In this document: positions 1 to 64,000 of the stretch, piece after piece
Numbering within the stretch: position 1 is the first letter of the stretch
Layout of the letters: every line of letters starts with the position of its first letter
Origin: an uncultured Planctomycetota bacterium
GTDB taxonomy: Bacteria; Planctomycetota; Planctomycetia; Pirellulales; Thermoguttaceae
DNA length: 64,000 nucleotides
Direction of reading: 5' to 3'
Assembly (NCBI GenBank): GCA_902786505.1
Contig: CADACS010000004.1
Location: 1-64,000, forward strand
Program-made: the position numbers and the translations under genes
Notes under the pieces: model-generated
Database searches by the model: none
What the model was told of the DNA's origin: nothing
Seen by the model: only the letters and a program-made list of their open reading frames with translations

Positions 1-12
1 GCGCGCGGCGCG

Positions 13-1338
13 TCAGTCTTTCTTATGGCGGTTGTCGAAGACGCGCTTCGATTTGCCTTCGCTGCGCGGAATCGAGTCGGGCGCGACGAGCGTCGTTTTG
101 AAGTTAATGCCGACGACGCGCTGCAGCTTTTCGGCGATGAGGCGGCGGAACTTCTCTTTCGCGGCGTCGTCGTTCCAGAGCACGGAGAACTTCTCGGGCG
201 TCGGTTCGACTTTGACTTCGATGACGTCGAGTCCGTCGGGACCCTTCGAGAGGTAAATCTGGTAGTTGACGAGATTCGGATCGATCGCCAGGAGCGCCGA
301 TTCGACCTGGCCGGGGAAGACGTTGACGCCGCGAATGATCATCATGTCGTCGGACCGGTGCGTAATACGCCCGATGCGGCGCAGCGTGCGGCCGCAGGCG
401 CAGCGTTCGGAGATGAGCCGCGTCATATCGCGCGTGCGGTAGCGAATGAGCGGGATCCCTTCCTTATCGAGCGTCGTAAAGACGAGCTCCCCTTCCTCGC
501 CGTCCGGGAGCGGCTGAAGCGTCTCGGGATCGACGATTTCCGGATAGAAGTGATCTTCAAAAATATGAATGCCGTTGTGGCAGGGGCAGTCGCCGCCGAC
601 GCCGGGGCCGGAGACTTCCGTCAGACCATAGATATCGAACGTTTCGATGCCCGTCTCGTCTTCGATGAATTTGCGCATTTCGTCGGACCAGGGTTCCGCG
701 CCGAAGATGCCGACGCGGAGTTTCGTCGTTTTCCAGTCGAATCCGACTTTGCGCGCATGGTCGATAATGTGCAGGAAGTAGCTCGGCGTGCACGCGACGG
801 CCGTCGTGCCCAGGTCGCGCATGAGCATGAGCTGGCGTTCCGTATTTCCGCCGGAGATCGGCAGAACCGTGCAGCCGCGGCGCTGGCCGCCGTCGTGAAG
901 ACCGAGACCGCCCGTGAAAAGACCGTAGCCGTAACCGACTTGCAGCACGTCGTTTTCGTCGAGCCCGAACATAGCGAGCGCGCGGCTCGTCGCTTCGCTC
1001 CACGCGTCGAGGTCGTGCTGAGTATAGCCCATAACGATCGGCTTGCCGGTCGTGCCGGAGCTGGCGTGGAATCGGAGAATCTTAGACATTGGAACGGCAA
1101 ACATGCCCGTCGGGTAGGTGTCGCGGAGGTCGGTCTTCTTGATAAAGGGAAGCTTGGACAGATCGGCAAGCGATTTGATCGAATCGGGATTGACGTTATT
1201 TTCTTCCAGGAGATTTCGATACCACGGCACGCTGGTATAGACGCGATGGAAAACGTCGAGGAACTTTTTGTTTTGCACATCGCGAAGCATATGTTCCGGC
1301 ATGAAGTCCGGAGCGCTGATCATACTGTATTTTGCCAT
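13..1338 (-). CDS. paaK: Phenylacetate-CoA ligase (AMP-forming)
   Basis: This 441-residue protein is an adenylate-forming ligase of the PaaK branch, which activates phenylacetate or a similar aryl acid to its CoA thioester in the cytoplasm. The AMP-binding P-loop SSGTTGKP lies near residue 94, the YGLTEVSGPG motif near residue 240, and the C-terminal hinge region reads IRYRTRDMT and DMMIIRGVNVFP, as in PaaK. The length matches the family (about 430-440). The ATG start is followed by a conserved N-terminus and preceded by a sigma70-like promoter about 200 bp upstream. No other paa genes are visible, so the natural substrate could be an indole- or phenyl-acid fermentation product; many gut anaerobes carry such stand-alone PaaK proteins. 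The family is secure, the substrate inferred. Confidence 0.93.
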   Translation of the reverse strand: MAKYSMISAPDFMPEHMLRDVQNKKFLDVFHRVYTSVPWYRNLLEENNVNPDSIKSLADLSKLPFIKKTDLRDTYPTGMFAVPMSKILRFHASSGTTGKPIVMGYTQHDLDAWSEATSRALAMFGLDENDVLQVGYGYGLFTGGLGLHDGGQRRGCTVLPISGGNTERQLMLMRDLGTTAVACTPSYFLHIIDHARKVGFDWKTTKLRVGIFGAEPWSDEMRKFIEDETGIETFDIYGLTEVSGPGVGGDCPCHNGIHIFEDHFYPEIVDPETLQPLPDGEEGELVFTTLDKEGIPLIRYRTRDMTRLISERCACGRTLRRIGRITHRSDDMMIIRGVNVFPGQVESALLAIDPNLVNYQIYLSKGPDGLDVIEVKVEPTPEKFSVLWNDDAAKEKFRRLIAEKLQRVVGINFKTTLVAPDSIPRSEGKSKRVFDNRHKKD

Positions 1339-1979
1339 TTCGATATCTGCGTATAAACTTTTCTAGGCCGACGGCGCCGACAAAACCGGCTTACGCCGTC
1401 TGAAACCGGATTAAATGGAGCCGAACGCTGCGGCGCGCGCAAGGCGTTGCGGCTGGAGTTTTCGCGCCCGCACGCGGGATTCCCCGGAACGCGCGCCCGC
1501 GCTTCGATAACGCGAACTGAAAAACGAATCCCGACCATTATATAGGAACGCGTAATTTTGTAAAGGAAAGACCCCGCAAATAATATAAGGAAGAGTAAAT
1601 TTCATTTCGCCGTCCGTCGGCGGCGCGGCCGCCGACACGGGGCGCGGGCCGGGTATGAACGGATTCCAAGGGGCCTGACGGGGTCGTTTTGCCGCGAAAG
1701 AAGCCTTTTTTGCCGAAAAAAAGACAAAAAAACTGGGAAAATTCATAAAATCTGAATGTTTAACGTTGACGTCAGGGAATCAAACCGATAAAAATATAGG
1801 CGTTGCTCGCGCGGAACGCGTTTAAAAACGGTTTACGCGCCGCCGCGGGCGTTTGCGGGTCGCCGTTCAATGAATCCCTTTTGCGCCGTCTCGTTTTCCG
1901 GCCAACGCCGGTAGCGTCGCAAGTTGGACGGGCGTCAAACCTCCTCCGCTTCAACCTCCCTTTATAAAAGGAATTTTTC
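1339..1979. other. Divergent intergenic region paaK / HU
   Basis: A 641-bp gap between divergent genes. It holds the minus-strand promoter listed separately and a weaker plus-strand candidate (TTGACG 1766-1771, 17-bp spacer, TAAAAA 1789-1794) that could serve the HU gene. The short ORFs here lack ribosome binding sites and recognisable domains, and I do not call them genes. Confidence 0.5.
1537..1564 (-). promoter_or_regulatory. Sigma70-like promoter for paaK
   Basis: On the minus strand a TTTACA -35 (1559-1564) and a perfect TATAAT -10 (1537-1542) are separated by 16 bp. Transcription would start near 1530, giving a leader of about 190 nt before the paaK ATG. No riboswitch-like fold was recognised in that leader. 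Confidence 0.65.
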
Positions 1980-2318
1980 ATGGCGAAAGATAAGAAAGCA
2001 GCCAAGGACGTCAAGCCGTTGACCAAGACGCAAATGATTCAGGCCCTCGCCGACTCGACGAGCTTGAACCGCAAGGACGTCGCCGCCGTCGTCGCTCAAC
2101 TTGGCGAACTGATCAAGGCCGAACTTGCTAAGGGCGATAAAGCCAGCTTCACGCTTCCCGGTCTCGTCAAGATCGAAAAGCAGTACGTCGCCGCCAAGCC
2201 GGCCCAGAAGCACGTTCCGGATCCGTTCCACAAGGGCAAGTTCGTCGATCGTCCGGCCAAGGAAGCCCACTACAAGATTAAGGTTAAGGCTCTCAAAGGC
2301 CTCAAAGACATGGCGTGA
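1980..2318 (+). CDS. HU/IHF-family DNA-binding protein
   Basis: A 112-residue histone-like protein predicted to bind and bend DNA as a dimer. After a Lys-rich N-terminal extension (MAKDKKAAKDVKPL) comes the HU fold: LTKTQMIQALADST, then a beta-arm region (GLVKIEKQYVAAKPAQKHVPD) and a basic C-terminus. It is longer than classical HU (about 90), and the arm tip differs from the usual RNP-containing arm; such variants are common in planctomycetes. An AAAGGAA ribosome site precedes the ATG. A strong intrinsic terminator follows, so it is probably monocistronic. Confidence 0.88.
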   Translation: MAKDKKAAKDVKPLTKTQMIQALADSTSLNRKDVAAVVAQLGELIKAELAKGDKASFTLPGLVKIEKQYVAAKPAQKHVPDPFHKGKFVDRPAKEAHYKIKVKALKGLKDMA

Positions 2319-2373
2319 TTGAACGTCCCCGGTCTCGTCTGAACGCTTCGTTCAGGCGCCTTTCCGAAAAAAG

Positions 2374-2402
2374 CGCGTCGCTGCAAGGCGACGCGTTTTT
2401 TT
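2374..2402 (+). terminator. Intrinsic terminator after HU gene
   Basis: A perfect 8-bp stem CGCGTCGC/GCGACGCG (2374-2381 and 2388-2395) with a 6-nt loop is followed directly by seven T residues. Confidence 0.9.
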
Positions 2403-2437
2403 ATTTGCGCGCGGCGTGAAAAAAATCGGCCGTCGAC

Positions 2438-2465
2438 TTGACGCCGTTATGAAAAGAAGCACAAT
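2438..2465 (+). promoter_or_regulatory. Candidate promoter for pyrH
   Basis: TTGACG (2438-2443) and CACAAT (2460-2465) are spaced 16 bp apart, just after the HU terminator and about 90 bp before the pyrH start. Confidence 0.45.
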
Positions 2466-2555
2466 TAGAGTCGTTTGCGCGTGCGCGCCGGCCCCGCCGC
2501 GAACGCCGCAATTCCGTTTCTCCGATCCGGGCGACTCATTTCAGAAAGGTCTCAC

Positions 2556-3302
2556 ATGACGCCAGAAGCTCAACGCGTTCTCAAACCTGCCAAGCGAATT
2601 CTTCTTAAAGTTTCAGGCGAAAGCTTCTGCCCGCCGAACGAGCGCGGCATCTCAATGGATTCCGTCAATCACCTCGCCGCCCAAATCGTTAAAGTGGCGG
2701 AACAGGGCGTTCAGGTCGCGGTCGTTATGGGCGGCGGCAATATTCTCCGGGGCGGTCAGCTCATGGCGACGAGCGGCGCGCAGACGCTCCAGGAAGCGAC
2801 GGCGCACTACATGGGCATGCTCGCGACCGTCATCAACGGCAACGCGCTCCACGACGCGCTCCAGGCGATGAATCAGGAGCCGCGCCTCATGACCTCGATT
2901 CGCATGAACGAAATCGCGGAGCCGTACCTCTGGCGCCGCGCGATCAGCCACCTCGAAAAAGGGCGCATCGTTATTCTCGCGGGCGGCATGGGCGCGCCGT
3001 TCGTTACGACGGACACCGCGTCGGCTCAGCGCGCGCTCGAACTTCAGGCCGACTACCTCATTAAAGCGACGAAAGTCGACGGCGTCTACAGCGCCGATCC
3101 GAACAAAGACCCGAACGCCGTGTTCTATCCGGAACTGACGTTCGACGAAGCGATCGAGCAGCGCCTGCTCGTTATGGACGCCGAAGCGTTCGCGAAATGC
3201 CGCGCCCATTCGCTCCCCGTCATGGTCATTAACTTCCGCAAAGAGGGACTGCTCGAACGCGCCGTGCGCGGAGAACACGTCGGCACGATTATTCACATCT
3301 GA
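2556..3302 (+). CDS. pyrH: UMP kinase
   Basis: A 248-residue amino-acid-kinase-fold protein that phosphorylates UMP to UDP in pyrimidine nucleotide synthesis. Visible family motifs are KRILLKVSGESF at the N-terminus, GGGNILRG, ATVINGNAL, and the DTASAQRALELQADYLIKAT segment leading to KVDGVYSADP. The reading frame is open from 2475, but the ATG at 2556 has an AGAAAGG ribosome site and gives the usual family length, so I chose it. In many bacteria pyrH sits between tsf and frr; neither is here, which is not unusual for planctomycetes. Confidence 0.95.
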   Translation: MTPEAQRVLKPAKRILLKVSGESFCPPNERGISMDSVNHLAAQIVKVAEQGVQVAVVMGGGNILRGGQLMATSGAQTLQEATAHYMGMLATVINGNALHDALQAMNQEPRLMTSIRMNEIAEPYLWRRAISHLEKGRIVILAGGMGAPFVTTDTASAQRALELQADYLIKATKVDGVYSADPNKDPNAVFYPELTFDEAIEQRLLVMDAEAFAKCRAHSLPVMVINFRKEGLLERAVRGEHVGTIIHI

Positions 3303-3332
3303 ACTGCTTGCAATTCGGTTAGAAACAATAAG

Positions 3333-4187
3333 TTATGCAAACCAAACGAGCCCCGGCGCAGCGGCGCGCCGAGGCTCGTTTGTTATTCTACGTTCACGCG
3401 AGAACGCGAACGCCGCGCATTTCGCGGTCAGCGCGAGGCGGACGCCGTTGTACGCGTAGCGGCGGACAAGCCCTTCCGGCCCGACGCTGCTCCCGCGATA
3501 GGCGGACCGGCAGCTCCCGGCGCCGTCGTTCCAGCTGCCGCCGCGCAGCACGCGGCGCGTTCCCTTCTCCGGGCCGGCGGGATCGGTCTGAGGCTCCGTC
3601 GGATAGGGGCCGTAGACGTCCTGCGTCCATTCCCAGACGTTCCCATGCATATCGAAGAACCCCCACGCGTTCGCGGGATAGGACCCCACGGGCGTCGTCT
3701 TGCCGACGGTCGGGCCTTTTTCGTCGGTTCCGTACGGATAATCGCCGCTGCAGTTGCACTGCGCGCTCGTGAGAACGTCGCCGAACGACGACTGCGTCGT
3801 GGAGCCGGCGCGGCACGCGTATTCCCACTGCGCTTCGGTCGGCAGCGCGAACGTCAGCCCGTCGGCGAGCGCCGTGAGCTTTTCGGCAAATTCGCGCGCT
3901 TCGGCCCACGTTACGGAATCGACCGGATTCTTCGCGCCTTCAAACGCGCTCGGATTCGAGCCCATAATCGCGGTCCACATCTCCTGCGTCGCTTCGGTTT
4001 CCATAAGCCAGAACCCGCGCGTCAGCGTTACGTTATGCGAGCCGTGGTCGCTCGCGGACCCGCCCATGACAAAAGTCCCGGCGGGAACCCAGCGCATGCG
4101 GAATTCGACGCCGTTAATCGTGAGGACGTTCAGTTCGCCCGGTTTACGGTCTACGGATTCTTTCCAACTGTTTAAATCTATCGGCAC
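3333..4187 (-). CDS. SUMF1/FGE-domain protein
   Basis: A 284-residue protein made almost wholly of a formylglycine-generating-enzyme (SUMF1) domain: FRMRWVPAGTFVMGG, TEATQEMW, PTEAQWEYACRAG, NAWGFFDMHGNVWEWTQD and RVLRGGSWND. There is no signal peptide, so it is cytoplasmic unless exported otherwise. The copper-site cysteines of true FGE are not clearly present, so it more likely belongs to the large non-catalytic, ligand-binding branch. The start is GTG at 4187, seven bases after AAGGAG. The domain normally ends at GVRLALT; here about 35 further residues read through the terminator hairpin, which suggests a lost stop codon. It may be co-transcribed with nifS (81-bp gap). Confidence 0.85.
   Translation of the reverse strand: MPIDLNSWKESVDRKPGELNVLTINGVEFRMRWVPAGTFVMGGSASDHGSHNVTLTRGFWLMETEATQEMWTAIMGSNPSAFEGAKNPVDSVTWAEAREFAEKLTALADGLTFALPTEAQWEYACRAGSTTQSSFGDVLTSAQCNCSGDYPYGTDEKGPTVGKTTPVGSYPANAWGFFDMHGNVWEWTQDVYGPYPTEPQTDPAGPEKGTRRVLRGGSWNDGAGSCRSAYRGSSVGPEGLVRRYAYNGVRLALTAKCAAFAFSRERRITNEPRRAAAPGLVWFA
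3344..3381. terminator. Hairpin between pyrH and FGE-like gene
   Basis: A 9-bp perfect stem AAACGAGCC/GGCTCGTTT (3344-3352, 3373-3381) with a GC-rich inner loop. It sits where two converging genes meet and probably terminates both. On the minus strand it lies inside the last codons of the FGE-like ORF. Confidence 0.7.
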
Positions 4188-4268
4188 TGTGGCGCTCCTT
4201 ACTATTGTATCATGTTTTGTTCAAATAAGTTAAGCTCGTTATTATCTCACTTCGCACCGCGGCGCGGC

Positions 4269-5519
4269 TCACGCGATCGGCTCGCCCTTAGCGGAATCCC
4301 ACTTGCAGGACCTCTCCCGCGCGAGCGCGACGGCCTCGGCGAACACGTCGATCGCGCGGTCGATCTCTTCGTCGGTCGTATACCGGCTCAGACTGAATCG
4401 GAAATTCCCCTGCAGCGCGCCGGACGGAACGTTCATCGCGACGAGCACGTGCGACGGCTCAAGCGATCCGGACGTGCACGCGGAGCCGGACGAAACGCAC
4501 ACGCCGCGCTCGGACGTCAGCATGAGAATCGCCTCTCCCTCCGCGCCGTAAACCGCGATATTCAGCGTGTTAGGCGTGCGGGGCGCGTTCTTCCCGTTAA
4601 CGACGATCCACGGAATCCGCTCTTCGAGCGACGCCTGAAGCCGGTCGCGCATCGCCTCCATGCGCGCGCCGCGTTCGAAAAGGCCGTCCGCTTCGAGATC
4701 GAGCGCTTTCGCAAGACCCATAATATAGGGGACGTTCTCCGTGCCCGCGCGGCGGCCGCGCTCCTGATGACCGCCGATGAGAAAGCGCTCGAACGCGGTT
4801 CCGCGACGCAAATAGAGCGCCCCGACGCCCTTCGGCGCGTGGATCTTATGGCCGCTGAACGAAAGCATATCGACGTGACCGAAAGCGCCCGAAAGACCGC
4901 CGCTCGGATCGATTCGGCCAAGGTCGATCGGAAGCTTCGTTACCGACTGCGTCGCGTCGACGTGGAACGCGATCTTAGGATCCGTCTGCTTAACGATGCG
5001 CGAGAGCTTCTCAATGGGGAAAATAACGCCCGTCTCGTTATTGGCGTGCATAACGGAAACGACCGCCGTTCGGCCGGGCTCGAGCGCCTGAACGAATTCG
5101 CGGATATTGATATTGCCGTCTGAGTCGACGCCGACGTACGATACGTCGCAGCCTTCTTTTTCAAGCTGTTTGCAGACTTCGAGGACCGCCGGATGCTCCA
5201 CCTTCGTCGTAACGATCTTATTACGCTTAGGATCCGCCTTGACCGCCCCTTTGAGACCGCCGACGAGCGCCGCGTTATTGCTCTCGGTCGCGCAGGACGT
5301 AAAGATAATTTCGTCGGGATAGTCGGCGCCAAGCCGTTCGGCGACGAGCTCGCGCGCCCCGTCGATTTCGCGCGCGAGCGCGAGCGCGGGCGCGTACATG
5401 GAACTGGGATTCCAGTATTTCGCTTCAAAATAGGGCCGCATCGCCTCCACGACTTCCGGAGCGACGGCGGTCGTCGCGTTATTGTCAAGGTATACGATTT
5501 TCTCTTGCTCGGACGCCAT
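4269..5519 (-). CDS. nifS: Cysteine desulfurase (NifS/IscS family)
   Basis: A 416-residue PLP enzyme that converts cysteine to alanine and passes the sulfur on for Fe-S clusters or thiolation. It starts with YLDNNATTAVAPEVVEAM, has the PLP-lysine motif SFSGHKIHAPKG, RAGTENVP, and the mobile active-site cysteine in SSGSACTSG, the NifS/IscS (type I) arrangement. The length fits. GGAGAAGGA precedes the ATG. No iscU, nifU or mnmA is adjacent, so the acceptor is unknown. It is divergent from xylB. Confidence 0.93.
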   Translation of the reverse strand: MASEQEKIVYLDNNATTAVAPEVVEAMRPYFEAKYWNPSSMYAPALALAREIDGARELVAERLGADYPDEIIFTSCATESNNAALVGGLKGAVKADPKRNKIVTTKVEHPAVLEVCKQLEKEGCDVSYVGVDSDGNINIREFVQALEPGRTAVVSVMHANNETGVIFPIEKLSRIVKQTDPKIAFHVDATQSVTKLPIDLGRIDPSGGLSGAFGHVDMLSFSGHKIHAPKGVGALYLRRGTAFERFLIGGHQERGRRAGTENVPYIMGLAKALDLEADGLFERGARMEAMRDRLQASLEERIPWIVVNGKNAPRTPNTLNIAVYGAEGEAILMLTSERGVCVSSGSACTSGSLEPSHVLVAMNVPSGALQGNFRFSLSRYTTDEEIDRAIDVFAEAVALARERSCKWDSAKGEPIA

Positions 5520-5583
5520 AATCCTTCTCCTTTTACGAAACGCCCGGCGAACCCGGGCGCGCCCCCGCGCGGAGCGTCCTCTT

Positions 5584-5611
5584 ATTATACCCCATTTTTC
5601 CCGATTGAACA
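5584..5611 (-). promoter_or_regulatory. Candidate promoter for nifS
   Basis: On the minus strand a perfect TATAAT -10 (5584-5589) follows a weak TGTTCA -35 (5606-5611) at 16 bp, about 65 bp upstream of the nifS ATG. Confidence 0.5.
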
Positions 5612-5674
5612 GCGCGAGCGCGCGCGCGGCGCCGTTTTTCCTCCCCTCGGAAATCCAACCGGCAAAAAATCCGC

Positions 5675-5703
5675 TTGCAAAGTAAAATCACGCGCGGTAT
5701 CAT
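5675..5703 (+). promoter_or_regulatory. Candidate promoter for xylB
   Basis: TTGCAA (5675-5680), 17-bp spacer, TATCAT (5698-5703), 64 bp before the xylB ATG. Confidence 0.55.
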
Positions 5704-5767
5704 ATTGCTCACGCGGCGGCGTCTGCACGCGCAAAACATTAGGCTATTTCGAAAGGAGCTCAGCTCG

Positions 5768-7297
5768 ATGAACGTTTATCTTGGAATCGACGTTGGAACG
5801 TCGGGAACGAAAGTATTGGCGATTCGCGCCGACGGAACTATTCTCGCGAGCGGGGTCGGCGAATATCCCTGTTACGCCCCGCGGCCGCTCTGGAGCGAAC
5901 AGAATCCGGAAGACTGGCGCAAGGCGGTTGTGGAAACGGTCCCCAAAGTCCTCGCGAAGGCGGGCGTAAAGGGGTCCGACGTTCGCGGAATCGGGCTTTC
6001 CGGGCAAATGCACGGGTCCGTCTTTCTCGACGCGGACAACAACGTGATTCGGCCGGCGATCCTTTGGAACGACCAGCGGACCGCGAAAGAATGCGCGGAG
6101 ATCGAAGACGCGGCCGGCGGGCGCGGCAAGCTCATTGAAATGGTCGCTAATCCGGCAATGACGGGCTTTACGGCCCCGAAAATTATCTGGCTGCGCAATA
6201 ACGAGCCGGAGAATTTCGAGCGGGTCGCCAAGGTACTCCTCCCGAAAGACGAGATCCGCCGCTGGCTGACGGGCGAATTCGCGACGGAAGTGAGCGACGC
6301 GAGCGGAACGCTCCTTCTCGACGTGGCGGGCCGCAAATGGTCGAAGCCGCTCCTCTCGGCGCTCCAACTCGACGAATCGATTCTGCCGACCGTCTACGAA
6401 TCCGAAGAGATTACCGGCAGACTGACGCAGGAAGCGGCCGACGCGCTCGGACTGACGACCGACTGCTTCGTCGTCGGCGGCGCGGGCGACTGCGCGGCGG
6501 GCGCGGTCGGCAACGGAATCGTGCGCGCGGGCTCCCTTTCGACGTCGCTGGGCACGAGCGGGGTCGCGTTCGTTCATTCGGACGAGCTGAGAGTCGACAA
6601 ACTCGGGCGCGTCCACACCTTCTGTCACGCGGTACGCGGGAAATGGCACATGATGGGCGTAACCCTCTCGGCGGCAGGCTCGCTCCAGTGGTTCCGCAAC
6701 GCGCTCTGTCAGGAACTGCGCGAAAAGGCCGACGCGCAGGGAGACGACGTATACGACCTGCTCACCGCGGAAGCGGCCCAGACCCCGGTCGGAGCCGACG
6801 GGCTCTTCTTCCTGCCCTATCTGAGCGGCGAACGGACCCCGCACGCGGATCCCTACGCGCGCGGCTCGTTCGTCGGGCTCACGCTCGCGCACGACCGCGG
6901 ACGGATTACGCGCAGTATTCTCGAAGGAGTCTGCTACTCGCTGCGCGAAGCGATCGACATTTTCCGCGGGCTTGGCGTCCCGATCGACGAAATTCGGGCG
7001 TCCGGCGGCGGCGCGAAGAGCCCGTTCTGGCGCCAGATTCAGGCGGACGTATTCGGAAGCAAAGTAACCACGCTCAATTCGGAAGAGGGGCCCGCGTTCG
7101 GCGTCGCGCTCCTCGCGGCCGTCGGCGGAGGAGAATATAAGAATATCGAGGAAGCGTGCGACGCGACGATTAAGCGCGTCTCTGAGCTTGATCCGAATCC
7201 GGAGGCCCAAAAGAAATACGACGCCGCCTTCCCCGTCTATCAGAAGCTCTATCGCTCTCTGAAAGAGGACTTCCGCGCGATCGCCGACCTCGCCTGA
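5768..7297 (+). CDS. xylB: Xylulokinase (FGGY family)
   Basis: A 509-residue FGGY sugar kinase predicted to phosphorylate D-xylulose. Motifs in order: GIDVGTSGTKVLAI (phosphate loop), GLSGQMHGSVFLD, ILWNDQRT, GAGDCAAGAVGNG, FLPYLSGERTPH and the FGGY signature region ending ASGGGAKSPFWRQ. The catalytic Asp is in WNDQ/GAGD context. The ATG at 5768 follows AAAGGAG; the frame extends 31 codons upstream but without a ribosome site and into the promoter. No xylose isomerase or transporter is adjacent. The last part of the gene and its terminator are repeated near 14.4 kb. Confidence 0.93.
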   Translation: MNVYLGIDVGTSGTKVLAIRADGTILASGVGEYPCYAPRPLWSEQNPEDWRKAVVETVPKVLAKAGVKGSDVRGIGLSGQMHGSVFLDADNNVIRPAILWNDQRTAKECAEIEDAAGGRGKLIEMVANPAMTGFTAPKIIWLRNNEPENFERVAKVLLPKDEIRRWLTGEFATEVSDASGTLLLDVAGRKWSKPLLSALQLDESILPTVYESEEITGRLTQEAADALGLTTDCFVVGGAGDCAAGAVGNGIVRAGSLSTSLGTSGVAFVHSDELRVDKLGRVHTFCHAVRGKWHMMGVTLSAAGSLQWFRNALCQELREKADAQGDDVYDLLTAEAAQTPVGADGLFFLPYLSGERTPHADPYARGSFVGLTLAHDRGRITRSILEGVCYSLREAIDIFRGLGVPIDEIRASGGGAKSPFWRQIQADVFGSKVTTLNSEEGPAFGVALLAAVGGGEYKNIEEACDATIKRVSELDPNPEAQKKYDAAFPVYQKLYRSLKEDFRAIADLA

Positions 7298-7404
7298 TAT
7301 ACTGCCGTGAAACAAAAGAACGCGCCCCGGCCAAAAGGCGCGTTCGACGCGGCGGAAAAAAGAATAAGCGCCGCCGATTCAGAAAAGAGAATCGGCGGCG
7401 CTTT
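7176..7404 (+). repeat. Direct repeat copy 1: xylB 3' end plus terminator
   Basis: This segment (last ~40 xylB codons, spacer and terminator) matches 14355-14579 in the same orientation, with scattered substitutions and a few small indels (229 versus 225 bp). The two copies bracket the accessory island. Confidence 0.9.
7366..7404 (+). terminator. xylB terminator
   Basis: A perfect 15-bp stem AAGCGCCGCCGATTC/GAATCGGCGGCGCTT (7366-7380, 7389-7403) with an 8-nt loop. The trailing T-run is short. Confidence 0.85.
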
Positions 7405-7563
7405 CTCCATTTATTGTTCATAAAATCTTTATTCGGCGCCGGCCTTTCACGTTGACGGAAGCTGTTTGAAAATGGCAAACCGACCGGACGATCGTTGCAA
7501 GCTAAACATCTAAAACTGTTTATCTAAAAAATAAAAAAAACAACATTTTTATAGACAAATTAC

Positions 7564-7591
7564 TTGATGCCATACAATTTTGTGCTATCCT
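7564..7591 (+). promoter_or_regulatory. Candidate promoter at island start
   Basis: TTGATG (7564-7569), 16-bp spacer, TATCCT (7586-7591), in an AT-rich stretch upstream of the short LEDRKMLSA ORF. Confidence 0.35.
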
Positions 7592-7710
7592 ACGAATAGG
7601 TTGGTCGCCTTGCCGCGAAAGCGGAGACATTTTGGCGCCGCCGCAACTATTTGTTTTTTTCTTTACCCGAGGAGTTTTCTCTTCGGGGCGCGTATGGGTT
7701 CACTTTTTTT

Positions 7711-7899
7711 ATGGTTAGAACAGTTATGATAAACGGTAAACAGTCGGCGATGAAGTCTCTTCGCAGCGCCAAATGTCGTCTTTCCTTCGAGGCTCTTGAG
7801 GATCGCAAAATGCTCTCTGCGGTCGGATTCGTTTACGGGCCTCCAACGTATGAGACGTGGCTTCAACAGGAAGCCGGGGCCGTCTATTCTGACTTATAA
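7711..7899 (+). pseudogene. Truncated planctomycete LEDRKMLSA-type N-terminus
   Basis: About 62 codons encode a basic N-terminus followed by LSFEALEDRKMLSAVGF, the signature that opens many large secreted or surface planctomycete proteins (LEPRxxLSA type). The frame stops 29 residues after the signature, so only the targeting segment remains. The frame is open from 7651; ATG codons at 7711 and 7726 are both possible and neither has a strong ribosome site. It ends 11 bp before the next gene. It may be a broken gene or a real short leader-like ORF; I favour a remnant. Confidence 0.5.
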
Positions 7900-7910
7900 G
7901 GAGATTTGCA

Positions 7911-8891
7911 ATGAAAAACGTTTTTACTTTAATGGGTTGGTCTGTCGTCGTCTTACTCCTTTTAGTTGGCGGAGCGAATGTGAGCGCTAAACCGTTCCAA
8001 CAGACTCCTGACGAGGATTCCACAACGCCGCAACCAGCTCGTGAGGCGTCTTCAAATAAACGTCTAACTGACGAGGAATTTTTAAAGTCTGCGTACGCAA
8101 ATTCGCCTCGGCTTAACTATTACTACCTTAACATGGACGTTCCGTACAGACTCAGCCATACTAGCAGCGCGAAGCAGCTTCTTTTTGAAGGTAAGTACGA
8201 CGAAGCGATAGAAAAACTCAAGGAACTATTGCCGACGAAAGGCGCTATGGTTTACTGTTTAGAGTCGCCAGAAGAAAATCCTGTCTTCTACGAGTTTTAC
8301 GACGTTCTTAAAACGATGGCGGCCGCGTATGAGCTAAAAGGAGATTGGGTGGCCGTCAGAAAGATATATTTCCTTATTCATAGGGACGCCAATACCGAAC
8401 CGATTCAATGGCTCGACATTCGGTGCAACTACGCTTTTGAACGCACTGGTCACGCTTACTCGTTCAGTAAAATTATTGAACTGCTTTCTCGAAAGTATAG
8501 CTCCTTAGACGTCGATAAGACGTTGCGCAGAGCGGAGGAATCAAAAGATAAGCCGGAGCTATGGGATAAAATTCCAATTGACGAGAACGTATACGACGAC
8601 GAAGATTTGCGAGTCTACGCTTTAAAAGACCGTTTAGCGCATATAGTCTGTCCTAAACTCCACTTTACTTACCCTGAGCCTTGGCTGTCTGGCAGTTTGC
8701 CCAAAGGAAGTTTGATCAAGCAGGCGGAACTGAGCCATGAATCTTATCTCAAATTCCTCGAATCAATGGAAGAGGAGTATGAGAAGTATAAGGCTCAAGA
8801 TCCTTCCACAGTTCAACCTGAACTTCAAAATGCCGAAACCGTCGAGAAGGTCATGACGATGCTGCGCAAAATCGGCGAGCTGCCTTACTGA
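7911..8891 (+). CDS. Secreted protein of unknown function
   Basis: A 326-residue protein with an N-terminal signal peptide (hydrophobic WSVVVLLLLVGGANVSA, cleavage likely near residue 26). The mature part begins with a Pro/Thr/Glu-rich linker and is then mainly helical. The segment AKQLLFEGKYDEAIEKLKELL resembles one TPR-like helix pair, and further helices follow, so a short helical-repeat fold is possible. I do not recognise the family. AAGGAG precedes the ATG. It sits just after the truncated LEDRKMLSA ORF in the island. Confidence 0.7.
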   Translation: MKNVFTLMGWSVVVLLLLVGGANVSAKPFQQTPDEDSTTPQPAREASSNKRLTDEEFLKSAYANSPRLNYYYLNMDVPYRLSHTSSAKQLLFEGKYDEAIEKLKELLPTKGAMVYCLESPEENPVFYEFYDVLKTMAAAYELKGDWVAVRKIYFLIHRDANTEPIQWLDIRCNYAFERTGHAYSFSKIIELLSRKYSSLDVDKTLRRAEESKDKPELWDKIPIDENVYDDEDLRVYALKDRLAHIVCPKLHFTYPEPWLSGSLPKGSLIKQAELSHESYLKFLESMEEEYEKYKAQDPSTVQPELQNAETVEKVMTMLRKIGELPY

Positions 8892-9003
8892 TTTTCCGTA
8901 TGTGTTTTTTAGAGAGGAGAATCGGCGGAACGGCGGTTCCGTCGGTTCTCTCTTTTGTTTAGTGGTCTTTGCCGAGACAGGGCGGCTCAAAGGATTTCTT
9001 CTA

Positions 9004-10260
9004 ATGGGGCGGCGCAAAATACTCTTTGCAAGCTGGCATTTTTATTTAGATCCGTCGAACGGCGCCTCGATTACGGCCCGCTCTCTTTTATTTGAACTGG
9101 CGCGCCGCGGGTGGGACGTTCGGACCTATTGCGGCGCTTCCTTTGACTATCGGCGTTCCGGCAGTTCGTCTTTTGCGGCGCTTCGCCGAATTAAAACCCG
9201 CGGACGCGTTGAAGTCGGCGGGGACGTTCCTTTTTCTATCGTTTCCTTTCGTGACTCGTCGACGCGGCGCGTATGCGGAGAGGACGTTTTAGAACGCACG
9301 TCCGACGGCGGCGGCGTTGGCGTCGACTCGTTTCTCTTCGTTCCCAAAGCGGCGGTCGGGCGCGCGCTGACGCCGCGAATAGGCGAGGTCTGGCTTCGTT
9401 TTTTCAGTGAAACGATGCGCAGCTTTCAGCCCGACGTCGTTCTAACCTACGGCAGTTATGAGTTTGGCCCGCGATTAATGAAAATAGCTAAGGAATACGG
9501 CGCGAGAATTGTCGTCCTTGTTCAAAACCTTTCGTATCGCGGCGCCGAATGGTTCCGATATGCCGACGCGGCGATTGTTCCGTCCCGTTTTGCCGCCGAC
9601 TTCTACCGTAAGTCTTTGGGATTGGATTTCGCCGTTATTCCTCCTCTGATAGATGAAAACGACGTTCTAACGAATCAGGACGAGAGCGTGGAATCTCCCC
9701 GAAAACACGTTCTTTTCGTCAATCCGGAGGAATCGAAGGGGGCGGGCATTTTTGTCAAACTCGCGGAAAAGATAACCAAGCGGCGTTCCGACGTCCCTTT
9801 CTTGCTCGTAGAGGGGAGCGCGGGCGCGGAGCGTCTTTTCTCTTTCGGCGCTTCGCAAAATCTGGTCGACGGTTTGAACATTCTTCCTAACGGGGTTCGG
9901 CCGCGCGATTTTTACCGCCTAACGAAGCTTACCCTTGCGCCGTCCCTTGTCGACGAAAGCTTTGGCAGAGTCGTCGCGGAATCTCAAATGAACGGGATCC
10001 CCGTCCTGACGTCGACGGCAGGCGCTTTGCCCGAAACGCTGGGCGGCGCCGGCTTGGCCCTTCCCGTCCCCGAACGTCTGCGCGCAGGAGGATTTAAGAT
10101 TCCGTCCGATACAGAAATAGAACCTTGGGTCACGGCGCTCGAGAGAATATGGGACGACCGCTCTTTATATGAAGAATACAGCGCGAAAGGACTTGCGCGC
10201 GCAGCTGTGTGGAACCGGGATCAGGTCGGCGATCTGTATGAAAAGATTCTGCTGGGATAA
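9004..10260 (+). CDS. Glycosyltransferase family 4
   Basis: A 418-residue GT-B glycosyltransferase. The N-terminal half starts KILFASWHFYLDPSNGAS, followed by a Rossmann-like donor half with VVLVQNL, VIPPLID and the GT4 signature region ESFGRVVAESQMNGIPVL...GALPETLGG. The frame is open from 8902, but ATG 9004 follows AAAGGA and matches the expected N-terminus. Donor and acceptor are unknown; cell-surface polysaccharide or protein glycosylation is likely. It is followed by a clear terminator. Confidence 0.85.
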   Translation: MGRRKILFASWHFYLDPSNGASITARSLLFELARRGWDVRTYCGASFDYRRSGSSSFAALRRIKTRGRVEVGGDVPFSIVSFRDSSTRRVCGEDVLERTSDGGGVGVDSFLFVPKAAVGRALTPRIGEVWLRFFSETMRSFQPDVVLTYGSYEFGPRLMKIAKEYGARIVVLVQNLSYRGAEWFRYADAAIVPSRFAADFYRKSLGLDFAVIPPLIDENDVLTNQDESVESPRKHVLFVNPEESKGAGIFVKLAEKITKRRSDVPFLLVEGSAGAERLFSFGASQNLVDGLNILPNGVRPRDFYRLTKLTLAPSLVDESFGRVVAESQMNGIPVLTSTAGALPETLGGAGLALPVPERLRAGGFKIPSDTEIEPWVTALERIWDDRSLYEEYSAKGLARAAVWNRDQVGDLYEKILLG

Positions 10261-10398
10261 GCCTGTTGTGCGGAACGGTCGGGCAGAAGTTTTTCAGCGC
10301 GCCCGGCGCCGCCGCGACTCTGTTCACGGCGCCGCCGCAATTGAAACGCCGCCAGACGTTCGCAAAATCTTCAGCTTTCTATCAAAGGGGTAAAAAAG

Positions 10399-10440
10399 AA
10401 CAAACGCCTATTCGAGCGACTCGGATTGGCGTTTGTTTGT
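10399..10440 (+). terminator. Terminator after GT4 gene
   Basis: A 10-bp perfect stem AACAAACGCC/GGCGTTTGTT (10399-10408, 10428-10437) with a 19-nt loop; A-rich upstream, T-rich downstream. Confidence 0.7.
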
Positions 10441-10687
10441 GAAACATGAAGATAAATAAGCCGGGAAATAAAAAAGAAATATCGACGGAAAGACAAGTGT
10501 GGAAGCGCCAACCGTAGACGACAAGCAGCATGGTAGCCAACGAAACGTCGCTAACTCAAAGAATGTAAAATGAAAAGCGCAAAAAAGTTAATTATTTACA
10601 AGATAATATTTTACAAGACAGACAATACTGCAATTTATATAGATTTATAGTAGATTAGGAAGCTAGTTTTATAAAAAAACAAAAAAA
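10441..10687. other. AT-rich stretch without genes
   Basis: Composition drops sharply here compared with the GC-rich flanks. No ORF, RNA gene or repeat is recognised. It marks the beginning of the AT-rich part of the island. Confidence 0.5.
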
Positions 10688-10771
10688 TTAACCTTTATAG
10701 GTTGACATATTCAACTTATCAGGTACAATAAATACATAACATTGGTTAAGGAGTTCAAATTATGTTAACCA
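10688..10771 (+). promoter_or_regulatory. Strong promoter with operator-like inverted repeats
   Basis: TTGACA (10702-10707) and TACAAT (10724-10729) are spaced 16 bp apart. Half sites of the form TTAACC/GGTTAA surround them: AACCT-4-AGGTT (10690-10703) overlaps the -35, and TGGTTAA/TTAACCA (10743-10749, 10765-10771) brackets the ribosome site and start codon. This is the layout expected for autorepression by the XRE protein that follows. Confidence 0.65.
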
Positions 10772-11124
10772 GTTTGGGAAAATTTTTGAGAAAATTACGT
10801 ATCGACAATGGCGAAATACTGCGAGACATGGCCAAAAAACTCTCCGTTTCTTCCGCCTTTCTCTCAGCAGTAGAAAATGGAAAGAAGAAGGTTCCGGAAG
10901 GTTGGCTTTTGAAATTAGGGGAGCTGTATTCTCTAACTTCAGAACAAATTCTAGAACTTCAAGAAGCCTTTCTTGAATCAAAAAACACTATCGAAATTGA
11001 TATCAGCAAAGCCTCGTTTAACAATCGACGACTTGCTGTTTCCTTTGCACGCCAATTTAACACTTTGGACGAAGACGCTTCAATTATGCTGTATAATATT
11101 TTAAACAAACGTTCGGAGGACTGA
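10762..11124 (+). CDS. XRE-family HTH regulator
   Basis: A 120-residue protein. The first 65 residues form a Cro/C1-type helix-turn-helix: LGKFLRKLRIDNGEILRDMA, KKLSVSSAFLSAVENGKK, then a helical stretch. AAGGAG precedes the ATG. The next gene starts 3 bp after its stop and encodes an ImmA-type metalloprotease. Such pairs control mobile elements (ImmR/ImmA of ICEBs1) and some toxin-antitoxin-like loci, the protease cleaving the repressor. Operator-like repeats overlap its promoter, which supports autoregulation. Low GC and codon use differ from the core genome. Confidence 0.88.
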   Translation: MLTSLGKFLRKLRIDNGEILRDMAKKLSVSSAFLSAVENGKKKVPEGWLLKLGELYSLTSEQILELQEAFLESKNTIEIDISKASFNNRRLAVSFARQFNTLDEDASIMLYNILNKRSED

Positions 11125-11127
11125 TTC

Positions 11128-11646
11128 GTGCCTAAATACATCGTTGAATCTAAATCACGAGCAGAACTGCGGCTTCTTGCAGAAGTATTTCGCATGTTGC
11201 TTAATTTAACAGATGAACTGCGGGTTCCCATTGTAGAATTATTGGACGTACTCAGTATACATTTAAAGGGTTTTAGCTACGAGATTGTTCCCGATGAAGC
11301 ATTGCCTGAGGGAATCCATGCAGAGACAGACATTAGAACAGGGCATATTACCATTAAAGAGAGCGTTTACGAAGGAGCCTGCAACGGTTTGGGGCGAGAT
11401 CGAATGACAATTGCCCATGAAATCGGCCATTTTATCACTCTCTGTTTCTGCGGATTCAAGTTACAACGAGGTTTTAAAGGTAGCAAGTTAAAAACCTTCA
11501 ACGATCCTGAGTGGCAAGCGAAATGTTTCGCGGGAGAATTCATGATATCACGACGTTTAACAGCCAACATGACGCCTATCGAGATATCCAGAGCATGCGG
11601 GGTTTCATATTCCGCAGCTTATTACCAGTACAAACATAGAAATTAA
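11128..11646 (+). CDS. ImmA/IrrE-family metallo-endopeptidase
   Basis: A 172-residue cytoplasmic zinc peptidase (COG2856 type). The zinc site is IAHEIGHF (HExxH) around residue 98, and a downstream Glu within AKCFAGEFMIS gives the third ligand. By analogy with ImmA it would cut the XRE repressor encoded immediately upstream after a stress signal, derepressing other element genes. GTG start at 11128 with CGGAGGA in front. The AT-rich composition matches its partner. Confidence 0.88.
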   Translation: MPKYIVESKSRAELRLLAEVFRMLLNLTDELRVPIVELLDVLSIHLKGFSYEIVPDEALPEGIHAETDIRTGHITIKESVYEGACNGLGRDRMTIAHEIGHFITLCFCGFKLQRGFKGSKLKTFNDPEWQAKCFAGEFMISRRLTANMTPIEISRACGVSYSAAYYQYKHRN

Positions 11647-11680
11647 AATCCTAAAACCAAACGAATTGAAAGTCAGAAAA

Positions 11681-11716
11681 ATTCTGTGCTGATTGGAGGA
11701 ACAACCGGCACAGAAT
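11681..11716. other. Hairpin downstream of immA-like gene
   Basis: A 9-bp perfect inverted repeat ATTCTGTGC/GCACAGAAT with an 18-nt loop, nested in an outer pair GTCAGA (11672-11677)/TCTGAC (11743-11748). It could be a terminator or an old mobile-element end. Confidence 0.45.
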
Positions 11717-11822
11717 CGATTACCGAACATTTTTATTCGTAATCTGACAGTCGTAATTTTAGAAGAAAAGACGTTGTTGCATTTTTGTTTGATGAATTGG
11801 AATTACTGTAACTCTAGTTGTC

Positions 11823-11860
11823 TCAAAACCGACTATATTCGCTTAATAACTCGGTTTTGA
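11823..11860. terminator. Possible bidirectional terminator
   Basis: A 10-bp perfect stem TCAAAACCGA/TCGGTTTTGA with an 18-nt loop, followed by an AT-rich tail. A perfect 14-bp palindrome, AGTTTTATAAAACT, lies at 11931-11944. Confidence 0.4.
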
Positions 11861-12065
11861 TATATTGATTCCTTTTTGCGACGTTTGTTCACGTTTTTTA
11901 CCAGTAAAGTCATGCGGCATTTATATGCGTAGTTTTATAAAACTCCGTTTTAGCGCTTATTGTCTGACGAATATTTGTTTGAATAAGCCATTGGAGAATA
12001 ACAGAAACATGCAAAGCCTCATTCGTACTTGACAGCGGCGCCAATCAAAGTATAAAAGATAATAT

Positions 12066-12660
12066 ATGACAGAAACTTACAGCCGGTCTAGATATAAGAA
12101 ACTGTTAATTCAGCGAGGAAACGTTGTCTTTCTTTGCGACAAAGAGTTGAAGACTCGAAGTCGTCAGAATCAAGTTTATCGCCACGACCGTCCCGATGTT
12201 AATTGCGATATGTCTACCACAGTGTCACTAATCTTTCATTGGGTCTTTCGCCTTATCTATCAAATGCTGATGGGATTGAGCAGAAAGTGTATTCATTCTT
12301 CAAAATACGGAAAGTGCAAATTCTCGGATAGCTTTCTCGGATAGCTTCGCTTGAAACATATATTATGTCTCACACAAGATCTTCGACAAAACCATTTGCT
12401 TTATTGGCGATATGTTCGACAAAACTGAGTTGAAGGTCTAAGAAGAAGCGAACGGAGAGTCCAAAAAGGAAGGAACAAATGCCAAGGGAAGAGTAAACAC
12501 TACGCCGCGATGAACATAAAATAACAAACTATTGTCGCTGGAACGGTATCAATCACGAGATCGTTTAGGCCACTCCAGAACAATGATTACTGTTGACTGT
12601 AAAAACGTTTCTTTAGGTTGCAATGACACGACATTACGTCGATATGCGCCGATTGAGCGC
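12066..12660 (+). pseudogene. Decayed IS5-family transposase
   Basis: The 92-codon ORF (12066-12344) resembles the N-terminal part of IS5-type transposases: a Y..LIQRGN start, then VYRHDRPDVNCDM aligned with the family's YSD-type segment and a helix leading to LIYQMLMGL. About 70 bp further on, another frame reads FDKTELKV, stop, then ..ESKKEGTNAKGR, which lines up with the family's DSTGLKVYGEGEW...KHG..KRR block with the Tyr codon mutated to a stop. No intact DDE triad or terminal inverted repeats are seen. It is a mobile-element remnant inside the AT-rich island. Confidence 0.5.
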
Positions 12661-12782
12661 ATGGAAAGAACAACTTATTTACTAACGTCAACCTTTCTCT
12701 GAAAGGTCGCGTTAATTTAGGCGAATCCTATTTTTATTATACGACTAGTTACATCAAGAAAGACGGCAAAAAGGAGACAATA

Positions 12783-13478
12783 ATGATTAAAGGTTTAACG
12801 GAATACGAAAAGTATAAGGTTGTACGACCAATATTTGGAGACTGTAAGTATGATGCGTATGACATGCCGATTGTGAGAAAAACAAGTATTGAAGCTCTCG
12901 ATTGGAACCGTTTGAAAGTGATTGGGATTCAGAACGCAACCCCCAAAACATCAGACAAGAACACTCTCGTACTAATGTTCAACTATGATAAACGGCTACT
13001 GGCTCTTTGGAACAATCCTTTAAAGAGGATCGCGCTGTTTCAGGGCTTTGCAGCAGTCGGAACTCCTGATTTTAGCATTTCCCCATCAATGAATATAAAT
13101 GAAGTACGCCATAATATTTACATGTCAAGGTGGCTCGGCGTTACATGGCAAAAATATAACTGTTTAACGCTTCCTACTGTTGGCTGGGCCTTACCAAACA
13201 CATATGATCTTTGTTTTAGCGGTTTAGAACGCGAATCTATAGTGATCATTTCCACGTTAGGTTGTCATGAACATACTGATATTTTTCTGGAGGGATTCAA
13301 TGAAATGAAGGCTAGGATTAATCCTCCACTAATAATAGTTTTTGGAGATATGATAGAAGGTATGGCCGGTACTTTTCTCAACTTCAGGTACACTGACAGC
13401 TTCAGCCGAAATCAGTATTGTGAACAATTGTTCCTAGACGGTATTTCAAGGGTCTTTACAACAGAGGAGGCTGCATAA
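12783..13478 (+). CDS. DUF4417-like protein
   Basis: A 231-residue protein that resembles the DUF4417 family of phage and mobile-element proteins of unknown function. The C-terminal half carries the family-like features: VGWALPNTYDLCFSG, a VIISTLGCHE strand, LEGFNEM, and PPLIIVFGDMIEGM. No signal peptide or membrane segment. AAGGAG lies before the ATG. Its TAA is directly followed by the ATG of the next gene, so the pair is translationally coupled. The AT-rich composition indicates acquisition together with its neighbours. Function unknown. Confidence 0.7.
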   Translation: MIKGLTEYEKYKVVRPIFGDCKYDAYDMPIVRKTSIEALDWNRLKVIGIQNATPKTSDKNTLVLMFNYDKRLLALWNNPLKRIALFQGFAAVGTPDFSISPSMNINEVRHNIYMSRWLGVTWQKYNCLTLPTVGWALPNTYDLCFSGLERESIVIISTLGCHEHTDIFLEGFNEMKARINPPLIIVFGDMIEGMAGTFLNFRYTDSFSRNQYCEQLFLDGISRVFTTEEAA

Positions 13479-13868
13479 ATGGGATCTAGAGGTTCTTTTG
13501 TCGACGTTGATAAAGGAGATTTTTCTTTTAAAGTTGACGGTCAACACTATAAATCCGTTGGGGCGCTAAGCAGTAACCCAAATGTAAAAGTGATTATTCA
13601 GGATTCTTCAAACGTCAAGGCTCCCGAGTTTTCTCACTCGCCTAATAGAATATATGCCATTGTCAAAGATGGAATATTAAAGCATCTAGCCTTCTATGAT
13701 ATAAACCACGCGCAAGACGTAGCTATAGACCTTAGGCATTCTCATCGAGGAGTTCAGCCTCATAGACACGTGCGAATGAACCACAGCAAAAAGGAACCCG
13801 GCGTGCCTCCTACTGAAGATGAACTGAAGCTAATTGAACAGATCAAAAAGGAATTCCACTTAAAATGA
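13479..13868 (+). CDS. Small MGSRG-type accessory protein, unknown function
   Basis: A 129-residue protein beginning MGSRGSFVDVDKGDF, a start style common in small proteins and C-terminal domains near phage head genes of gut bacteria. The core reads VKAPEFSHSPNRIYAIV and then DLRHSHRG..PHRHVRMNHS, a His-rich block that could bind metal or form a catalytic site. The start codon abuts the stop of the DUF4417-like gene, and its stop overlaps the next start (ATGA). A toxin or nuclease role with the following gene as immunity partner is possible but unproven. Confidence 0.65.
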   Translation: MGSRGSFVDVDKGDFSFKVDGQHYKSVGALSSNPNVKVIIQDSSNVKAPEFSHSPNRIYAIVKDGILKHLAFYDINHAQDVAIDLRHSHRGVQPHRHVRMNHSKKEPGVPPTEDELKLIEQIKKEFHLK

Positions 13869-14212
13869 GAAAGAATGGATATACGTCGTTAGAAGAGTTT
13901 AAAGCGCAATACATCGGCGTTTGGGAACCTTCGGAGGGTCGCTGGCTCGGATTGGATTTCTCATACAACGGTGTAGAATACCGATTCAATACAGGATCAA
14001 TGTATGAACCGGAAGACACGTTGCTTCCAGACGGCCGAACAGCGGTATACGGTCTATACCGTAAAAAACCGGATATTAGGACCGGACGCGAGTATGTCCT
14101 TCTTGCCGAGTTTGCCACAATGGACGAAGCTCTCAAAAGCGTCTGCATCGAAGGCATACCTTTTGCCAAAGTTATTACGTCCGATAACGTGGAATTATTG
14201 GGGCAAGACTAA
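13865..14212 (+). CDS. Small protein coupled to MGSRG-type gene
   Basis: A 115-residue acidic/aromatic protein with alternating strand-like segments (WLGLDFSYNGVEYRFNTG, AVYGLYRKKP, REYVLLAEFATMDEAL). It overlaps the upstream gene by an ATGA junction. Length and coupling fit an immunity- or antitoxin-like partner, but no family is recognised. The operon ends at an inverted repeat about 50 bp downstream. Confidence 0.65.
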   Translation: MRKNGYTSLEEFKAQYIGVWEPSEGRWLGLDFSYNGVEYRFNTGSMYEPEDTLLPDGRTAVYGLYRKKPDIRTGREYVLLAEFATMDEALKSVCIEGIPFAKVITSDNVELLGQD

Positions 14213-14264
14213 AAACAAACGCGCTTTTCAGATTACAGACAGATCGACATGAATCAAACATTCC

Positions 14265-14300
14265 CGTTTTTTAATCTCATTTCTCCAAGATTAAAAAACG
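14265..14300. terminator. Terminator of the DUF4417 operon
   Basis: A 13-bp perfect inverted repeat, CGTTTTTTAATCT/AGATTAAAAAACG (14265-14277, 14288-14300), with a 10-nt loop. The T-run lies within the arms, so it could act on either strand. Confidence 0.6.
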
Positions 14301-14354
14301 CCGCTTGTGCAAAGGAAAGAAGGTTCGGCAAAAGAGAGACAAAAAACAAAAACA

Positions 14355-14579
14355 GCGTCTCCGTGCTCGAGCCGAATCCGGACGCCCAAAAGAAATACGA
14401 CGCCGCGTTCCCCGTCTATCAGAAGCTCTATCGCTCCCTGAAAGAGGACCTCCGCGCGATCGCCACCTCGGCTGATCTACCGGCGAAACAAAAGAACGCG
14501 CCCCGAACAAGAGGCGCGTTCGACGACGCAAAAAAAGAAAAAGCGCCGCCGATTCAGAAGAGAGAATCGGCGGCGCTTT
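14355..14579 (+). repeat. Direct repeat copy 2: detached xylB 3' end
   Basis: This segment encodes, in an open frame, PNPDAQKKYDAAFPVYQKLY and the following residues of the xylulokinase C-terminus, with no kinase gene in front of it, then the spacer and the same terminator (14541-14579: 15-bp stem AAGCGCCGCCGATTC). It is the partner of 7176-7404 and closes the island. Confidence 0.9.
14541..14579 (+). terminator. Duplicate of the xylB terminator
   Basis: The same 15-bp stem as at 7366 (14541-14555, 14564-14578). It now stands between the island and the converging Cys-rich gene. Confidence 0.8.
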
Positions 14580-14616
14580 GACGTTACGGGACGTTCTTCA
14601 GGGGAACGTTAGTTCG

Positions 14617-15765
14617 TCATTTGTTGTACGCGTAAGCCTGATTGCCGCGGAGCGTCAGGTTGAACGCCAGAGAGGACGTGTCGCCCGCGGTGAGCGTGGT
14701 CGACTGAACGTCTTCGTACGTGCGGCCGTCGCGAACGGCGACGACGCGAATCTCGAACGCGTAGGTTTCGCCAACTTCAAGATTCTTCGCGGCGAACGTG
14801 CGGACTTCGCCCGTCTGCTTCGTGCGATAGCCGTTGACGTAAACGACGGCGTCTTTCGGAACGAGCATCTTAATGAGGCCGGCGCCGGTCGTGGCCGGTT
14901 CGGTCGCGGGCGCGATTTCCGGAGCGCCGGAATTGTACTCGTCGACCGGCTGCGCGTCGTCTTCGACGCCCGGAACGGCGGGCTGTTCGGTCGCGGCGGG
15001 CTGTTCTTCCGGTTCGTACGAGCGCGCGGGCGCGGCGCCTGCGCCTTTAGCGCCTTCGGGGCGGCCGGTTTCTTTATTCAGAGGACGAACCTGACCGGGC
15101 ATATATCCGTTGCCGCAGCATCCGCCGGGCGCAAAGACCGCGCCGGTATTGAAGCAGGCGGGTTCGCAGGGCTCGCAAGCCGGCGCGCACGGATTGCAGA
15201 CCGGTTCGCACGGATTGCACGCGGGCGCGCACGGATCGCAGACGGCGCAGGGATCCCAGCCGCAGGGGTCGCAGCAGTCGTCGATCGCCCAGCAGGGATC
15301 GCAGACGTATGCGGGCTGGCAGAAGTTGCAATGTCCGAAGAGGAAATCGCGCACGCCGCGCAGCACGCTTCCGGCGCCGTTCAGAACGGTCCGGACCGGC
15401 TGGAACGCGGGCCGCGCGGGTTCCCAGCCGTATTCGTCGACGAATCCGAAGTCGCCGACGTAGCCGTCGAAGACCGGATATTCAAAGGACGCGGCCGCGG
15501 GAGCCGAGCCCGCGCATTCGGCGCATTCGCCGTAGGCCATGTTCACGCCGCTCGCTTCATAGCCGTCGAAGGAGACGGAACCCATGTCGCCGAACGTCAG
15601 CGCCTCGCCGGCGAAGAATCCGTCGGACGCGGCCGGCGCGGACTTGGAAAAACCTTTGAACAGACCGCCGTCAAACAAGCCGCCGGCGGCAAACGCGTGA
15701 GAAGCGGCCGCGGAAATTACGACGGCGGCCGCGACACGCAGCGCGAAGTTAACGTTAAATTTCAT
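14617..15765 (-). CDS. Cys-rich secreted protein with TIGR03000-like domain
   Basis: A 382-residue exported protein. A signal peptide (RVAAAVVISAAASHAFA) is followed by a Gly/Ala/Phe-rich region, then around residues 145-215 a dense run of C-x-PC units (CDPC, CNPC, CEPC; about twenty cysteines), a Glu/Pro/Ala-rich linker and a C-terminal domain of about 75 residues (VPKDAVVYVNGYRTKQTGEVR...). That last domain matches TIGR03000, which is restricted to Planctomycetes. The ATG at 15765 is preferred over 15771 because GAGGAG sits at proper distance. A role in the proteinaceous envelope, perhaps disulfide-linked, is inferred. Confidence 0.85.
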   Translation of the reverse strand: MKFNVNFALRVAAAVVISAAASHAFAAGGLFDGGLFKGFSKSAPAASDGFFAGEALTFGDMGSVSFDGYEASGVNMAYGECAECAGSAPAAASFEYPVFDGYVGDFGFVDEYGWEPARPAFQPVRTVLNGAGSVLRGVRDFLFGHCNFCQPAYVCDPCWAIDDCCDPCGWDPCAVCDPCAPACNPCEPVCNPCAPACEPCEPACFNTGAVFAPGGCCGNGYMPGQVRPLNKETGRPEGAKGAGAAPARSYEPEEQPAATEQPAVPGVEDDAQPVDEYNSGAPEIAPATEPATTGAGLIKMLVPKDAVVYVNGYRTKQTGEVRTFAAKNLEVGETYAFEIRVVAVRDGRTYEDVQSTTLTAGDTSSLAFNLTLRGNQAYAYNK

Positions 15766-15771
15766 GATCAT

Positions 15772-16578
15772 ACTCCTCGTAACGCCTGTCCGGCGCGATT
15801 CGCCGGACGTTCAACGCCATAAATGAATCTTTACTCCGCGGCGGCCGGCGCGTTTTTCTCTTCATTTTTGCCGGTCGGCGCGTCGAAACGCGCGCGGGAT
15901 TGGCCCGCAATCGCGCGGACGCGTTTCGGTTTGTATCTTGTTTTCGGCCGGGCTTGCGCGAAAAAAGCGCGCCGGCGCGTTTCGCCCGTTCGCTCCCCTG
16001 TCCGCGCGGTCTGTTCGCCTCGCGCGCGGCGCCTGGAACTTAACTAAGCTCCAGATTTGCCCAAACGGGTTATTTTTCTTCTATTGCATATTTTGCCTAA
16101 ACTTTTTCGTTTGAGAAGACCTAATCGTTGTAATTTTGCGATAAAATCCGCACAGTCTGTGTAAAATAACACTTTTAACGGTTATCGAGGTCTAAAAAAA
16201 ACTGTTAAAGTTTACGCGGCTTTTGCAATTAAGCAACGCTCGGACGACGGCGTTAAAACTCAGGACGTCGCGTCCCCAATATCGCCCAGCCCCGGCCCCT
16301 TTGTCTAGAAAAGATTTGTACGCCGGCGTTACCCACATTTCTCAAATAATCGAAACAATCGGCGCCTCCGGACTCCCGCGCGGCGCGGACGCCGTTCAAA
16401 GAGCCGCGACGCCGTACAAAGAGCCGCCCCCGTTTCGACTCGTTCGCCCAAAAGAGAGGAAATCCCGGAAAAATTTGGAGAACGGCGGCAAGAAACCGCG
16501 TCGGAGAACAACAAAATTAGAAAATCAACGGTAAACGTGCGGGACAGTTTTTTCACGAATCTAACGCCGCGCGCCAAC
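15772..16578. other. Long divergent intergenic region
   Basis: About 800 bp between divergent genes. An AT-rich core (16050-16220) includes the palindrome CACAG-T-CTGTG near 16153. Small ORFs here lack ribosome sites and domain signals. I see no RNA gene. Confidence 0.4.
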
Positions 16579-16607
16579 TTGCGCGGCCATTTCCCATATG
16601 CTAGAAT
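16579..16607 (+). promoter_or_regulatory. Promoter for the alpha-2-macroglobulin gene
   Basis: TTGCGC (16579-16584), 17-bp spacer, TAGAAT (16602-16607), giving a leader of about 108 nt. Confidence 0.6.
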
Positions 16608-16721
16608 TTAATCGGCGGATCGTACGCGCCGTGCGAACGACGTCGGATTTTTCGAATAGACGCCGCAAAGGCCCGCTGAAGCGCGTCTGAGCTTTTTAGC
16701 GCCGTTGTTAGGAACTTCAAG

Positions 16722-19700
16722 ATGAAAGCTAAATCAACCCAATTTCTGCGCCTGACCGTCGCGTTGTTCGCGGCGCTCGCGTTGACGCTCGGCGCCGGCC
16801 GAACGTCTTTCCGCGCGGACGCGGCCGCCGCCGCAAATCCGGACGCCGTCGTCCCTCCCCTGAAAAGATCCGAGGCGAAACCCATGCCAAGAAACGATCG
16901 CGAAATCAAAAAGATCGATCCGAATACGGAGTCGGTTCCTTTTGCGGGTCTGGCCGCTAAGACGCCGGAAGAGGCCGCCAAAGCGCTCGAAGGCCTCTCG
17001 GTCGACGAGCGGCTCGCCGCGGGCGACAAGCTAGCGGGCGAGAATATGTTCGCGGACGCGCGCGTTCTCTACGAATCGGCGCTCGCTCCGGAAACCGCGG
17101 AGGAGAGCTACCTCAAAGCGCTCGACGGCATGGCGAACGTTCTCCGCATGTCGCGCGGCGGGGGGCGCAACGGCTCCGCGTTCAACAGCTACCGTGCGAC
17201 GCTCGAAAAAGCGCTCGAACAGAAGAAGGATTCCTGGCGCGTTAAGATTTGGGTCGCCAAGCATTTGCGAAGCGATCTGCCAACGCAGGGCAAAATGGTC
17301 GACAATCAGTTCGTCTACGATCAGGGGTGGTCGCCCGATATGCTCTCGAACGCGGACCGCGTGAGAGTCCGCTATCTCCAGCTCTTTGCGGAATCGCTCC
17401 CTCTCGTTCGGGAAGAAGGCAAACAGCTTCTCGAATATTATGGCAGGAATCCGGGCGAAAAGGACGTTCCGGGCGCGATCGACTCGATTCGCAGAGACGT
17501 CTCGTCGTTCTTTATCTCTTTTGCGGAATCGCTCGCAAGGTCGCCCGGCGAATACTGGAGTCTCCAGACGCTGACCGATCTGACGACCCTGCCCGACTAC
17601 GCGCCTGTCAACGAGCAGTACAACAGAAACCGCTATGCCGGCGCCCCGACCGACAAAGACGGCAATCCCATTTTCTACGCGACGCCCGATTCCTTTGAGG
17701 CGGCCCAAAACGACGGCGAACGCCGCCAGGCCCTCTTCGAAGAAGCCATGCGTTACGATCATACCGACGCGACCAAACTCACGGTCGTCAATTACCGCGC
17801 GCTCGACGCCAGCATGCTCTTCGGCGTCCAAACGCTCAGCTCATACCGGTTCTTCTTCAACTCCGACGCGGACGCGGACGCGGAATCGGTCGCGGGCGGA
17901 ATCTGGGCGCTCAATACGCTCAAAGATTCCGAGACGATCGCGAAGCTCGCGGGCGGGGTCAAGCGCTTCGATCTGCCCGAAAATTACGACTATATCTCGC
18001 TGTGGCGCGAAGCGTTCGAACTCAATCCGAAGAATCCGTCTCCGCTCGTCAATATAGCGCGCGAATACGAAAACCGCCGTCAGCTCGACAAGGCCGCGGA
18101 AGTCTGGCGGCAGCTGCTCGAAACGCCCGGTTTAGGGAATAAAACCGAATATCAGAACGCGCTCGATCAGATCATTAAGCCTCGCGTGCGGTTTGACGTC
18201 AGTTCGCAAGCGGCGGGCTTAGACGCAAAGCTCGCCGTTCGTTTCCGGAACGCCACGGGCGGCTCGATTGAAGTCAAGCGGCTCAATATCGACGCGGCGC
18301 TCAGACAAATCCGTTCGACGTCCTTCTGGCAGAATTACGGCGGGGGCAATCTGGTTTATCTCGTCAATCAGCTCGTTCAGGAGGAGCTCAATCCGAATCC
18401 CGACCAGAAAAACGAAAGGCGGAGACTGCTCGGATTACTCGGACTGTCGGAAAAAATCGTCGGCGACAAGGTCGCGGATTACCGCGTCTCCTTTGATCCC
18501 GCGCCAAATCATTACGACCGCGTCTCCGCGGTCGATTTCCCCGTCCACGAACCGGGCGCGTTCCTCGTTACGGTCCACGCCGACGACGGAAACGACGACG
18601 CCGCGATCGTCTGGCTGCGCGAGCTGGCGCTCGTGCGCAAGACGTACAAGGAGGGCAACCGATTCTTTGTCCTCGACGCGACGACCGGCCAGCCGCTCGC
18701 CAATCGCGAAGTCGAGCTCTTTGCCGTATTCGACCGCGGACGCTCGAACAAAACCAGAACGAAAACAGTTAAAAAGACGACCGACGCGCAGGGCTCCGTT
18801 CTCGTCGCGAGCGGCGATTTCCCAGAGAACGACGGTTTCACGCTCATTGCGACCGTTCCCTCGAAGGACAAAAACAAGACGCATTACGCGTTTTTGGACG
18901 CCCAGTATATCTACCTTTCCATCTACGCGGACGAGCAAAAGTACAGTCAAACGCGCGCGTTCTTTATTTCCGACCGTCCGATCTACCGGCCGGGCCAGAA
19001 GGTCGACTTCCAATTCACCGTCGGCAACGCGCAGTACGACGCGCCGGAAGCGAACGAGTGGGCTGGCAGGCAGGTCGATTATCAGATCAACTCGCCTTCG
19101 GGCGAAAAGATCGCGCTCAAACGCGTAACGCTCGACGAGTACGGCTCTTTCAGCGATTCGTTTGAGATTCCCAAAGACGGGAAACTCGGCGTCTATCACG
19201 TCATGCTCGCGGAAAATATCCACGAAGACGGTTCCGTTCACGGCCTCTATCTCGGCGACGGAATGTTCCGCATGGAGGAATACCGCAAGCCGGAATTCAA
19301 AGTCTCGGTCGACGCCCCGAAAGAGCCCGTCGTTCTCGGAGACGCCTTTAAGGCGACCGTCAACGCGAAGTACTACTTCGGCGCCCCGGTTACGAAAGCG
19401 ACCGTCTCGTACAAAGTGACGCGCACGCGGTATCAGTCAAGCTACTACCCCGCGCGGTATTGGGACTGGTTCTACGGATGCGGATACTGGCAGTTCCCCT
19501 ACGAGGCGGAATGGTATCCCGGCTGGAGCAAGTGGGGATGCTGCCGGATCTTTATGCCGTATATGTACAACCGGCCGACCGGGGTCCCGGAAATCGTCGC
19601 CGAAGGGGAGGCGGAAATCGGAGAGGACGGAACCTTTGAAATTTCCGTCGATTCGGCGCTCGCCAAGCTGATCTATCCGAACGACGACCAGCAATATGAA

Positions 19701-22700
19701 ATCGAAGCGGAAGTCGTCGATCAGTCACGCCGCGTTATTACCGGATCCGGAAAGGTTTACGCCGCCCGACGCCCGTTCCAGACCTACGTCTGGTTCAATC
19801 GCGGCTACTACAAGTCGGGCGACGTTATGACCGCCGGATTTGAAGCGCGCCGGATCGACGGCAAGCCGGCGGTCGGAGACGCGGCCGTTAAGCTCTATAA
19901 GGTTTCGTACGCCAAGACGGACGACGGCTCCGTTAAGCCGATCGAAAAAGAGGTCTTCTCGAAGGCGCTCAAGACCGACGAAGACGGAAAAGGAACGGTC
20001 GAAATCGTCGCCGCCGAGCCCGGCCAGTACCGGCTCTCGTGCGTCGTTACGACCGAGTCGGGCGCGAGCGAAGAGGGCGGCCAGCTTATCGTCGTGCGCG
20101 GACCGGCCAATAAGAGCCAAGTCAAGCCGGAATTCCGATTCAACGCGCTCGAAATTATACCCGACAAGCCGGAATATTCCGTCGGCGACGTCGCGCGCGT
20201 TCAGATCGCCTCGAACAATCCGAACGCGTACGTCCTCTTTACGGACCGGCCGCTCGGCGCGATTTCCCAAGGCGTTCCGCGATTCGTTAAACTGGAAAAC
20301 GGAACCGCTTACGTCGACGTCAAAATCGAGACGGCCGACCAGCCGAACATCTTTGTTCAGGCGTGGACCGTCTTCGACGGAAAATATTACGCGGAACAGA
20401 AGGAGCTCGCCGTGCCGCCCGAAAAGCGCGTCCTCGACGTCGCCGTCGAACCGGCTCAGGACCGCGTTAAGCCGGGCGCGAAAGCGGCCGTCAAGCTGCG
20501 TCTGACCGACGTCGACGGCAAGCCGGTCGTCGGACAGACGGTCGTCGCCGTATACGACAAGTCGCTCGAAGCGGTCTCCGGCGGGAGCAACGTCGGGGAT
20601 ATTCGCGAATTCTTCTGGAAATGGCGCCGTCACGCGGGCTTAGAAGGAACCGCCAATCTTTTGGAACCGACGTTCATCGACGCGTTCCACTTCGTCTATT
20701 TCGACGGCAAAGCGACGCGTCTGGAGACGGTCGGCGCCTTTGGCGACGTCATATTCTCCGGCGCGGTTGAGGAAAACGCCGTGTTCGCGCGCGACGGCAT
20801 GGCCGGAGGCATGGGCGGCGGCATGGTAGGCCGCGCCGTGGCAAAGGGCCGCGCTATGGCCGCCCCGATGATGATGCGGAAAGAGGAATCCGCCGACATG
20901 GATATGGCGATCGCGGACGAGGAAGTCGCCGAAGCCGAAGCGCCAATGGCCGCCGCGGCCGCGCCCATGAACGACGCGCTCGCGTTCGCGGAGATGAAAA
21001 CGGCGGCCGCGCCCGCGGAACCGCTCCCGGCCCCGGACGCCGGCTCGGAATCCGCCCCGCTCGTGGAAGCGGTCGTTCGTAAGAACCTCGCCGACGTCGC
21101 CTACTGGGCGGCCGATCTCAAGCCGGACGACGACGGCGTGATCGAAATTGAAATCGACATGCCGGAAAACTTAACGACCTGGAAGATCGGCGCGTGGTCG
21201 GTCGGCGCGGGCTTGCGCGTCGGGTCGGGCGAATCGGAAATCGTTACGAGCAAAGACGTCATTATCCGCATGCAGAAGCCGCGGTTCCTGACGCAGAAGG
21301 ACGAAGCCGTCTTAACGGCGAACGTGCACAACTACCTCGGATCCGAGAAGAAAGTCCAAGTCTCGCTTGAATTTCCGACTGACGATCCGGAAAAGTCGAC
21401 CGCGAAGCTCGCGTTCCTCGACGGCGTCGAGCAGACTCAGACGGTCGTTACGCCCGCCAACGGCGAATCGCGCGTCGACTGGCGCGTGCGCGCCGACGCG
21501 CCCGGCGTCGCGACGCTCGTGATGAAGGCGCTCACCGACGAAGAGTCGGACGCGATTCAGGATACCCTGACCGTCAAGGAACACGGAATCCAGAAGCAGC
21601 TCGCCGTCTCCGGAACCGTACCCGCCGCCGATAAGGACGAAGCGAAAGAGGACGGCGAACAAAGCGTTCGCGAATCGACCTTTACGCTGACCGTTCCGGA
21701 AGAACGCCGTCCGGAAACGGCGAAACTCGCGATTCGGTTCTCGCCGACGCTCGCGGGCGCCATTTTCGACGCGCTCCCCTACCTTGCGGACTATCCGTAC
21801 GGCTGCACGGAGCAGACGCTCAATCGGTTCTTGCCGACCGTCGTAGCGCAAAAAGCGCTCATGGACGCGGGCGTCGACCTTGCCAAACTGCAGGAGAAGA
21901 AAGCGAATCTCAACGCGCAGGAACTCGGCGACGCGAAGGAGCGCGCGGAACAGTGGCGGCGCGTCAATCGGCTCAAGGAGCCGGTCTTTGACGTCGACGC
22001 TGTGCGCAAAATGTCCGCCGACGGCGTCGCGAAACTCCTCTCCATGCAGAACGGCGACGGAGGCTGGGGCTGGTTCTACGGAATGGGCGAACATTCGACG
22101 CCGCATCTGACCGCGTTGGTCGCGCGAGGGCTTAAACTCGCTCAGGAATGCGATCAGGAGGTCGACGCGAACGCGCTCGACCGCGCGCAAACCTGGCTCC
22201 TGCAGTACGAACGTTCGCAGACCGCCAAGATTATTCGCGGCAAGGTCTGGACCGACGAAGAAAAGCAGAATCGCTGGAGCGAATGGAAGAACGGCGCCGA
22301 TTCGACCGACGCGGCCGTCTACTACGCGCTCGCGGAGCTCGGCGTCCAGCCGACCGCGTATTCGGAAGATTTCGTCGATTACGATAAAGCGGATATTCCC
22401 GATATCGCGTTCGATCAGGTTCACTCCGTTATGAAGGAGCTCCTCTGGGAAGCGCGAACGGATCTGCAGCTCTATTCGCTGTCGGCGTACGCTATTGCGC
22501 TCACGAACGAGCCGGACCGCGATTCCAACGCGCAAAAGCGTATCGAGGCGATTCTCAACGTTCTCGCGCAATACCGGTTCGAGGACAAAGAGGATCAGAC
22601 GGTTCGGCTCGATCTCGCCCGCGTCAACGGCTGGTATTTCTGGTCGTGGTTCGGGGGCGAATACGAGACGCAGGCGTACTATCTGCGGCTCCTGAACCGG

Positions 22701-23570
22701 GTCGACCGCGACACGCTCCAGAAGCTCGGGCTCGAAAACGACGCGCCGCAGCTCGTTAAGTATCTGCTCAACAACCGCAAGAACGCGACCTACTGGAACT
22801 CCACGCGCGACACCGCGCTGTGCGTCGAGGCGTTCTCCGAGTATCTGCAGAAGACCGACGAGCTCGCGCCCAACGAGACGGTTGAAGTTCTTGTCGACGG
22901 CGAAGTTAAGACGACGGTCGAATACACGCCGGACAATCTTTTCGAGACGAACGGGCTGCTCGAGCTCTCCGCCGACGAAATCACGTCCGGAGATCACGAG
23001 ATCACGCTCCGCGTCGCCGGGAACGGGCCGCTCTACTATAACGCGTATCTGGAATTCTTTACGCTCGAAGACCCCATTGCGAAAGCGGGCCTCGAACTCA
23101 AGACGGAACGCCGTTATTACAAGCTCGTCGAACGCAAAGACGCGACCGCGACCGTCGAGGGCGGGCGCGGACAGGCCGTCTCGCAGCGCGTCGAACGGTA
23201 CGACCGTATCCCGCTTAACTCGGGCGACGAAGTCGTTTCCGGCGATCTGATTGAAGTCGAGCTCATCGTCGACAGTAAGAACGAGTACGAGTCGATTCTG
23301 CTCGAAGACGCGAAAGCGGCGGGCTACGAACCGGTCGAACAGCGCAGCGGATACAACGGGAACGCGCTCCATGCGTACGTCGAATACCGCGACGACCGCG
23401 TATGCTTCTTCGCGTCGCGGCTCCCGGAAGGGCGCTCGACCGTAACCTACCGGATGCGCGCCGAAACGCCCGGACTCTTCTCCGCGCTCCCGACGAGAAT
23501 CTGGGCCATGTACGCGCCCGAGCTCAAAGGGAACGCCGACGAGTTCAAGGCGAAGGTAAACGACCGCTAG
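16722..23570 (+). CDS. Giant alpha-2-macroglobulin family protein
   Basis: A 2282-residue exported protein with a signal peptide (LRLTVALFAALALTLGAG). An N-terminal helical, TPR-like region (to about residue 500) precedes macroglobulin beta-domains (for example SDRPIYRPGQKVDFQF near 750, MEEYRKPEFKVSV near 850). A flexible Met/Ala/Gly-rich bait-like segment lies near residues 1360-1450, followed by VAYWAADLKPDDDGVIEIEI and the thioester region: PYGCTEQTLNRFLP with Cys at residue 1695, so the CxEQ thioester is intact. The alpha/alpha toroid (NGDGGWGWFYG) and C-terminal receptor-like domain follow. It probably traps proteases at the cell surface. No pbpC-type gene is adjacent. A terminator follows. 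Confidence 0.92.
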   Translation: MKAKSTQFLRLTVALFAALALTLGAGRTSFRADAAAAANPDAVVPPLKRSEAKPMPRNDREIKKIDPNTESVPFAGLAAKTPEEAAKALEGLSVDERLAAGDKLAGENMFADARVLYESALAPETAEESYLKALDGMANVLRMSRGGGRNGSAFNSYRATLEKALEQKKDSWRVKIWVAKHLRSDLPTQGKMVDNQFVYDQGWSPDMLSNADRVRVRYLQLFAESLPLVREEGKQLLEYYGRNPGEKDVPGAIDSIRRDVSSFFISFAESLARSPGEYWSLQTLTDLTTLPDYAPVNEQYNRNRYAGAPTDKDGNPIFYATPDSFEAAQNDGERRQALFEEAMRYDHTDATKLTVVNYRALDASMLFGVQTLSSYRFFFNSDADADAESVAGGIWALNTLKDSETIAKLAGGVKRFDLPENYDYISLWREAFELNPKNPSPLVNIAREYENRRQLDKAAEVWRQLLETPGLGNKTEYQNALDQIIKPRVRFDVSSQAAGLDAKLAVRFRNATGGSIEVKRLNIDAALRQIRSTSFWQNYGGGNLVYLVNQLVQEELNPNPDQKNERRRLLGLLGLSEKIVGDKVADYRVSFDPAPNHYDRVSAVDFPVHEPGAFLVTVHADDGNDDAAIVWLRELALVRKTYKEGNRFFVLDATTGQPLANREVELFAVFDRGRSNKTRTKTVKKTTDAQGSVLVASGDFPENDGFTLIATVPSKDKNKTHYAFLDAQYIYLSIYADEQKYSQTRAFFISDRPIYRPGQKVDFQFTVGNAQYDAPEANEWAGRQVDYQINSPSGEKIALKRVTLDEYGSFSDSFEIPKDGKLGVYHVMLAENIHEDGSVHGLYLGDGMFRMEEYRKPEFKVSVDAPKEPVVLGDAFKATVNAKYYFGAPVTKATVSYKVTRTRYQSSYYPARYWDWFYGCGYWQFPYEAEWYPGWSKWGCCRIFMPYMYNRPTGVPEIVAEGEAEIGEDGTFEISVDSALAKLIYPNDDQQYEIEAEVVDQSRRVITGSGKVYAARRPFQTYVWFNRGYYKSGDVMTAGFEARRIDGKPAVGDAAVKLYKVSYAKTDDGSVKPIEKEVFSKALKTDEDGKGTVEIVAAEPGQYRLSCVVTTESGASEEGGQLIVVRGPANKSQVKPEFRFNALEIIPDKPEYSVGDVARVQIASNNPNAYVLFTDRPLGAISQGVPRFVKLENGTAYVDVKIETADQPNIFVQAWTVFDGKYYAEQKELAVPPEKRVLDVAVEPAQDRVKPGAKAAVKLRLTDVDGKPVVGQTVVAVYDKSLEAVSGGSNVGDIREFFWKWRRHAGLEGTANLLEPTFIDAFHFVYFDGKATRLETVGAFGDVIFSGAVEENAVFARDGMAGGMGGGMVGRAVAKGRAMAAPMMMRKEESADMDMAIADEEVAEAEAPMAAAAAPMNDALAFAEMKTAAAPAEPLPAPDAGSESAPLVEAVVRKNLADVAYWAADLKPDDDGVIEIEIDMPENLTTWKIGAWSVGAGLRVGSGESEIVTSKDVIIRMQKPRFLTQKDEAVLTANVHNYLGSEKKVQVSLEFPTDDPEKSTAKLAFLDGVEQTQTVVTPANGESRVDWRVRADAPGVATLVMKALTDEESDAIQDTLTVKEHGIQKQLAVSGTVPAADKDEAKEDGEQSVRESTFTLTVPEERRPETAKLAIRFSPTLAGAIFDALPYLADYPYGCTEQTLNRFLPTVVAQKALMDAGVDLAKLQEKKANLNAQELGDAKERAEQWRRVNRLKEPVFDVDAVRKMSADGVAKLLSMQNGDGGWGWFYGMGEHSTPHLTALVARGLKLAQECDQEVDANALDRAQTWLLQYERSQTAKIIRGKVWTDEEKQNRWSEWKNGADSTDAAVYYALAELGVQPTAYSEDFVDYDKADIPDIAFDQVHSVMKELLWEARTDLQLYSLSAYAIALTNEPDRDSNAQKRIEAILNVLAQYRFEDKEDQTVRLDLARVNGWYFWSWFGGEYETQAYYLRLLNRVDRDTLQKLGLENDAPQLVKYLLNNRKNATYWNSTRDTALCVEAFSEYLQKTDELAPNETVEVLVDGEVKTTVEYTPDNLFETNGLLELSADEITSGDHEITLRVAGNGPLYYNAYLEFFTLEDPIAKAGLELKTERRYYKLVERKDATATVEGGRGQAVSQRVERYDRIPLNSGDEVVSGDLIEVELIVDSKNEYESILLEDAKAAGYEPVEQRSGYNGNALHAYVEYRDDRVCFFASRLPEGRSTVTYRMRAETPGLFSALPTRIWAMYAPELKGNADEFKAKVNDR

Positions 23571-23595
23571 AACGTCGGTTAAGCTCGCGAATTCA

Positions 23596-23635
23596 GCCCC
23601 GCCGAAGGTCCTCGCGCCGTCGGCGGGGCGCTTTT
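23596..23635 (+). terminator. Terminator after the macroglobulin gene
   Basis: A 10-bp perfect stem GCCCCGCCGA/TCGGCGGGGC (23596-23605, 23620-23629), then GCTTTT. Confidence 0.85.
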
Positions 23636-23688
23636 GAAATTGCGCTTCTCTCCCCTTACCCTCCATATCGCAACGAAAGGATCCCAAC

Positions 23689-24312
23689 GTGAACAAAAAA
23701 GCAATGTACAGCGTGTCCTACGGTCTCTACGTCCTAACGGCCCAGAAAGACGGCAGGGACTGCGGCTGCATCGTCAATACGGTCGGGCAGGTTACGACGG
23801 AACCGAACCAGATTACCGTCGCGATCAATAAGCTCAACTACACGCACGACCTCGTCGCGGAAACGAAACGGTTTACCGCGTCGGTTATTAGCGAACGCGC
23901 CGATTTTTCGCTCTTTAAGCGGTTTGGCTTTCAGTCGGGCCGGGACGTCGATAAATTCGCCGATTTCCCGAGCGTCAAACGCACGGCCAACGGAACGCTC
24001 GCCGTTACGGAAGGGACCAACGCCTATATTTCCGCGGAAGTCATAAGCCAAATCGACCTCGGAACCCACACCCTCTTTATCGCGAAAGTCGTCGATATGG
24101 ACGTTCTCGACGACGCGCCCTCCGCGACGTATAATTACTACTTGAACAATATTAAGCCGAAACCGGAATCGGCCGGCAAAGGGCCCGTCGGCAAGACGGT
24201 CTGGATCTGCAGAATCTGCGGATACCAGTACGAAGGAGAAGAGCTGCCCGACGACTTTACCTGCCCCCTGTGCAAGCATCCGGCCTCCGATTTTGAAAAA
24301 GTCGTACTGTAG
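23689..24312 (+). CDS. Flavin reductase-rubredoxin fusion
   Basis: A 207-residue protein with two parts. Residues 1-155 form an FMN-binding flavin-reductase-like split barrel (YGLYVLTAQKDGRDCGCIVNT, then NQITVAINKLNY). Residues 165-207 are a rubredoxin with both CxxC knuckles (CRICGY and CPLCKH). This is the high-molecular-weight rubredoxin architecture, which hands electrons from NAD(P)H to diiron flavoproteins or peroxidases for oxygen, peroxide or NO detoxification in anaerobes. GTG start at 23689 with GAAAGGA seven bases upstream. No rubrerythrin or flavodiiron gene is adjacent. It supports an anaerobic or microaerobic lifestyle. Confidence 0.92.
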   Translation: MNKKAMYSVSYGLYVLTAQKDGRDCGCIVNTVGQVTTEPNQITVAINKLNYTHDLVAETKRFTASVISERADFSLFKRFGFQSGRDVDKFADFPSVKRTANGTLAVTEGTNAYISAEVISQIDLGTHTLFIAKVVDMDVLDDAPSATYNYYLNNIKPKPESAGKGPVGKTVWICRICGYQYEGEELPDDFTCPLCKHPASDFEKVVL

Positions 24313-24410
24313 CGGCGCTCGGACGCGCGGTTCGCCGGCGTTCCCGGCGTCCAAAGCGTCCGCGCCGTCCGCAGCGAGACCGCCCCAGCCCGTCCGAACG
24401 AGGAACCGTT

Positions 24411-26075
24411 ATGAAAACCGCAAGTCTCCGCAATACGGCGCCGTTTGCCGCGGCGCTCGCCGCGCTGATCCTTCTCCTGTCCTCCCAGTCCCTTTTCGCG
24501 CAGGCGGAACCGGCGGCCGTTCCCGTCGCCGTTCCCGCTCCTGAGATTGCGCCGGAAGCCGAGCCGGAAATCGGGGGCCCGAAGATATACGTCCTTTCCC
24601 TGTTCGACGTTACCGACGAGGAGCAAAGCGCAATTTTCTTTGCGGACGCGGGCAGAATCCGCGGTATTTTTCATAACGCCTACGGAGTTTCCGTCTTTTG
24701 GGACCGCGACATATACGAATCCCATTTCGACGGCCCGACGGGAGACGCGCCCGTTCAAAACGAATGGAGCGGCCCTCTCGACGGCCCGGAAGAAGAAACT
24801 GCGGCTTCCCTCTTTGACGCCCCCGACGAACAGGAGTTGCGCAAAGCGGAAATTCGCCGTATTCGCCGCAGACTGGGCGCCGAGGATCCGGATTTCAGCA
24901 TATTCGACAAGGCGGCCGCTCTTTTACGGAGCCGCCGCGTCAAGCCGGACGACGCGCTCTTCATCTTCTGGAGCGGGCACGGCGCTATCGAAAACGGCCG
25001 GCATTATCTTCGTCAGGCCAACGGCAAAAGCATACCGCGCCAAGAACTGCTCGACGCGGCCAAAGGATGCGGCGCGCGGCTGACCGTTCTCATAACCGAC
25101 TCGTGCGCCAGTCTCCGCCTGTCGGGCAAAAGCGACTACGTAACCGACAGAATCCCGTGCGCGGCCGCGCCTATCGCGGTGGCGCCCCTTTTCGAGGAAC
25201 TCTTCTTTAATTACCGCGGAACGCTCGACGTCAATTCGTCTTCCGAAGGGGAACGCGCCTATTCCTTCTTTCAGCCGTCCGCGACTGCGAGAGTTAACGA
25301 TTTCGAGTTCAAGACGCAGGACGTCAGCGGCGGATGTTTCTCGCTTGGTCTTGCGAGCGAAGCGGCCGTCTGGTATCCTTTCCACGGCGAACTGATCAAC
25401 GCGGTCAAGGCTCACAACAGGCGGTATATAGACAAATACGCGAAGGAAATCGACGAAGATTTCCTTTCGTTCGGCGCGTTCGACGTCTTCGTCGACGAAA
25501 GAAGGAGTTGGCGCGACGTACTGAATTACGCTCAGACGGTCGCCAATATTGTGTTCCGCCGCCTTCCCTACTACAACCGTCTGAATCAGCGCGGTCAGCA
25601 CATAAAGATATTTGAGGAGCCGACGCGAATTACGGAGAATCCGAAATATCTGTTCTCCAAAGACATTCCGACGCGCTTTTTAGGCGGCCCCGTCGACTGC
25701 TACGACAAGCTGCCGTGGACGCCTCAGGCGAACTACATGCCGCTGCCGGGGGACGTCGTCCTCGAAATTAACGGGATTCCAGTTAACGACTCCGAGCTAA
25801 CTCCGATGGATTACGAGGCGGGCTACGGCGGCGACATAAACGCCGCCAAAAAGGGCCGCGTGTACACGATGATCAGAGAATCGTCCGAAACGGCCGTCTT
25901 AAAGCTGAAAGACGTCAAGTCGGGCAGAAATTATTATTACCGCACAAAACTCCTGTCCTTTGAGAACGAATCGCGAATTGGAATCATTCCCGCGATCGAC
26001 GCCGAAGGGAATCTTACCGTCGGGTCGGTCGTACCCGGCTCGCCCGCCACGCGCGGCCAGTTCGCATGGGAATAA
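24411..26075 (+). CDS. Secreted caspase-like (C14) protein 1
   Basis: A 554-residue exported protein: signal peptide (AALILLLSSQSLFAQA), Pro/Ala linker, then a caspase-fold domain. The catalytic dyad is visible as FIFWSGHG (His190) and LITDSCAS (Cys232). A PDZ-like segment follows near residues 440-480 (LPGDVVLEINGIPVND), and the protein ends VVPGSPATRGQFAWE. It is 51 bp upstream of, and a paralogue of, the next gene. Bacterial caspase homologues act in signalling or regulated death; the exported location suggests periplasmic or surface proteolysis. Intact catalytic residues imply activity, but the substrate is unknown. Confidence 0.85.
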   Translation: MKTASLRNTAPFAAALAALILLLSSQSLFAQAEPAAVPVAVPAPEIAPEAEPEIGGPKIYVLSLFDVTDEEQSAIFFADAGRIRGIFHNAYGVSVFWDRDIYESHFDGPTGDAPVQNEWSGPLDGPEEETAASLFDAPDEQELRKAEIRRIRRRLGAEDPDFSIFDKAAALLRSRRVKPDDALFIFWSGHGAIENGRHYLRQANGKSIPRQELLDAAKGCGARLTVLITDSCASLRLSGKSDYVTDRIPCAAAPIAVAPLFEELFFNYRGTLDVNSSSEGERAYSFFQPSATARVNDFEFKTQDVSGGCFSLGLASEAAVWYPFHGELINAVKAHNRRYIDKYAKEIDEDFLSFGAFDVFVDERRSWRDVLNYAQTVANIVFRRLPYYNRLNQRGQHIKIFEEPTRITENPKYLFSKDIPTRFLGGPVDCYDKLPWTPQANYMPLPGDVVLEINGIPVNDSELTPMDYEAGYGGDINAAKKGRVYTMIRESSETAVLKLKDVKSGRNYYYRTKLLSFENESRIGIIPAIDAEGNLTVGSVVPGSPATRGQFAWE

Positions 26076-26125
26076 CCGCGGCGTCCTTAACCGTTCGGAA
26101 AACGCCCCTGAAAGAGAGAAAACGT

Positions 26126-27718
26126 ATGCCCGCTGTTCAGTTTGAATTCGGAAGACGGCTCGCCGCGGCGTTTGCGGCGCTCGTCCTTTTGTTGTGTCCC
26201 GCGCTCGCTTTCGCGCAGACGGAAGTCCCGGCCGATCCGGAAGCCGGCCGTTACGAAGAGCCAAAGCTCGGCGGGCCAAAGATCTACGTTCTCTCCCTCT
26301 TTGACTTGACCGACCAGGAGCAGAGCAGAGTCTTCTATGAAGACGCGCAAAGGATCGCGTGGGCGTTTTCAGAAATAACTTGTCCCGCCGCTGTGTTGTG
26401 GGACGCCGAGTTTTATAAAAAGGACGAATGGTCTGTCTTACAGGACGGTTCGGAGCCTCAAACGAAGTCGTTAAGCTGGGCCGAACTCGCCGTAAGCCGA
26501 ATGCGGACGGATAACGACGCTTATCAGCCCGACTACAGTATTTTTACAGAAGCGGTCGAGTTCCTGAAGAAAAAGAAAGTGGGAGAAAAAGACGCCCTCT
26601 TTATTTACTGGAGCGGGCACGGATTTTTCCAAAACGGCAAACATTATCTCCAGCAGGCCAACGGCAAAAGCATACCGCGTCAGGAACTGCTCGACGCGGC
26701 CAAAGAATGCGGCGCGCGCCTGACCGTCTTCATCACCGATTCGTGCGCCAGTATCAGGTTTTCCGGCCGCGCCGGTGCCCGGGAACCTCCCGCGTACGCG
26801 CCCTGCGCGCCCGCCGGGCAAGTCCCGCCGCTCTATGAAGAGCTCTTCTTTAATCACCGCGGCGTCCTCGACGTCAATTCCTCTTCCGAAGGCGAACGCG
26901 CCTATTCCTACGATATCAAGGGATTGGAAACTATTGACTCTGACGGAAACCGTTTCATTATGAACGATCCGAGCGGCGGCTGTTTCTCGCTCGCGCTCAC
27001 GGGCGGAACCGTCGGACTTTATCCCTTTCACAGGCAGATGTTAAGTCTTGTCCGCCAATACGATCCTTCTCTGAACGCCGTTGCCGACGACATGACTTAC
27101 GACCTCCCTTTCGGCGCGTTTAAAGTCTTAGGCGGCGAAAGAAAAAGCTGGCGCGAAACGCTCGATTTCGCACAGAAGGCGACTAGTATTGTTTTTCGCA
27201 ATCTGCCTAATTACAGAAACTTACGTCAGCGCGATCAGCATATCGCCATATTCGAACTGCCGACTCGAATTACGGCGACGCCCAAGCCGCTCTTTTCCGC
27301 GACGTTCCCACCCGTCTTTCTGGGCGGCGACGTCGACGATTACGACAGGCTGCCGTGGACCCCTCAGGCGATCTATTATCCCGAAAAGGGCGATCAGATT
27401 CTTGAAATTAACGGAACGCCCGTGAACGGATCCGAACCTCTCCAATTTGATTATGACGGACCGTATCAAGTCGGCGACATAGCGAGCGCTAAGAAGAACC
27501 GCGTTTACGCGCTGATTAAGAGGTCTGCCGACACGGCCGTCTTGAAGCTCAAAGATCATAAAACCGGCAAGAATTACTACTTCCGCACGAAACTGAATCC
27601 CAAAGGGAGCGGAACCCGGTTCGGCCTTTATCCCGAGATCGACGCCGAAGGGAATCTCGTCGCCGGAGCGACCGTACCCGGCTCCCCCGCCACGCGCGGC
27701 CAATTCGCCTGGGAATAA
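26126..27718 (+). CDS. Secreted caspase-like (C14) protein 2
   Basis: A 530-residue tandem paralogue of the preceding gene with the same order: signal peptide (AALVLLLCPALAFAQT), caspase domain with IYWSGHG (His165) and FITDSCAS (Cys207), PDZ-like segment (EKGDQILEINGTPVNG) and identical ending SPATRGQFAWE. His-Cys spacing (42 residues) is the same in both. The frame opens at 26066 inside the previous gene, but ATG 26126 gives a proper signal peptide. The variable regions are the N-terminal linker and the segment after the catalytic Cys. A terminator follows. Confidence 0.85.
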   Translation: MPAVQFEFGRRLAAAFAALVLLLCPALAFAQTEVPADPEAGRYEEPKLGGPKIYVLSLFDLTDQEQSRVFYEDAQRIAWAFSEITCPAAVLWDAEFYKKDEWSVLQDGSEPQTKSLSWAELAVSRMRTDNDAYQPDYSIFTEAVEFLKKKKVGEKDALFIYWSGHGFFQNGKHYLQQANGKSIPRQELLDAAKECGARLTVFITDSCASIRFSGRAGAREPPAYAPCAPAGQVPPLYEELFFNHRGVLDVNSSSEGERAYSYDIKGLETIDSDGNRFIMNDPSGGCFSLALTGGTVGLYPFHRQMLSLVRQYDPSLNAVADDMTYDLPFGAFKVLGGERKSWRETLDFAQKATSIVFRNLPNYRNLRQRDQHIAIFELPTRITATPKPLFSATFPPVFLGGDVDDYDRLPWTPQAIYYPEKGDQILEINGTPVNGSEPLQFDYDGPYQVGDIASAKKNRVYALIKRSADTAVLKLKDHKTGKNYYFRTKLNPKGSGTRFGLYPEIDAEGNLVAGATVPGSPATRGQFAWE

Positions 27719-27769
27719 AACGCAAGCCCCGATCGGGCAAACGTGCGCTCAACAAACCCGCTCGCCGAA

Positions 27770-27812
27770 AGACGCGTCGCGTCGGAATTCCCGTTCGACG
27801 CGTCTTTCTGTT
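27770..27812 (+). terminator. Terminator of the caspase pair
   Basis: A 10-bp stem AGACGCGTCG/CGACGCGTCT (27770-27779, 27796-27805), then a T-rich tail. Confidence 0.8.
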
Positions 27813-28065
27813 TCTAAAAAAAGGGGAGCGGACGACGGGCTCCCTCTTCTGTCTACCGGCGATTCGCGATACTGTTAAAACTCTTTTTTCGCTTAAAACA
27901 AATGTTTTAATTGTGATAAATATATCAAAAGCGCCTTTCTAATATCTCAAAAAATTCATCTACGCCTGCAAAAAGCGCTAATCTTTCCCTACTGAATAGA
28001 CGCGGCGCGTGATAAAATAGAATTATAAATTTTTATATTTTCCCCCCTCCCCCCTGGAGACAATC
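27813..28065 (+). promoter_or_regulatory. AT-rich upstream region of the pseudo-caspase gene
   Basis: About 250 bp that become strongly AT-rich after 27880 and end in a pyrimidine tract (TTTTCCCCCCTCCCCCCTGGAG). GGAG sits properly before the ATG at 28066. Several TATA-like hexamers occur, and no single promoter can be chosen by eye. Confidence 0.4.
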
Positions 28066-30222
28066 ATGACGCATCGTACAGAATTGGCGGCGTTTTCGGC
28101 GGCGTTATGCCTCGCCCTGACGTTTGTCTTTTTCATCTCTCCGGTCGGCGCGCAAGACAGTATGTCGCCTCCGCCAAATCAGATCCCGGAAGCAGGTCAG
28201 TACATAGGCTCTATTCGGCCGGTTTCTTCGGCAGTCAGCGCCAATATCCGGCCCGTCGTAGGCTCAAAAGATATCTTAACCCCCGGCGTGAAACCTCAGG
28301 AAGAGGCGGAAACGCGCGTTTGGGCGGGCGAATATGCCGGGCGGTACCTTCGGGGAACCGACGTCGTCTGGATACTTCTGGAAAACGGCAAAGAATTCCA
28401 GATTCCCTCTAAGAGGTTGACAACAGCCGATAGGGTGTGGCTGAAGTCGAATATTTTCGCCTACTGCCGCAAGCGCGCGCTGATAGTCGGCGTGCCTTAT
28501 GCGCCCAACTACGACGATATGCCCAACGTAGAGTCCGACGTCAATCTTATGTTCAAAGCGCTTCAAAAGCGCGAATTTGAGGAAATCTGTATTCTAACGC
28601 CAAACAGCGGACTCCCGGAATTAGAGCCGACGAAAAAGAATATCGAAGACGCGATCGCCAGAATGATCGACAAATCACACTCGGAAGACGCGATCTTTTT
28701 CTATTTCTCAGGCCCCGGATGCGTAACCGACTCCGAATACTATTTCATTCCGTCCGACGTCGATAAATTCAATATCAAAGAGACGGCGTTCTGTTTCTCC
28801 GATCTCCACAGACGGCTGGAAAAAGTCAGAGTCAACTCGATACTTACGGTCGCGGACGTCAGCCTTCCTTTTTGCACGAATCAGGGCAAACCGCTTGTCA
28901 GACAGAGCGGCGCGCTTTCCCGTTCTGGGGCCGTGAGCAACGTCAGCCACAGACCGAATTTCGTCCCGCCGGAGGGAACGGCGTTCTTTTACGGATGCCA
29001 AGAAGGCGAGTCTCGCAACGAAGACCCGTTGAACCATTGCGGGCTGTTTACGAAAGCGTTCGTCGACGCTTTTCTAGGCAACTTCCCTGACGGTCGGAGT
29101 CGGGAAATCAATTTCAGTTTGATCGTCGGTCACGCGACCAGCACGATAAGCGTCCAGACGGACTATCGGCAAATTCCGCAATTCACCCATGGCAAAGGTT
29201 TTGTCGACCTGTCTTTTGATCCGATCGACGACGGGGAACAGAGCGTTCCCCTTAAAAAACCGGATGAAGCCCCGGCTGAAAAATCGACCTTCATAGCAAA
29301 GGGAGAAACTAAGGAAGACGCAACCGTCAAGCCAGCGTCGTCAACAACGGATCCGGTCATTATAGGACCGGTCCGAGATTTCAAAGCGGTTTCCGTTGGC
29401 GGCGCGGAATACAGGTTCGTCCGGATCCCTGCCGGAACGTTCCATATGACGACTCCTGACAAAGACGTTACGGTTCCGCAGGATTATTGGATGCTCGATA
29501 CGGAAGTCCCCCTTAAATTGTGGCTGGAATTCGCAAAAGAAAAGGGATACAAGGTTCCTTCCTCTCCCGATAATTTTGGATACGACGCCACTCTCAAGCA
29601 ATTTCTCAAATCCGAAAAATTCTCGCCCCAGAACGTCGGTTTTGAGCAAACGGACGATCATCCCGTCGTCGAGGTCGCCCCAGTCGACGCGATAGCGTTC
29701 TGCAGCTGGCTGACCGAGAAAGTGAACGCGGGTTCGGCGCCCGATTCCCCGCAACTCGTTTGCGATCTGCCCGCCGTTTCGCAATGGATTTACGCCTGCC
29801 TAGCGGGCGTGACGACGAAGTACTCCTTCGGCGACGATCCGGCCCTCCTCCCGCAAAAGGCAAATTTCGGCGACGTCAATTTCAAAAACGCGCTAAACGC
29901 CAACACGGTCAAGGCGCTGCACGACGCCGGCTGGCCTTTTTCGGACAGCGACGACGGGTTCGCCTTTACCGCGCCCGTACGTTCATATTCCCCGAACGCG
30001 TGGGGGCTCTACAATATGCACGGCAACGTCTCCGAAATATGCCGCGACGATCTCTCGCCCTCGGCGAAATTCTCGCGCTGCGGCGGAAGTCTGCTCGAAT
30101 CAGAACAGAAATGCGCCGCGGAAACGCGCTTGCCCGTACCTGAAACGCAGCGTGGATTTTACGTTGGATTCCGCGTCGTGCTCACTGAATCTCAGTCGGA
30201 TCCCGACGCTAGATTTCAATAG
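28066..30222 (+). CDS. Pseudo-caspase fused to SUMF1/FGE domain
   Basis: A 718-residue exported protein. Order: signal peptide (LALTFVFFISPVGAQ); SHD1-like segment (residues about 85-130, RVWAGEYAGRY...FQIPSKRLTTADRVWL); caspase fold (ALIVGVPYAPNYDDMP, then SDVNLMFKAL) in which the His motif reads FYFSGPG (Pro217 for His) and the Cys motif reads VADVSLP (Ser266 for Cys); Pro/Lys/Thr linker; SUMF1-type domain from about 445 (YRFVRIPAGTFHM...WGLYNMHGNVSEICRD...GFYVGFRVVL). Loss of both catalytic residues makes it a likely decoy, scaffold or ligand-binding protein working beside the two intact caspases upstream. SHD1-like and FGE domains are typical of planctomycete exported proteins. Confidence 0.8.
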   Translation: MTHRTELAAFSAALCLALTFVFFISPVGAQDSMSPPPNQIPEAGQYIGSIRPVSSAVSANIRPVVGSKDILTPGVKPQEEAETRVWAGEYAGRYLRGTDVVWILLENGKEFQIPSKRLTTADRVWLKSNIFAYCRKRALIVGVPYAPNYDDMPNVESDVNLMFKALQKREFEEICILTPNSGLPELEPTKKNIEDAIARMIDKSHSEDAIFFYFSGPGCVTDSEYYFIPSDVDKFNIKETAFCFSDLHRRLEKVRVNSILTVADVSLPFCTNQGKPLVRQSGALSRSGAVSNVSHRPNFVPPEGTAFFYGCQEGESRNEDPLNHCGLFTKAFVDAFLGNFPDGRSREINFSLIVGHATSTISVQTDYRQIPQFTHGKGFVDLSFDPIDDGEQSVPLKKPDEAPAEKSTFIAKGETKEDATVKPASSTTDPVIIGPVRDFKAVSVGGAEYRFVRIPAGTFHMTTPDKDVTVPQDYWMLDTEVPLKLWLEFAKEKGYKVPSSPDNFGYDATLKQFLKSEKFSPQNVGFEQTDDHPVVEVAPVDAIAFCSWLTEKVNAGSAPDSPQLVCDLPAVSQWIYACLAGVTTKYSFGDDPALLPQKANFGDVNFKNALNANTVKALHDAGWPFSDSDDGFAFTAPVRSYSPNAWGLYNMHGNVSEICRDDLSPSAKFSRCGGSLLESEQKCAAETRLPVPETQRGFYVGFRVVLTESQSDPDARFQ

Positions 30223-30299
30223 CGGCCCTTCCGCGCACACGGGCGCGTTTGCGCGGCTAAGTTCGTGACTTAACGGACAATCCCAGTTCCCGTTCCGCA

Positions 30300-31763
30300 A
30301 TGACAATGACGTCGATTCGAATAAAACCGTTTGTTCTTCTGCTCGTTCTGCTCGCGGCTTTCCCGTTTTTCCCGGGCTCCGCCGCGGGCCAGGACGACGG
30401 ATCCGGTTTGCCGTACGGTTCGGACTGGTACAGATGGGGCGACGACCCGCGCCCGCTTGTTGAAGCGGACGACCCCTCTTCTGAGGCCGAGCACGGCGAA
30501 ACGCCTCAAGATCCTCAAGAGGATAGCGACACGCCTAAAAAGGGCGGCGAAACTACCCAAGATCCTCAAGAGAGCGGCGAAACGCCTCAAGAGGGCGGCG
30601 AGGCTCCTCCGGAGCCGACGACGCAAGCTGCAAAGAAACCGACTCTTGAACCGGACGAGTCAGACGAGCCAGACGATCCCGAGACGTCAGTCTCAGATTC
30701 GCTTCTCTTACTTCTCAAGGCGATTGGCGCCGGTTTTTGCGGGGAATACGGCCTCTCCGTTCAGGCGTGCTGTTTCGCCTGCCCCGCTTTTGCGTTCCTC
30801 GTTCTGTATATCCGGAGTCTTCGCAAAGACCGGAATTTCGAGGGGCAGTTCGACGGCGCGCAGACTCGGGAACAGCGCAAAATCGAGAAGAAGCGTCAGA
30901 AGAAACGCAGGAAACGGACCCTCAAAGACGTCAAGCGCAAGCCCGGCAAAAAAATGAAGCTCTACATTGGCGGGCATAAATACGTTTTCCGATGGTGCCC
31001 CGCGTGCGATCCGCGAGCCGGCGACAAACCGGCGGCGTCGCAAAGGGATCTGGAAGAACGGAGAGCGAACGCGACGCCCGGATTCTGGCTCTTGGAAACG
31101 GTCGTAACGCAGCAGATGTGGCGCGACGTGACGGGCCAGGATTTTTCTCCGTATCCCGCCAGGCGTCAGAGTTACGCGCGGCAGTTTGTCGCCAAGGACT
31201 CGTCTCCGGTTTATTACGTGACCTGGGACGCCTGCATGGAGTTCGTTAAATCTCTCAACGACCTGAAAGACGCGGAACTTTATACACAAAACGCGGTACT
31301 TAAGGATATGGAGTTCCGGCTCCCGTGGGAGGGAGAATGGGAATACGCGTGCCTGACAAACGACGCGGAGGGCTCTTTCGGGCTCCCGTACAGGCGCGGC
31401 CCAAACGACGCCGGCAACGCGCCCGTGACAAAATTCCGCAAGTCGAACGCCTGGAAACTGCGAAATATGTTAGGCAACGTGTGGGAATGGGTCAACGACG
31501 CCGGCGACGAGTATTCCCTGGGTTTCCGCGAAGCGACAAGCGCGGCGTTCTATTCTTATCCGACGGTCTACAGCGCGACGAACCGTCTCGCGCGCGGAGG
31601 AAGCTGGCGAGACGAATCCTTTGGGATCGACCCGCTAATCAGGCGCGAACAGATAAATACGGATTCCTGCGACGATCTGGGGTTCCGCGTCGCGCTGAGC
31701 TGGAAAGAAGATCCCCCCTATTCGGGTTCGAATTGCAACCGAACCGGATACCGATTACAATAG
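30300..31763 (+). CDS. Membrane-anchored SUMF1/FGE-domain protein
   Basis: A 487-residue protein with a signal peptide or first anchor (VLLLVLLAAFPFFPGSAAG), a low-complexity repeat region (residues about 60-110, GGETPQDPQE-type units), a transmembrane segment near 150-170 (CCFACPAFAFLVLYI), a very basic stretch (KIEKKRQKKRRKR) and then the SUMF1 domain (FWLLETVVTQQMW, PWEGEWEYACL, LRNMLGNVWEWVND, LARGGSWRDE, GFRVALSW). By charge, the FGE domain would be cytoplasmic if the N-terminal signal is cleaved and the basic stretch stays inside. No good ribosome site precedes ATG 30300 or 30306. It lies 77 bp after the pseudo-caspase gene. Confidence 0.8.
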   Translation: MTMTSIRIKPFVLLLVLLAAFPFFPGSAAGQDDGSGLPYGSDWYRWGDDPRPLVEADDPSSEAEHGETPQDPQEDSDTPKKGGETTQDPQESGETPQEGGEAPPEPTTQAAKKPTLEPDESDEPDDPETSVSDSLLLLLKAIGAGFCGEYGLSVQACCFACPAFAFLVLYIRSLRKDRNFEGQFDGAQTREQRKIEKKRQKKRRKRTLKDVKRKPGKKMKLYIGGHKYVFRWCPACDPRAGDKPAASQRDLEERRANATPGFWLLETVVTQQMWRDVTGQDFSPYPARRQSYARQFVAKDSSPVYYVTWDACMEFVKSLNDLKDAELYTQNAVLKDMEFRLPWEGEWEYACLTNDAEGSFGLPYRRGPNDAGNAPVTKFRKSNAWKLRNMLGNVWEWVNDAGDEYSLGFREATSAAFYSYPTVYSATNRLARGGSWRDESFGIDPLIRREQINTDSCDDLGFRVALSWKEDPPYSGSNCNRTGYRLQ

Positions 31764-31884
31764 ACGCAAGACGCGGCGTCCGCGCCGCGAACCCAATACA
31801 ACAGCAGGCGAGCAAACGGCGGTCCGAATCCGGCGTTGAATCGCGTTCTTCGCAGTTTCCGGAGAACCGGATAGAAAGAACAGC

Positions 31885-32610
31885 ATGAAAAAGATACTTT
31901 TGATTCTCGTCGTCGTCGCGGCCGCCGTTTACGTCTTCGGCTGGCTTATCCCCGACATGAAGGAACGTAAAGAGCAGGCGCAGTACGCGTCGACCGCGGC
32001 GCAAGGTCAGCCCGACGCCGGCCCGGCAGGCGGACCCGGAGGTCCGGGCGGACCCGGCGGGCCCGGCGGCGGCCCCGGAGGACCCGGCATGGGCATGCGG
32101 CGCGGCAATCCGATGGACGCGCTCAAAAACGAAGAGGGACAGATCGTCATTGCGAAGGTCGACGAATCGGATATGCCCGAAGAGCGGAAAGCGGAAATGA
32201 AAGAATCCCTGACCGCGTGCGACGCCGACGGCGACGGACTGCTCAACGAAGAGGAACAGCAGGCGTACGGAGAAAAGCGCCGCGCCGATATGATGAACCG
32301 AATGTTCGACTCGCTCAAAGACGACGAGGGGAAATACGACCTCGCGAAGCTCGAAGAGGCGCGCATGTTCCCGCCCGCTAAGGAAGCGGCGAGAAACGCC
32401 GACGCCGACGGCGACGGATTCCTCAACGAAGAGGAACTGCAGGCGGCCAAAGACGCCGTCGCGGAACAGATGGCGCAAGGCCCCGGCGGTCCGGGCGGAC
32501 CCGGCGGACCCGGTATGCGCGGTCCCGGAGGACCCGGAGGTCCGGGCGGCCCGGGAGGTCCCGGCAGACCCGGCCCCGGCGGACCGGAAGGCCCCGCCCC
32601 GCAGGAATAA
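31885..32610 (+). CDS. Membrane-anchored EF-hand, Gly-Gly-Pro-rich protein
   Basis: A 241-residue protein with an N-terminal membrane segment (LLILVVVAAAVYVFGWLI), a collagen-like GGPGGP run near 45-70, two EF-hand loops with complete calcium ligands (DADGDGLLNEEE near 112 and DADGDGFLNEEE near 173), and a second GGP-rich tail. It is predicted to bind calcium outside the membrane. It is the last gene before a strong terminator and may be co-transcribed with the FGE protein upstream (121-bp gap). Confidence 0.8.
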   Translation: MKKILLILVVVAAAVYVFGWLIPDMKERKEQAQYASTAAQGQPDAGPAGGPGGPGGPGGPGGGPGGPGMGMRRGNPMDALKNEEGQIVIAKVDESDMPEERKAEMKESLTACDADGDGLLNEEEQQAYGEKRRADMMNRMFDSLKDDEGKYDLAKLEEARMFPPAKEAARNADADGDGFLNEEELQAAKDAVAEQMAQGPGGPGGPGGPGMRGPGGPGGPGGPGGPGRPGPGGPEGPAPQE

Positions 32611-32644
32611 CCCCTGATTACGGCTTCGCGCCAATAGCGAACGC

Positions 32645-32684
32645 GGCGCCGCGTCGAATCCCAATCGACGCGGCGCCTTTTTTT
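32645..32684 (+). terminator. Strong terminator after the EF-hand gene
   Basis: A 13-bp perfect stem GGCGCCGCGTCGA/TCGACGCGGCGCC (32645-32657, 32665-32677) followed by seven Ts. Confidence 0.95.
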
Positions 32685-32710
32685 CGCTCCGCCGCCGGCC
32701 AAGTCCAAAA

Positions 32711-32745
32711 AAAAGGAGCGCGCCGCAGATAAGCCTGCGGCGCGC
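32711..32745 (-). terminator. Minus-strand terminator-like hairpin
   Basis: An 11-bp perfect stem GCGCGCCGCAG/CTGCGGCGCGC (32718-32728, 32735-32745). On the minus strand it is followed by a T-run. Confidence 0.6.
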
Positions 32746-33200
32746 CCCCAAGTTTCATATGCGTTAACCGACTCTCAAAGAGTTCTCAGTTTCTCCCAAG
32801 CGGAAAAAGACCCGAGCCGCGGTCGGCAGACGACGGCCGCAAAAAATGGGTTAACCAATGAAAACGGTTGCAGAATCGGAGAGGACCCCGATTATAGGAT
32901 TTCGAAGCGGAACTTCGAAAGGTACGGCGCAAATTCACGCGAAAAACGCGCGGATAAGAACCGCACATGCGCACACGCCACGGGGCAAACGGCATAACGC
33001 GCCGGCCGTCCCGCGCGGAGAAGGATCTCAAAATGGGCTCGTCGCGCCCAAGGCGGGGAGACCCCTCTAATGCTCAAGACAATTGTTTTCCAAGAATGTA
33101 ACGCAAAAAATAAAAATTTTTATAAGAAAATTTTATTTTTTGACTTAAGCGGACTAATTTTTTACAAGTCTTAGGGCGTCATAGATTTTTAAAATACACA
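32746..33200. other. Gap between convergent units, no array
   Basis: About 450 bp 3' of the Cas13d-like gene. I looked for 36-nt direct repeats with regular spacers and found none. The last part (33080-33200) is AT-rich. Confidence 0.6.
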
Positions 33201-33263
33201 AAAAAAGAAGATAGAGAACGCCGGAGGACTCAAACCGCCGGCGCGGCGCTCCCGGCGTTCTCT
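33201..33263 (-). terminator. Terminator of the Cas13d-like gene
   Basis: A 12-bp perfect stem AGAGAACGCCGG/CCGGCGTTCTCT (33213-33224, 33252-33263) around a GC-rich loop. On the minus strand it is followed by a T-rich tract (A-run 33201-33206 on plus). Confidence 0.8.
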
Positions 33264-33299
33264 ACCCGCAAAACCGTTACAACCGCCATAAGCCGCAAA

Positions 33300-36041
33300 T
33301 CAAGACGCCGAATCGCCGTCCCGTTTGCCGTCGGCGCCGGCCTCAAAGAGCGCCTCGACCGTGAGCGTCTTATAGCGCGGGAGCGAGTACCCGAACGGAA
33401 TAAAGAGGCATTTTATGAGGTCGTGGCTCGGAAAGGTCCGCACTTGCGCGCGGAACGGATCAAGGGGCGCGAAAAAGCGCGTCTTCTCCGACTGGAGGAC
33501 CGAACGCTGGCCAATGAAATGATAGAGGTCGAAGTACGACTTCATCTCCTCGCCGGGCTCGGCGCAGAATTCGTCCACGAACTGGTCGAGACGGCGCAGT
33601 ACGGCGAAGGTCGAGACCTCGTTGCGCGTAATCTGATACGTCCGCCCGGTCGGATCGAGCGCCTCGGCGAACGCGAGATTCTTTTCGAGAATACCGCGCC
33701 AGCGCTTATTCGGAAAATGGCGGCGTTTTGCGCTCTTCTCGCCCGTCTCCGCCTCCGCGGCGTCGATCTGGGCGTCGCGCGCTAGGTACCCCTTCAGGAG
33801 CGCGAAAACGTCGCTGAAGACGACGTCGCCCGTGCGGGAATGACGATAGGGAACGCAGAACTTATGGAATTCGTTAGCGCCGAGCTTCGCCTCGATCGCG
33901 GAAGAATCACGTTCGAACGCGGCGTACCCCATATAGTAGCGCAAATTTGCCTTGACGAGATTCTTAACGGCGACGTACGCGACCGTCAAATAGAGCCGCA
34001 TGAGCGTCTTAATCCGTTCGACGGCGACGTCCTTGCGGTTCTTCGAGCGGAATTCGTTGTCGACGACCGCGCTTCCCAGTTCGAGGACGCGGTTGAAAGA
34101 GAAGCTGGAGACCGCTTCGGTCAGCGCTTCGAGCTTCCGGTCGCGAAGCAGGCCCGGCCGAACCGGACCGAGCGCGCGCTGGATATAGCCGTCGAGCTGG
34201 TCGTCGGGCAGGCGTTCGAGAACGAATCGGACAATCTTGCGGTTCGACATGAGCGCGCGGACCGCGTCCGGCCGGACGTAGCGCGCAAGATAGACAAACC
34301 GGCGCGATTTAAGCGCGTTATTGAGAAGGAAGAGGCGGAACGCGCCGACGCGCCGCGAGAGCGGCCCTTCGATCGGCGGAAAGAGCGCGGCGACGGCGCT
34401 CTCGGTCAAGCCGTTCTCCTGATCCGAGGAGAAGCCGAACATACGGACCGCCATTTCGTAGAAGCAGCGCGAATTGAGCCGCGTGTCGCCCTTCATTTTG
34501 CCGACGCTCAGCAGGACGCGCAGCTGGTCGGCAATTTCGCCCGCCGCGGTTCCGCCGTTCTCGTTAAAGACGCCGTACAGCTTCGTAAAGAACATCTCTT
34601 CTCCGAGCGAACGCCCCACGTCGACAAAGCTCTGAATCGCGTCGAGCTTGTCAATGAACGAGGAGACGAGCTCGTTAATCTCTTTTGTGTCCAGGAAGTT
34701 GCACAGAAACGCGACGAGCTCGACCGCAGGATAGGCGTCTTCCGTTTCGATCGCCACGCCCGGAAGATCCCAGTCTTCGATCGGAGCGTTCCGGAACCGC
34801 TGGAAATCGTCGGGCCGAATAAAGAAGAGGCGCTCGAGCGGTTCCCGGTTCGCCTCCATAACGGCGACGGCGAGATCGCGATAGACGTCTTCTTTTTCTT
34901 TTTCGTCGGCCATGCGCAGCCGCGTTACGCCAAGTTCGAGCGTTTCGGCTCCGCTCGCGCCCGTTAAGTAGCGGAAGAAGAGGAAGTCGGCGAGCAGCCG
35001 GAGCTTCGGGCGGTAGGAGTCGAATTCCGGATTGGAGGCATACGGAAAGAACCGCTGAAAGACAATTTCGCGCAGCTTGCACAGATTCAAGCCGATATTT
35101 TTCGATTCTTTTCTGATACTGAACCGGTAGTAGAGGGACACGACGGCGTCGCGGTCCTCTTGAGTGCGCGCGTCGAGCAGCTCGAAAAGGATTCCAAGAT
35201 TGACGCGCGAGTTCTTAAAGAAGCTCGCGTTGACCTGACGAATCCGATTCGCGTAGCTCCAGTGGATAATCTTCCAGAGCTGGTCGTTGAATTTCAGGCG
35301 CAGCGCCGAACTCGCGGACCAGAAGTCGTCGTACTTCCAACGGCCCGTGATGCGGCGCAGTTTTCCGAGAATCCGGAGAACCGAAACGTTCCATTCGATC
35401 GCGTCCCGATACGTCGGACCGGAGCCGCGGACCCGGCGGGGAAACGGAAAGAAGACGTCGCCGTAAAGGGGAAACGAATCGGAGAGCGCCTCCGCGACCT
35501 CGTAGCCGCGCCGGCTGTAGAGCGGGCCGCGCGGAGAGTCCGACTTCCAGTCCTCTTCGGTAACCGGCTCGCCCGTCCGCTGGAGATTATTCAGGCAGAA
35601 GAGCGCCGCGTTAACGAAAACGCCGAGCGTCTTTTGAAGATTCAGAATCTGATAGACGATCTGAATGCGCATATTCTCGCCCGCGTACGTCCGGCCGAAA
35701 AAGCGGCCCTCGTACTGATCCTTCAGGAGCAGATAATCCTGCATGAACTCTTTGCGCGCCGCGTCGGCGAGCGCGCCCGCCGGATTCCGCGTTACCGCGC
35801 GAAGGGGCGCTTCCTTAACGGCCGACTGCTCGAAATTGACGTCGTCCGAAACGCCGACGACCCGAAAGCCGAACTTCTCCGGCGCCGCGTCCGAACTCGG
35901 CACCGGATCCCCGTCCTTCCAGACGATCTCGGCAAAGCGCCCCTTTCCGAACGACACGACGACTAACTTGCCGCTCCCGTACGCGAGCGCCGACTTAACG
36001 CCGATCCGTTTCGGCGCCGTTTTCTTAGACTTTTCCGACAT
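33300..36041 (-). CDS. cas13d: Cas13d (type VI-D) homologue lacking both HEPN catalytic histidines
   Basis: A 913-residue protein, collinear with Cas13d effectors (about 920-970). Shared landmarks: GVKSALAYGSGKLVVVSF at the N-terminus; IQIVYQILNLQKTLGVFVNAA; YYRFSIRKESKNIGLNLCKLRE; DTKEINELVSSFIDKLDAI; RRFVYLARYVRPDAVRAL then IVRFVLERLPDDQLD; RLYLTVAYVAVKNLVKANLR..MGYAAFERD; SYFDLYHFIGQRSVL; and C-terminal PFGYSLPRYKTLTVEALF. Cas13d has two HEPN RxxxxH sites (R239/H244 and R858/H863 in RfxCas13d). Here they read RRITGR (R229, R234) and RNEVST (R806, T811): arginine kept, histidine lost in both. I checked both codon strings. The frame is intact with normal codon use, so the gene is not decaying. 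No cas1, cas2 or array is visible. AGGAA precedes the ATG. RNA cleavage is unlikely; RNA binding remains plausible. Confidence 0.92.
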   Translation of the reverse strand: MSEKSKKTAPKRIGVKSALAYGSGKLVVVSFGKGRFAEIVWKDGDPVPSSDAAPEKFGFRVVGVSDDVNFEQSAVKEAPLRAVTRNPAGALADAARKEFMQDYLLLKDQYEGRFFGRTYAGENMRIQIVYQILNLQKTLGVFVNAALFCLNNLQRTGEPVTEEDWKSDSPRGPLYSRRGYEVAEALSDSFPLYGDVFFPFPRRVRGSGPTYRDAIEWNVSVLRILGKLRRITGRWKYDDFWSASSALRLKFNDQLWKIIHWSYANRIRQVNASFFKNSRVNLGILFELLDARTQEDRDAVVSLYYRFSIRKESKNIGLNLCKLREIVFQRFFPYASNPEFDSYRPKLRLLADFLFFRYLTGASGAETLELGVTRLRMADEKEKEDVYRDLAVAVMEANREPLERLFFIRPDDFQRFRNAPIEDWDLPGVAIETEDAYPAVELVAFLCNFLDTKEINELVSSFIDKLDAIQSFVDVGRSLGEEMFFTKLYGVFNENGGTAAGEIADQLRVLLSVGKMKGDTRLNSRCFYEMAVRMFGFSSDQENGLTESAVAALFPPIEGPLSRRVGAFRLFLLNNALKSRRFVYLARYVRPDAVRALMSNRKIVRFVLERLPDDQLDGYIQRALGPVRPGLLRDRKLEALTEAVSSFSFNRVLELGSAVVDNEFRSKNRKDVAVERIKTLMRLYLTVAYVAVKNLVKANLRYYMGYAAFERDSSAIEAKLGANEFHKFCVPYRHSRTGDVVFSDVFALLKGYLARDAQIDAAEAETGEKSAKRRHFPNKRWRGILEKNLAFAEALDPTGRTYQITRNEVSTFAVLRRLDQFVDEFCAEPGEEMKSYFDLYHFIGQRSVLQSEKTRFFAPLDPFRAQVRTFPSHDLIKCLFIPFGYSLPRYKTLTVEALFEAGADGKRDGDSAS

Positions 36042-36328
36042 TGGTTCCTATGTGATTCGCTAAACGCGTTATGCAGGCTGTAAAGGCGGGCTTCGGGCGG
36101 CGCGGCGCCCCCGAAAAGCGCGCGATGCGGTTTGGACGCTCCCCTACGCAAACCGAACGCGAATGACTCAAACGGCGGAAAGATCCGCCAAAGTAAAGAC
36201 GCGCTGTGCTCTGTTTATTGCAGCTCGTTTCGTCTGTCCGTTCAAAGCCGAACTCCACGGACGCGCCTTTGAAGACATGTTCATGCCGACAAATACGCCC
36301 GCGGACGCTCAAACGCTAGGCCCGTAAT
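36042..36328 (-). other. Long leader of the Cas13d-like gene
   Basis: About 280 nt would be transcribed before the ATG. Two hairpins stand out: a 7-bp stem CGGTTTG/CAAACCG (36128-36134, 36149-36155, 14-nt loop) and a 6-bp stem GGCGGA/TCCGCC (36174-36179, 36184-36189). It could hold a cis-encoded guide-like or regulatory RNA; this is inference only. Confidence 0.4.
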
Positions 36329-36356
36329 AGTGTAGCAAGAAGTCACGCGGCGTCAA
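36329..36356 (-). promoter_or_regulatory. Promoter of the Cas13d-like gene
   Basis: On the minus strand TTGACG (36351-36356) and TACACT (36329-36334) with a 16-bp spacer, in the gap after the DUF3800-like gene. It allows expression independent of that gene. Confidence 0.65.
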
Positions 36357-36454
36357 GCGGTAGGGAGCGGAATGAAACCGCGGCGCCGCGGAAACGTGAG
36401 AAGCCGTAACGCGGCCCTATGTCAGGTACTCCGCCGTTTTTATTCCGTATGAAG

Positions 36455-38827
36455 TTATCGGAAGTTAAAAGGTAAAATCTTTTTCGCAAATTCTAAAGGT
36501 TCAAGCCGAGTAGACGGCTCCATTTGCGCTTCGAGAATCCGCAGCCGGTCGTCCCCAATCTTTTTGATCTTTCGCGCTGCTTCCATCTGCTTGACATACC
36601 CTTTAACTAAACAATCGTCTTTTTCTCGATAATACAACATAGAGCCGAGGAAAACACAATCAAGAAGTCTAAAAGCGCCGTCGCTCTTTCGATCGGGCTC
36701 AATCGCTTTACGTGCCAGATTAAGTCGGTTAAACGATTCGTCCTTAGGGCCAAGAACTCCACGATAGAACTCAATGAGTTCCCACGGGTGATTTGAGCCT
36801 GACTTCCACTTCCCTGGAGCGTCGAAATAAACCTCTTTTGCTTTTCGCGCTTTTGCTGTTTTGCTGACGGCAAGAAAACGTAAAAAGAGCCAATGTGCAT
36901 AAACAGAACAGTCGTCGCCCGATTCGCTCAGGATTTTTGCAACGTCCGACAAAGATAAATTGCTGTTCAGGTCTTCTGTTCTGTCCGGATAATTCATCGC
37001 GAAATACTTGAAATACTTGTCAAATTGCTGTTCAAATTCGGCGTCTTTTTCCGCGTCCATCATGGCGATCATGAGACGCTCTCGCGTATGCGAAATCTCT
37101 ATCTCGCTTTCCGAAGGGTCCGACAGGCGCTCAAACAGTCTAATTGCTTTTTTGAAATAGCTTACTCCTTCGTCGTTCTCGCCAATAAGACATTTGTACT
37201 GACCGTAGGTCGAAAGCAATCGCCCAGCCAACTTTAGACCGGGGATTTCCGGCGACTTCGCGATCGTCTCAGCGTTCCATCGCCTCTTAAATAGTTCGCC
37301 AAGCTTTTTGAAATCCAAAGCGTTGACATATGCGGTCGCTCTTGTGACGACTGCGTCGCATACCAACCTTGCATCCTCTTCGTAAAGCACGTTCGCTAGG
37401 AAATGGAATTCTTCCTCATGCTCAAAATCCCCGAACATTCTGCCATGACGATTATTAACGGCAAGTTTACATGTGAGGAACCTAAGCCGCGTACGTCGCG
37501 GCAAGGCGCTAGGTTCAAAAGATTCCAGCCACTTCAGCTGTAGATCAAGCGTTTCGAGCCGGACGGTCTTTGAATATACCATTTCAGAAAAATATGCAAA
37601 AAATTTCTCCCATAATTCCGGCTGCGTTTGCACTTTCTGACCTAATTCGCGCAAAAGAGAGTGAGGAAGCGTATCGTAGGAATTATTTTCATTTGGAACT
37701 TCAGCGTTCAAAAGCGCCGTCCAATCGGGCGGGCTTATCGTCTTCTCGTTCCGCAAGTGATCAAGCGAATCGCGCAACGTTTGAACGTTTGCGGAATAAA
37801 AGCATGAACCAAGCAAACTGCTCGACTGTAAAAGATCCTTTATCTCCTTACGTTCGCTTCCCCAAAGGTTGGCGATCGCGTCCACATATCCGTGGCAAGG
37901 GTCGTCTCCCTTCTTAATGAAACGACCTTCGATTTTAACATTTTCACTTTGGCCGGGATAGGCGTTCGCATAATCCATTTCTACATCGCCAGACAGATAC
38001 TTCCAGATATTGTTGTCTTCTGGCTTAAACTCGCAGCGTTCCTCTGCTTTTACGACAAATTTCGTAGGACCTTTTTTGGGAATAAGGCGCAATCCCATTT
38101 CCAGAATCAACTTAATTGCCAAAATCCAAGGGTCTCCTTTGATTCTTTCAAGCAAATTAACATGAATCCCCAAAATTCCGCAGTCTTTCTCTAAAACTCT
38201 TCCGACAACCTCTTGAATTTCCTCTGGGGCACGCCTCGCGGCATGCCATTCTTTATCAAGAGGCGGGAGAGTTGTCCTCTGGGGTACAAATAGAGCCGCA
38301 ACGCGAAGACCTGCGCTCGAATCGCCGCTCAAATGTTTATTATGACAGCCAGTCTCGTCGATAAAAACCGTCCATTTATCAGACGGTTTCATATTAGCAA
38401 GCGAATTGGGATGCAGTTCGAAATCTTTGCCGTAAAGACAATTCTGCTTTTGTAACTTGACAGGCTCGTGTTCGACCTTCGCTTCAGGATTAGCGACGCA
38501 GCCTTGGGGTGATTTTTCAAGCTCGTTTTGCGGCGGATTAAGGGTCGGCTTTTCTTCTACCTTTTTGGGCGGATTCTGCGCAGGTTTTTTCACTTCCTTT
38601 TTGGGCGCGTTTTGCGAGGGATTTTGCCGCTGGCTTTGCGCCGCCTGTTTTTTCGCTTTTTTGGTCTGATTCTGCGGAGGATTCTGCACCGCTTTCTTCA
38701 TTTCCTTTTGGGGCGCGTTTTGAGAGGGATTTTGCCGAGGGTTTTGCGCCGCCCGTTTTACAGGCTCTTTGGAGACGTTTTGCTCGACAGATTCCCCGGA
38801 ACTTTTTTGTTTCTTTTTGTTTGCCAC
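36455..38827 (-). CDS. DUF3800-like (RNase H-fold) protein with repeat N-terminus and helical C-terminus
   Basis: A 790-residue protein with three parts. Residues 1-115 are low-complexity Gln/Asn/Pro/Lys repeats (QNPSQNAPQKEMKK and QNPSQNAPKKEVKK, about 40 residues apart). Residues about 145-380 start WTVFIDETGCHNKH and carry later acidic positions (FVVKAEERCEF; DPCHGYVDAIANLW). This IDE(S/T)G...E...D pattern resembles the DUF3800 family, a predicted RNase H-like fold seen near defence and mobile genes. Residues 400-790 are helical, TPR-like (LLSTYGQYKCLIGENDEGVSYFKKAI). The frame is open to 38926, but GTG 38827 follows AAGGAA and is preferred. It is co-oriented with and directly upstream of the Cas13d-like gene (413-bp gap). 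Catalytic activity is not established. Confidence 0.6.
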   Translation of the reverse strand: MANKKKQKSSGESVEQNVSKEPVKRAAQNPRQNPSQNAPQKEMKKAVQNPPQNQTKKAKKQAAQSQRQNPSQNAPKKEVKKPAQNPPKKVEEKPTLNPPQNELEKSPQGCVANPEAKVEHEPVKLQKQNCLYGKDFELHPNSLANMKPSDKWTVFIDETGCHNKHLSGDSSAGLRVAALFVPQRTTLPPLDKEWHAARRAPEEIQEVVGRVLEKDCGILGIHVNLLERIKGDPWILAIKLILEMGLRLIPKKGPTKFVVKAEERCEFKPEDNNIWKYLSGDVEMDYANAYPGQSENVKIEGRFIKKGDDPCHGYVDAIANLWGSERKEIKDLLQSSSLLGSCFYSANVQTLRDSLDHLRNEKTISPPDWTALLNAEVPNENNSYDTLPHSLLRELGQKVQTQPELWEKFFAYFSEMVYSKTVRLETLDLQLKWLESFEPSALPRRTRLRFLTCKLAVNNRHGRMFGDFEHEEEFHFLANVLYEEDARLVCDAVVTRATAYVNALDFKKLGELFKRRWNAETIAKSPEIPGLKLAGRLLSTYGQYKCLIGENDEGVSYFKKAIRLFERLSDPSESEIEISHTRERLMIAMMDAEKDAEFEQQFDKYFKYFAMNYPDRTEDLNSNLSLSDVAKILSESGDDCSVYAHWLFLRFLAVSKTAKARKAKEVYFDAPGKWKSGSNHPWELIEFYRGVLGPKDESFNRLNLARKAIEPDRKSDGAFRLLDCVFLGSMLYYREKDDCLVKGYVKQMEAARKIKKIGDDRLRILEAQMEPSTRLEPLEFAKKILPFNFR

Positions 38828-39041
38828 AACAGGTTCCTTCACAGAAAAAACAGGATTAAACGCAGTTTGCCCTTCAATAGAGACATACCTCGTTTCGAAT
38901 TGTAATTCTTTCGCTCCGTTTGGCAACTGTCGAGAACCGTTCCGGCGGAATTATTGCGAGAACAGACCACGCATTCTTTCTGCTGCCGGCGAGAAAGGAG
39001 GCGCGTTCGAAACGTTAGAATTCGCCATATCTGTAATTCGC

Positions 39042-39069
39042 TTGATTGCGCCGTCAAAAGGAATACAAT
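39042..39069 (+). promoter_or_regulatory. Promoter of the GT4 gene
   Basis: TTGATT (39042-39047), 16-bp spacer, TACAAT (39064-39069). Confidence 0.6.
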
Positions 39070-39123
39070 ATAGCCATGCGGATTGGGACGCTTTGCGTCT
39101 CTGGCGGATTTTGGGGAGCGGAT

Positions 39124-40221
39124 ATGAAGATCTTTATAGCGATCAATCAGGCGCGGGTCCTTTACGATTTCAAACGGGAGCTCGTCGCGGCTTTTCTTGC
39201 GCGCGGGGACGAGGTCTTTCTCTCGTTCGAGGAAGATTTTCGCGCGGAATATTTCTATTCGACGGGCGCGACGGTCCTTCCGACGCCGATCGATCCGCGC
39301 GGTATGAACCCCGTTCGGGACGCCAAGCTCTATCTGTTCTATAAAAAGGCGCTTCGGCGCGTTCGGCCCGACGCCGTTCTTACGTTCACGATTAAGCCGA
39401 ACGTCTACTGCGGACGCGCGTGCCGGACGCTCAAGATTCCCTATTTCGCGACGATTTCCGGACTCGGCGTCGCGCTCAACGCGGGCGGGGCGCTCGCGGC
39501 GGTCTCTCGCGCGCTCTACCGGTCGGGCGTGCGCGGGGCGCGCGGGGTCTTCTGCCAGAACGAGTCGATCGCGCGGTACGCGGTCGCGAACCGATTCGCG
39601 TCGGAATCGCAGATCGTCCGCGTGGCGGGCTCGGGCGTCGATCTCGACCGGTTTCCCTATCTCGAATACCCCGCGGAAGAAGACCAGATCGAATTCCTCT
39701 TTATCGGCCGGCTCATGCGCGATAAGGGAATCGGCGAATATCTCGAATGCGCCAAGCGGATCCGCGCGTCGCGTCCGAACGCGGTCTTTCGCATTCTTGG
39801 CGCGCCCGAACGCGGCTGCGATTCGTACGGCGCGGTTACGGAAGCGGCGCGGCGCGGGCTCGTCGAGTATCTCGGCTATAAGACGGACGTAACCCCTTAT
39901 CTCGCGACCTGTTCCGCGGTTACGCTCCCAAGCTGGCACGAAGGGCTCTCGAACGTGCTGCTCGAAGGGGCGGCGTCCGGCCGGCCGCTTATCGCGTCGA
40001 ACGTGCCCGGCTGCGCGGAGACCTTTGACGACGGAGTTACCGGATTCGGCTTCGAGCCGCGCAGCGCCGACGCGCTCGTGGACGCGGTCGAGCGGTTCCT
40101 CGCGACGCCCTATGAAACGCGGCGCGAAATGGGCCGGAAAGGGCGCGAGAAGGTCGCCGCAGCGTTCGACCGCAATAAGGTCGTCGCGACGTATCTCGAC
40201 GCCGTCTCTAACCGGCAGTAA
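39124..40221 (+). CDS. Glycosyltransferase family 4
   Basis: A 365-residue GT-B enzyme. N-terminal acceptor half: KIFIAINQARVLYDFKRELV, TFTIKPNVYCGRACR and ISGLGVAL, similar to capsule/exopolysaccharide transferases that follow an initiating phosphoglycosyl transferase. C-terminal donor half: FLFIGRLMRDKGIGEYL and SWHEGLSNVLLEGAASGRPL. ATG 39124 with a GGGAG site is preferred over the upstream 39046. Probably cytoplasmic and membrane-associated in surface polysaccharide assembly; donor sugar unknown. It stands alone, between the DUF3800-like gene and the helicase. Confidence 0.87.
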   Translation: MKIFIAINQARVLYDFKRELVAAFLARGDEVFLSFEEDFRAEYFYSTGATVLPTPIDPRGMNPVRDAKLYLFYKKALRRVRPDAVLTFTIKPNVYCGRACRTLKIPYFATISGLGVALNAGGALAAVSRALYRSGVRGARGVFCQNESIARYAVANRFASESQIVRVAGSGVDLDRFPYLEYPAEEDQIEFLFIGRLMRDKGIGEYLECAKRIRASRPNAVFRILGAPERGCDSYGAVTEAARRGLVEYLGYKTDVTPYLATCSAVTLPSWHEGLSNVLLEGAASGRPLIASNVPGCAETFDDGVTGFGFEPRSADALVDAVERFLATPYETRREMGRKGREKVAAAFDRNKVVATYLDAVSNRQ

Positions 40222-40247
40222 CAGCCGGGTTCCCTTCTCTTAGGCGC

Positions 40248-40288
40248 AAAAAAACGGCGCCCCAGCCTCAAGTGAGACCGGGGCGCCG
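40248..40288 (-). terminator. Terminator between GT4 and helicase genes
   Basis: A 9-bp perfect stem CGGCGCCCC/GGGGCGCCG (40255-40263, 40280-40288). The T-run (A7 at 40248-40254 on plus) follows on the minus strand, so it ends the helicase transcript. Confidence 0.85.
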
Positions 40289-40350
40289 CTTCGCAGAACG
40301 CGCGCGGGGGGCCCGCTTGAAGTCAAGTTGGGCCCGACGCTTGCAATGTA

Positions 40351-43300
40351 TTATTTGAGCGAGACCTGCTCGCCGTTTATTTCGACCGCGCCTTGCTCGA
40401 CGAGGCACGCGAGCGCCGCTTCGAGCGCTTCGCCCGCCGTCTTGCCGACGCGCGTTACGCCGCACTGCTCCGCTATCGCGCGGAACAGCCCGTTCTTATC
40501 GGCAGAGATATTCTCCTTGAGAATCTGGAGCATGCCCGCGGCCAGCTCTTCCGGCGCGATATGCTTAATCTCGCGCTGAACGTCGCCCGGCGCCCGGAAC
40601 TGAACTTCCGGCCCGTCCGAAAGATAGAGGAACCCGTTCTTGCGAACGATTCCGTAACGCTCGTAGCCGAGCATCTTTTCGTCGAATTCGCGCTGTACGA
40701 CCGCGGTAACCTTCTCGCGTCCGAAGAAGGGCGCGATTCTCTTGAGGAGCGAATCTTCCGCGACGGGCGCCTCGACTTCCAGAATCTCGCGCACGACCGC
40801 TCTAAATCCTTCCTTGCCGCGCCGTTGGAAAGCGCCGGCGATATCCGCTTCCTTATAGGTCGGGAACGCGGCTTTCTCTTCGACGACGGCCTCTTCGTAG
40901 CTCTCTTTCGGGGCCTCGATTACCGGTTCGGGCTCCTTCTTCGGGCGCCCTTCGGCGGCGCTTCTCGCCTCGGCTAAAAGGCGCTCCTGTTCCGCGGCCT
41001 TATTGCGGAACCAGTCGGTCGACCAGAGCCGGTAATAGCGCCAGCCCATGCGCTGGAGGACTTCCCGCCGGAGCCGGTCGCGGTCGCGCGCGTTTCGCGC
41101 GGAGCGGTAAGTCGCGCCGTCGGACTCGATTGCGAGCGCGTAGTCGGAGCCGCCGGGCGCCTTGACCCCGACGTCAATTTTGAAGTCGGAGAAGCCGATC
41201 TGCGTATCGACGTCGAATCCGTTCGCGCGGAGAAATTCGCCCACTTCCATTTCGAAGTCGGCGGCCGCGCGCTCAAATTCGCTCCCTTTTGCGGGCGATT
41301 CGAGCGCGCCTTCTCCGTTCTCGGCGAAGTTCAGGTATTCGCGGAGCAGTCTTGCGCCCTCGGACGACGTCCGTTTCAGGTCGATATCCGTATAGCGCAT
41401 CGAGGAGACGAGCTGCACGTTCTGTTTCGCGCGCGTTACGGCGACGTTCAGGCGCCGCTCGCCACCCACGCGGTTGAGCGGCCCGAAGTTGTGCAGCAGC
41501 TTCCCTTGCGCGTCAAGCCCGTACGCCGTACTGAAGATAATTGTGTCCCGTTCGTCCCCCTGAACCGTTTCGAGATTCTTAACGAAGAAGGGCTCCTCGG
41601 CGTCTTTTCGGAAGAAGGACTCCTTCTCCGGCTCGTTCTGGCGCCGCTTGGCCAGAATCCGCTCGATGAGATCCTGCTGCGCGATACTGAACGCGACGAC
41701 GCCGAGACTCCGATTCGGGAATTTCTCGATATTCTCGTAGATCAGATCGACGACAAATTCCGCCTCTTTCCTGTTCGTGTGCGACTTGCGGTCGAAGACG
41801 CCGTCGACGTGGAAGTAGTCGACGCCGGTCCCTTTCGCGTCCGCTTTCGGAGACGGGAACGTAACGAGATCGCCGTCGTAGAAGTTCTTATTGGAGAACG
41901 TAATGAGCTCTTCGTGCCGGCTCCGGTAGTGCCAGCGGAGCCGGAGCTGGCGCATGGACGTCGAGCACAGGTCCAGAATCGACTCGAAGTCGGTAATATC
42001 GTCGGCTTCGTCGTCGGAACCGTCGGCGCCGCTCGACGCGTTAAAGAAGTTGCTCGGGGGCATCTGACGGGAGTCGCCGACGACAATGAGCTGGTCGGCG
42101 CGGTAGATGGCGCCGACGGCGTCCTGCGGAAAGATCTGGGACGCTTCGTCGAATATGACGACGTCGAAATGAACGGCGTTCGGCGCGAGAAACGCGCTCA
42201 CGCTCAGCGGCGACATGAGAAAGCACGGCTTAATGCGCTGAACGAGCTCGCCCGTCTCGGCGAGCAGCGTTCGGACGCTCTTCTGCTTGCGCTTCTTTTC
42301 GCCTTCCCGGAGCAGGGTCGCCAGCGCGCTTCCGGGCGCGATAATATCGGTGGACGGGCGTTTTTCCGACAGTTCGGCGCGAATCTTCGCTTTACTGATC
42401 TCAAACTGCTCGACGTCCTTTTCCGAAAAGATCTGAATCGCTTTATCTTGCGAGACGCGGCTGAACGCCGTCAGGACGGGCGCGCTCGAGAGAATCGAGT
42501 CGATCCACTGGTAGTAGAAGAGCTTTTTGAACGCGGGGACGATCTTGTCCGGCTCGACCTGCTGTTCGATCGCCTTATCGACAAACGGCGCGATCTCTTT
42601 CTCGGCGAGCGACGCCAATAACTGCCGGAAATGCCGCCAGTTATCGAGCGCGTCCACGTTGGCCAGACAACCCTGAAGGCGTTCGAGCGCCGTCGCGCAC
42701 GGGCATGCGTTGATATTGAAAACCGCGCCGTCGAACGCGCCGGTCAGGAACTGGAGCGCGCCCGAATCGCAGCCGGCAAACGCGTCGCCGAGCCGCTTGG
42801 CGTATCCGGCGAACGCGTCCTTTTCGGACGTCAGGTCGGCCGCCTGCGCTAAACTGCCGAACGAGAGCCCTTTTGAGTAGGCGACGTCGAGCGCGGTCAG
42901 CTGGTTCGCGAGATAGTCCCAGTCGGTCTTAACGCCGTCGCAGGCGGGCCCCAGGAGCGGCTTGACGGGCGTTTCCTCGGCCGCGAATTCCTCGCTCTTC
43001 TGCTGGAACGCGGCGAGCCGTTCCGCGGCGGCGCGCGCCTGCTTATAAGACGGCTTCTTACCGTCTTTTCGGCACAGGCGCAGGTCGGCGGCGAGCTGTT
43101 TGTATTCGGAGCTGAAAATGCGCGAAAAGACGCTCGCGAACTGCTTGGCGATCTTCTTATAGAGGGTCGGGCCGTCGAGCTTATAGACGTCGGGGTCGTA
43201 TTCGGCGTCGAGCGCGGTCCGCGCGGCGGTTATCTCGCCGGCGAGCGCGCGCAGCTTCGCCGCGGCGGCGTACGCCTTATCGAAGTTCTCTTTCGTAAGG

Positions 43301-45111
43301 AGGGCCGGCGTGAGGACTTTCGACTCTGCGGCGAACTCGAAGAACGACTTCCAGACGCGCGCGCCGTCGACCGATTCACACTGAACGCCGTACTTCTGCG
43401 CGATCTCCTGCGCGACCGGCGTCAGCGCCTGTAGAAACTGAACGGCCTTGGCGACGTTCGTCTTGACTTCGGCTTTCGCCTGATACGACGCGTCCTCCTG
43501 AACGAACCCGTGCCACGGATTCTGCTTATAGTCGTAACCGACCGTCGGAACGTAGCTTACATACTGATCCAGCAGGGACGCGGCGTCCGTTAAGAACGCT
43601 TCCCCTTTCTCGGCGATTTTCGGAACCGACCACACGACGTCGGGCGCGGCCCGGAACGCGGCGTGCGCTTCGTAGAGCTCGTAGAGACTCGTTCCGATCA
43701 CGGGCCGCTCTTTGTGCAGCTCTTCGGCGTACGCGTCGAGCTGGGCGCGCGTTCTGTCCTTTTCGGCGATAACCGCGTCCGCTTTCGGAGAGACGGAACT
43801 CTTGCCGGCGCGGAGGGTATGGCACAGATCCGCGATGAAATCTTTCTTATTCGCCTTATGACTGTGGAGCTCGAGGCAGAATTCCGCCAAGCCCGCCTTT
43901 CTGAGCTTGTCGTAGACGACGTTGAGCGCCGCGAGCTTTTCGGAGACAAAGAGCACCTTTTTGCCGTCCCCGAGACATTCCGCGACAATATTGGTAATCG
44001 TCTGGCTCTTGCCGGTTCCCGGCGGGCCCTGCAGTACGAAGCTCTTGCCGGCCTTGGCCATCTGAATCGCCTCCATCTGACTGGAGTCGGCGTCGACGAC
44101 GCTGTGGAGCTCGGCGAGCGGATTCGCGACGCGCGCGTCGGCGGCGGCGTCCGGCTCCTGCTCGATCGGCTCGCCCAGGAGCGCGCGCACGTTCCTATTG
44201 GCGAGAATCGTACCCGCGTTGTCCTTTAAGTCGCGGTACATATTGATTTTGAGGAACGAGAAGATTCCGATTTTGCATTCGGAGGTCACGGTCCAGCGCA
44301 GCTTCGCGACGGTCGCGCGCACCTTTTCGAGATAGGCGCCAAGCCCTTCGTCGGCGTATTCCGGGAGCTTAATTCCGTGCTCGGAGTCGAGCTTATAGGC
44401 GAACGTCGGATTGATAACGATATCGTCTTCGAGCGACTTGATATAGTACGAATCGACGGAAGATTTCTGACTGAGCTGAATGGGAACGAGGAGAATAGGC
44501 GCGTGAAAGACGGAACTCGACGTTTCGCTCTCTTTCCAGTTGATAAAGCCGAACGCCATGTACGCGACGTTAACGCCCGTCTCTTCAATGAATTCGCGCG
44601 TCTTTTTATCGATCTTTATGAGCGACGCGATCGGATTGCCCGAAATACTGTAGACGAGAAGCTGGCTCTGCCGCTTAATCTTAGGGGAATATTTTTCGAG
44701 AAACTCGGCTTTCTTCGCGTCCTCGCCGGGATCCTCCGGGGGCGCCGGCTCGGCAGGCGTCACTTCGGGCGTCACTTCGGGCGTCTCTTCGGGCGCCGCG
44801 CTTTCGGCGGGCGCAGTTTCTTCCGCGGCCGGCTCGGCGGCTTTCGGCTCGCTCTCGGCCTTTTGCGGCGCCTCTTCGGGCTCGGGCTGCGTTTCTTCGG
44901 GCGCGTCGAGCAGGTCGTCGTCTTCCTCGACGATTTTCGGATCAAAGACCTCGAACGCGGTCGCGCCGTCGATCTTTTCAAAGAGGGCGTCCGGATCGGG
45001 GAGCAGGACCTCGACGGTCGACGCTTTGGTATCCTTGAAGTTAATGAGATTATTCCGCTTGCCGGTATCCAAGAGCAAGTCGGCCCATTTGTCCAGTTTT
45101 TTCGTATCCAA
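40351..45111 (-). CDS. DUF4011-type SF1 helicase with nuclease-like domain
   Basis: A 1586-residue cytoplasmic protein. It opens with the DUF4011 region (WADLLLDTGKRNNLINF), has an acidic Glu/Pro/Ala linker (about 65-125), Walker A GPPGTGKS at 362-369, Walker B VIFDEASQIFPQDAVGA near 980, ALNVVYDKL and later SF1 motifs (VTRAKQNVQLV, VQGDERDTIIFSTAYG), then a Vsr/PD-(D/E)xK-like domain near 1280-1350 (GFSDFKIDVGV...YALAIESDG...RRREVLQRMGWRYYRLWS, approximate) and a C-terminal DUF3320-like region. The start is TTG with GGAGG upstream. Proteins of this build occur in anti-phage islands and resemble Upf1/Dna2-type helicase-nucleases. Being near the Cas13d-like gene it suggests a defence neighbourhood. 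Confidence 0.85.
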   Translation of the reverse strand: MDTKKLDKWADLLLDTGKRNNLINFKDTKASTVEVLLPDPDALFEKIDGATAFEVFDPKIVEEDDDLLDAPEETQPEPEEAPQKAESEPKAAEPAAEETAPAESAAPEETPEVTPEVTPAEPAPPEDPGEDAKKAEFLEKYSPKIKRQSQLLVYSISGNPIASLIKIDKKTREFIEETGVNVAYMAFGFINWKESETSSSVFHAPILLVPIQLSQKSSVDSYYIKSLEDDIVINPTFAYKLDSEHGIKLPEYADEGLGAYLEKVRATVAKLRWTVTSECKIGIFSFLKINMYRDLKDNAGTILANRNVRALLGEPIEQEPDAAADARVANPLAELHSVVDADSSQMEAIQMAKAGKSFVLQGPPGTGKSQTITNIVAECLGDGKKVLFVSEKLAALNVVYDKLRKAGLAEFCLELHSHKANKKDFIADLCHTLRAGKSSVSPKADAVIAEKDRTRAQLDAYAEELHKERPVIGTSLYELYEAHAAFRAAPDVVWSVPKIAEKGEAFLTDAASLLDQYVSYVPTVGYDYKQNPWHGFVQEDASYQAKAEVKTNVAKAVQFLQALTPVAQEIAQKYGVQCESVDGARVWKSFFEFAAESKVLTPALLTKENFDKAYAAAAKLRALAGEITAARTALDAEYDPDVYKLDGPTLYKKIAKQFASVFSRIFSSEYKQLAADLRLCRKDGKKPSYKQARAAAERLAAFQQKSEEFAAEETPVKPLLGPACDGVKTDWDYLANQLTALDVAYSKGLSFGSLAQAADLTSEKDAFAGYAKRLGDAFAGCDSGALQFLTGAFDGAVFNINACPCATALERLQGCLANVDALDNWRHFRQLLASLAEKEIAPFVDKAIEQQVEPDKIVPAFKKLFYYQWIDSILSSAPVLTAFSRVSQDKAIQIFSEKDVEQFEISKAKIRAELSEKRPSTDIIAPGSALATLLREGEKKRKQKSVRTLLAETGELVQRIKPCFLMSPLSVSAFLAPNAVHFDVVIFDEASQIFPQDAVGAIYRADQLIVVGDSRQMPPSNFFNASSGADGSDDEADDITDFESILDLCSTSMRQLRLRWHYRSRHEELITFSNKNFYDGDLVTFPSPKADAKGTGVDYFHVDGVFDRKSHTNRKEAEFVVDLIYENIEKFPNRSLGVVAFSIAQQDLIERILAKRRQNEPEKESFFRKDAEEPFFVKNLETVQGDERDTIIFSTAYGLDAQGKLLHNFGPLNRVGGERRLNVAVTRAKQNVQLVSSMRYTDIDLKRTSSEGARLLREYLNFAENGEGALESPAKGSEFERAAADFEMEVGEFLRANGFDVDTQIGFSDFKIDVGVKAPGGSDYALAIESDGATYRSARNARDRDRLRREVLQRMGWRYYRLWSTDWFRNKAAEQERLLAEARSAAEGRPKKEPEPVIEAPKESYEEAVVEEKAAFPTYKEADIAGAFQRRGKEGFRAVVREILEVEAPVAEDSLLKRIAPFFGREKVTAVVQREFDEKMLGYERYGIVRKNGFLYLSDGPEVQFRAPGDVQREIKHIAPEELAAGMLQILKENISADKNGLFRAIAEQCGVTRVGKTAGEALEAALACLVEQGAVEINGEQVSLK

Positions 45112-45311
45112 AGTATCTCGCCTCCGAACGCGCGCGGCTGAATTGCGCGGCGCTAACCGTTCCGCGGACCGGCGCCGCGGATTCCCCGTACGGCGGCCGC
45201 GAACCGAACGCGCGGCGCCGAATTGACGTTAGTATAGCGCGTCGGAACTCTTTGCTCAAGTTTTCGGGCGCAATTCTTAACGAAGTTCTGAAATTTTACC
45301 GTCGCGGAAAC

Positions 45312-45347
45312 AAAAAAACGGGCGCCCGGCGTTTGCCGGACGTCCGT
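45312..45347 (-). terminator. Terminator of the beta-helix operon
   Basis: A near-perfect 13-bp stem (45318-45330, 45335-45347; GCCGG core, GTTT loop). On the minus strand it is followed by seven Ts. Confidence 0.7.
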
Positions 45348-45401
45348 CGCGTCTGAATATCGAAACCGCCCCGCGGGCTCGCTCCTCCTCCGAGCCGCGA
45401 A

Positions 45402-47210
45402 TTACGCGCGCGCGGAAACGGAGACCGGCGCGTAGAAGACGATCGGATTCCCGGCCGCGAGCGCGACCGTAACTTTAATCTGATACTCCCCTTCCTTCTC
45501 GAAGAGCGGATAGGTCCGCGTGTCGGGCGTGAGTACGAAATTATATCCGACGCCGTCGGCGGTCCACGCGTCGGAAGTCTGAACGGAGGCGAGCACGCAG
45601 TCGGCGCCCGCGTCGACGTTCTCGTGGCCCGGAACCGGCGTTACGAGCTCGTCGAACAGCCCGTTGGTCGCGCGGCTGCAAGTATAGGTTACGGAAACGA
45701 CGTTCGTTCCGTCGTTTATGAGCGGCGCGTCCGAATCGAACGCGTCGAAGATTCTCGCCAAAACGGTTACGCTCTGTCCGGTCATAACGGACGCGGTTAC
45801 GCCAACGGTCGCCACAACAGCCTCCCAATTCCGCGCCGCTCTTTCGGCGGCGGTTACCATCGCGACGACGCTGAACTGAGTTCCGGCGCAGGTTCGCGCG
45901 TCGCCGTATACGAACCGTTCGCCGTCGAACGCGCGGAACGAAACGCGGCCCGCGCAGCCTGCGACCGTAATAGGAGAAACCGCCGCGTTTGCCGCGACGG
46001 TCGTCCATACGCCGCCCGTCTCGCGCTGAATAAGCGCGCCGCGTTCCGGAACTTGCGCCGTCCACGCGACGCGAACGGCGTCCGATCCGACCGCGGCGGC
46101 GGTCAGCGCGGTAATTCCGGCCCCGTATCCGCAGCGCTCGACGTTCGTAAACGCCGCGCCGGCGGAACATTCGAACGAAGGGGCGGCGAGAAATCCGTTC
46201 GTCTCCGAGCGCACGGCCGCGGCCCCGACCGACGCGGATTCGCGCGCGGCCAGAATTCGATCGGGCCCGACGAACGTCGCGACGGCGCCGTCGGCAATTT
46301 CGACGCAATCGACTTCGACGTCGCGCGTTATCCGCGTTTCGGCGTCGGCGCGCGCGACGAACCACGCGCCCTCGTAGGCGCCGAGCGCGCCGCCCGGCCT
46401 GCGCGGTCGGCCGAGCGCGTCGAAGTAGTCGGCCGCGTTGAGCACGGAGCTCGCGCCGGTCAGGCACGGAGACGCGTCGGTCAGCCGCAAATCGAACGCG
46501 CGCCACGCGTTCGGAGTCCAGTCTTCAACGTCGAACGCGTCGGGAGGCGGGGCGGCGAATCCGCATTCGGACGGCGCGCGCGTCTCGATCTGCCCGGTCG
46601 CCGAGCCGATTATCGAATCGACGACGACCGGCCGCTCTTCGTCCTCCTGCACGCTCGAGACGTCCTTGCCGGCGTTCCCCGCGACCGTGCAGCGTGTAAT
46701 TTCCGACTGCCGCGCGGTCGCCGCGAACCGGATTCCTCCGGCGGCGGGTCCGGTTACCGCCCTGCCCCCGGTTACGACGCAGTCGCGAAACGCCGCGCGC
46801 CCTTTATAGACATAGGCGCATCCGCCGTAATTCGCCGCCTGACCGCCCGCAAAGAAGCACTCCTCGAACGCCGTAACCGCGGACGCGTGCGAGGAATAGA
46901 AGAGCCCGCCCCCCGCGGACGTCTTGCCGTCGACGAACCGGACGCGCCGAAAGACCGCCGCCGCGGCCGACGACGCGTTGAGGCATCGGACCGTCCCCTG
47001 ACCGTCGAGCTCGATCCAAAATTCGCCGCCGTCGCACGTTACGTCTTTGGTTATAACGAGCGGAGACGCGAGCGCTACGGCGATCACGTTCCCGCCCCAC
47101 GCGACGCCGGGATCCGGCGTCACGGAGTCGCCCGGCGCGGCGTTCGCGAGCGCCTGACGGAGCGATCCGCTCCCGCTGTCGGCGTTCGTCGTAAAGTAAA
47201 GCGTCGCCAT
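45402..47210 (-). CDS. Right-handed beta-helix protein
   Basis: A 602-residue protein. The N-terminus (TTNADSGSGSLRQALANAAPGD) and repeated strand-turn units (FRRVRFVDGKTSAGGGLFY, FEECFFAGGQAANYGGCAYV, FRDCVVTGGRAV) identify a parallel beta-helix of the pectate-lyase/adhesin type. The C-terminal part is a series of beta-sandwich-like segments. There is no N-terminal signal peptide, so it may be a structural or receptor-binding protein (tail-spike-like) or use another export route. AAAGGAAC precedes the ATG. It is the last gene of a four-gene minus-strand cluster (gaps 53, -4, 15). Confidence 0.75.
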   Translation of the reverse strand: MATLYFTTNADSGSGSLRQALANAAPGDSVTPDPGVAWGGNVIAVALASPLVITKDVTCDGGEFWIELDGQGTVRCLNASSAAAAVFRRVRFVDGKTSAGGGLFYSSHASAVTAFEECFFAGGQAANYGGCAYVYKGRAAFRDCVVTGGRAVTGPAAGGIRFAATARQSEITRCTVAGNAGKDVSSVQEDEERPVVVDSIIGSATGQIETRAPSECGFAAPPPDAFDVEDWTPNAWRAFDLRLTDASPCLTGASSVLNAADYFDALGRPRRPGGALGAYEGAWFVARADAETRITRDVEVDCVEIADGAVATFVGPDRILAARESASVGAAAVRSETNGFLAAPSFECSAGAAFTNVERCGYGAGITALTAAAVGSDAVRVAWTAQVPERGALIQRETGGVWTTVAANAAVSPITVAGCAGRVSFRAFDGERFVYGDARTCAGTQFSVVAMVTAAERAARNWEAVVATVGVTASVMTGQSVTVLARIFDAFDSDAPLINDGTNVVSVTYTCSRATNGLFDELVTPVPGHENVDAGADCVLASVQTSDAWTADGVGYNFVLTPDTRTYPLFEKEGEYQIKVTVALAAGNPIVFYAPVSVSARA

Positions 47211-47263
47211 AAGTTCCTTTCGCTAAAACTAATTCAGAAATTTGCCGCCGCGGGATTAAGACG

Positions 47264-47563
47264 TCAGAGCGTCTGATCGGGCGCCGGCTCCCTGTTCAGG
47301 GTCGCGCGCACGCGCAGCGTCATGGTCTGGCCGTCGGCAAGTTCTTCGCCCGGAATAACAAACGCGGTCGAATTGGCGCCGACGTCCGCGCCGACGCATT
47401 CGAGCACGCTCTTGGCCGCGTTCGCCGCCGTCTCTTTCTGCGCTTCCGTAATCGGGAGCCGCTCTTCTCCGTCGGCGCGCGACGCGGTCAGAATAATCAC
47501 CAGCGCGTCGCGCTGCGATTCCACCGAAGTAATAAGCTCGTTATATTCCCGCACGACCGTCAT
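47264..47563 (-). CDS. Small protein of unknown function
   Basis: A 99-residue soluble protein: helical N-terminus (REYNELITSVESQRDALVIIL), Ala-rich helix, then a beta segment. It overlaps the upstream gene by ATGA, so translation is coupled. No family recognised. Confidence 0.6.
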   Translation of the reverse strand: MTVVREYNELITSVESQRDALVIILTASRADGEERLPITEAQKETAANAAKSVLECVGADVGANSTAFVIPGEELADGQTMTLRVRATLNREPAPDQTL

Positions 47564-48210
47564 TTAGCGTCTCCTTTCGGCTCGGCGTCCGCGCGGCCCG
47601 ACGCGAGCGCGCGCATGAATTCGCGCGCCGCCGTTCGCGCTTTCGCGGCGCATTTAACGAGAACGGCAAGCGCGAGCCAGACCGCGAGCGCGGCGAAAAC
47701 GGCGCGCCAGGTCCCCGCGTCAATTCGAGCCGCCGCGCGCGGTTCCGAAGGCCGCGGGGCCGGAATCGGGTCGGCCGAAAGGGTCGGCGCGGGCGTCGGC
47801 TCCGGCTCCGGCGCGGGCGGCTGCGCTTGCGGTTCCTGCTCGGCGCGGCTTGCCGACGCGCGTTCGATCGCGGCGAGAATCTCGTCGGCGCGGTCGGGCG
47901 CGGGCGCGCGCGAGACGAGCGTCTCGATTCCCCGCGCAAGCTCCGTCTGCGTCTGGCGAATCGCGTCGAGCGTATCGCGGACCTCGCGAATCTGGCCGAG
48001 CGGGGTCTCTATTTCGAGCCGTCCGTTCTCTTTAACGGGCGGCTTGGCCGACAATCCCTTAGCGCCGTCGGCCAGTATCGGTTCGCACGAAGTCGCCGAC
48101 GCCGGATAGACGACGCGAATCTCCGAGGCCGGCTCCGACGCGCCGGCCGGCGCGCACGTCCACGCCGCCGCGAAAAGTGCGGCGCAATATAAAACGGCAG
48201 AAGTCTTCAT
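47560..48210 (-). CDS. Exported single-pass membrane protein
   Basis: A 216-residue protein with a signal peptide (YCAALFAAAWTCAPAGA), a coiled-coil-like stretch (REVRDTLDAIRQTQTELARGI), a Pro/Glu/Ala-rich linker and a C-terminal membrane segment (VFAALAVWLALAVLV) with a basic cytoplasmic tail. It might link a cell-surface structure to the membrane. Function unknown. Coupled to the 99-residue protein downstream. Confidence 0.65.
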   Translation of the reverse strand: MKTSAVLYCAALFAAAWTCAPAGASEPASEIRVVYPASATSCEPILADGAKGLSAKPPVKENGRLEIETPLGQIREVRDTLDAIRQTQTELARGIETLVSRAPAPDRADEILAAIERASASRAEQEPQAQPPAPEPEPTPAPTLSADPIPAPRPSEPRAAARIDAGTWRAVFAALAVWLALAVLVKCAAKARTAAREFMRALASGRADAEPKGDAK

Positions 48211-48225
48211 TTCTCTTTTCTCCTT

Positions 48226-49047
48226 CTATTCTTTCCGTACCGCAACCGCGCGCGTATTCGCGCAATCCTGACCGCCGCGGACGAATTCCAGCCAGTCCTC
48301 TTCGAGCTCGCCGAGGGACGCGTATCCGTAGAACCGCCATAGGGACAGATCGATATCGCCGGTCTCGCGGGTCAAGTCGAGCATAAAGGCGGCGAACCAT
48401 TTCGAGCCGCCGCGCGCAATGAGGAAATCGACGACTCCGAATCCTTCGGTATAGATCAGTCCGGCCCGGTCGTACCGATTCAAGCCGTAGAGCGCCGCCA
48501 AGGGCGCGAATTCGCCCGCCCGGTATCGCGCGCAGACCAGTTCCCGGAGCCGCGCGCGGGACGCGTACTCCGAATGCTGCGCAAGTCCTTCGTTGAGCAT
48601 AAGATCAAAATTCTTATGCAGATAGTAGAAGAAGAACGCGTGCGTGAGCTCGTGATCGAGCGTCGCGCCGACCGACTCGTCCAACGTCTGAAAGATCGCG
48701 ACTTCCGTTACGTTCGGCTCGGCGTACTCGGTATAACCCGCGACGGCGCCGCCACGGTTCGGCGCGTACCGGACCGGAAAGACGCGCCAGTATTCCGGCG
48801 TTCCGTACCGCTCTTCGAGCGCGCGGACAATCGCGTCGCACCTGCGGCCGATTTCGGCCGCGTTCGGGCCGGCGACGCGCACGTACTCGGACCGGTATTC
48901 CGGAACGCGGCGCCCAAATTCCGTTTCCGTTCGGGTTAGGCGTTCCCCGTCCGGCTCGGCCCCGCGCGCCGCCGCCAGCCAAAAGACCGCGAGCGCGAGC
49001 GCGTATCCGACGAGGAACGCCGCTTTCCACAAGAGATTTCTTTTCAT
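48226..49047 (-). CDS. Membrane-anchored gluzincin metallopeptidase
   Basis: A 273-residue protein with an N-terminal anchor (KAAFLVGYALALAVFWLAA) and a zincin site: LDHELTHAFF (HExxH, about residue 138) and a downstream NEGLAQHSE Glu, the peptidase MA-like pattern related to DUF1570. It probably acts outside the membrane. It is first in the cluster that also encodes the coiled-coil membrane protein, the small protein and the beta-helix protein, and may process one of them. A second gluzincin lies near 55 kb. Confidence 0.8.
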   Translation of the reverse strand: MKRNLLWKAAFLVGYALALAVFWLAAARGAEPDGERLTRTETEFGRRVPEYRSEYVRVAGPNAAEIGRRCDAIVRALEERYGTPEYWRVFPVRYAPNRGGAVAGYTEYAEPNVTEVAIFQTLDESVGATLDHELTHAFFFYYLHKNFDLMLNEGLAQHSEYASRARLRELVCARYRAGEFAPLAALYGLNRYDRAGLIYTEGFGVVDFLIARGGSKWFAAFMLDLTRETGDIDLSLWRFYGYASLGELEEDWLEFVRGGQDCANTRAVAVRKE

Positions 49048-49146
49048 ATTCGCTCCTTTCCCAATAGAAAGAGTATCCCACCGCGATTATTGCGCGGCGA
49101 AAAGAAATATCCCGAAAAAGAGAACCGGCGGGGAGAAATTAAGAGA

Positions 49147-49350
49147 ATAAAAAAAACCGCCGAGAGTTTTATCTAGTTCGGCGTAATTCAAGCGAAGAAT
49201 AAAAAAACCGCGCCGAGAAATTTTGTCTCGTTCAACGCGATTCAGGCAGGAAACAAAAAAACCGCGCCAAGAAATTTTAGCCCGTTCGGCGTAATTCAGG
49301 CTGAAAATAAAAAACCGCGCCAAGAAATATATTATCTCTCGGCGCGGCAA
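49147..49350 (-). repeat. Tandem array of four terminator-like repeats
   Basis: Four units with a period of 51-54 bp share ACCGCGCC(A/G)AGAAATTTT...CGTTCGGCGTAATTCA (units begin near 49156, 49207, 49261 and 49314). On the minus strand each has a CGCCGA...TCGGCG-type stem followed by GTTTTTT. The last unit has a clean 7-bp stem CCGCGCC/GGCGCGG and directly follows the WYL gene, so at least this one should terminate its transcript. Confidence 0.75.
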
Positions 49351-49374
49351 TGCGTCGGCGGTTAAGAACCGCGT

Positions 49375-50817
49375 TTACTTCGTTCCGCGGCGAAGCGCGA
49401 GCAGCTCTTTTCCGGTCAGCGGCCGGCGTCGCTTTTTCGTTCCCTGCTCTTCGGGCGGATTCTCGGCCTTGGGCTTAACGGGCGCCTGCTTAGCCGGGGC
49501 GGGCTTAACGGGCGCCGGGGCCGGGGCCGCGGCTTCTACGACGGGCGGCTTGGGCTTATTGCGGACGCCCAAAGGCCGGCCGCGGCGGCGCTTCGGCTTC
49601 GGCGTGAGGTCGATCGGGTACTTCCGGGGCCGGCCGCGCTTGCGCTTAATAATCGGCTTCGGATTGAGAATGTCGTCGATCTCGACGAGATATTCGAGCT
49701 CCGATTCCCCGGCGGGCGCGAGTTCCGGAACGTCCTCGTCTTCCGCGACTTCCTTAATCGGCTCTTCCTCAGGCCCGGCGATCGCGTCGATGCGGCGATA
49801 GTATTCGATCGGATCCTCGGCGCTGCGCGAATAGCTCTGGCCCAGTCTCCGGATTTCGTCGAAGAGCATGGTGCGGAGCTGCGGAGGATCGAGAATTTCC
49901 GCCTGAAGCCCGAAACCGAGGATCGTGCGCACAAAGGACGTGCTCATCTCCGTCTTAATCTTCATAATGACCGCGCCGCTCTCTTCTTCCCGGAGCTCCT
50001 GCACGTTGTGCCAGCGTTCTTCCTGAACGATGCGCGCGGCGTAGCCGGTAAAACGGCACGTCGCCGTAACGACCGGGTCGTGGCCAACGTACGGCGTTAC
50101 GACGTTTTCGAGGTATTCGTCGACGTTGAAGTCGCGAGGACGCTTGAACGTCATGTTCTCCAGAATCTCGGCGGAAACGAGCCGGTCGAGCTTCCAGATT
50201 TTGATCTTGCGGTCGTGCGGCGCGTATCCGACGACGTAGACGCCCGAACGCCAGTAGACGAAATTGTACGGGCACATTTCGTACGTCTTCGCGACTCGGG
50301 ACTGGAGCGAACGGTAGGTGATCTTCAGAACTTTCGTGCGGTCGATCGCGTTTGCGATTGCGTCGACCGTCTTGGCCATCTGCTGGTTGTTGAGGCGGCG
50401 GGTCGGTTCGAACTGGTAGCAGAAGGGCGCGATTCGCTCGGCGATATCGACGTTCTCCTGACGCAGCGACTGCTTAATCTTCTCATACGCGGACTCAAAC
50501 GAGGAGCCGAGCGCGGAACCGTGAACGAATTCCATATATTTCAGGCAGATATAGAGCGCCATGAGTTCTTCGCGGTTGAGAATAAAACTGAACGCAAAGA
50601 ACTGATTCGCGTACCAATACCGCTTGCGCCCGTGCGCTTCGCATCGGGAATTCAATTTGCCAAAGACGGATTCAATAGACTGCAGGTCGCGTTTAATCGT
50701 CTTCTCACTCACGGCGAACTTAAGCGCCATCTCGTTCAACGTCAAGCCTTTCTCCGACGTCGCGAGCATTTGCAGCATGTCCCATTGCCGTTGTAGGACA
50801 ACTTCGTATTCTGACAT
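49375..50817 (-). CDS. HTH-WYL transcriptional regulator with AT-hook-like tail
   Basis: A 480-residue protein. N-terminal DeoR-type helix-turn-helix (LTLNEMALKFAVSEKTIKRDL), WYL domain (residues about 140-240: ITYRSLQSRVAKTYEMCPYNFVYWRSGVYVVGY) and WCX-like region, then a long tail with KRGRPRKYP and RRRGRPLG AT-hook-like motifs and a Pro/Ala/Lys stretch. WYL regulators sense nucleotides or nucleic-acid ligands and often sit near defence genes. WYL1 boosts Cas13d in known type VI-D loci, but this gene is 13 kb from the Cas13d homologue. AAGGAG precedes the ATG, with a strong promoter upstream. Confidence 0.88.
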   Translation of the reverse strand: MSEYEVVLQRQWDMLQMLATSEKGLTLNEMALKFAVSEKTIKRDLQSIESVFGKLNSRCEAHGRKRYWYANQFFAFSFILNREELMALYICLKYMEFVHGSALGSSFESAYEKIKQSLRQENVDIAERIAPFCYQFEPTRRLNNQQMAKTVDAIANAIDRTKVLKITYRSLQSRVAKTYEMCPYNFVYWRSGVYVVGYAPHDRKIKIWKLDRLVSAEILENMTFKRPRDFNVDEYLENVVTPYVGHDPVVTATCRFTGYAARIVQEERWHNVQELREEESGAVIMKIKTEMSTSFVRTILGFGLQAEILDPPQLRTMLFDEIRRLGQSYSRSAEDPIEYYRRIDAIAGPEEEPIKEVAEDEDVPELAPAGESELEYLVEIDDILNPKPIIKRKRGRPRKYPIDLTPKPKRRRGRPLGVRNKPKPPVVEAAAPAPAPVKPAPAKQAPVKPKAENPPEEQGTKKRRRPLTGKELLALRRGTK

Positions 50818-50889
50818 ATTTCACTCCTTAGTTGTTCCGCGCGCAATGCGAAAGGGCCGTTTCGCCTCGCGCTGATACGCTTACTTTCG

Positions 50890-50918
50890 ATTATAAGAGC
50901 CGCGACGCCCGGCGTCAA
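50890..50918 (-). promoter_or_regulatory. Promoter of the WYL gene
   Basis: On the minus strand TTGACG (50913-50918), 17-bp spacer, TATAAT (50890-50895): a near-consensus promoter. Confidence 0.75.
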
Positions 50919-51248
50919 TAAATTATTCTAATTATCCGGAAGTGAAGCAAAAAGACGCTTAGGTTTGTAGGGAATATTCAGGATATTCGGATTATATGAG
51001 CGAAGATGCGTTAACTGTTCCGATTATAACGAGGGATAATAAGCAATACAGATGAGACGCGATAGAAAATATTATTGCGCCATACTTCAAAAAAAGCAAG
51101 AACTTAACGTTTGACGCCGCAAAAAACGCCGCCGCGCGCGGCAGACGAGACGCCGCGAGCGTGCGGACGTCCCGTAACGCCGGTTAAAAAAGAAGTTAAC
51201 GGTATGACGCGCCGCCGCGGCGCGAGGGATTTTAACCGCGCTTTCGGT
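50919..51248. other. Intergenic region
   Basis: About 330 bp, AT-rich to 51110. No gene, RNA or repeat recognised. Confidence 0.4.
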
Positions 51249-51974
51249 TCACTCGGTCCAAAGGTCGGCAATCCACGGGGTTTTCTTAACGGCGCGCAAA
51301 AACGACTTATTATGCCATCCGTCGCGCACGCAGTCGGGATTCGGATTCCCGTGAAAGACGATAATCTTCACGCCCGGTCTCTTTTTCGGCTCGCAGAAAT
51401 ATCCGAGCGGGAACCGGCGCATGAAATGCCGCTTGAAGCTCAGGCACCATGCGGGATCCCAGTATTCGAGCGGCTCTTTTTGCGCGATCGCCCAGCTCAG
51501 GTACGCCTGCTCGTTGCGGCGCTCCGCGTAGACCTTCTCGCGGTTAGCCAGGAAATAGTCCAAGACGTCGGGCCGGGAACCGACGTTGAACCGGAAGACG
51601 GACGAATTCCCGATACCCGTCCCTTTGAGATTCCAGTCTTCGATAATGCGGAAATTGCCGGGCGCGTCGAAGAACGGATCGAGCGATTCGACGATTACGA
51701 CGTCGAGATCGAGAAAGAGGGCGGGCCCTTCCAGATCGGCGAGCTTCTCCTGAAAGAGGGTCAGCTTGCGCCAGCCGCGCTCCGGGCGACCTTCCAGCCC
51801 GGTCATCTCCGGAAGGGGCCGGACTTCGACGCCAGGATTCAGGCCCGACGCGTCTTCGGTAAAGCAGACGAACCGGCATTCGCCCGTTACGTTTTTGCGA
51901 ACGCGCGACTCGAGAATATTGACGTACTCGGGCGAAAATTTCGTTCCCCACTTCATGCAAATAACGTTTTTCAT
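51249..51974 (-). CDS. GT-A type glycosyltransferase
   Basis: A 241-residue protein starting MKNVICMKWGTKFSPEYVN, with FVCFTED, GWRKLTLFQEKLADLEGPAL and the DxD-like metal site FLDLDVVI, typical of retaining GT-A transferases of capsule or LPS synthesis. The frame opens at TTG 51992, but ATG 51974 fits better with GGAG upstream. It lies 19 bp after the MMPL gene, so probably in its operon. Donor and acceptor unknown. Confidence 0.75.
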   Translation of the reverse strand: MKNVICMKWGTKFSPEYVNILESRVRKNVTGECRFVCFTEDASGLNPGVEVRPLPEMTGLEGRPERGWRKLTLFQEKLADLEGPALFLDLDVVIVESLDPFFDAPGNFRIIEDWNLKGTGIGNSSVFRFNVGSRPDVLDYFLANREKVYAERRNEQAYLSWAIAQKEPLEYWDPAWCLSFKRHFMRRFPLGYFCEPKKRPGVKIIVFHGNPNPDCVRDGWHNKSFLRAVKKTPWIADLWTE

Positions 51975-51993
51975 AGCGGAATCTCCGGGCAAG

Positions 51994-54609
51994 TCATTCG
52001 TTTTCGGAATCGGGCTCAGGGTCGCGTTCGACGCGAACGAGCGCGAGGACCGTCCAGGCGATAAAGGCGCACGCGCTTATCCGGGCGCAGGCGAGCCAGC
52101 CGGGCGCGTCGAACGCCATGAACAGAAAGGCGGCCAAATAGGGAATCGCGGCGGCGACGGCCGCGTCGGCGCGCGCGTCGGTCTCCTCTTCTCCGCGCAC
52201 CTTTGAGCAGATCGCCAAGGCGGCGGCCGCGACGAGAAACGCGAGCGCGGGCAAATTCATGGGAATACGGAACCATCCTGCGGCGCCGACCGCCGCGAGC
52301 GCGCAAACCGCGCCGGGAATCGCCGCGCCGAGGACTTCCCCAAAGGAACGGTAGCGCAGCGCCAGCAGAAAGAGGAACGCCGCGAACGCCAAAAAGGCGC
52401 CGAGAACCGCGTCTTTCTGCGACGACTGCCACGCGTCGGCCTCAAGGAGCGCCGGGCCGCGCGCGCCGGAATCGACCGCGCGGACGTTCGCCGCGAACGC
52501 GCGAAGCGCGGAGCCCGACCGGAGATCGGCGGTCGAATAGACGAAAATGGCGGGCCGTTCCGTCTTATCGGCGAAATAGCGCGCGCGAATCGCGGGCGAG
52601 AGTTCGGTCATTTTGGGCGCGTCCGGGGTCGCGAGCGCGCGCAGCGCAAAGAGCCGCTTGAGCGCTTCGACGCTCGTCCACGCCTGAAACGCGTCGATTC
52701 GGGCGGCGTATTCCGCGGGCCGGAGCTCTTCGACGAGCTTTTCCGCGCGTTTGACCGCGTCGAGCAGTTCGAGCCGCGACGTTTCGTCGACGCTGACGCA
52801 GCCGCCGCATTCGACCGCTTCGGCGAGCCGCATGAGCGCGTCGACCACGCCCGACTGCGGCGGAATCTTCGGTTCGCCCAGTTCGAGCGGCAGGGAGCGC
52901 GTCATATCGGAGACGAGTTCGACGGCGCGCCGCCTGTCGGGGGAAGCGTCGGGCATGAGATTGGCGAGCTCGTCGACGCGAAAGGTCTGTTCGTCGGCGA
53001 ACCGCGCTTGGAACGCCGCGAATTCTTCCGGCGTTTCGGGGAACGAGACGGCGTACAGGGCGCGCCGGCCGACCGTTTGCGCGACGCGGTCGCCGCGAAG
53101 CTCGATCGGAGCGGTCTGGGCGTCGATTGCGGGCGTGAACGCGGCGCGGTCGTCGTCGAACGCAGCCCGTCTGGCGCCGTACGCGAGCGCGAGCGCGGCC
53201 GCGAATCCGAGCGTGAGAACCGGCTTGCGCAGTTTGCGGAAGAACCGGGCCGCGTCGTCGAGGCGCGCGGGCGAGACGAACGAACGCTTCGAGCCGCCCT
53301 CGGAAAAGAGCGCGAGCGCGGGCGTGGCGAACGCGGCGAGCGTCGTCGAGACGGGGAGTCCGAGCGCGACGGCAAGTCCGAACCGGCGGCATTCGGAATT
53401 CGAGGGCAAAAGGAACGCCAGCGCGGACGCGGCGACGGCGAGCGCGCAGAAGAAGAGCCGTTCGCCGAGCGCGTCGGAAGTCGCGATAAGCGCCGAGGAC
53501 GCCGGAACGCCGGAGCGGCGCTCTTCCCCATACCGCGTCAGAAAGACCGACGTCCAGTAGTAGACGAATCCGACCGCGAGCGCGGCGGCGAACATGCGCG
53601 CCTGAGAATCCGCGGGGGAAAAGAAAGACGCCAAGCCCGCGGTCCAGAGCCCGGCGGCGGACGCGACCGCAACCGCGACCGCGGACGCCTTGAGCCCGCC
53701 GAAAATGAGCGCGCCGGCCAGAAACGCCGCGGCGAGCGCAAAGAGGGCCGCGCGCTTCCACAGGAGCGCCGCGCGTTCGACGCGAATCTTCGCTTCGACG
53801 CGCGGGGAATCGAGATCGACCGTCAGGTCCGGAAACGCCCCTTTGACTTCGCGCGCGACCGCGACGAGCGCGTCGGCGGCGGACTCCGCGGCGTCCGGCT
53901 TAATGGCGGCGGCGACGACTCCGCGTCCGTTCTCGGAATCAAGCTTGTATCGCGGGCCTAACTCAAATTTCGCGCGTCCGACGACGCCGGGCGCGATTGG
54001 GGACGGGGTTCCGGCGTCGCGCCGGTCGACGGTCGCGGCGAGCGCGCGGACAAACGGGAGCGCTTCGTCGACGGCGTAGAACCGATCCCGAGTCGCTTCG
54101 GACCGCATGCGTTTGCCAAACCGGTTAAGAAAGGCGTCGGCGGCGAGATAGTCCCAGTTTCCGTCGATAAGTTCGCGCGCCGCTTCCAGATCGCAGCTCA
54201 GATTGAGCGTGTCGTCGTTACTGAGGAGATAGAGCCGTTTATTCGAAAGGGATTCCGCGTCGAGCCCCCAGCGCGTGAGTTCGAGCGAGCCAGACGCGCG
54301 TTCGATTCCGTCGGCGATAAGTTCGAGCGCCTTTTCGACCGTCGCGGGGTCCTCGCCCGAAACCGCGAAAAACGCCTCTTCGACCGGCGGAATATCGCCG
54401 AGCCGGAGTTCCGCGCGCCGCTCAAAGGAGAAGAACGGGAGCGCGCCCGACTTCGACGCGAACCGGAGCGCGAACGCGAGCGCGGCCGTCGCCAGAAGCG
54501 CGACGGCGAACGCGACGCTCGGCTTGGCGACCGCGTACCGGGTCACGGCGGCGGCAAAGGAATCGGGGCCGGAGGACGCGGCGCGCTCTTCCGAATCGGC
54601 GTTCGTCAT
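51994..54609 (-). CDS. MMPL/RND-family membrane transporter
   Basis: An 871-residue protein with about 12 membrane segments in RND/MMPL order: TM1 (VAFAVALLATAALAFAL), a large extracytoplasmic domain, TM2-6 clustered near 300-440, a second external domain and TM8-12 near the C-terminus. Such exporters move lipids or hopanoid-like compounds to the outer membrane. ATG 54609 overlaps the upstream gluzincin stop (ATGA), so the two are coupled. Several acidic residues needed for proton relay cannot be assigned by eye. Confidence 0.82.
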   Translation of the reverse strand: MTNADSEERAASSGPDSFAAAVTRYAVAKPSVAFAVALLATAALAFALRFASKSGALPFFSFERRAELRLGDIPPVEEAFFAVSGEDPATVEKALELIADGIERASGSLELTRWGLDAESLSNKRLYLLSNDDTLNLSCDLEAARELIDGNWDYLAADAFLNRFGKRMRSEATRDRFYAVDEALPFVRALAATVDRRDAGTPSPIAPGVVGRAKFELGPRYKLDSENGRGVVAAAIKPDAAESAADALVAVAREVKGAFPDLTVDLDSPRVEAKIRVERAALLWKRAALFALAAAFLAGALIFGGLKASAVAVAVASAAGLWTAGLASFFSPADSQARMFAAALAVGFVYYWTSVFLTRYGEERRSGVPASSALIATSDALGERLFFCALAVAASALAFLLPSNSECRRFGLAVALGLPVSTTLAAFATPALALFSEGGSKRSFVSPARLDDAARFFRKLRKPVLTLGFAAALALAYGARRAAFDDDRAAFTPAIDAQTAPIELRGDRVAQTVGRRALYAVSFPETPEEFAAFQARFADEQTFRVDELANLMPDASPDRRRAVELVSDMTRSLPLELGEPKIPPQSGVVDALMRLAEAVECGGCVSVDETSRLELLDAVKRAEKLVEELRPAEYAARIDAFQAWTSVEALKRLFALRALATPDAPKMTELSPAIRARYFADKTERPAIFVYSTADLRSGSALRAFAANVRAVDSGARGPALLEADAWQSSQKDAVLGAFLAFAAFLFLLALRYRSFGEVLGAAIPGAVCALAAVGAAGWFRIPMNLPALAFLVAAAALAICSKVRGEEETDARADAAVAAAIPYLAAFLFMAFDAPGWLACARISACAFIAWTVLALVRVERDPEPDSENE

Positions 54610-55838
54610 AGCGGGCGCTCGCTTTCCGTAGAAAGATCCGCGCCGGCCGACTCGCGAGATTGTCCCAGTTCGGCGCGGTCCGGAGTTCCGGAACGGCCGT
54701 TCTCGTAGTCGGCGCGGCGCCGATCCCAATTCTTAAAATGTTCGACGTATTCGCGCTTGTATTTCGGCTCGAATTTTTCGAGCGACTGCTTCAGGGGCGT
54801 CTTCTTCTGCAGTTCGAAGGAGTCCTTCATGGAAATACCGCGCTGATTTTCCGGGCGGAGCGTCTGGAGATAGATCGCGAGCAGACGCTGAGTGCGCGGG
54901 GAATAGTGCAGCATGTAATGAACCCAGGACCAGGACTCGCGGTATTCGCGCGACTTCATCTGATCGACCGTTCGCAGTTTCTCGAGCCGGGCCAGGGACG
55001 GGGGCGACGCGAAGAGGGCGGCCGCGTCGTTTTCCGTTTTTTCCAGATACGGATTGCGGAACCCGCGCTCTCCGGGCGGAACTTCAAAATATTTCGCGAG
55101 CCCTTCGTCGATCCAGATCGGCACGTTTTTGAGGGACGCGTTGAGGTACGCGTGCGTCATCTCATGCCGGATATTCACGATCAGATTCGGATCCTTCGGG
55201 ACCATGAGCACGCCGGGGCCTTTGTCTTTGACGTAGAGCGCGGGCCGGTTCGTGGGCGCGCCGGGGAACGTCGCGGCGATGAAATCGCGGTACGACGCCA
55301 TGTCTTTAAAGAGGCACAGCTCGATCTTCTCGTTCGCTTCGGGCACGCCCAGAAAGCCGACGAGATCTTTTTGCAGCTGAATGATCTCCGCGTCGAGTCC
55401 GGCGACCGATTCGGGCGGAAAGTTCGATTCGCACACGACCCGGCCGAGCGCCATGGAGTACGGCAGCCGGTCGGAAAACTGGGGCGAAAGATCGATTCGC
55501 GGGGCCGGGCGCGATAATTCGCCCAATTCAAATTGGCGTTCCCGGGGAATCTGCGCGACGCGGATCGCGCGGCTGTAATCGGGCGCGACCGGCGCGGACC
55601 CGGCGTCGTGGCTCGACTTCGGCTTCGTTTCCGGACGCTGATCCTCAACGGCGAGTTTCGACCGATCTCCGAACGGATTGACCGTTACGTACGGCTCCTG
55701 GGGCGTCGATTTGTCTTCTTTCGACGGCAGAACAACCTTGACCAAGGGGTCGTCGTACCCGCGCGCGCCGGGCGCCGCGGCGCATAAGAACGCCGCCGAA
55801 ACGAGGGCCGCCGCAAGTACGCGCAAGGTCGCCTTCAT
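54606..55838 (-). CDS. Secreted gluzincin (DUF1570-like)
   Basis: A 410-residue exported protein with signal peptide (LAAALVSAAFLCAAAPGARG). Zincin motifs IRHEMTHAYL and IDEGLAKYFE give the HExxH and third-ligand Glu of DUF1570/peptidase MA-like proteins, common in planctomycetes. The C-terminal part is helical with a basic region. ATG 55838 follows AGGAG. Its stop overlaps the MMPL start, suggesting joint action at the envelope. Confidence 0.82.
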   Translation of the reverse strand: MKATLRVLAAALVSAAFLCAAAPGARGYDDPLVKVVLPSKEDKSTPQEPYVTVNPFGDRSKLAVEDQRPETKPKSSHDAGSAPVAPDYSRAIRVAQIPRERQFELGELSRPAPRIDLSPQFSDRLPYSMALGRVVCESNFPPESVAGLDAEIIQLQKDLVGFLGVPEANEKIELCLFKDMASYRDFIAATFPGAPTNRPALYVKDKGPGVLMVPKDPNLIVNIRHEMTHAYLNASLKNVPIWIDEGLAKYFEVPPGERGFRNPYLEKTENDAAALFASPPSLARLEKLRTVDQMKSREYRESWSWVHYMLHYSPRTQRLLAIYLQTLRPENQRGISMKDSFELQKKTPLKQSLEKFEPKYKREYVEHFKNWDRRRADYENGRSGTPDRAELGQSRESAGADLSTESERPL

Positions 55839-56107
55839 CTTTCTTCGCTCCTGAAATTTCAATTCCGTTTTCGCCGTTAAAGTCCGCGCGTTCTCGAGGG
55901 AACGCGTCTCTCGCTCATCATAAGAAAAAACGCAATTTGGCTCAATACCGATATTTTACGCGCAAGCCGCGCTCCTTTTGCGCAAAAAATCTCTCCGAAG
56001 CCCGGCGCGGCAGGCGCAAAACGCGTCTATTTTCCGGCCGCGCGCAATAATCGAACGCCGAACCGCGCCGCAAGCCGGGCCGGGCGGCGCAAATAAGGAG
56101 AGAGACT

Positions 56108-57565
56108 ATGAACGAAGAATATCAGGCGCGGCTCCCGCTCTGGGAATACGTCGCCGACTGCTACGAGGGCGCCGAACGCGTTAAATACGGCCCGAACGCG
56201 GCCGATTATCTCCCCATGAGCTCGCTCGAACGGGACGAGCTCTATAAGCGCGGAGTTCCGTTCGAGGCGTCCCGATACGCGTTCCGGCGCAAGATCGCGT
56301 CCTACGAGAATTTCTTTCGGCCGACCGTCGACGACGTCGTCGGAATCATGCAGCGCAATCCGGCGACGGTCCGGTTCGGCGCGGCCTCGGACGACGAGTC
56401 GCCGCGCGAGGTCCGGGATCTGCGCGACTGGGGGAATCGGTTCAACGACGGTCTTGCGGGCTTAAAATCGCGCCTGAACTTTGCGCAGATTCTGTTCGGG
56501 CGCTACGGCATGCTGCTCGACGTGGTCGCCGATCCGAACGGGCTGCGTCCGAGCTTCTGTATCGTGGAGTACCCCGCGCAGAAGATTCTGGACGGCATGG
56601 TCGACGGCGCGCCAAATTCGCAGTTCGGCGCGCTCCGCTGGGCCCTGCTCGACGAATCGACGCGCAAATTCGACCGCGCCCGAAAGGTATGGTCGCCCGT
56701 CCGCAGGCTCCGGCTCCTCGCGCTCGACGCCAGGAATCGCTACTATACCGCCGTCTTCGAAGGGGACGAAGCCGAAAGCCAGTGGCGCGCGTTCGATCTC
56801 GACCGGCCCGACCCTGCCCGCGCGCTCTATCCGACGTTCAAAGGGCGCGCGCTCGACTTTATCCCGTTCACCGTCTGCAACGTCGACGATCTGGGGATCG
56901 ACCGCTGGCCGACTCCCCCGTACCTCGACGTGGCGAGGCTCGCCGTCGAGAACTACGTCGTCGACAGCTGGTACAAAATGGGGCTCTATCTCCACGCGAC
57001 GCCGACCCTCGCGGTCTGCAACGCGGCGCGCGAATCGAACGACGTGCGGCTCGGCGGAGTCGTCTGGCCGCGAGGCTCCGGCGCCAATCCGGTAACCGTC
57101 TCCATACTCGAAACGAACGGCGCCGGTCTGGCCGAGCTGCGCCAGGCGAAAGGGGAACTCAAAGAGACGCTCCGCTATACCTCGATTCGCGATCTGCTCG
57201 ACCGGTCGGGCGCGAACTCTTCGAGCGACGCGCTCCGAATCCGCGCGACGTCGGGAACCGTCGCAGTCGCGTCGATCGATAAGACGGGCGCGCGCGCGAT
57301 CGAAGAGCAGCTCTGTTTCGCGTCCCGCTGGGCCGGCGCGACCGTCGAAGAGACCTGCCGGAGAATCTATTACGAGCCGGACGTCTCTTACGTCGGCGCG
57401 GAATTCTCAATGAGCGCGGTCGTCGATCTGCTCAAAACAAACGGCGAAACGCGAACACTTTCGAATCGGAATATCTATACGTTTCTGCAAAAGGCGGCGC
57501 CGGGCGCGCTCCCATCTTTTGAGGACAACGAGAAGCAGAAAGAGGAGGACGAACGCAAACTATGA
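56108..57565 (+). CDS. DUF4055 phage portal-like protein
   Basis: A 485-residue protein resembling DUF4055 portal-like proteins of tailed phages. It has an early YKRGVPFEASRYAFRRKIA-like segment followed by FFRPTVDDVVGIMQRNP (portal clip/stem style), and a long mixed domain with ENYVVDSWYKMGLYLHATP. AAGGAG precedes the ATG. Its stop overlaps the start of the terminase-small-like gene (ATGA). No terminase large subunit, capsid or tail genes are seen next to it, so this is a prophage remnant or domesticated fragment. Confidence 0.7.
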   Translation: MNEEYQARLPLWEYVADCYEGAERVKYGPNAADYLPMSSLERDELYKRGVPFEASRYAFRRKIASYENFFRPTVDDVVGIMQRNPATVRFGAASDDESPREVRDLRDWGNRFNDGLAGLKSRLNFAQILFGRYGMLLDVVADPNGLRPSFCIVEYPAQKILDGMVDGAPNSQFGALRWALLDESTRKFDRARKVWSPVRRLRLLALDARNRYYTAVFEGDEAESQWRAFDLDRPDPARALYPTFKGRALDFIPFTVCNVDDLGIDRWPTPPYLDVARLAVENYVVDSWYKMGLYLHATPTLAVCNAARESNDVRLGGVVWPRGSGANPVTVSILETNGAGLAELRQAKGELKETLRYTSIRDLLDRSGANSSSDALRIRATSGTVAVASIDKTGARAIEEQLCFASRWAGATVEETCRRIYYEPDVSYVGAEFSMSAVVDLLKTNGETRTLSNRNIYTFLQKAAPGALPSFEDNEKQKEEDERKL

Positions 57566-57924
57566 AGAAGAGCGAACCGAAACGCGAGCCGGCCGTCGAC
57601 GAACGGAAAGAGGCGTTTTTGCAGGAGTTATATAAGACGCTCGGCTGCGCGCTCGGCGCGTGCCGCAAGACGGGCGTCGACCGCGCGACCCTCGAAGCGT
57701 GGCTTCAGGACGACGCGGAATTCGCCGACCGCGTGCGGCTTATCGCCGAAGACGCGCTCGATTACGTCGAAAGCAGAATGTTCGACGAGATTAAAAACGG
57801 AAACGCGCGCCTCATTCAGTTCTATCTCGAAAAGAAAGGAAAGGCGCGCGGATACGGCGACCGAACCGATTCCGCGCGAACCGGCTCGATCGCGATTCTA
57901 ACCCGGGACGAAATGGATTACTGA
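57562..57924 (+). CDS. Terminase small subunit-like protein
   Basis: A 120-residue protein with the helix-turn-helix pattern of phage terminase small subunits (CALGACRKTGVDRATLEAWLQDD, then DALDYVESRMFDEIKNGNARL and FYLEKKGKARGYGDR). It is coupled to the portal-like gene. Its last 27 codons are included in the 203-bp repeat that recurs at 59371. Confidence 0.72.
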   Translation: MKKSEPKREPAVDERKEAFLQELYKTLGCALGACRKTGVDRATLEAWLQDDAEFADRVRLIAEDALDYVESRMFDEIKNGNARLIQFYLEKKGKARGYGDRTDSARTGSIAILTRDEMDY

Positions 57925-58042
57925 TTCTTTCTGCGGCTCCGCGCGATATGCGGCCTAATATTCCAAACTGAGCGTCTTTCGCTTCACTTTTTGGGTCGGA
58001 ACGTCCCACTGAAAGAGGTTGCCAAGATCGTCGGCTGCCGAC
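57840..58042. repeat. 203-bp direct repeat, copy A
   Basis: It contains the 3' end of the terminase-small-like gene (plus) and, on the minus strand, the last ~28 codons of the beta-propeller-like gene (SAADDLGNLFQWDVPTQKVK...). It matches 59371-59573 base for base in length, with roughly a dozen substitutions. Confidence 0.93.
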
Positions 58043-58067
58043 CGAGACGCTCAGCTCAAATAAATCT

Positions 58068-58907
58068 CTATTCAACGGGTTCAACGGGTCCAATAGGTCC
58101 AACAGGTTCAACGGGTATGCGAAATTGCCAAGGTCTGAGTCTTACGTAATATGACTTGGACTCTACGCCTTCCGGAGTTATGCTTGAAGCCCCTGTAAAT
58201 GTGTCGGGTTCAGAATACACATTGACGGGAGCCTTATCAAACTCTTCCTTTGCCCGCTCTATACCTTTCAGAGTCAACACATATGACTGTCTCCTTATTT
58301 CATCCCACGGCTGATTGGCTTCGATATAACCGTCGTCCGGTTTTACTAATCCAAACTTTTCCATATTATCAATTGCACGTTTAAGGATAAAAGTTTCTTT
58401 TTCCTCCAGTCCCATAGTTGAGATAAACACGTCGTCGTTACCGTGTTCGATAGGCCTGCTTTCAAAGCGCAGCCATATCCCGTCGGCGCCGCCTCCTAGA
58501 GTGAAACGAACTTCGCCGTCGGAGCCGACTCCAACAGCATGCGCAACAGAAAGAATTTTACTGCGGTCGGCGACTACAAGCCCCCAATCCTCCTTCTCTT
58601 TTCTTACGTCCAACCAGACGTAGCAAATCAGTACCGCAAGCATTGACATAGAGCCAAAGAAAAAAGGCGACCTCCTTATACATCCCACCAGAACGGCTAA
58701 CGCTCCAATGGCAATTCCCGCGATCCTGAGGAAGTCGCAAAACGGTATTAACGAAACGCTTATTCTTTCTGAAAAAACATTCCCGCCATAAAAAAACATA
58801 AGAACAGTCGTCAACGATGCAACGACGGTTAGCGTCGCAAGCAGACCTTTGAAGAACATGTTCATTTTGCCGCGCTTCAAAACATTTTGATCTCCCTTGT
58901 TTTCCAT
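58068..58907 (-). CDS. Membrane protein of unknown function
   Basis: A 279-residue protein with three or four N-terminal membrane segments (LLATLTVVASLTTVLMFFYG, IAGIAIGALAVLVGCI, FFGSMSMLAVLICYVWL) and a soluble C-terminal domain ending in PVEPVGPIGPVEPVE. ATG 58907 with GAGGGA is preferred over 58991. The GC content is lower than the flanks. It lies alone between the two copies of the 203-bp repeat and is probably a recently inserted cassette. Confidence 0.65.
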   Translation of the reverse strand: MENKGDQNVLKRGKMNMFFKGLLATLTVVASLTTVLMFFYGGNVFSERISVSLIPFCDFLRIAGIAIGALAVLVGCIRRSPFFFGSMSMLAVLICYVWLDVRKEKEDWGLVVADRSKILSVAHAVGVGSDGEVRFTLGGGADGIWLRFESRPIEHGNDDVFISTMGLEEKETFILKRAIDNMEKFGLVKPDDGYIEANQPWDEIRRQSYVLTLKGIERAKEEFDKAPVNVYSEPDTFTGASSITPEGVESKSYYVRLRPWQFRIPVEPVGPIGPVEPVE

Positions 58908-58991
58908 TTTTCCCTCGTCTGTTTTTTGTATAGGAAACTGTGCAATCCTGTTAAAGGGGCTGCGAGTTATCGAGTTTTGCTGAATAGACAT

Positions 58992-59370
58992 TCAAACATT
59001 TTGAAACAAGCGCTGCTTCACTCTCGCTTGATACTATACAAAATGTTAAATAAAAACAATATAGAATTGATGGATTTAAAAAAAATTTGAAAACAGCCGC
59101 AAATATACGACGCCTCGCCGCTGTATATTTCCTGACGGCACAATTAAAATCAAGTATCGCCGAAAAAAGAAACCGGACGCCGCTCAAGAAATCGTCAGTT
59201 AAATACACGAACATCAGCTTTTGCTGCTGCGGCGCCGTTTTGGAACGTTGAAAGAGTCAGAGTTAGAGTATCGTCGCCGTTTTCACATTACGGCAAAACA
59301 GTTATCTGTACTTTCGTCTCCGCCGAACAAAGACGCGCCCGCGTCGGCATAGCCAAAATCAGATATCGCA
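58992..59370. other. Rest of the inserted cassette, no gene
   Basis: AT-rich at first (59000-59100), then GC-rich. No convincing ORF or RNA. The final 20 bp before copy B are also seen before copy C. Confidence 0.4.
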
Positions 59371-59573
59371 AAAGGCGCGCGGATACGGCGACCGAACCGA
59401 TTCCGCGCGAACCGGCTCGATCGCGATTCTAACCCGGGACGAAATGGATTATTAGCTCTTTTTGCGGCTCCGTGCGGTATGCCGTCTAGTATTCCAAACT
59501 GAGCGTCTTTCGCTTCACTTTTTGGGTCGGAACGTCCCACTGAAAGAGGTTGCCAAGATCGTCGGCTGCCGAC
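59371..59573. repeat. 203-bp direct repeat, copy B
   Basis: Second copy. On the plus strand it is a headless terminase-small 3' end (KARGYGDRTDSARTG...); on the minus strand it supplies the true 3' end of the propeller-like gene. Confidence 0.93.
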
Positions 59574-60814
59574 AGCGTTTCGGAATCTTTGGTAAAACCG
59601 ATCGACCAAAAGTAGGCGTAAGCCGCTACGACGGGCGCGTTTTCCGCTTTAGCGCGCCGTAAATCGGACAGAACAAGTTTGAAATACGTCGGCGCGCTCG
59701 AACGCAAAAGGACGCTTTTTCCGCGTCTGACGTCGTACAGGTAAAGCCGTTTCCCTCCGTACGCGGCGAAGTCTAAGTTGGGGGCGATTACAACGGCGTC
59801 CACATGTAAATCCCTGGGAACGCCGGGTATCGAAAACTCTTTGACTTCCGTTAAATCCGCGGTATTATAAACGGCGCAGTATACCGTGTCTTGCGTTTCA
59901 GATTCGCCGACGGTCCGACATACGGAAAAGCGCCGGGCGCCGCTCAGAACGTTCAGTCGAGCGTCTTTAAAACAAAAGCGGGAAGGAAGCTCGACCGTCT
60001 TTTCTACGGAAAGCTTCTGATAACCGTAATTTGAAACGTACGTCTTTTGTTCCTCTTCCGAATACAAAAGGAAGAGAATCGACTCTGTCTCTTTAACGAT
60101 CTCCCAGCCAAGGACTTTGACGTTTCCTTCGAGTCCAAAATCAATCGGCTCTCTCGTCCATTGGCCGTTTGATCTGATTTGCCAGAAGTATCGGTCGGGG
60201 CCGCCGTCGGGAAAAGATCTCGACGGCAAAGTTACCGATTCGAATAGGAGTTTGTCTTCCGAAAGAACGTATCGCAGAAACGTCCATTGCTCGACTCCTT
60301 CGGTTCGAAAAACCGTTTCAGACGAAACCGTTTCCAAAGTATCGGCGTTCAACGTCTCCAACGTGAACGTCGTTTTATACGTCTTAGGCGGATTGTAGAA
60401 AGGATCGTAGGAAGGATCGTCTTCCGAAGGATATTCCGCCGTAATTTCTTCGTCTTTTTCCACGACGGAAATATAGGCTCCCGTCGGGGAAACCGTCCTT
60501 TTGACAATACGAAGCGCCAATAACGCCTTGTCCTCAAAAGAATTCGTAACAGCCGCCCTAACGACCGAAGGATCGGTCGCCGCAAGGTCGCGCATGTCCC
60601 CGTATTTCGTCGCAAAACCGAAAACGGTTCCGTCTCTTGAAACGCGAAAGACAGCCGTTACCGTCGGGTCTGATTCGTCGGACTTGAAAAAGACCAAAAA
60701 GGGCCGAACGACCGCAAAGAGCAAAGCGATTCCCAAAATCAGGAAAACAAGTTTCTTAGCGGTTTTCCGGCGTTTATTCCGGGGCTCGTTTAGTCTTGAA
60801 AAAGATTCGGTCAT
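59486..60814 (-). CDS. Membrane-anchored beta-propeller-like protein
   Basis: A 442-residue protein with one N-terminal membrane segment (LVFLILGIALLFAVVRPFLVFF) and an all-beta remainder with repeated strand blocks (VFRVSRDGTVFGFATKYG, SPTGAYISVVEKDEEI, DFAAYGGKRLYLYDVRRGKSVLL, DDLGNLFQWDVP), suggestive of WD40/propeller blades. The C-terminal blade is duplicated in repeat copy A. Function unknown. Confidence 0.65.
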   Translation of the reverse strand: MTESFSRLNEPRNKRRKTAKKLVFLILGIALLFAVVRPFLVFFKSDESDPTVTAVFRVSRDGTVFGFATKYGDMRDLAATDPSVVRAAVTNSFEDKALLALRIVKRTVSPTGAYISVVEKDEEITAEYPSEDDPSYDPFYNPPKTYKTTFTLETLNADTLETVSSETVFRTEGVEQWTFLRYVLSEDKLLFESVTLPSRSFPDGGPDRYFWQIRSNGQWTREPIDFGLEGNVKVLGWEIVKETESILFLLYSEEEQKTYVSNYGYQKLSVEKTVELPSRFCFKDARLNVLSGARRFSVCRTVGESETQDTVYCAVYNTADLTEVKEFSIPGVPRDLHVDAVVIAPNLDFAAYGGKRLYLYDVRRGKSVLLRSSAPTYFKLVLSDLRRAKAENAPVVAAYAYFWSIGFTKDSETLSAADDLGNLFQWDVPTQKVKRKTLSLEY

Positions 60815-60905
60815 AACGGCGCCTCGTTTAAATATGCTTGCATCCGGAGAACAAAGCCGCCGTCCCCAACGCCCGGCGGCGAAAATGTTTTCTCGGCAAA
60901 ATCCA

Positions 60906-60996
60906 AAACTAAATATCGCAAAGGGCGCGCGGGAAACGGCAGTCGGGCCGATTCCGCGCGAAACCGACCCGACCGTTATTATACCCCGGAACGATA
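60906..60996. repeat. Third, diverged copy of the repeat left part
   Basis: ATATCGCAAAGGGCGCGCGG...GATTCCGCGCGAAACCG aligns with the first ~75 bp of copy B and the bases just before it. It lies beyond the start of the propeller-like gene, so that gene too is bracketed by repeat copies. Confidence 0.75.
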
Positions 60997-61003
60997 CGAA
61001 CGG

Positions 61004-61615
61004 CTATTTCTTCCTGCGGCTCTGGCGGACGTTCGCCATGCGTTCGTTCATTTCATAGAGCACGCCGGCGCCGTCGGAGAAATCGGAAACGGCGTCTTCA
61101 AAGACGGGCATATTCTTATCGATTCCGATATCGCGCGCGGCCTCTTCCGAGTCGATTCCCTTGGCCAGAAAGACGAATTTCCAGCTGTACGTTTCCGCCT
61201 GCAGCTTAACGCGGCGCTGAACGTCGGCGTTCGAGAAGCGGCGGCTCGCGTTTTCGTAGCCGTCGGTTACGATGACAAAGAGCACGCTTTCGGGCCGCTC
61301 GTCTTCGGCCATGGCGGCGAAGAAGGCGCCGAGCTCGTCGATTCCGGTACAGACCGCGTCGTAAAGCGCGGTGCATCCGCCCGGTTCGTAGCGGTCGATC
61401 GCGCGGTAGAGTTCGTCGAGATCCGCGTTCACAACGATATGGGACGTTTCATTTTCAAACTGATAGACGTCGACGGCGATCTTTTCGCCCTTCTCGCTCT
61501 CTTTGCGCTGGTCGTCGGCAAAGCCGCGCAGCGCCCCTTTGACCTCGTCGGTCATCGAATCCATCGAACCGGACGCGTCGAGAACGACGCAAATGTGAGT
61601 ATACCCCTGTCTCAT
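61004..61615 (-). CDS. von Willebrand factor A domain protein
   Basis: A 203-residue single VWA domain with a complete MIDAS motif (VVLDASGSMDSM, then a Thr in GGCTALYDA and an Asp in VTDGYEN). No signal peptide. ATG 61615 follows GAGGAG; the upstream open frame is Arg-rich shadow. It could mediate metal-dependent protein interactions; stand-alone VWA proteins of this type occur near defence or stress modules. Partner unknown. Confidence 0.85.
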   Translation of the reverse strand: MRQGYTHICVVLDASGSMDSMTDEVKGALRGFADDQRKESEKGEKIAVDVYQFENETSHIVVNADLDELYRAIDRYEPGGCTALYDAVCTGIDELGAFFAAMAEDERPESVLFVIVTDGYENASRRFSNADVQRRVKLQAETYSWKFVFLAKGIDSEEAARDIGIDKNMPVFEDAVSDFSDGAGVLYEMNERMANVRQSRRKK

Positions 61616-61815
61616 AAGAATCTCCTCAAGCCGCCGTGCGGCGAACATACAGAACGAACGAAAGCGCGAAGATCGGGAGCTGCGCGCCCGACCGTTTCCG
61701 CGGCGCGAACGAACGGGTTCGCACGCGCGCGGCGCGCGTCTGGCAGAGTAATCCGGAAGAAATCGGCAAGCGATCCGTCGTCCGCAAACCGACGTTTTTC
61801 CAGTTGACGTCGGCA

Positions 61816-61844
61816 ATATTATACTATTATTACCGAGACGTCAA
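61816..61844 (-). promoter_or_regulatory. Promoter upstream of the VWA gene
   Basis: On the minus strand TTGACG (61839-61844) with TAATAT (61816-61821) at 17 bp, or TATAAT (61818-61823) at 15 bp. The leader would be about 200 nt. Confidence 0.55.
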
Positions 61845-62000
61845 GACAAAATTAGACGCAAGTTGGCTTTTCTAAGATATTTTTCTAAAAATTCCGCGCG
61901 GAGAGAGGCGGAGCCGAACCGCAAAAACGCCCGGCGCTCCCTTCCGCAATCGCGGCGGAAACGCAGGGCGTCCTTCGGGTTGCAGCGAACGGCCGCGGGA

Positions 62001-63122
62001 CTATTCGGCGCGCCAGACGACGCGGCGCACGTAGTCGGTATAGCCGAGTATAATGCGCGCGACCTTCTCCGAAACGTTCGGCATGGAGTAGTCGGCGACT
62101 TGGCGCAGCGTGCGCTCTTCTCCGCGCTTCTGCGTTTCGAGGATCTCGAGCGCCGTTTCGATTTTGTCCCATTCGTAGCCGGTCATGACGGTCGTCCCCT
62201 CCTCCATCGCTTCCGGGCGTTCGTGCGCGCGCCGGATATTGATCGCCGGGAAGTTCAAAATGGAGGATTCCTCGTTAATCGTGCCGCTGTCCGAAAGGAC
62301 GCACTTGGAATTGATCTGCAGATTGTTGTAGTCGTGGAACCCGAGCGGCTTCATGAGCTCGACGAGCGGGTCGAGCGCGGCGCCGCTTGCGTCGATTCGT
62401 TTGCGCGTGCGCGGATGCGTCGAGAAGATAATCCGCTTGCCGAACTTCTTGGCGAGATTATTGAGCATGTCGACGAGCTTCTGGAACTGCCTGGGATCGT
62501 CGACGTTCTCTTCCCGGTGCGAGCTAATGACGAAATAGTCGTACTTCTGCAGCCCGAGCCGTTCAAGTACGTTCGACGACTCGATTTGCGGCCGGTAGTA
62601 GTTCAGGACCTCGAACATAGGGCTGCCCGTCTTAATGACGCGCGCGGGCGGGAGCCCTTCCCGGAGCAGGTACTCGCGGGAAATCGAGCTGTACGGCAAA
62701 TTGACGTCGCTGATGTGGTCGACGATGCGCCGATTGATCTCTTCGGGCACGCGTTCGTCGAAGCAGCGGTTGCCCGCCTCCATGTGAAAGACCGGAATCT
62801 TGTGCCGTTTCGCGGGATACGCGGCCAGGCAGCTGTTCGTATCGCCGAGAATGAGCACGGCGTCGGGCTTCTCGTCGACGAGGACCTTATCGACGCGCGC
62901 GATAATCGCGCCGACCGTCTCCGCGGCGGTTCCGACGGCCGCGTTCAGAAAGTAGGCGGGCTTCGTTACGCCCAGATCGTCGAAGAAGACCTGATTGAGC
63001 TCGTAATCGTAATTCTGACCGGTGTGAACGATCTTATGATCGAAGTATTTGTCGAGCGCCGCCATAACGCGCGAAAGGCGAATGATTTCCGGACGGGTAC
63101 CGACGACGGTAATGACTTTCAT
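62001..63122 (-). CDS. fnlC: UDP-GlcNAc 2-epimerase family, FnlC/WbjD/CapG type
   Basis: A 373-residue non-hydrolysing sugar-nucleotide 2-epimerase: VVGTRPEIIRLSRVM, HTGQNYDYELN, ILGDTNS, FHMEAGNRCFDERVPEEINR, SSHREEN, STHPRTRK, LSDSGTINEE. The MEAGNRCFD...EEINRRIVDHISD stretch is typical of the enzyme that makes UDP-L-FucNAc from the talosamine precursor rather than WecB proper. The gene upstream in the same operon (44-bp gap) is the CapF/FnlB-type reductase, which supports this. Cytoplasmic; feeds capsule or O-antigen synthesis. Confidence 0.9.
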   Translation of the reverse strand: MKVITVVGTRPEIIRLSRVMAALDKYFDHKIVHTGQNYDYELNQVFFDDLGVTKPAYFLNAAVGTAAETVGAIIARVDKVLVDEKPDAVLILGDTNSCLAAYPAKRHKIPVFHMEAGNRCFDERVPEEINRRIVDHISDVNLPYSSISREYLLREGLPPARVIKTGSPMFEVLNYYRPQIESSNVLERLGLQKYDYFVISSHREENVDDPRQFQKLVDMLNNLAKKFGKRIIFSTHPRTRKRIDASGAALDPLVELMKPLGFHDYNNLQINSKCVLSDSGTINEESSILNFPAINIRRAHERPEAMEEGTTVMTGYEWDKIETALEILETQKRGEERTLRQVADYSMPNVSEKVARIILGYTDYVRRVVWRAE

Positions 63123-63166
63123 GGTATCTATTCTCTATCGCAAAAACGTGCGCGGTTTCAGTTGCG

Positions 63167-64000
63167 TTATTCCGGCTTGCCGACGGGCAGGAAGTACGTG
63201 TCGGGCCGATTCGGATCGAAACATTCGTTGCACCACATAAAGGTAACCATATCGGTCTCGCCGAGGTTCTCAATATTATGGGTGTACCCGGTCGGAATAT
63301 CGACGACTTCCAGTTTGTCGCCGCTCACGAAATATTCGTAAATCTTCTCTTCGTCCGGCTTGCGGAATCGAATTACCCCTTTGCCGTAGACGACGAGGAA
63401 CTTTTCGTTCTTTGTATGATGCCAATGCTCCCCTTTGGTAATCCCCGGCTTGGAGATATTGACGGAGAACTGGCCGCGGTCGGCCGTGCGCAGAATTTCC
63501 GTAAAGGAGCCGCGATGATCGCAGTGCATATCGAGAGGATAGCTGAACTGATCGGTCGGCAGATAGCTCAGATAGGTCGCGTAGAGCTTTTTGACGAACG
63601 GATCGGCCATATCGGGCACGCTCCGCTCTTCCCGGGACGCGCGGAACGAACGGAGCAGGTCGGCGATCTGCCCGAGCTTAACGGTGTGCGTAACGGGCAC
63701 GGCGCAGTATTTGCCGTCTTCGGCGCGGTTTTCGTTTCCGGCCGCGGCCGCAATGAGCTCGCGCACGACGTCGTCGATATACGCGAGCGTGAGAACGACG
63801 TTCGGATCGTTGACCTGGATCGGGAGATCGTTCGCGATATTATTGCAGAAGGTCGCCACGACGCTGTTGTAGTTCGGCCGGCACCATTTCCCGAACAGAT
63901 TCGGGAACCGATAGACGAGAACCTTCGCGCCCGTCTCTTCTCCGTACGCGAACATGAGCTCTTCGCCCGCCTTTTTCGACTGGCCGTACGGATTGTCGAG
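63167..64000 (-). CDS. fnlB: FnlB/WbjC/CapF-type SDR-cupin reductase (5' end outside window)
   Basis: Partial: at least 277 residues are visible and the frame continues through the window edge. The visible N-terminal part has the SDR active-site pattern NPYGQSKKAGEEL (YxxxK), YRFPNLFGKWCRPNYNS and LAYIDDVV. The C-terminal ~110 residues are a cupin (HCDHRGSFTEIL, KPGITKGEHWHHTKNEKFLVV). This SDR-plus-cupin fusion is diagnostic of CapF, which epimerises and reduces the keto sugar nucleotide before FnlC acts. An fnlA/capE gene is expected further upstream, outside the window. Confidence 0.92.
   Translation of the reverse strand, partial: LDNPYGQSKKAGEELMFAYGEETGAKVLVYRFPNLFGKWCRPNYNSVVATFCNNIANDLPIQVNDPNVVLTLAYIDDVVRELIAAAAGNENRAEDGKYCAVPVTHTVKLGQIADLLRSFRASREERSVPDMADPFVKKLYATYLSYLPTDQFSYPLDMHCDHRGSFTEILRTADRGQFSVNISKPGITKGEHWHHTKNEKFLVVYGKGVIRFRKPDEEKIYEYFVSGDKLEVVDIPTGYTHNIENLGETDMVTFMWCNECFDPNRPDTYFLPVGKPE

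Follow-up and report, generated by a model that had tools for sequence, protein, structure and literature searches.

Gene structure and genomic context

The DNA analysed here, a window of 64,000 nucleotides, carries on its forward strand at 28066-30222 a gene whose protein of 718 amino acids joins a caspase domain without its catalytic His to a degenerate FGE-sulfatase domain. An earlier, sequence-only reading had proposed this open reading frame, and both its frame and its coordinates were confirmed. The protein begins with a putative Sec-type signal peptide (residues 1-30; 28066-28155), read from the sequence, with a hydrophobic core and a putative cleavage site near VGA-Q, and this signal-like N-terminus suggests that it is exported. 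There follow a variable linker (residues 31-80; 28156-28305), recognised by its divergence from the orthologue described below, and a small beta-rich segment (residues 81-130; 28306-28455). The segment was previously called SHD1-like, a label without support from Pfam, which returned no SHD1 (PF03983) match in the segment itself, nor at the gene's genomic place at E-values up to 10. The caspase (Peptidase_C14) domain occupies residues 134-385 (28465-29220) and the FGE-sulfatase domain, which has a C-type-lectin fold, residues 441-718 (29386-30219). The sole name that a PADLOC scan gave to the gene was that of a generic caspase model.

Upstream on the same strand lie two caspase-like genes in tandem. 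The first (24411-26075) encodes a caspase-like protein, itself apparently exported, with a PDZ-like C-terminal part, and the second (26066-27718) is 56% identical to it; both have intact SGHG and DSC motifs. Arrays of such exported caspase-like genes with a PDZ-like part lie here (24411-27718) and at locus L051 (302-2182), and the family was found at full length nowhere else in the genus. Between the array and the pseudo-caspase gene are 347 bases that include a terminator-like hairpin (27778-27802, forward strand), identified by pattern match only, such matches being no commoner than chance in the region. The gene downstream (30300-31763, forward strand) contains another FGE-sulfatase domain (Pfam, 2.1e-21), and beyond it the forward strand encodes, at 31885-32610, a small protein containing EF-hand motifs as well as Gly-Gly-Pro repeats. 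Two genes upstream of the tandem pair is a gene for a protease trap, a bacterial alpha-2-macroglobulin (16722-23570, forward strand) with MG2, bait region, A2M, TED and bMG10 domains and a GCTEQ thioester motif.

Catalytic positions of the caspase domain

The caspase fold claimed for the protein is upheld at the level of sequence. Scanned by itself, the domain matches Peptidase_C14 (PF00656) with 43.4 bits (4.2e-11; cut-off 21.4), a match that the full-length Pfam scan had missed, and a profile of relatives built without this protein scores its caspase domain at 107 bits. The motif FSGPG begins at residue 214 and places Pro217 (CCC, 28714-28716) at the catalytic His position, in gap-free alignment both with the catalytic His of the solved metacaspases 6w8s, 9n3d and 4af8 and with that of nearly all relatives in the genus. 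The catalytic His that characterises the S-G-H-G motif of active orthocaspases is thus unambiguously lost, as the sequence-only reading had stated.

The same reading had assigned the Cys position to Ser266 and so considered both catalytic residues replaced. The residue numbering is correct, since ADVSLP begins at residue 263, and in the ungapped register Asp264-Val265-Ser266 matches D-A-C, with Ser266 (28861-28863) opposite the catalytic Cys. However, the profile of relatives prefers to place Cys270 (28873-28875) in the Cys column after a four-residue insert, at 107.2 bits; masking residue 270 reduces the score to 103.2 bits and restores the ungapped register, while masking residue 266 costs nothing, so that Cys270 is favoured by about 4 bits. 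Loss of the catalytic Cys is therefore likely on these alignments, and replacement of both residues is not settled, because Cys270 may occupy the Cys column. Structure prediction, proposed at that stage as a check, was run twice from thin alignments and gave models of low confidence (mean pLDDT 43.5 and 40.6), which did not settle the register of Ser266 and Cys270. Foldseek nonetheless listed caspases and FGE/PvdO/TvpA folds for the first of these low-confidence models, matching the sequence evidence.

The acidic residues of the S1 pocket are kept. Asp158 (28537-28539), in an invariant column, is equivalent by alignment to 4af8 to the S1-pocket Asp95 of Trypanosoma brucei MCA2, and Asp264 (28855-28857), which belongs both to the D-x-C motif and to the pocket, is likewise invariant. 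With a p20 domain in which at least one dyad residue, the His, is substituted in both species that possess the gene, and with these two aspartates in place, the protein has the features of a pseudo-orthocaspase.

Some hydrolase activity might persist through Cys270, or Ser266, acting with another base. The profile alignment gives this idea its footing: Cys270 may serve as nucleophile after the short insert, and an unrecognised base elsewhere in the protein could in principle assist it. A search of the caspase domain for a different His-Cys pair found none in any register tried, the structural models being of low confidence, and the domain has no His-Cys dyad because its His position holds no His; Pro217 is present in both species, and the four-residue insert between the Asp and Cys of D-x-C occurs in no other caspase domain compared. 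We regard residual activity as very improbable.

The FGE domain

Fusion to an FGE domain, also part of the sequence-only reading, is borne out by a Pfam match to FGE-sulfatase (PF03781) at residues 451-675 (94.2 bits, 1.4e-26, cut-off 23.3). Its consensus motifs are altered, with GNVSEI for GNVWEW and CGGSLL for RGGSW, and relatives keep these motifs. A true formylglycine-generating enzyme carries a catalytic cysteine pair after GGS; here a single Cys follows (GGSLLESEQKC). To judge from these motifs, the domain probably serves for binding rather than catalysis. It is not visibly diversified by a DGR, because searches of the genome found neither a reverse transcriptase (RVT_1) nor a template repeat, an absence weakened by the genome being 77% complete.

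Orthology and selection

Among 20 genomes of the genus, a single orthologue was found, in a sister species (G001), and a scan of GTDB returned the same record. This orthologue retains Pro217, Ser266 and Cys270, that is, every substitution, which answers in the affirmative, for the one orthologue available, whether the changes are conserved. Divergence is distributed unevenly along the protein. Residues 1-80 have 66% amino acid identity to the orthologue, only 10 of the 30 residues from position 31 being identical, and residues 81-135 are identical at the DNA level. The caspase part has a dS of 0.05 and a dN of 0.012, representing 7 replacement and 8 silent changes at 583 and 167 sites respectively, and replacement changes are fewer than expected under neutrality (Fisher p = 0.008, from 15 changes in one species pair). 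For the FGE part, dS is 0.21 and dN 0.075, again with fewer replacement changes than neutral (p = 2e-5). Against a local background dS of 0.05-0.07 in neighbouring genes, it is the FGE part and the N-terminal linker that are unusually diverged, and the caspase part is the most constrained.

A recent recombination of the near-identical caspase segment between genomes G000 and G001 was suggested by the dS of 0.20 seen in a giant protein of the genus (see below); this was dropped because of the background dS of the neighbouring genes.

That both the caspase and FGE motifs are degenerate might indicate a decaying pseudogene. Yet the frame is open over 718 and 734 codons in the two species, and the gene is not decaying but maintained, because both domains have accumulated fewer amino acid changes than neutrality predicts. 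Decay is accordingly most improbable.

Relationship to the tandem caspase-like genes

The sequence-only reading had emphasised that the gene sits directly downstream of two intact caspase-like genes and had cast its product as their possible decoy regulator or substrate-presenting partner. The genes are intact in their motifs, as it said, but they are only remote relatives, and the 347-base gap with its hairpin intervenes. We consider it rather unlikely that the protein is dedicated to the tandem proteins, whether by regulating them, serving as their decoy or presenting substrates to them, for instance through mixed dimers. The genes are adjacent and co-oriented in two species, signal-like N-termini are present on all three proteins, and the full-length tandem family and the pseudo-caspase gene are confined to the same two of the 20 genus genomes; but these genomes are sisters, so that their co-occurrence counts as one evolutionary event, and the two upstream proteins come from another, only remotely related group of caspases (E-values of 7e-9 and 6e-6). 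The tandem copy number is also variable, there being two copies here and three in the sister species, where the third lies between the pair and the orthologue. A functional link is therefore no more than a possibility, given the gap, the hairpin and a co-occurrence limited to two sister genomes. A bolder version, which we think quite doubtful, has the exported pseudo-caspase acting outside the cell membrane in the manner of c-FLIP, controlling, or presenting substrates to, exported active caspases of another subfamily encoded by the tandem genes.

Proposed function and comparison with known systems

The explanation that we favour, and think probable, is that the protein is an exported pseudo-orthocaspase that does not cleave but binds a peptide or partner in its pocket, with the FGE-like domain as a ligand module. 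The caspase domain would cleave no peptides because its catalytic His is Pro and its Cys is replaced or displaced. The acidic S1 pocket is kept, and hence a basic peptide or partner protein is probably still bound. The C-terminal domain, having a C-type-lectin fold stripped of the FGE consensus motifs, would then probably bind a ligand of its own.

Such proteins have precedents. Klemencic et al. 2019 (PMC6426788), in the portion of their paper on which we draw, report dyad substitutions in 858 of 9,994 bacterial orthocaspases and conservation of the two pocket Asp residues in bacterial pseudo-orthocaspases regardless of the dyad. Like those proteins, the product of the 28066-30222 gene combines a p20 fold and a substituted dyad with retained pocket aspartates; the commonest dyads given in that portion are YS, YA, YN and FS, and Pro at the His position goes unmentioned there. 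Asplund-Samuelsson et al. 2012 (PMC3501461) found that 4.9% of the caspase homologues of prokaryotes contain FGE-sulfatase and that Planctomycetes have only 64% intact dyads. Their metacaspase-FGE-sulfatase fusions have the same domain order as the protein described here, and one of them, from Trichodesmium (GI 113475804, Bac_PepC14|FGE-sulfatase), is scored negative for dyad status; the present protein differs in its signal peptide-like N-terminus and in having degenerate FGE motifs as well.

For inactive caspase domains, Kaur et al. 2020 (PMC7159879) propose roles as dominant-negative regulators, decoys or peptide binders, and in the MoxR-vWA conflict systems that they describe, inactive caspase and FGE/C-type-lectin domains serve as non-enzymatic binding modules, as may also be the case here. 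Unlike in those systems, no MoxR or vWA gene was seen among the neighbours at 20-38 kb of the window, the protein looks exported, and no DGR was found. The combination of a pseudo-caspase with FGE is thus already reported, and the protein is mostly one further example of a described class; what may be new are two details, the replacement of the His by Pro and the signal for export. Bacterial pseudo-caspases are common, but a function is known for few of them. With its plausible export signal, its conserved S1 pocket and active relatives adjoining it, this one lends itself to a straightforward test of whether such domains act by binding.

Pseudo-caspases elsewhere in the genus

Most caspase domains in the genus keep both dyad residues, and besides the 28066-30222 gene several independent losses are visible (loci L046, L041, L194, L148, L187 and L193, together with a giant protein that each of the 20 genomes encodes). 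In the tree, the branch that the 28066-30222 gene shares with its orthologue is isolated and long, at 1.99 changes per column. The same architecture is seen in L046 (genome G008, contig C490), likewise a caspase-FGE protein with a broken dyad (LSGRG, Arg for His); unlike the present protein, its Cys and FGE consensus are intact, and its loss is independent because it belongs to a different part of the tree. No caspase relatives were found in the viral contigs searched.

Related arrangements were observed at two further loci. On contig C23 of genome G010, an intact caspase gene is followed by one stop codon and then by an in-frame FGE open reading frame (L043/L015), 44% identical to the FGE domain of the 28066-30222 protein. 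A caspase-FGE protein from a member of the Spirochaetaceae (L073, 717-2690) has a broken motif, FAGYG, with Tyr at the His position.

The giant protein (L226; genome G000, contig C5, 934-16848) is a planctomycete extracellular protein of about 5,300 amino acids with CSLREA, beta-helix and fn3 regions and a caspase domain encoded at 4861-5454 of the same contig. Its Peptidase_C14 domain has lost both dyad residues (FAG[SG]G and D[AG][GS]Q) in 20 of 20 genus genomes, with one copy in each (L206-L225).

A Cas13d homologue in the same window

On the reverse strand at 33300-36041 is a full-length Cas13d homologue (PADLOC Cas13d, 4e-145; DjCas13d, 1e-70). No CRISPR array turned up when the window was crudely scanned for one. 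The His is gone from both HEPN R-x4-H motifs of the homologue (RRITGR and RNEVST), and it looks, from these motifs, to be naturally dead. The HEPN His residues are also lost in its orthologue in the sister species (86% identical) and in a relative in genome G012 (RKKLAN, RNDVGR); both are kept in the Cas13d proteins of G013 (RQKLAH, RNDAEH) and G018 (RHFTAH, RNSVAH). The homologue has a dN of 0.08 against a dS of 0.40. Together, the genus-wide giant pseudo-caspase and this Cas13d without HEPN His look more interesting than the 28066-30222 gene itself.
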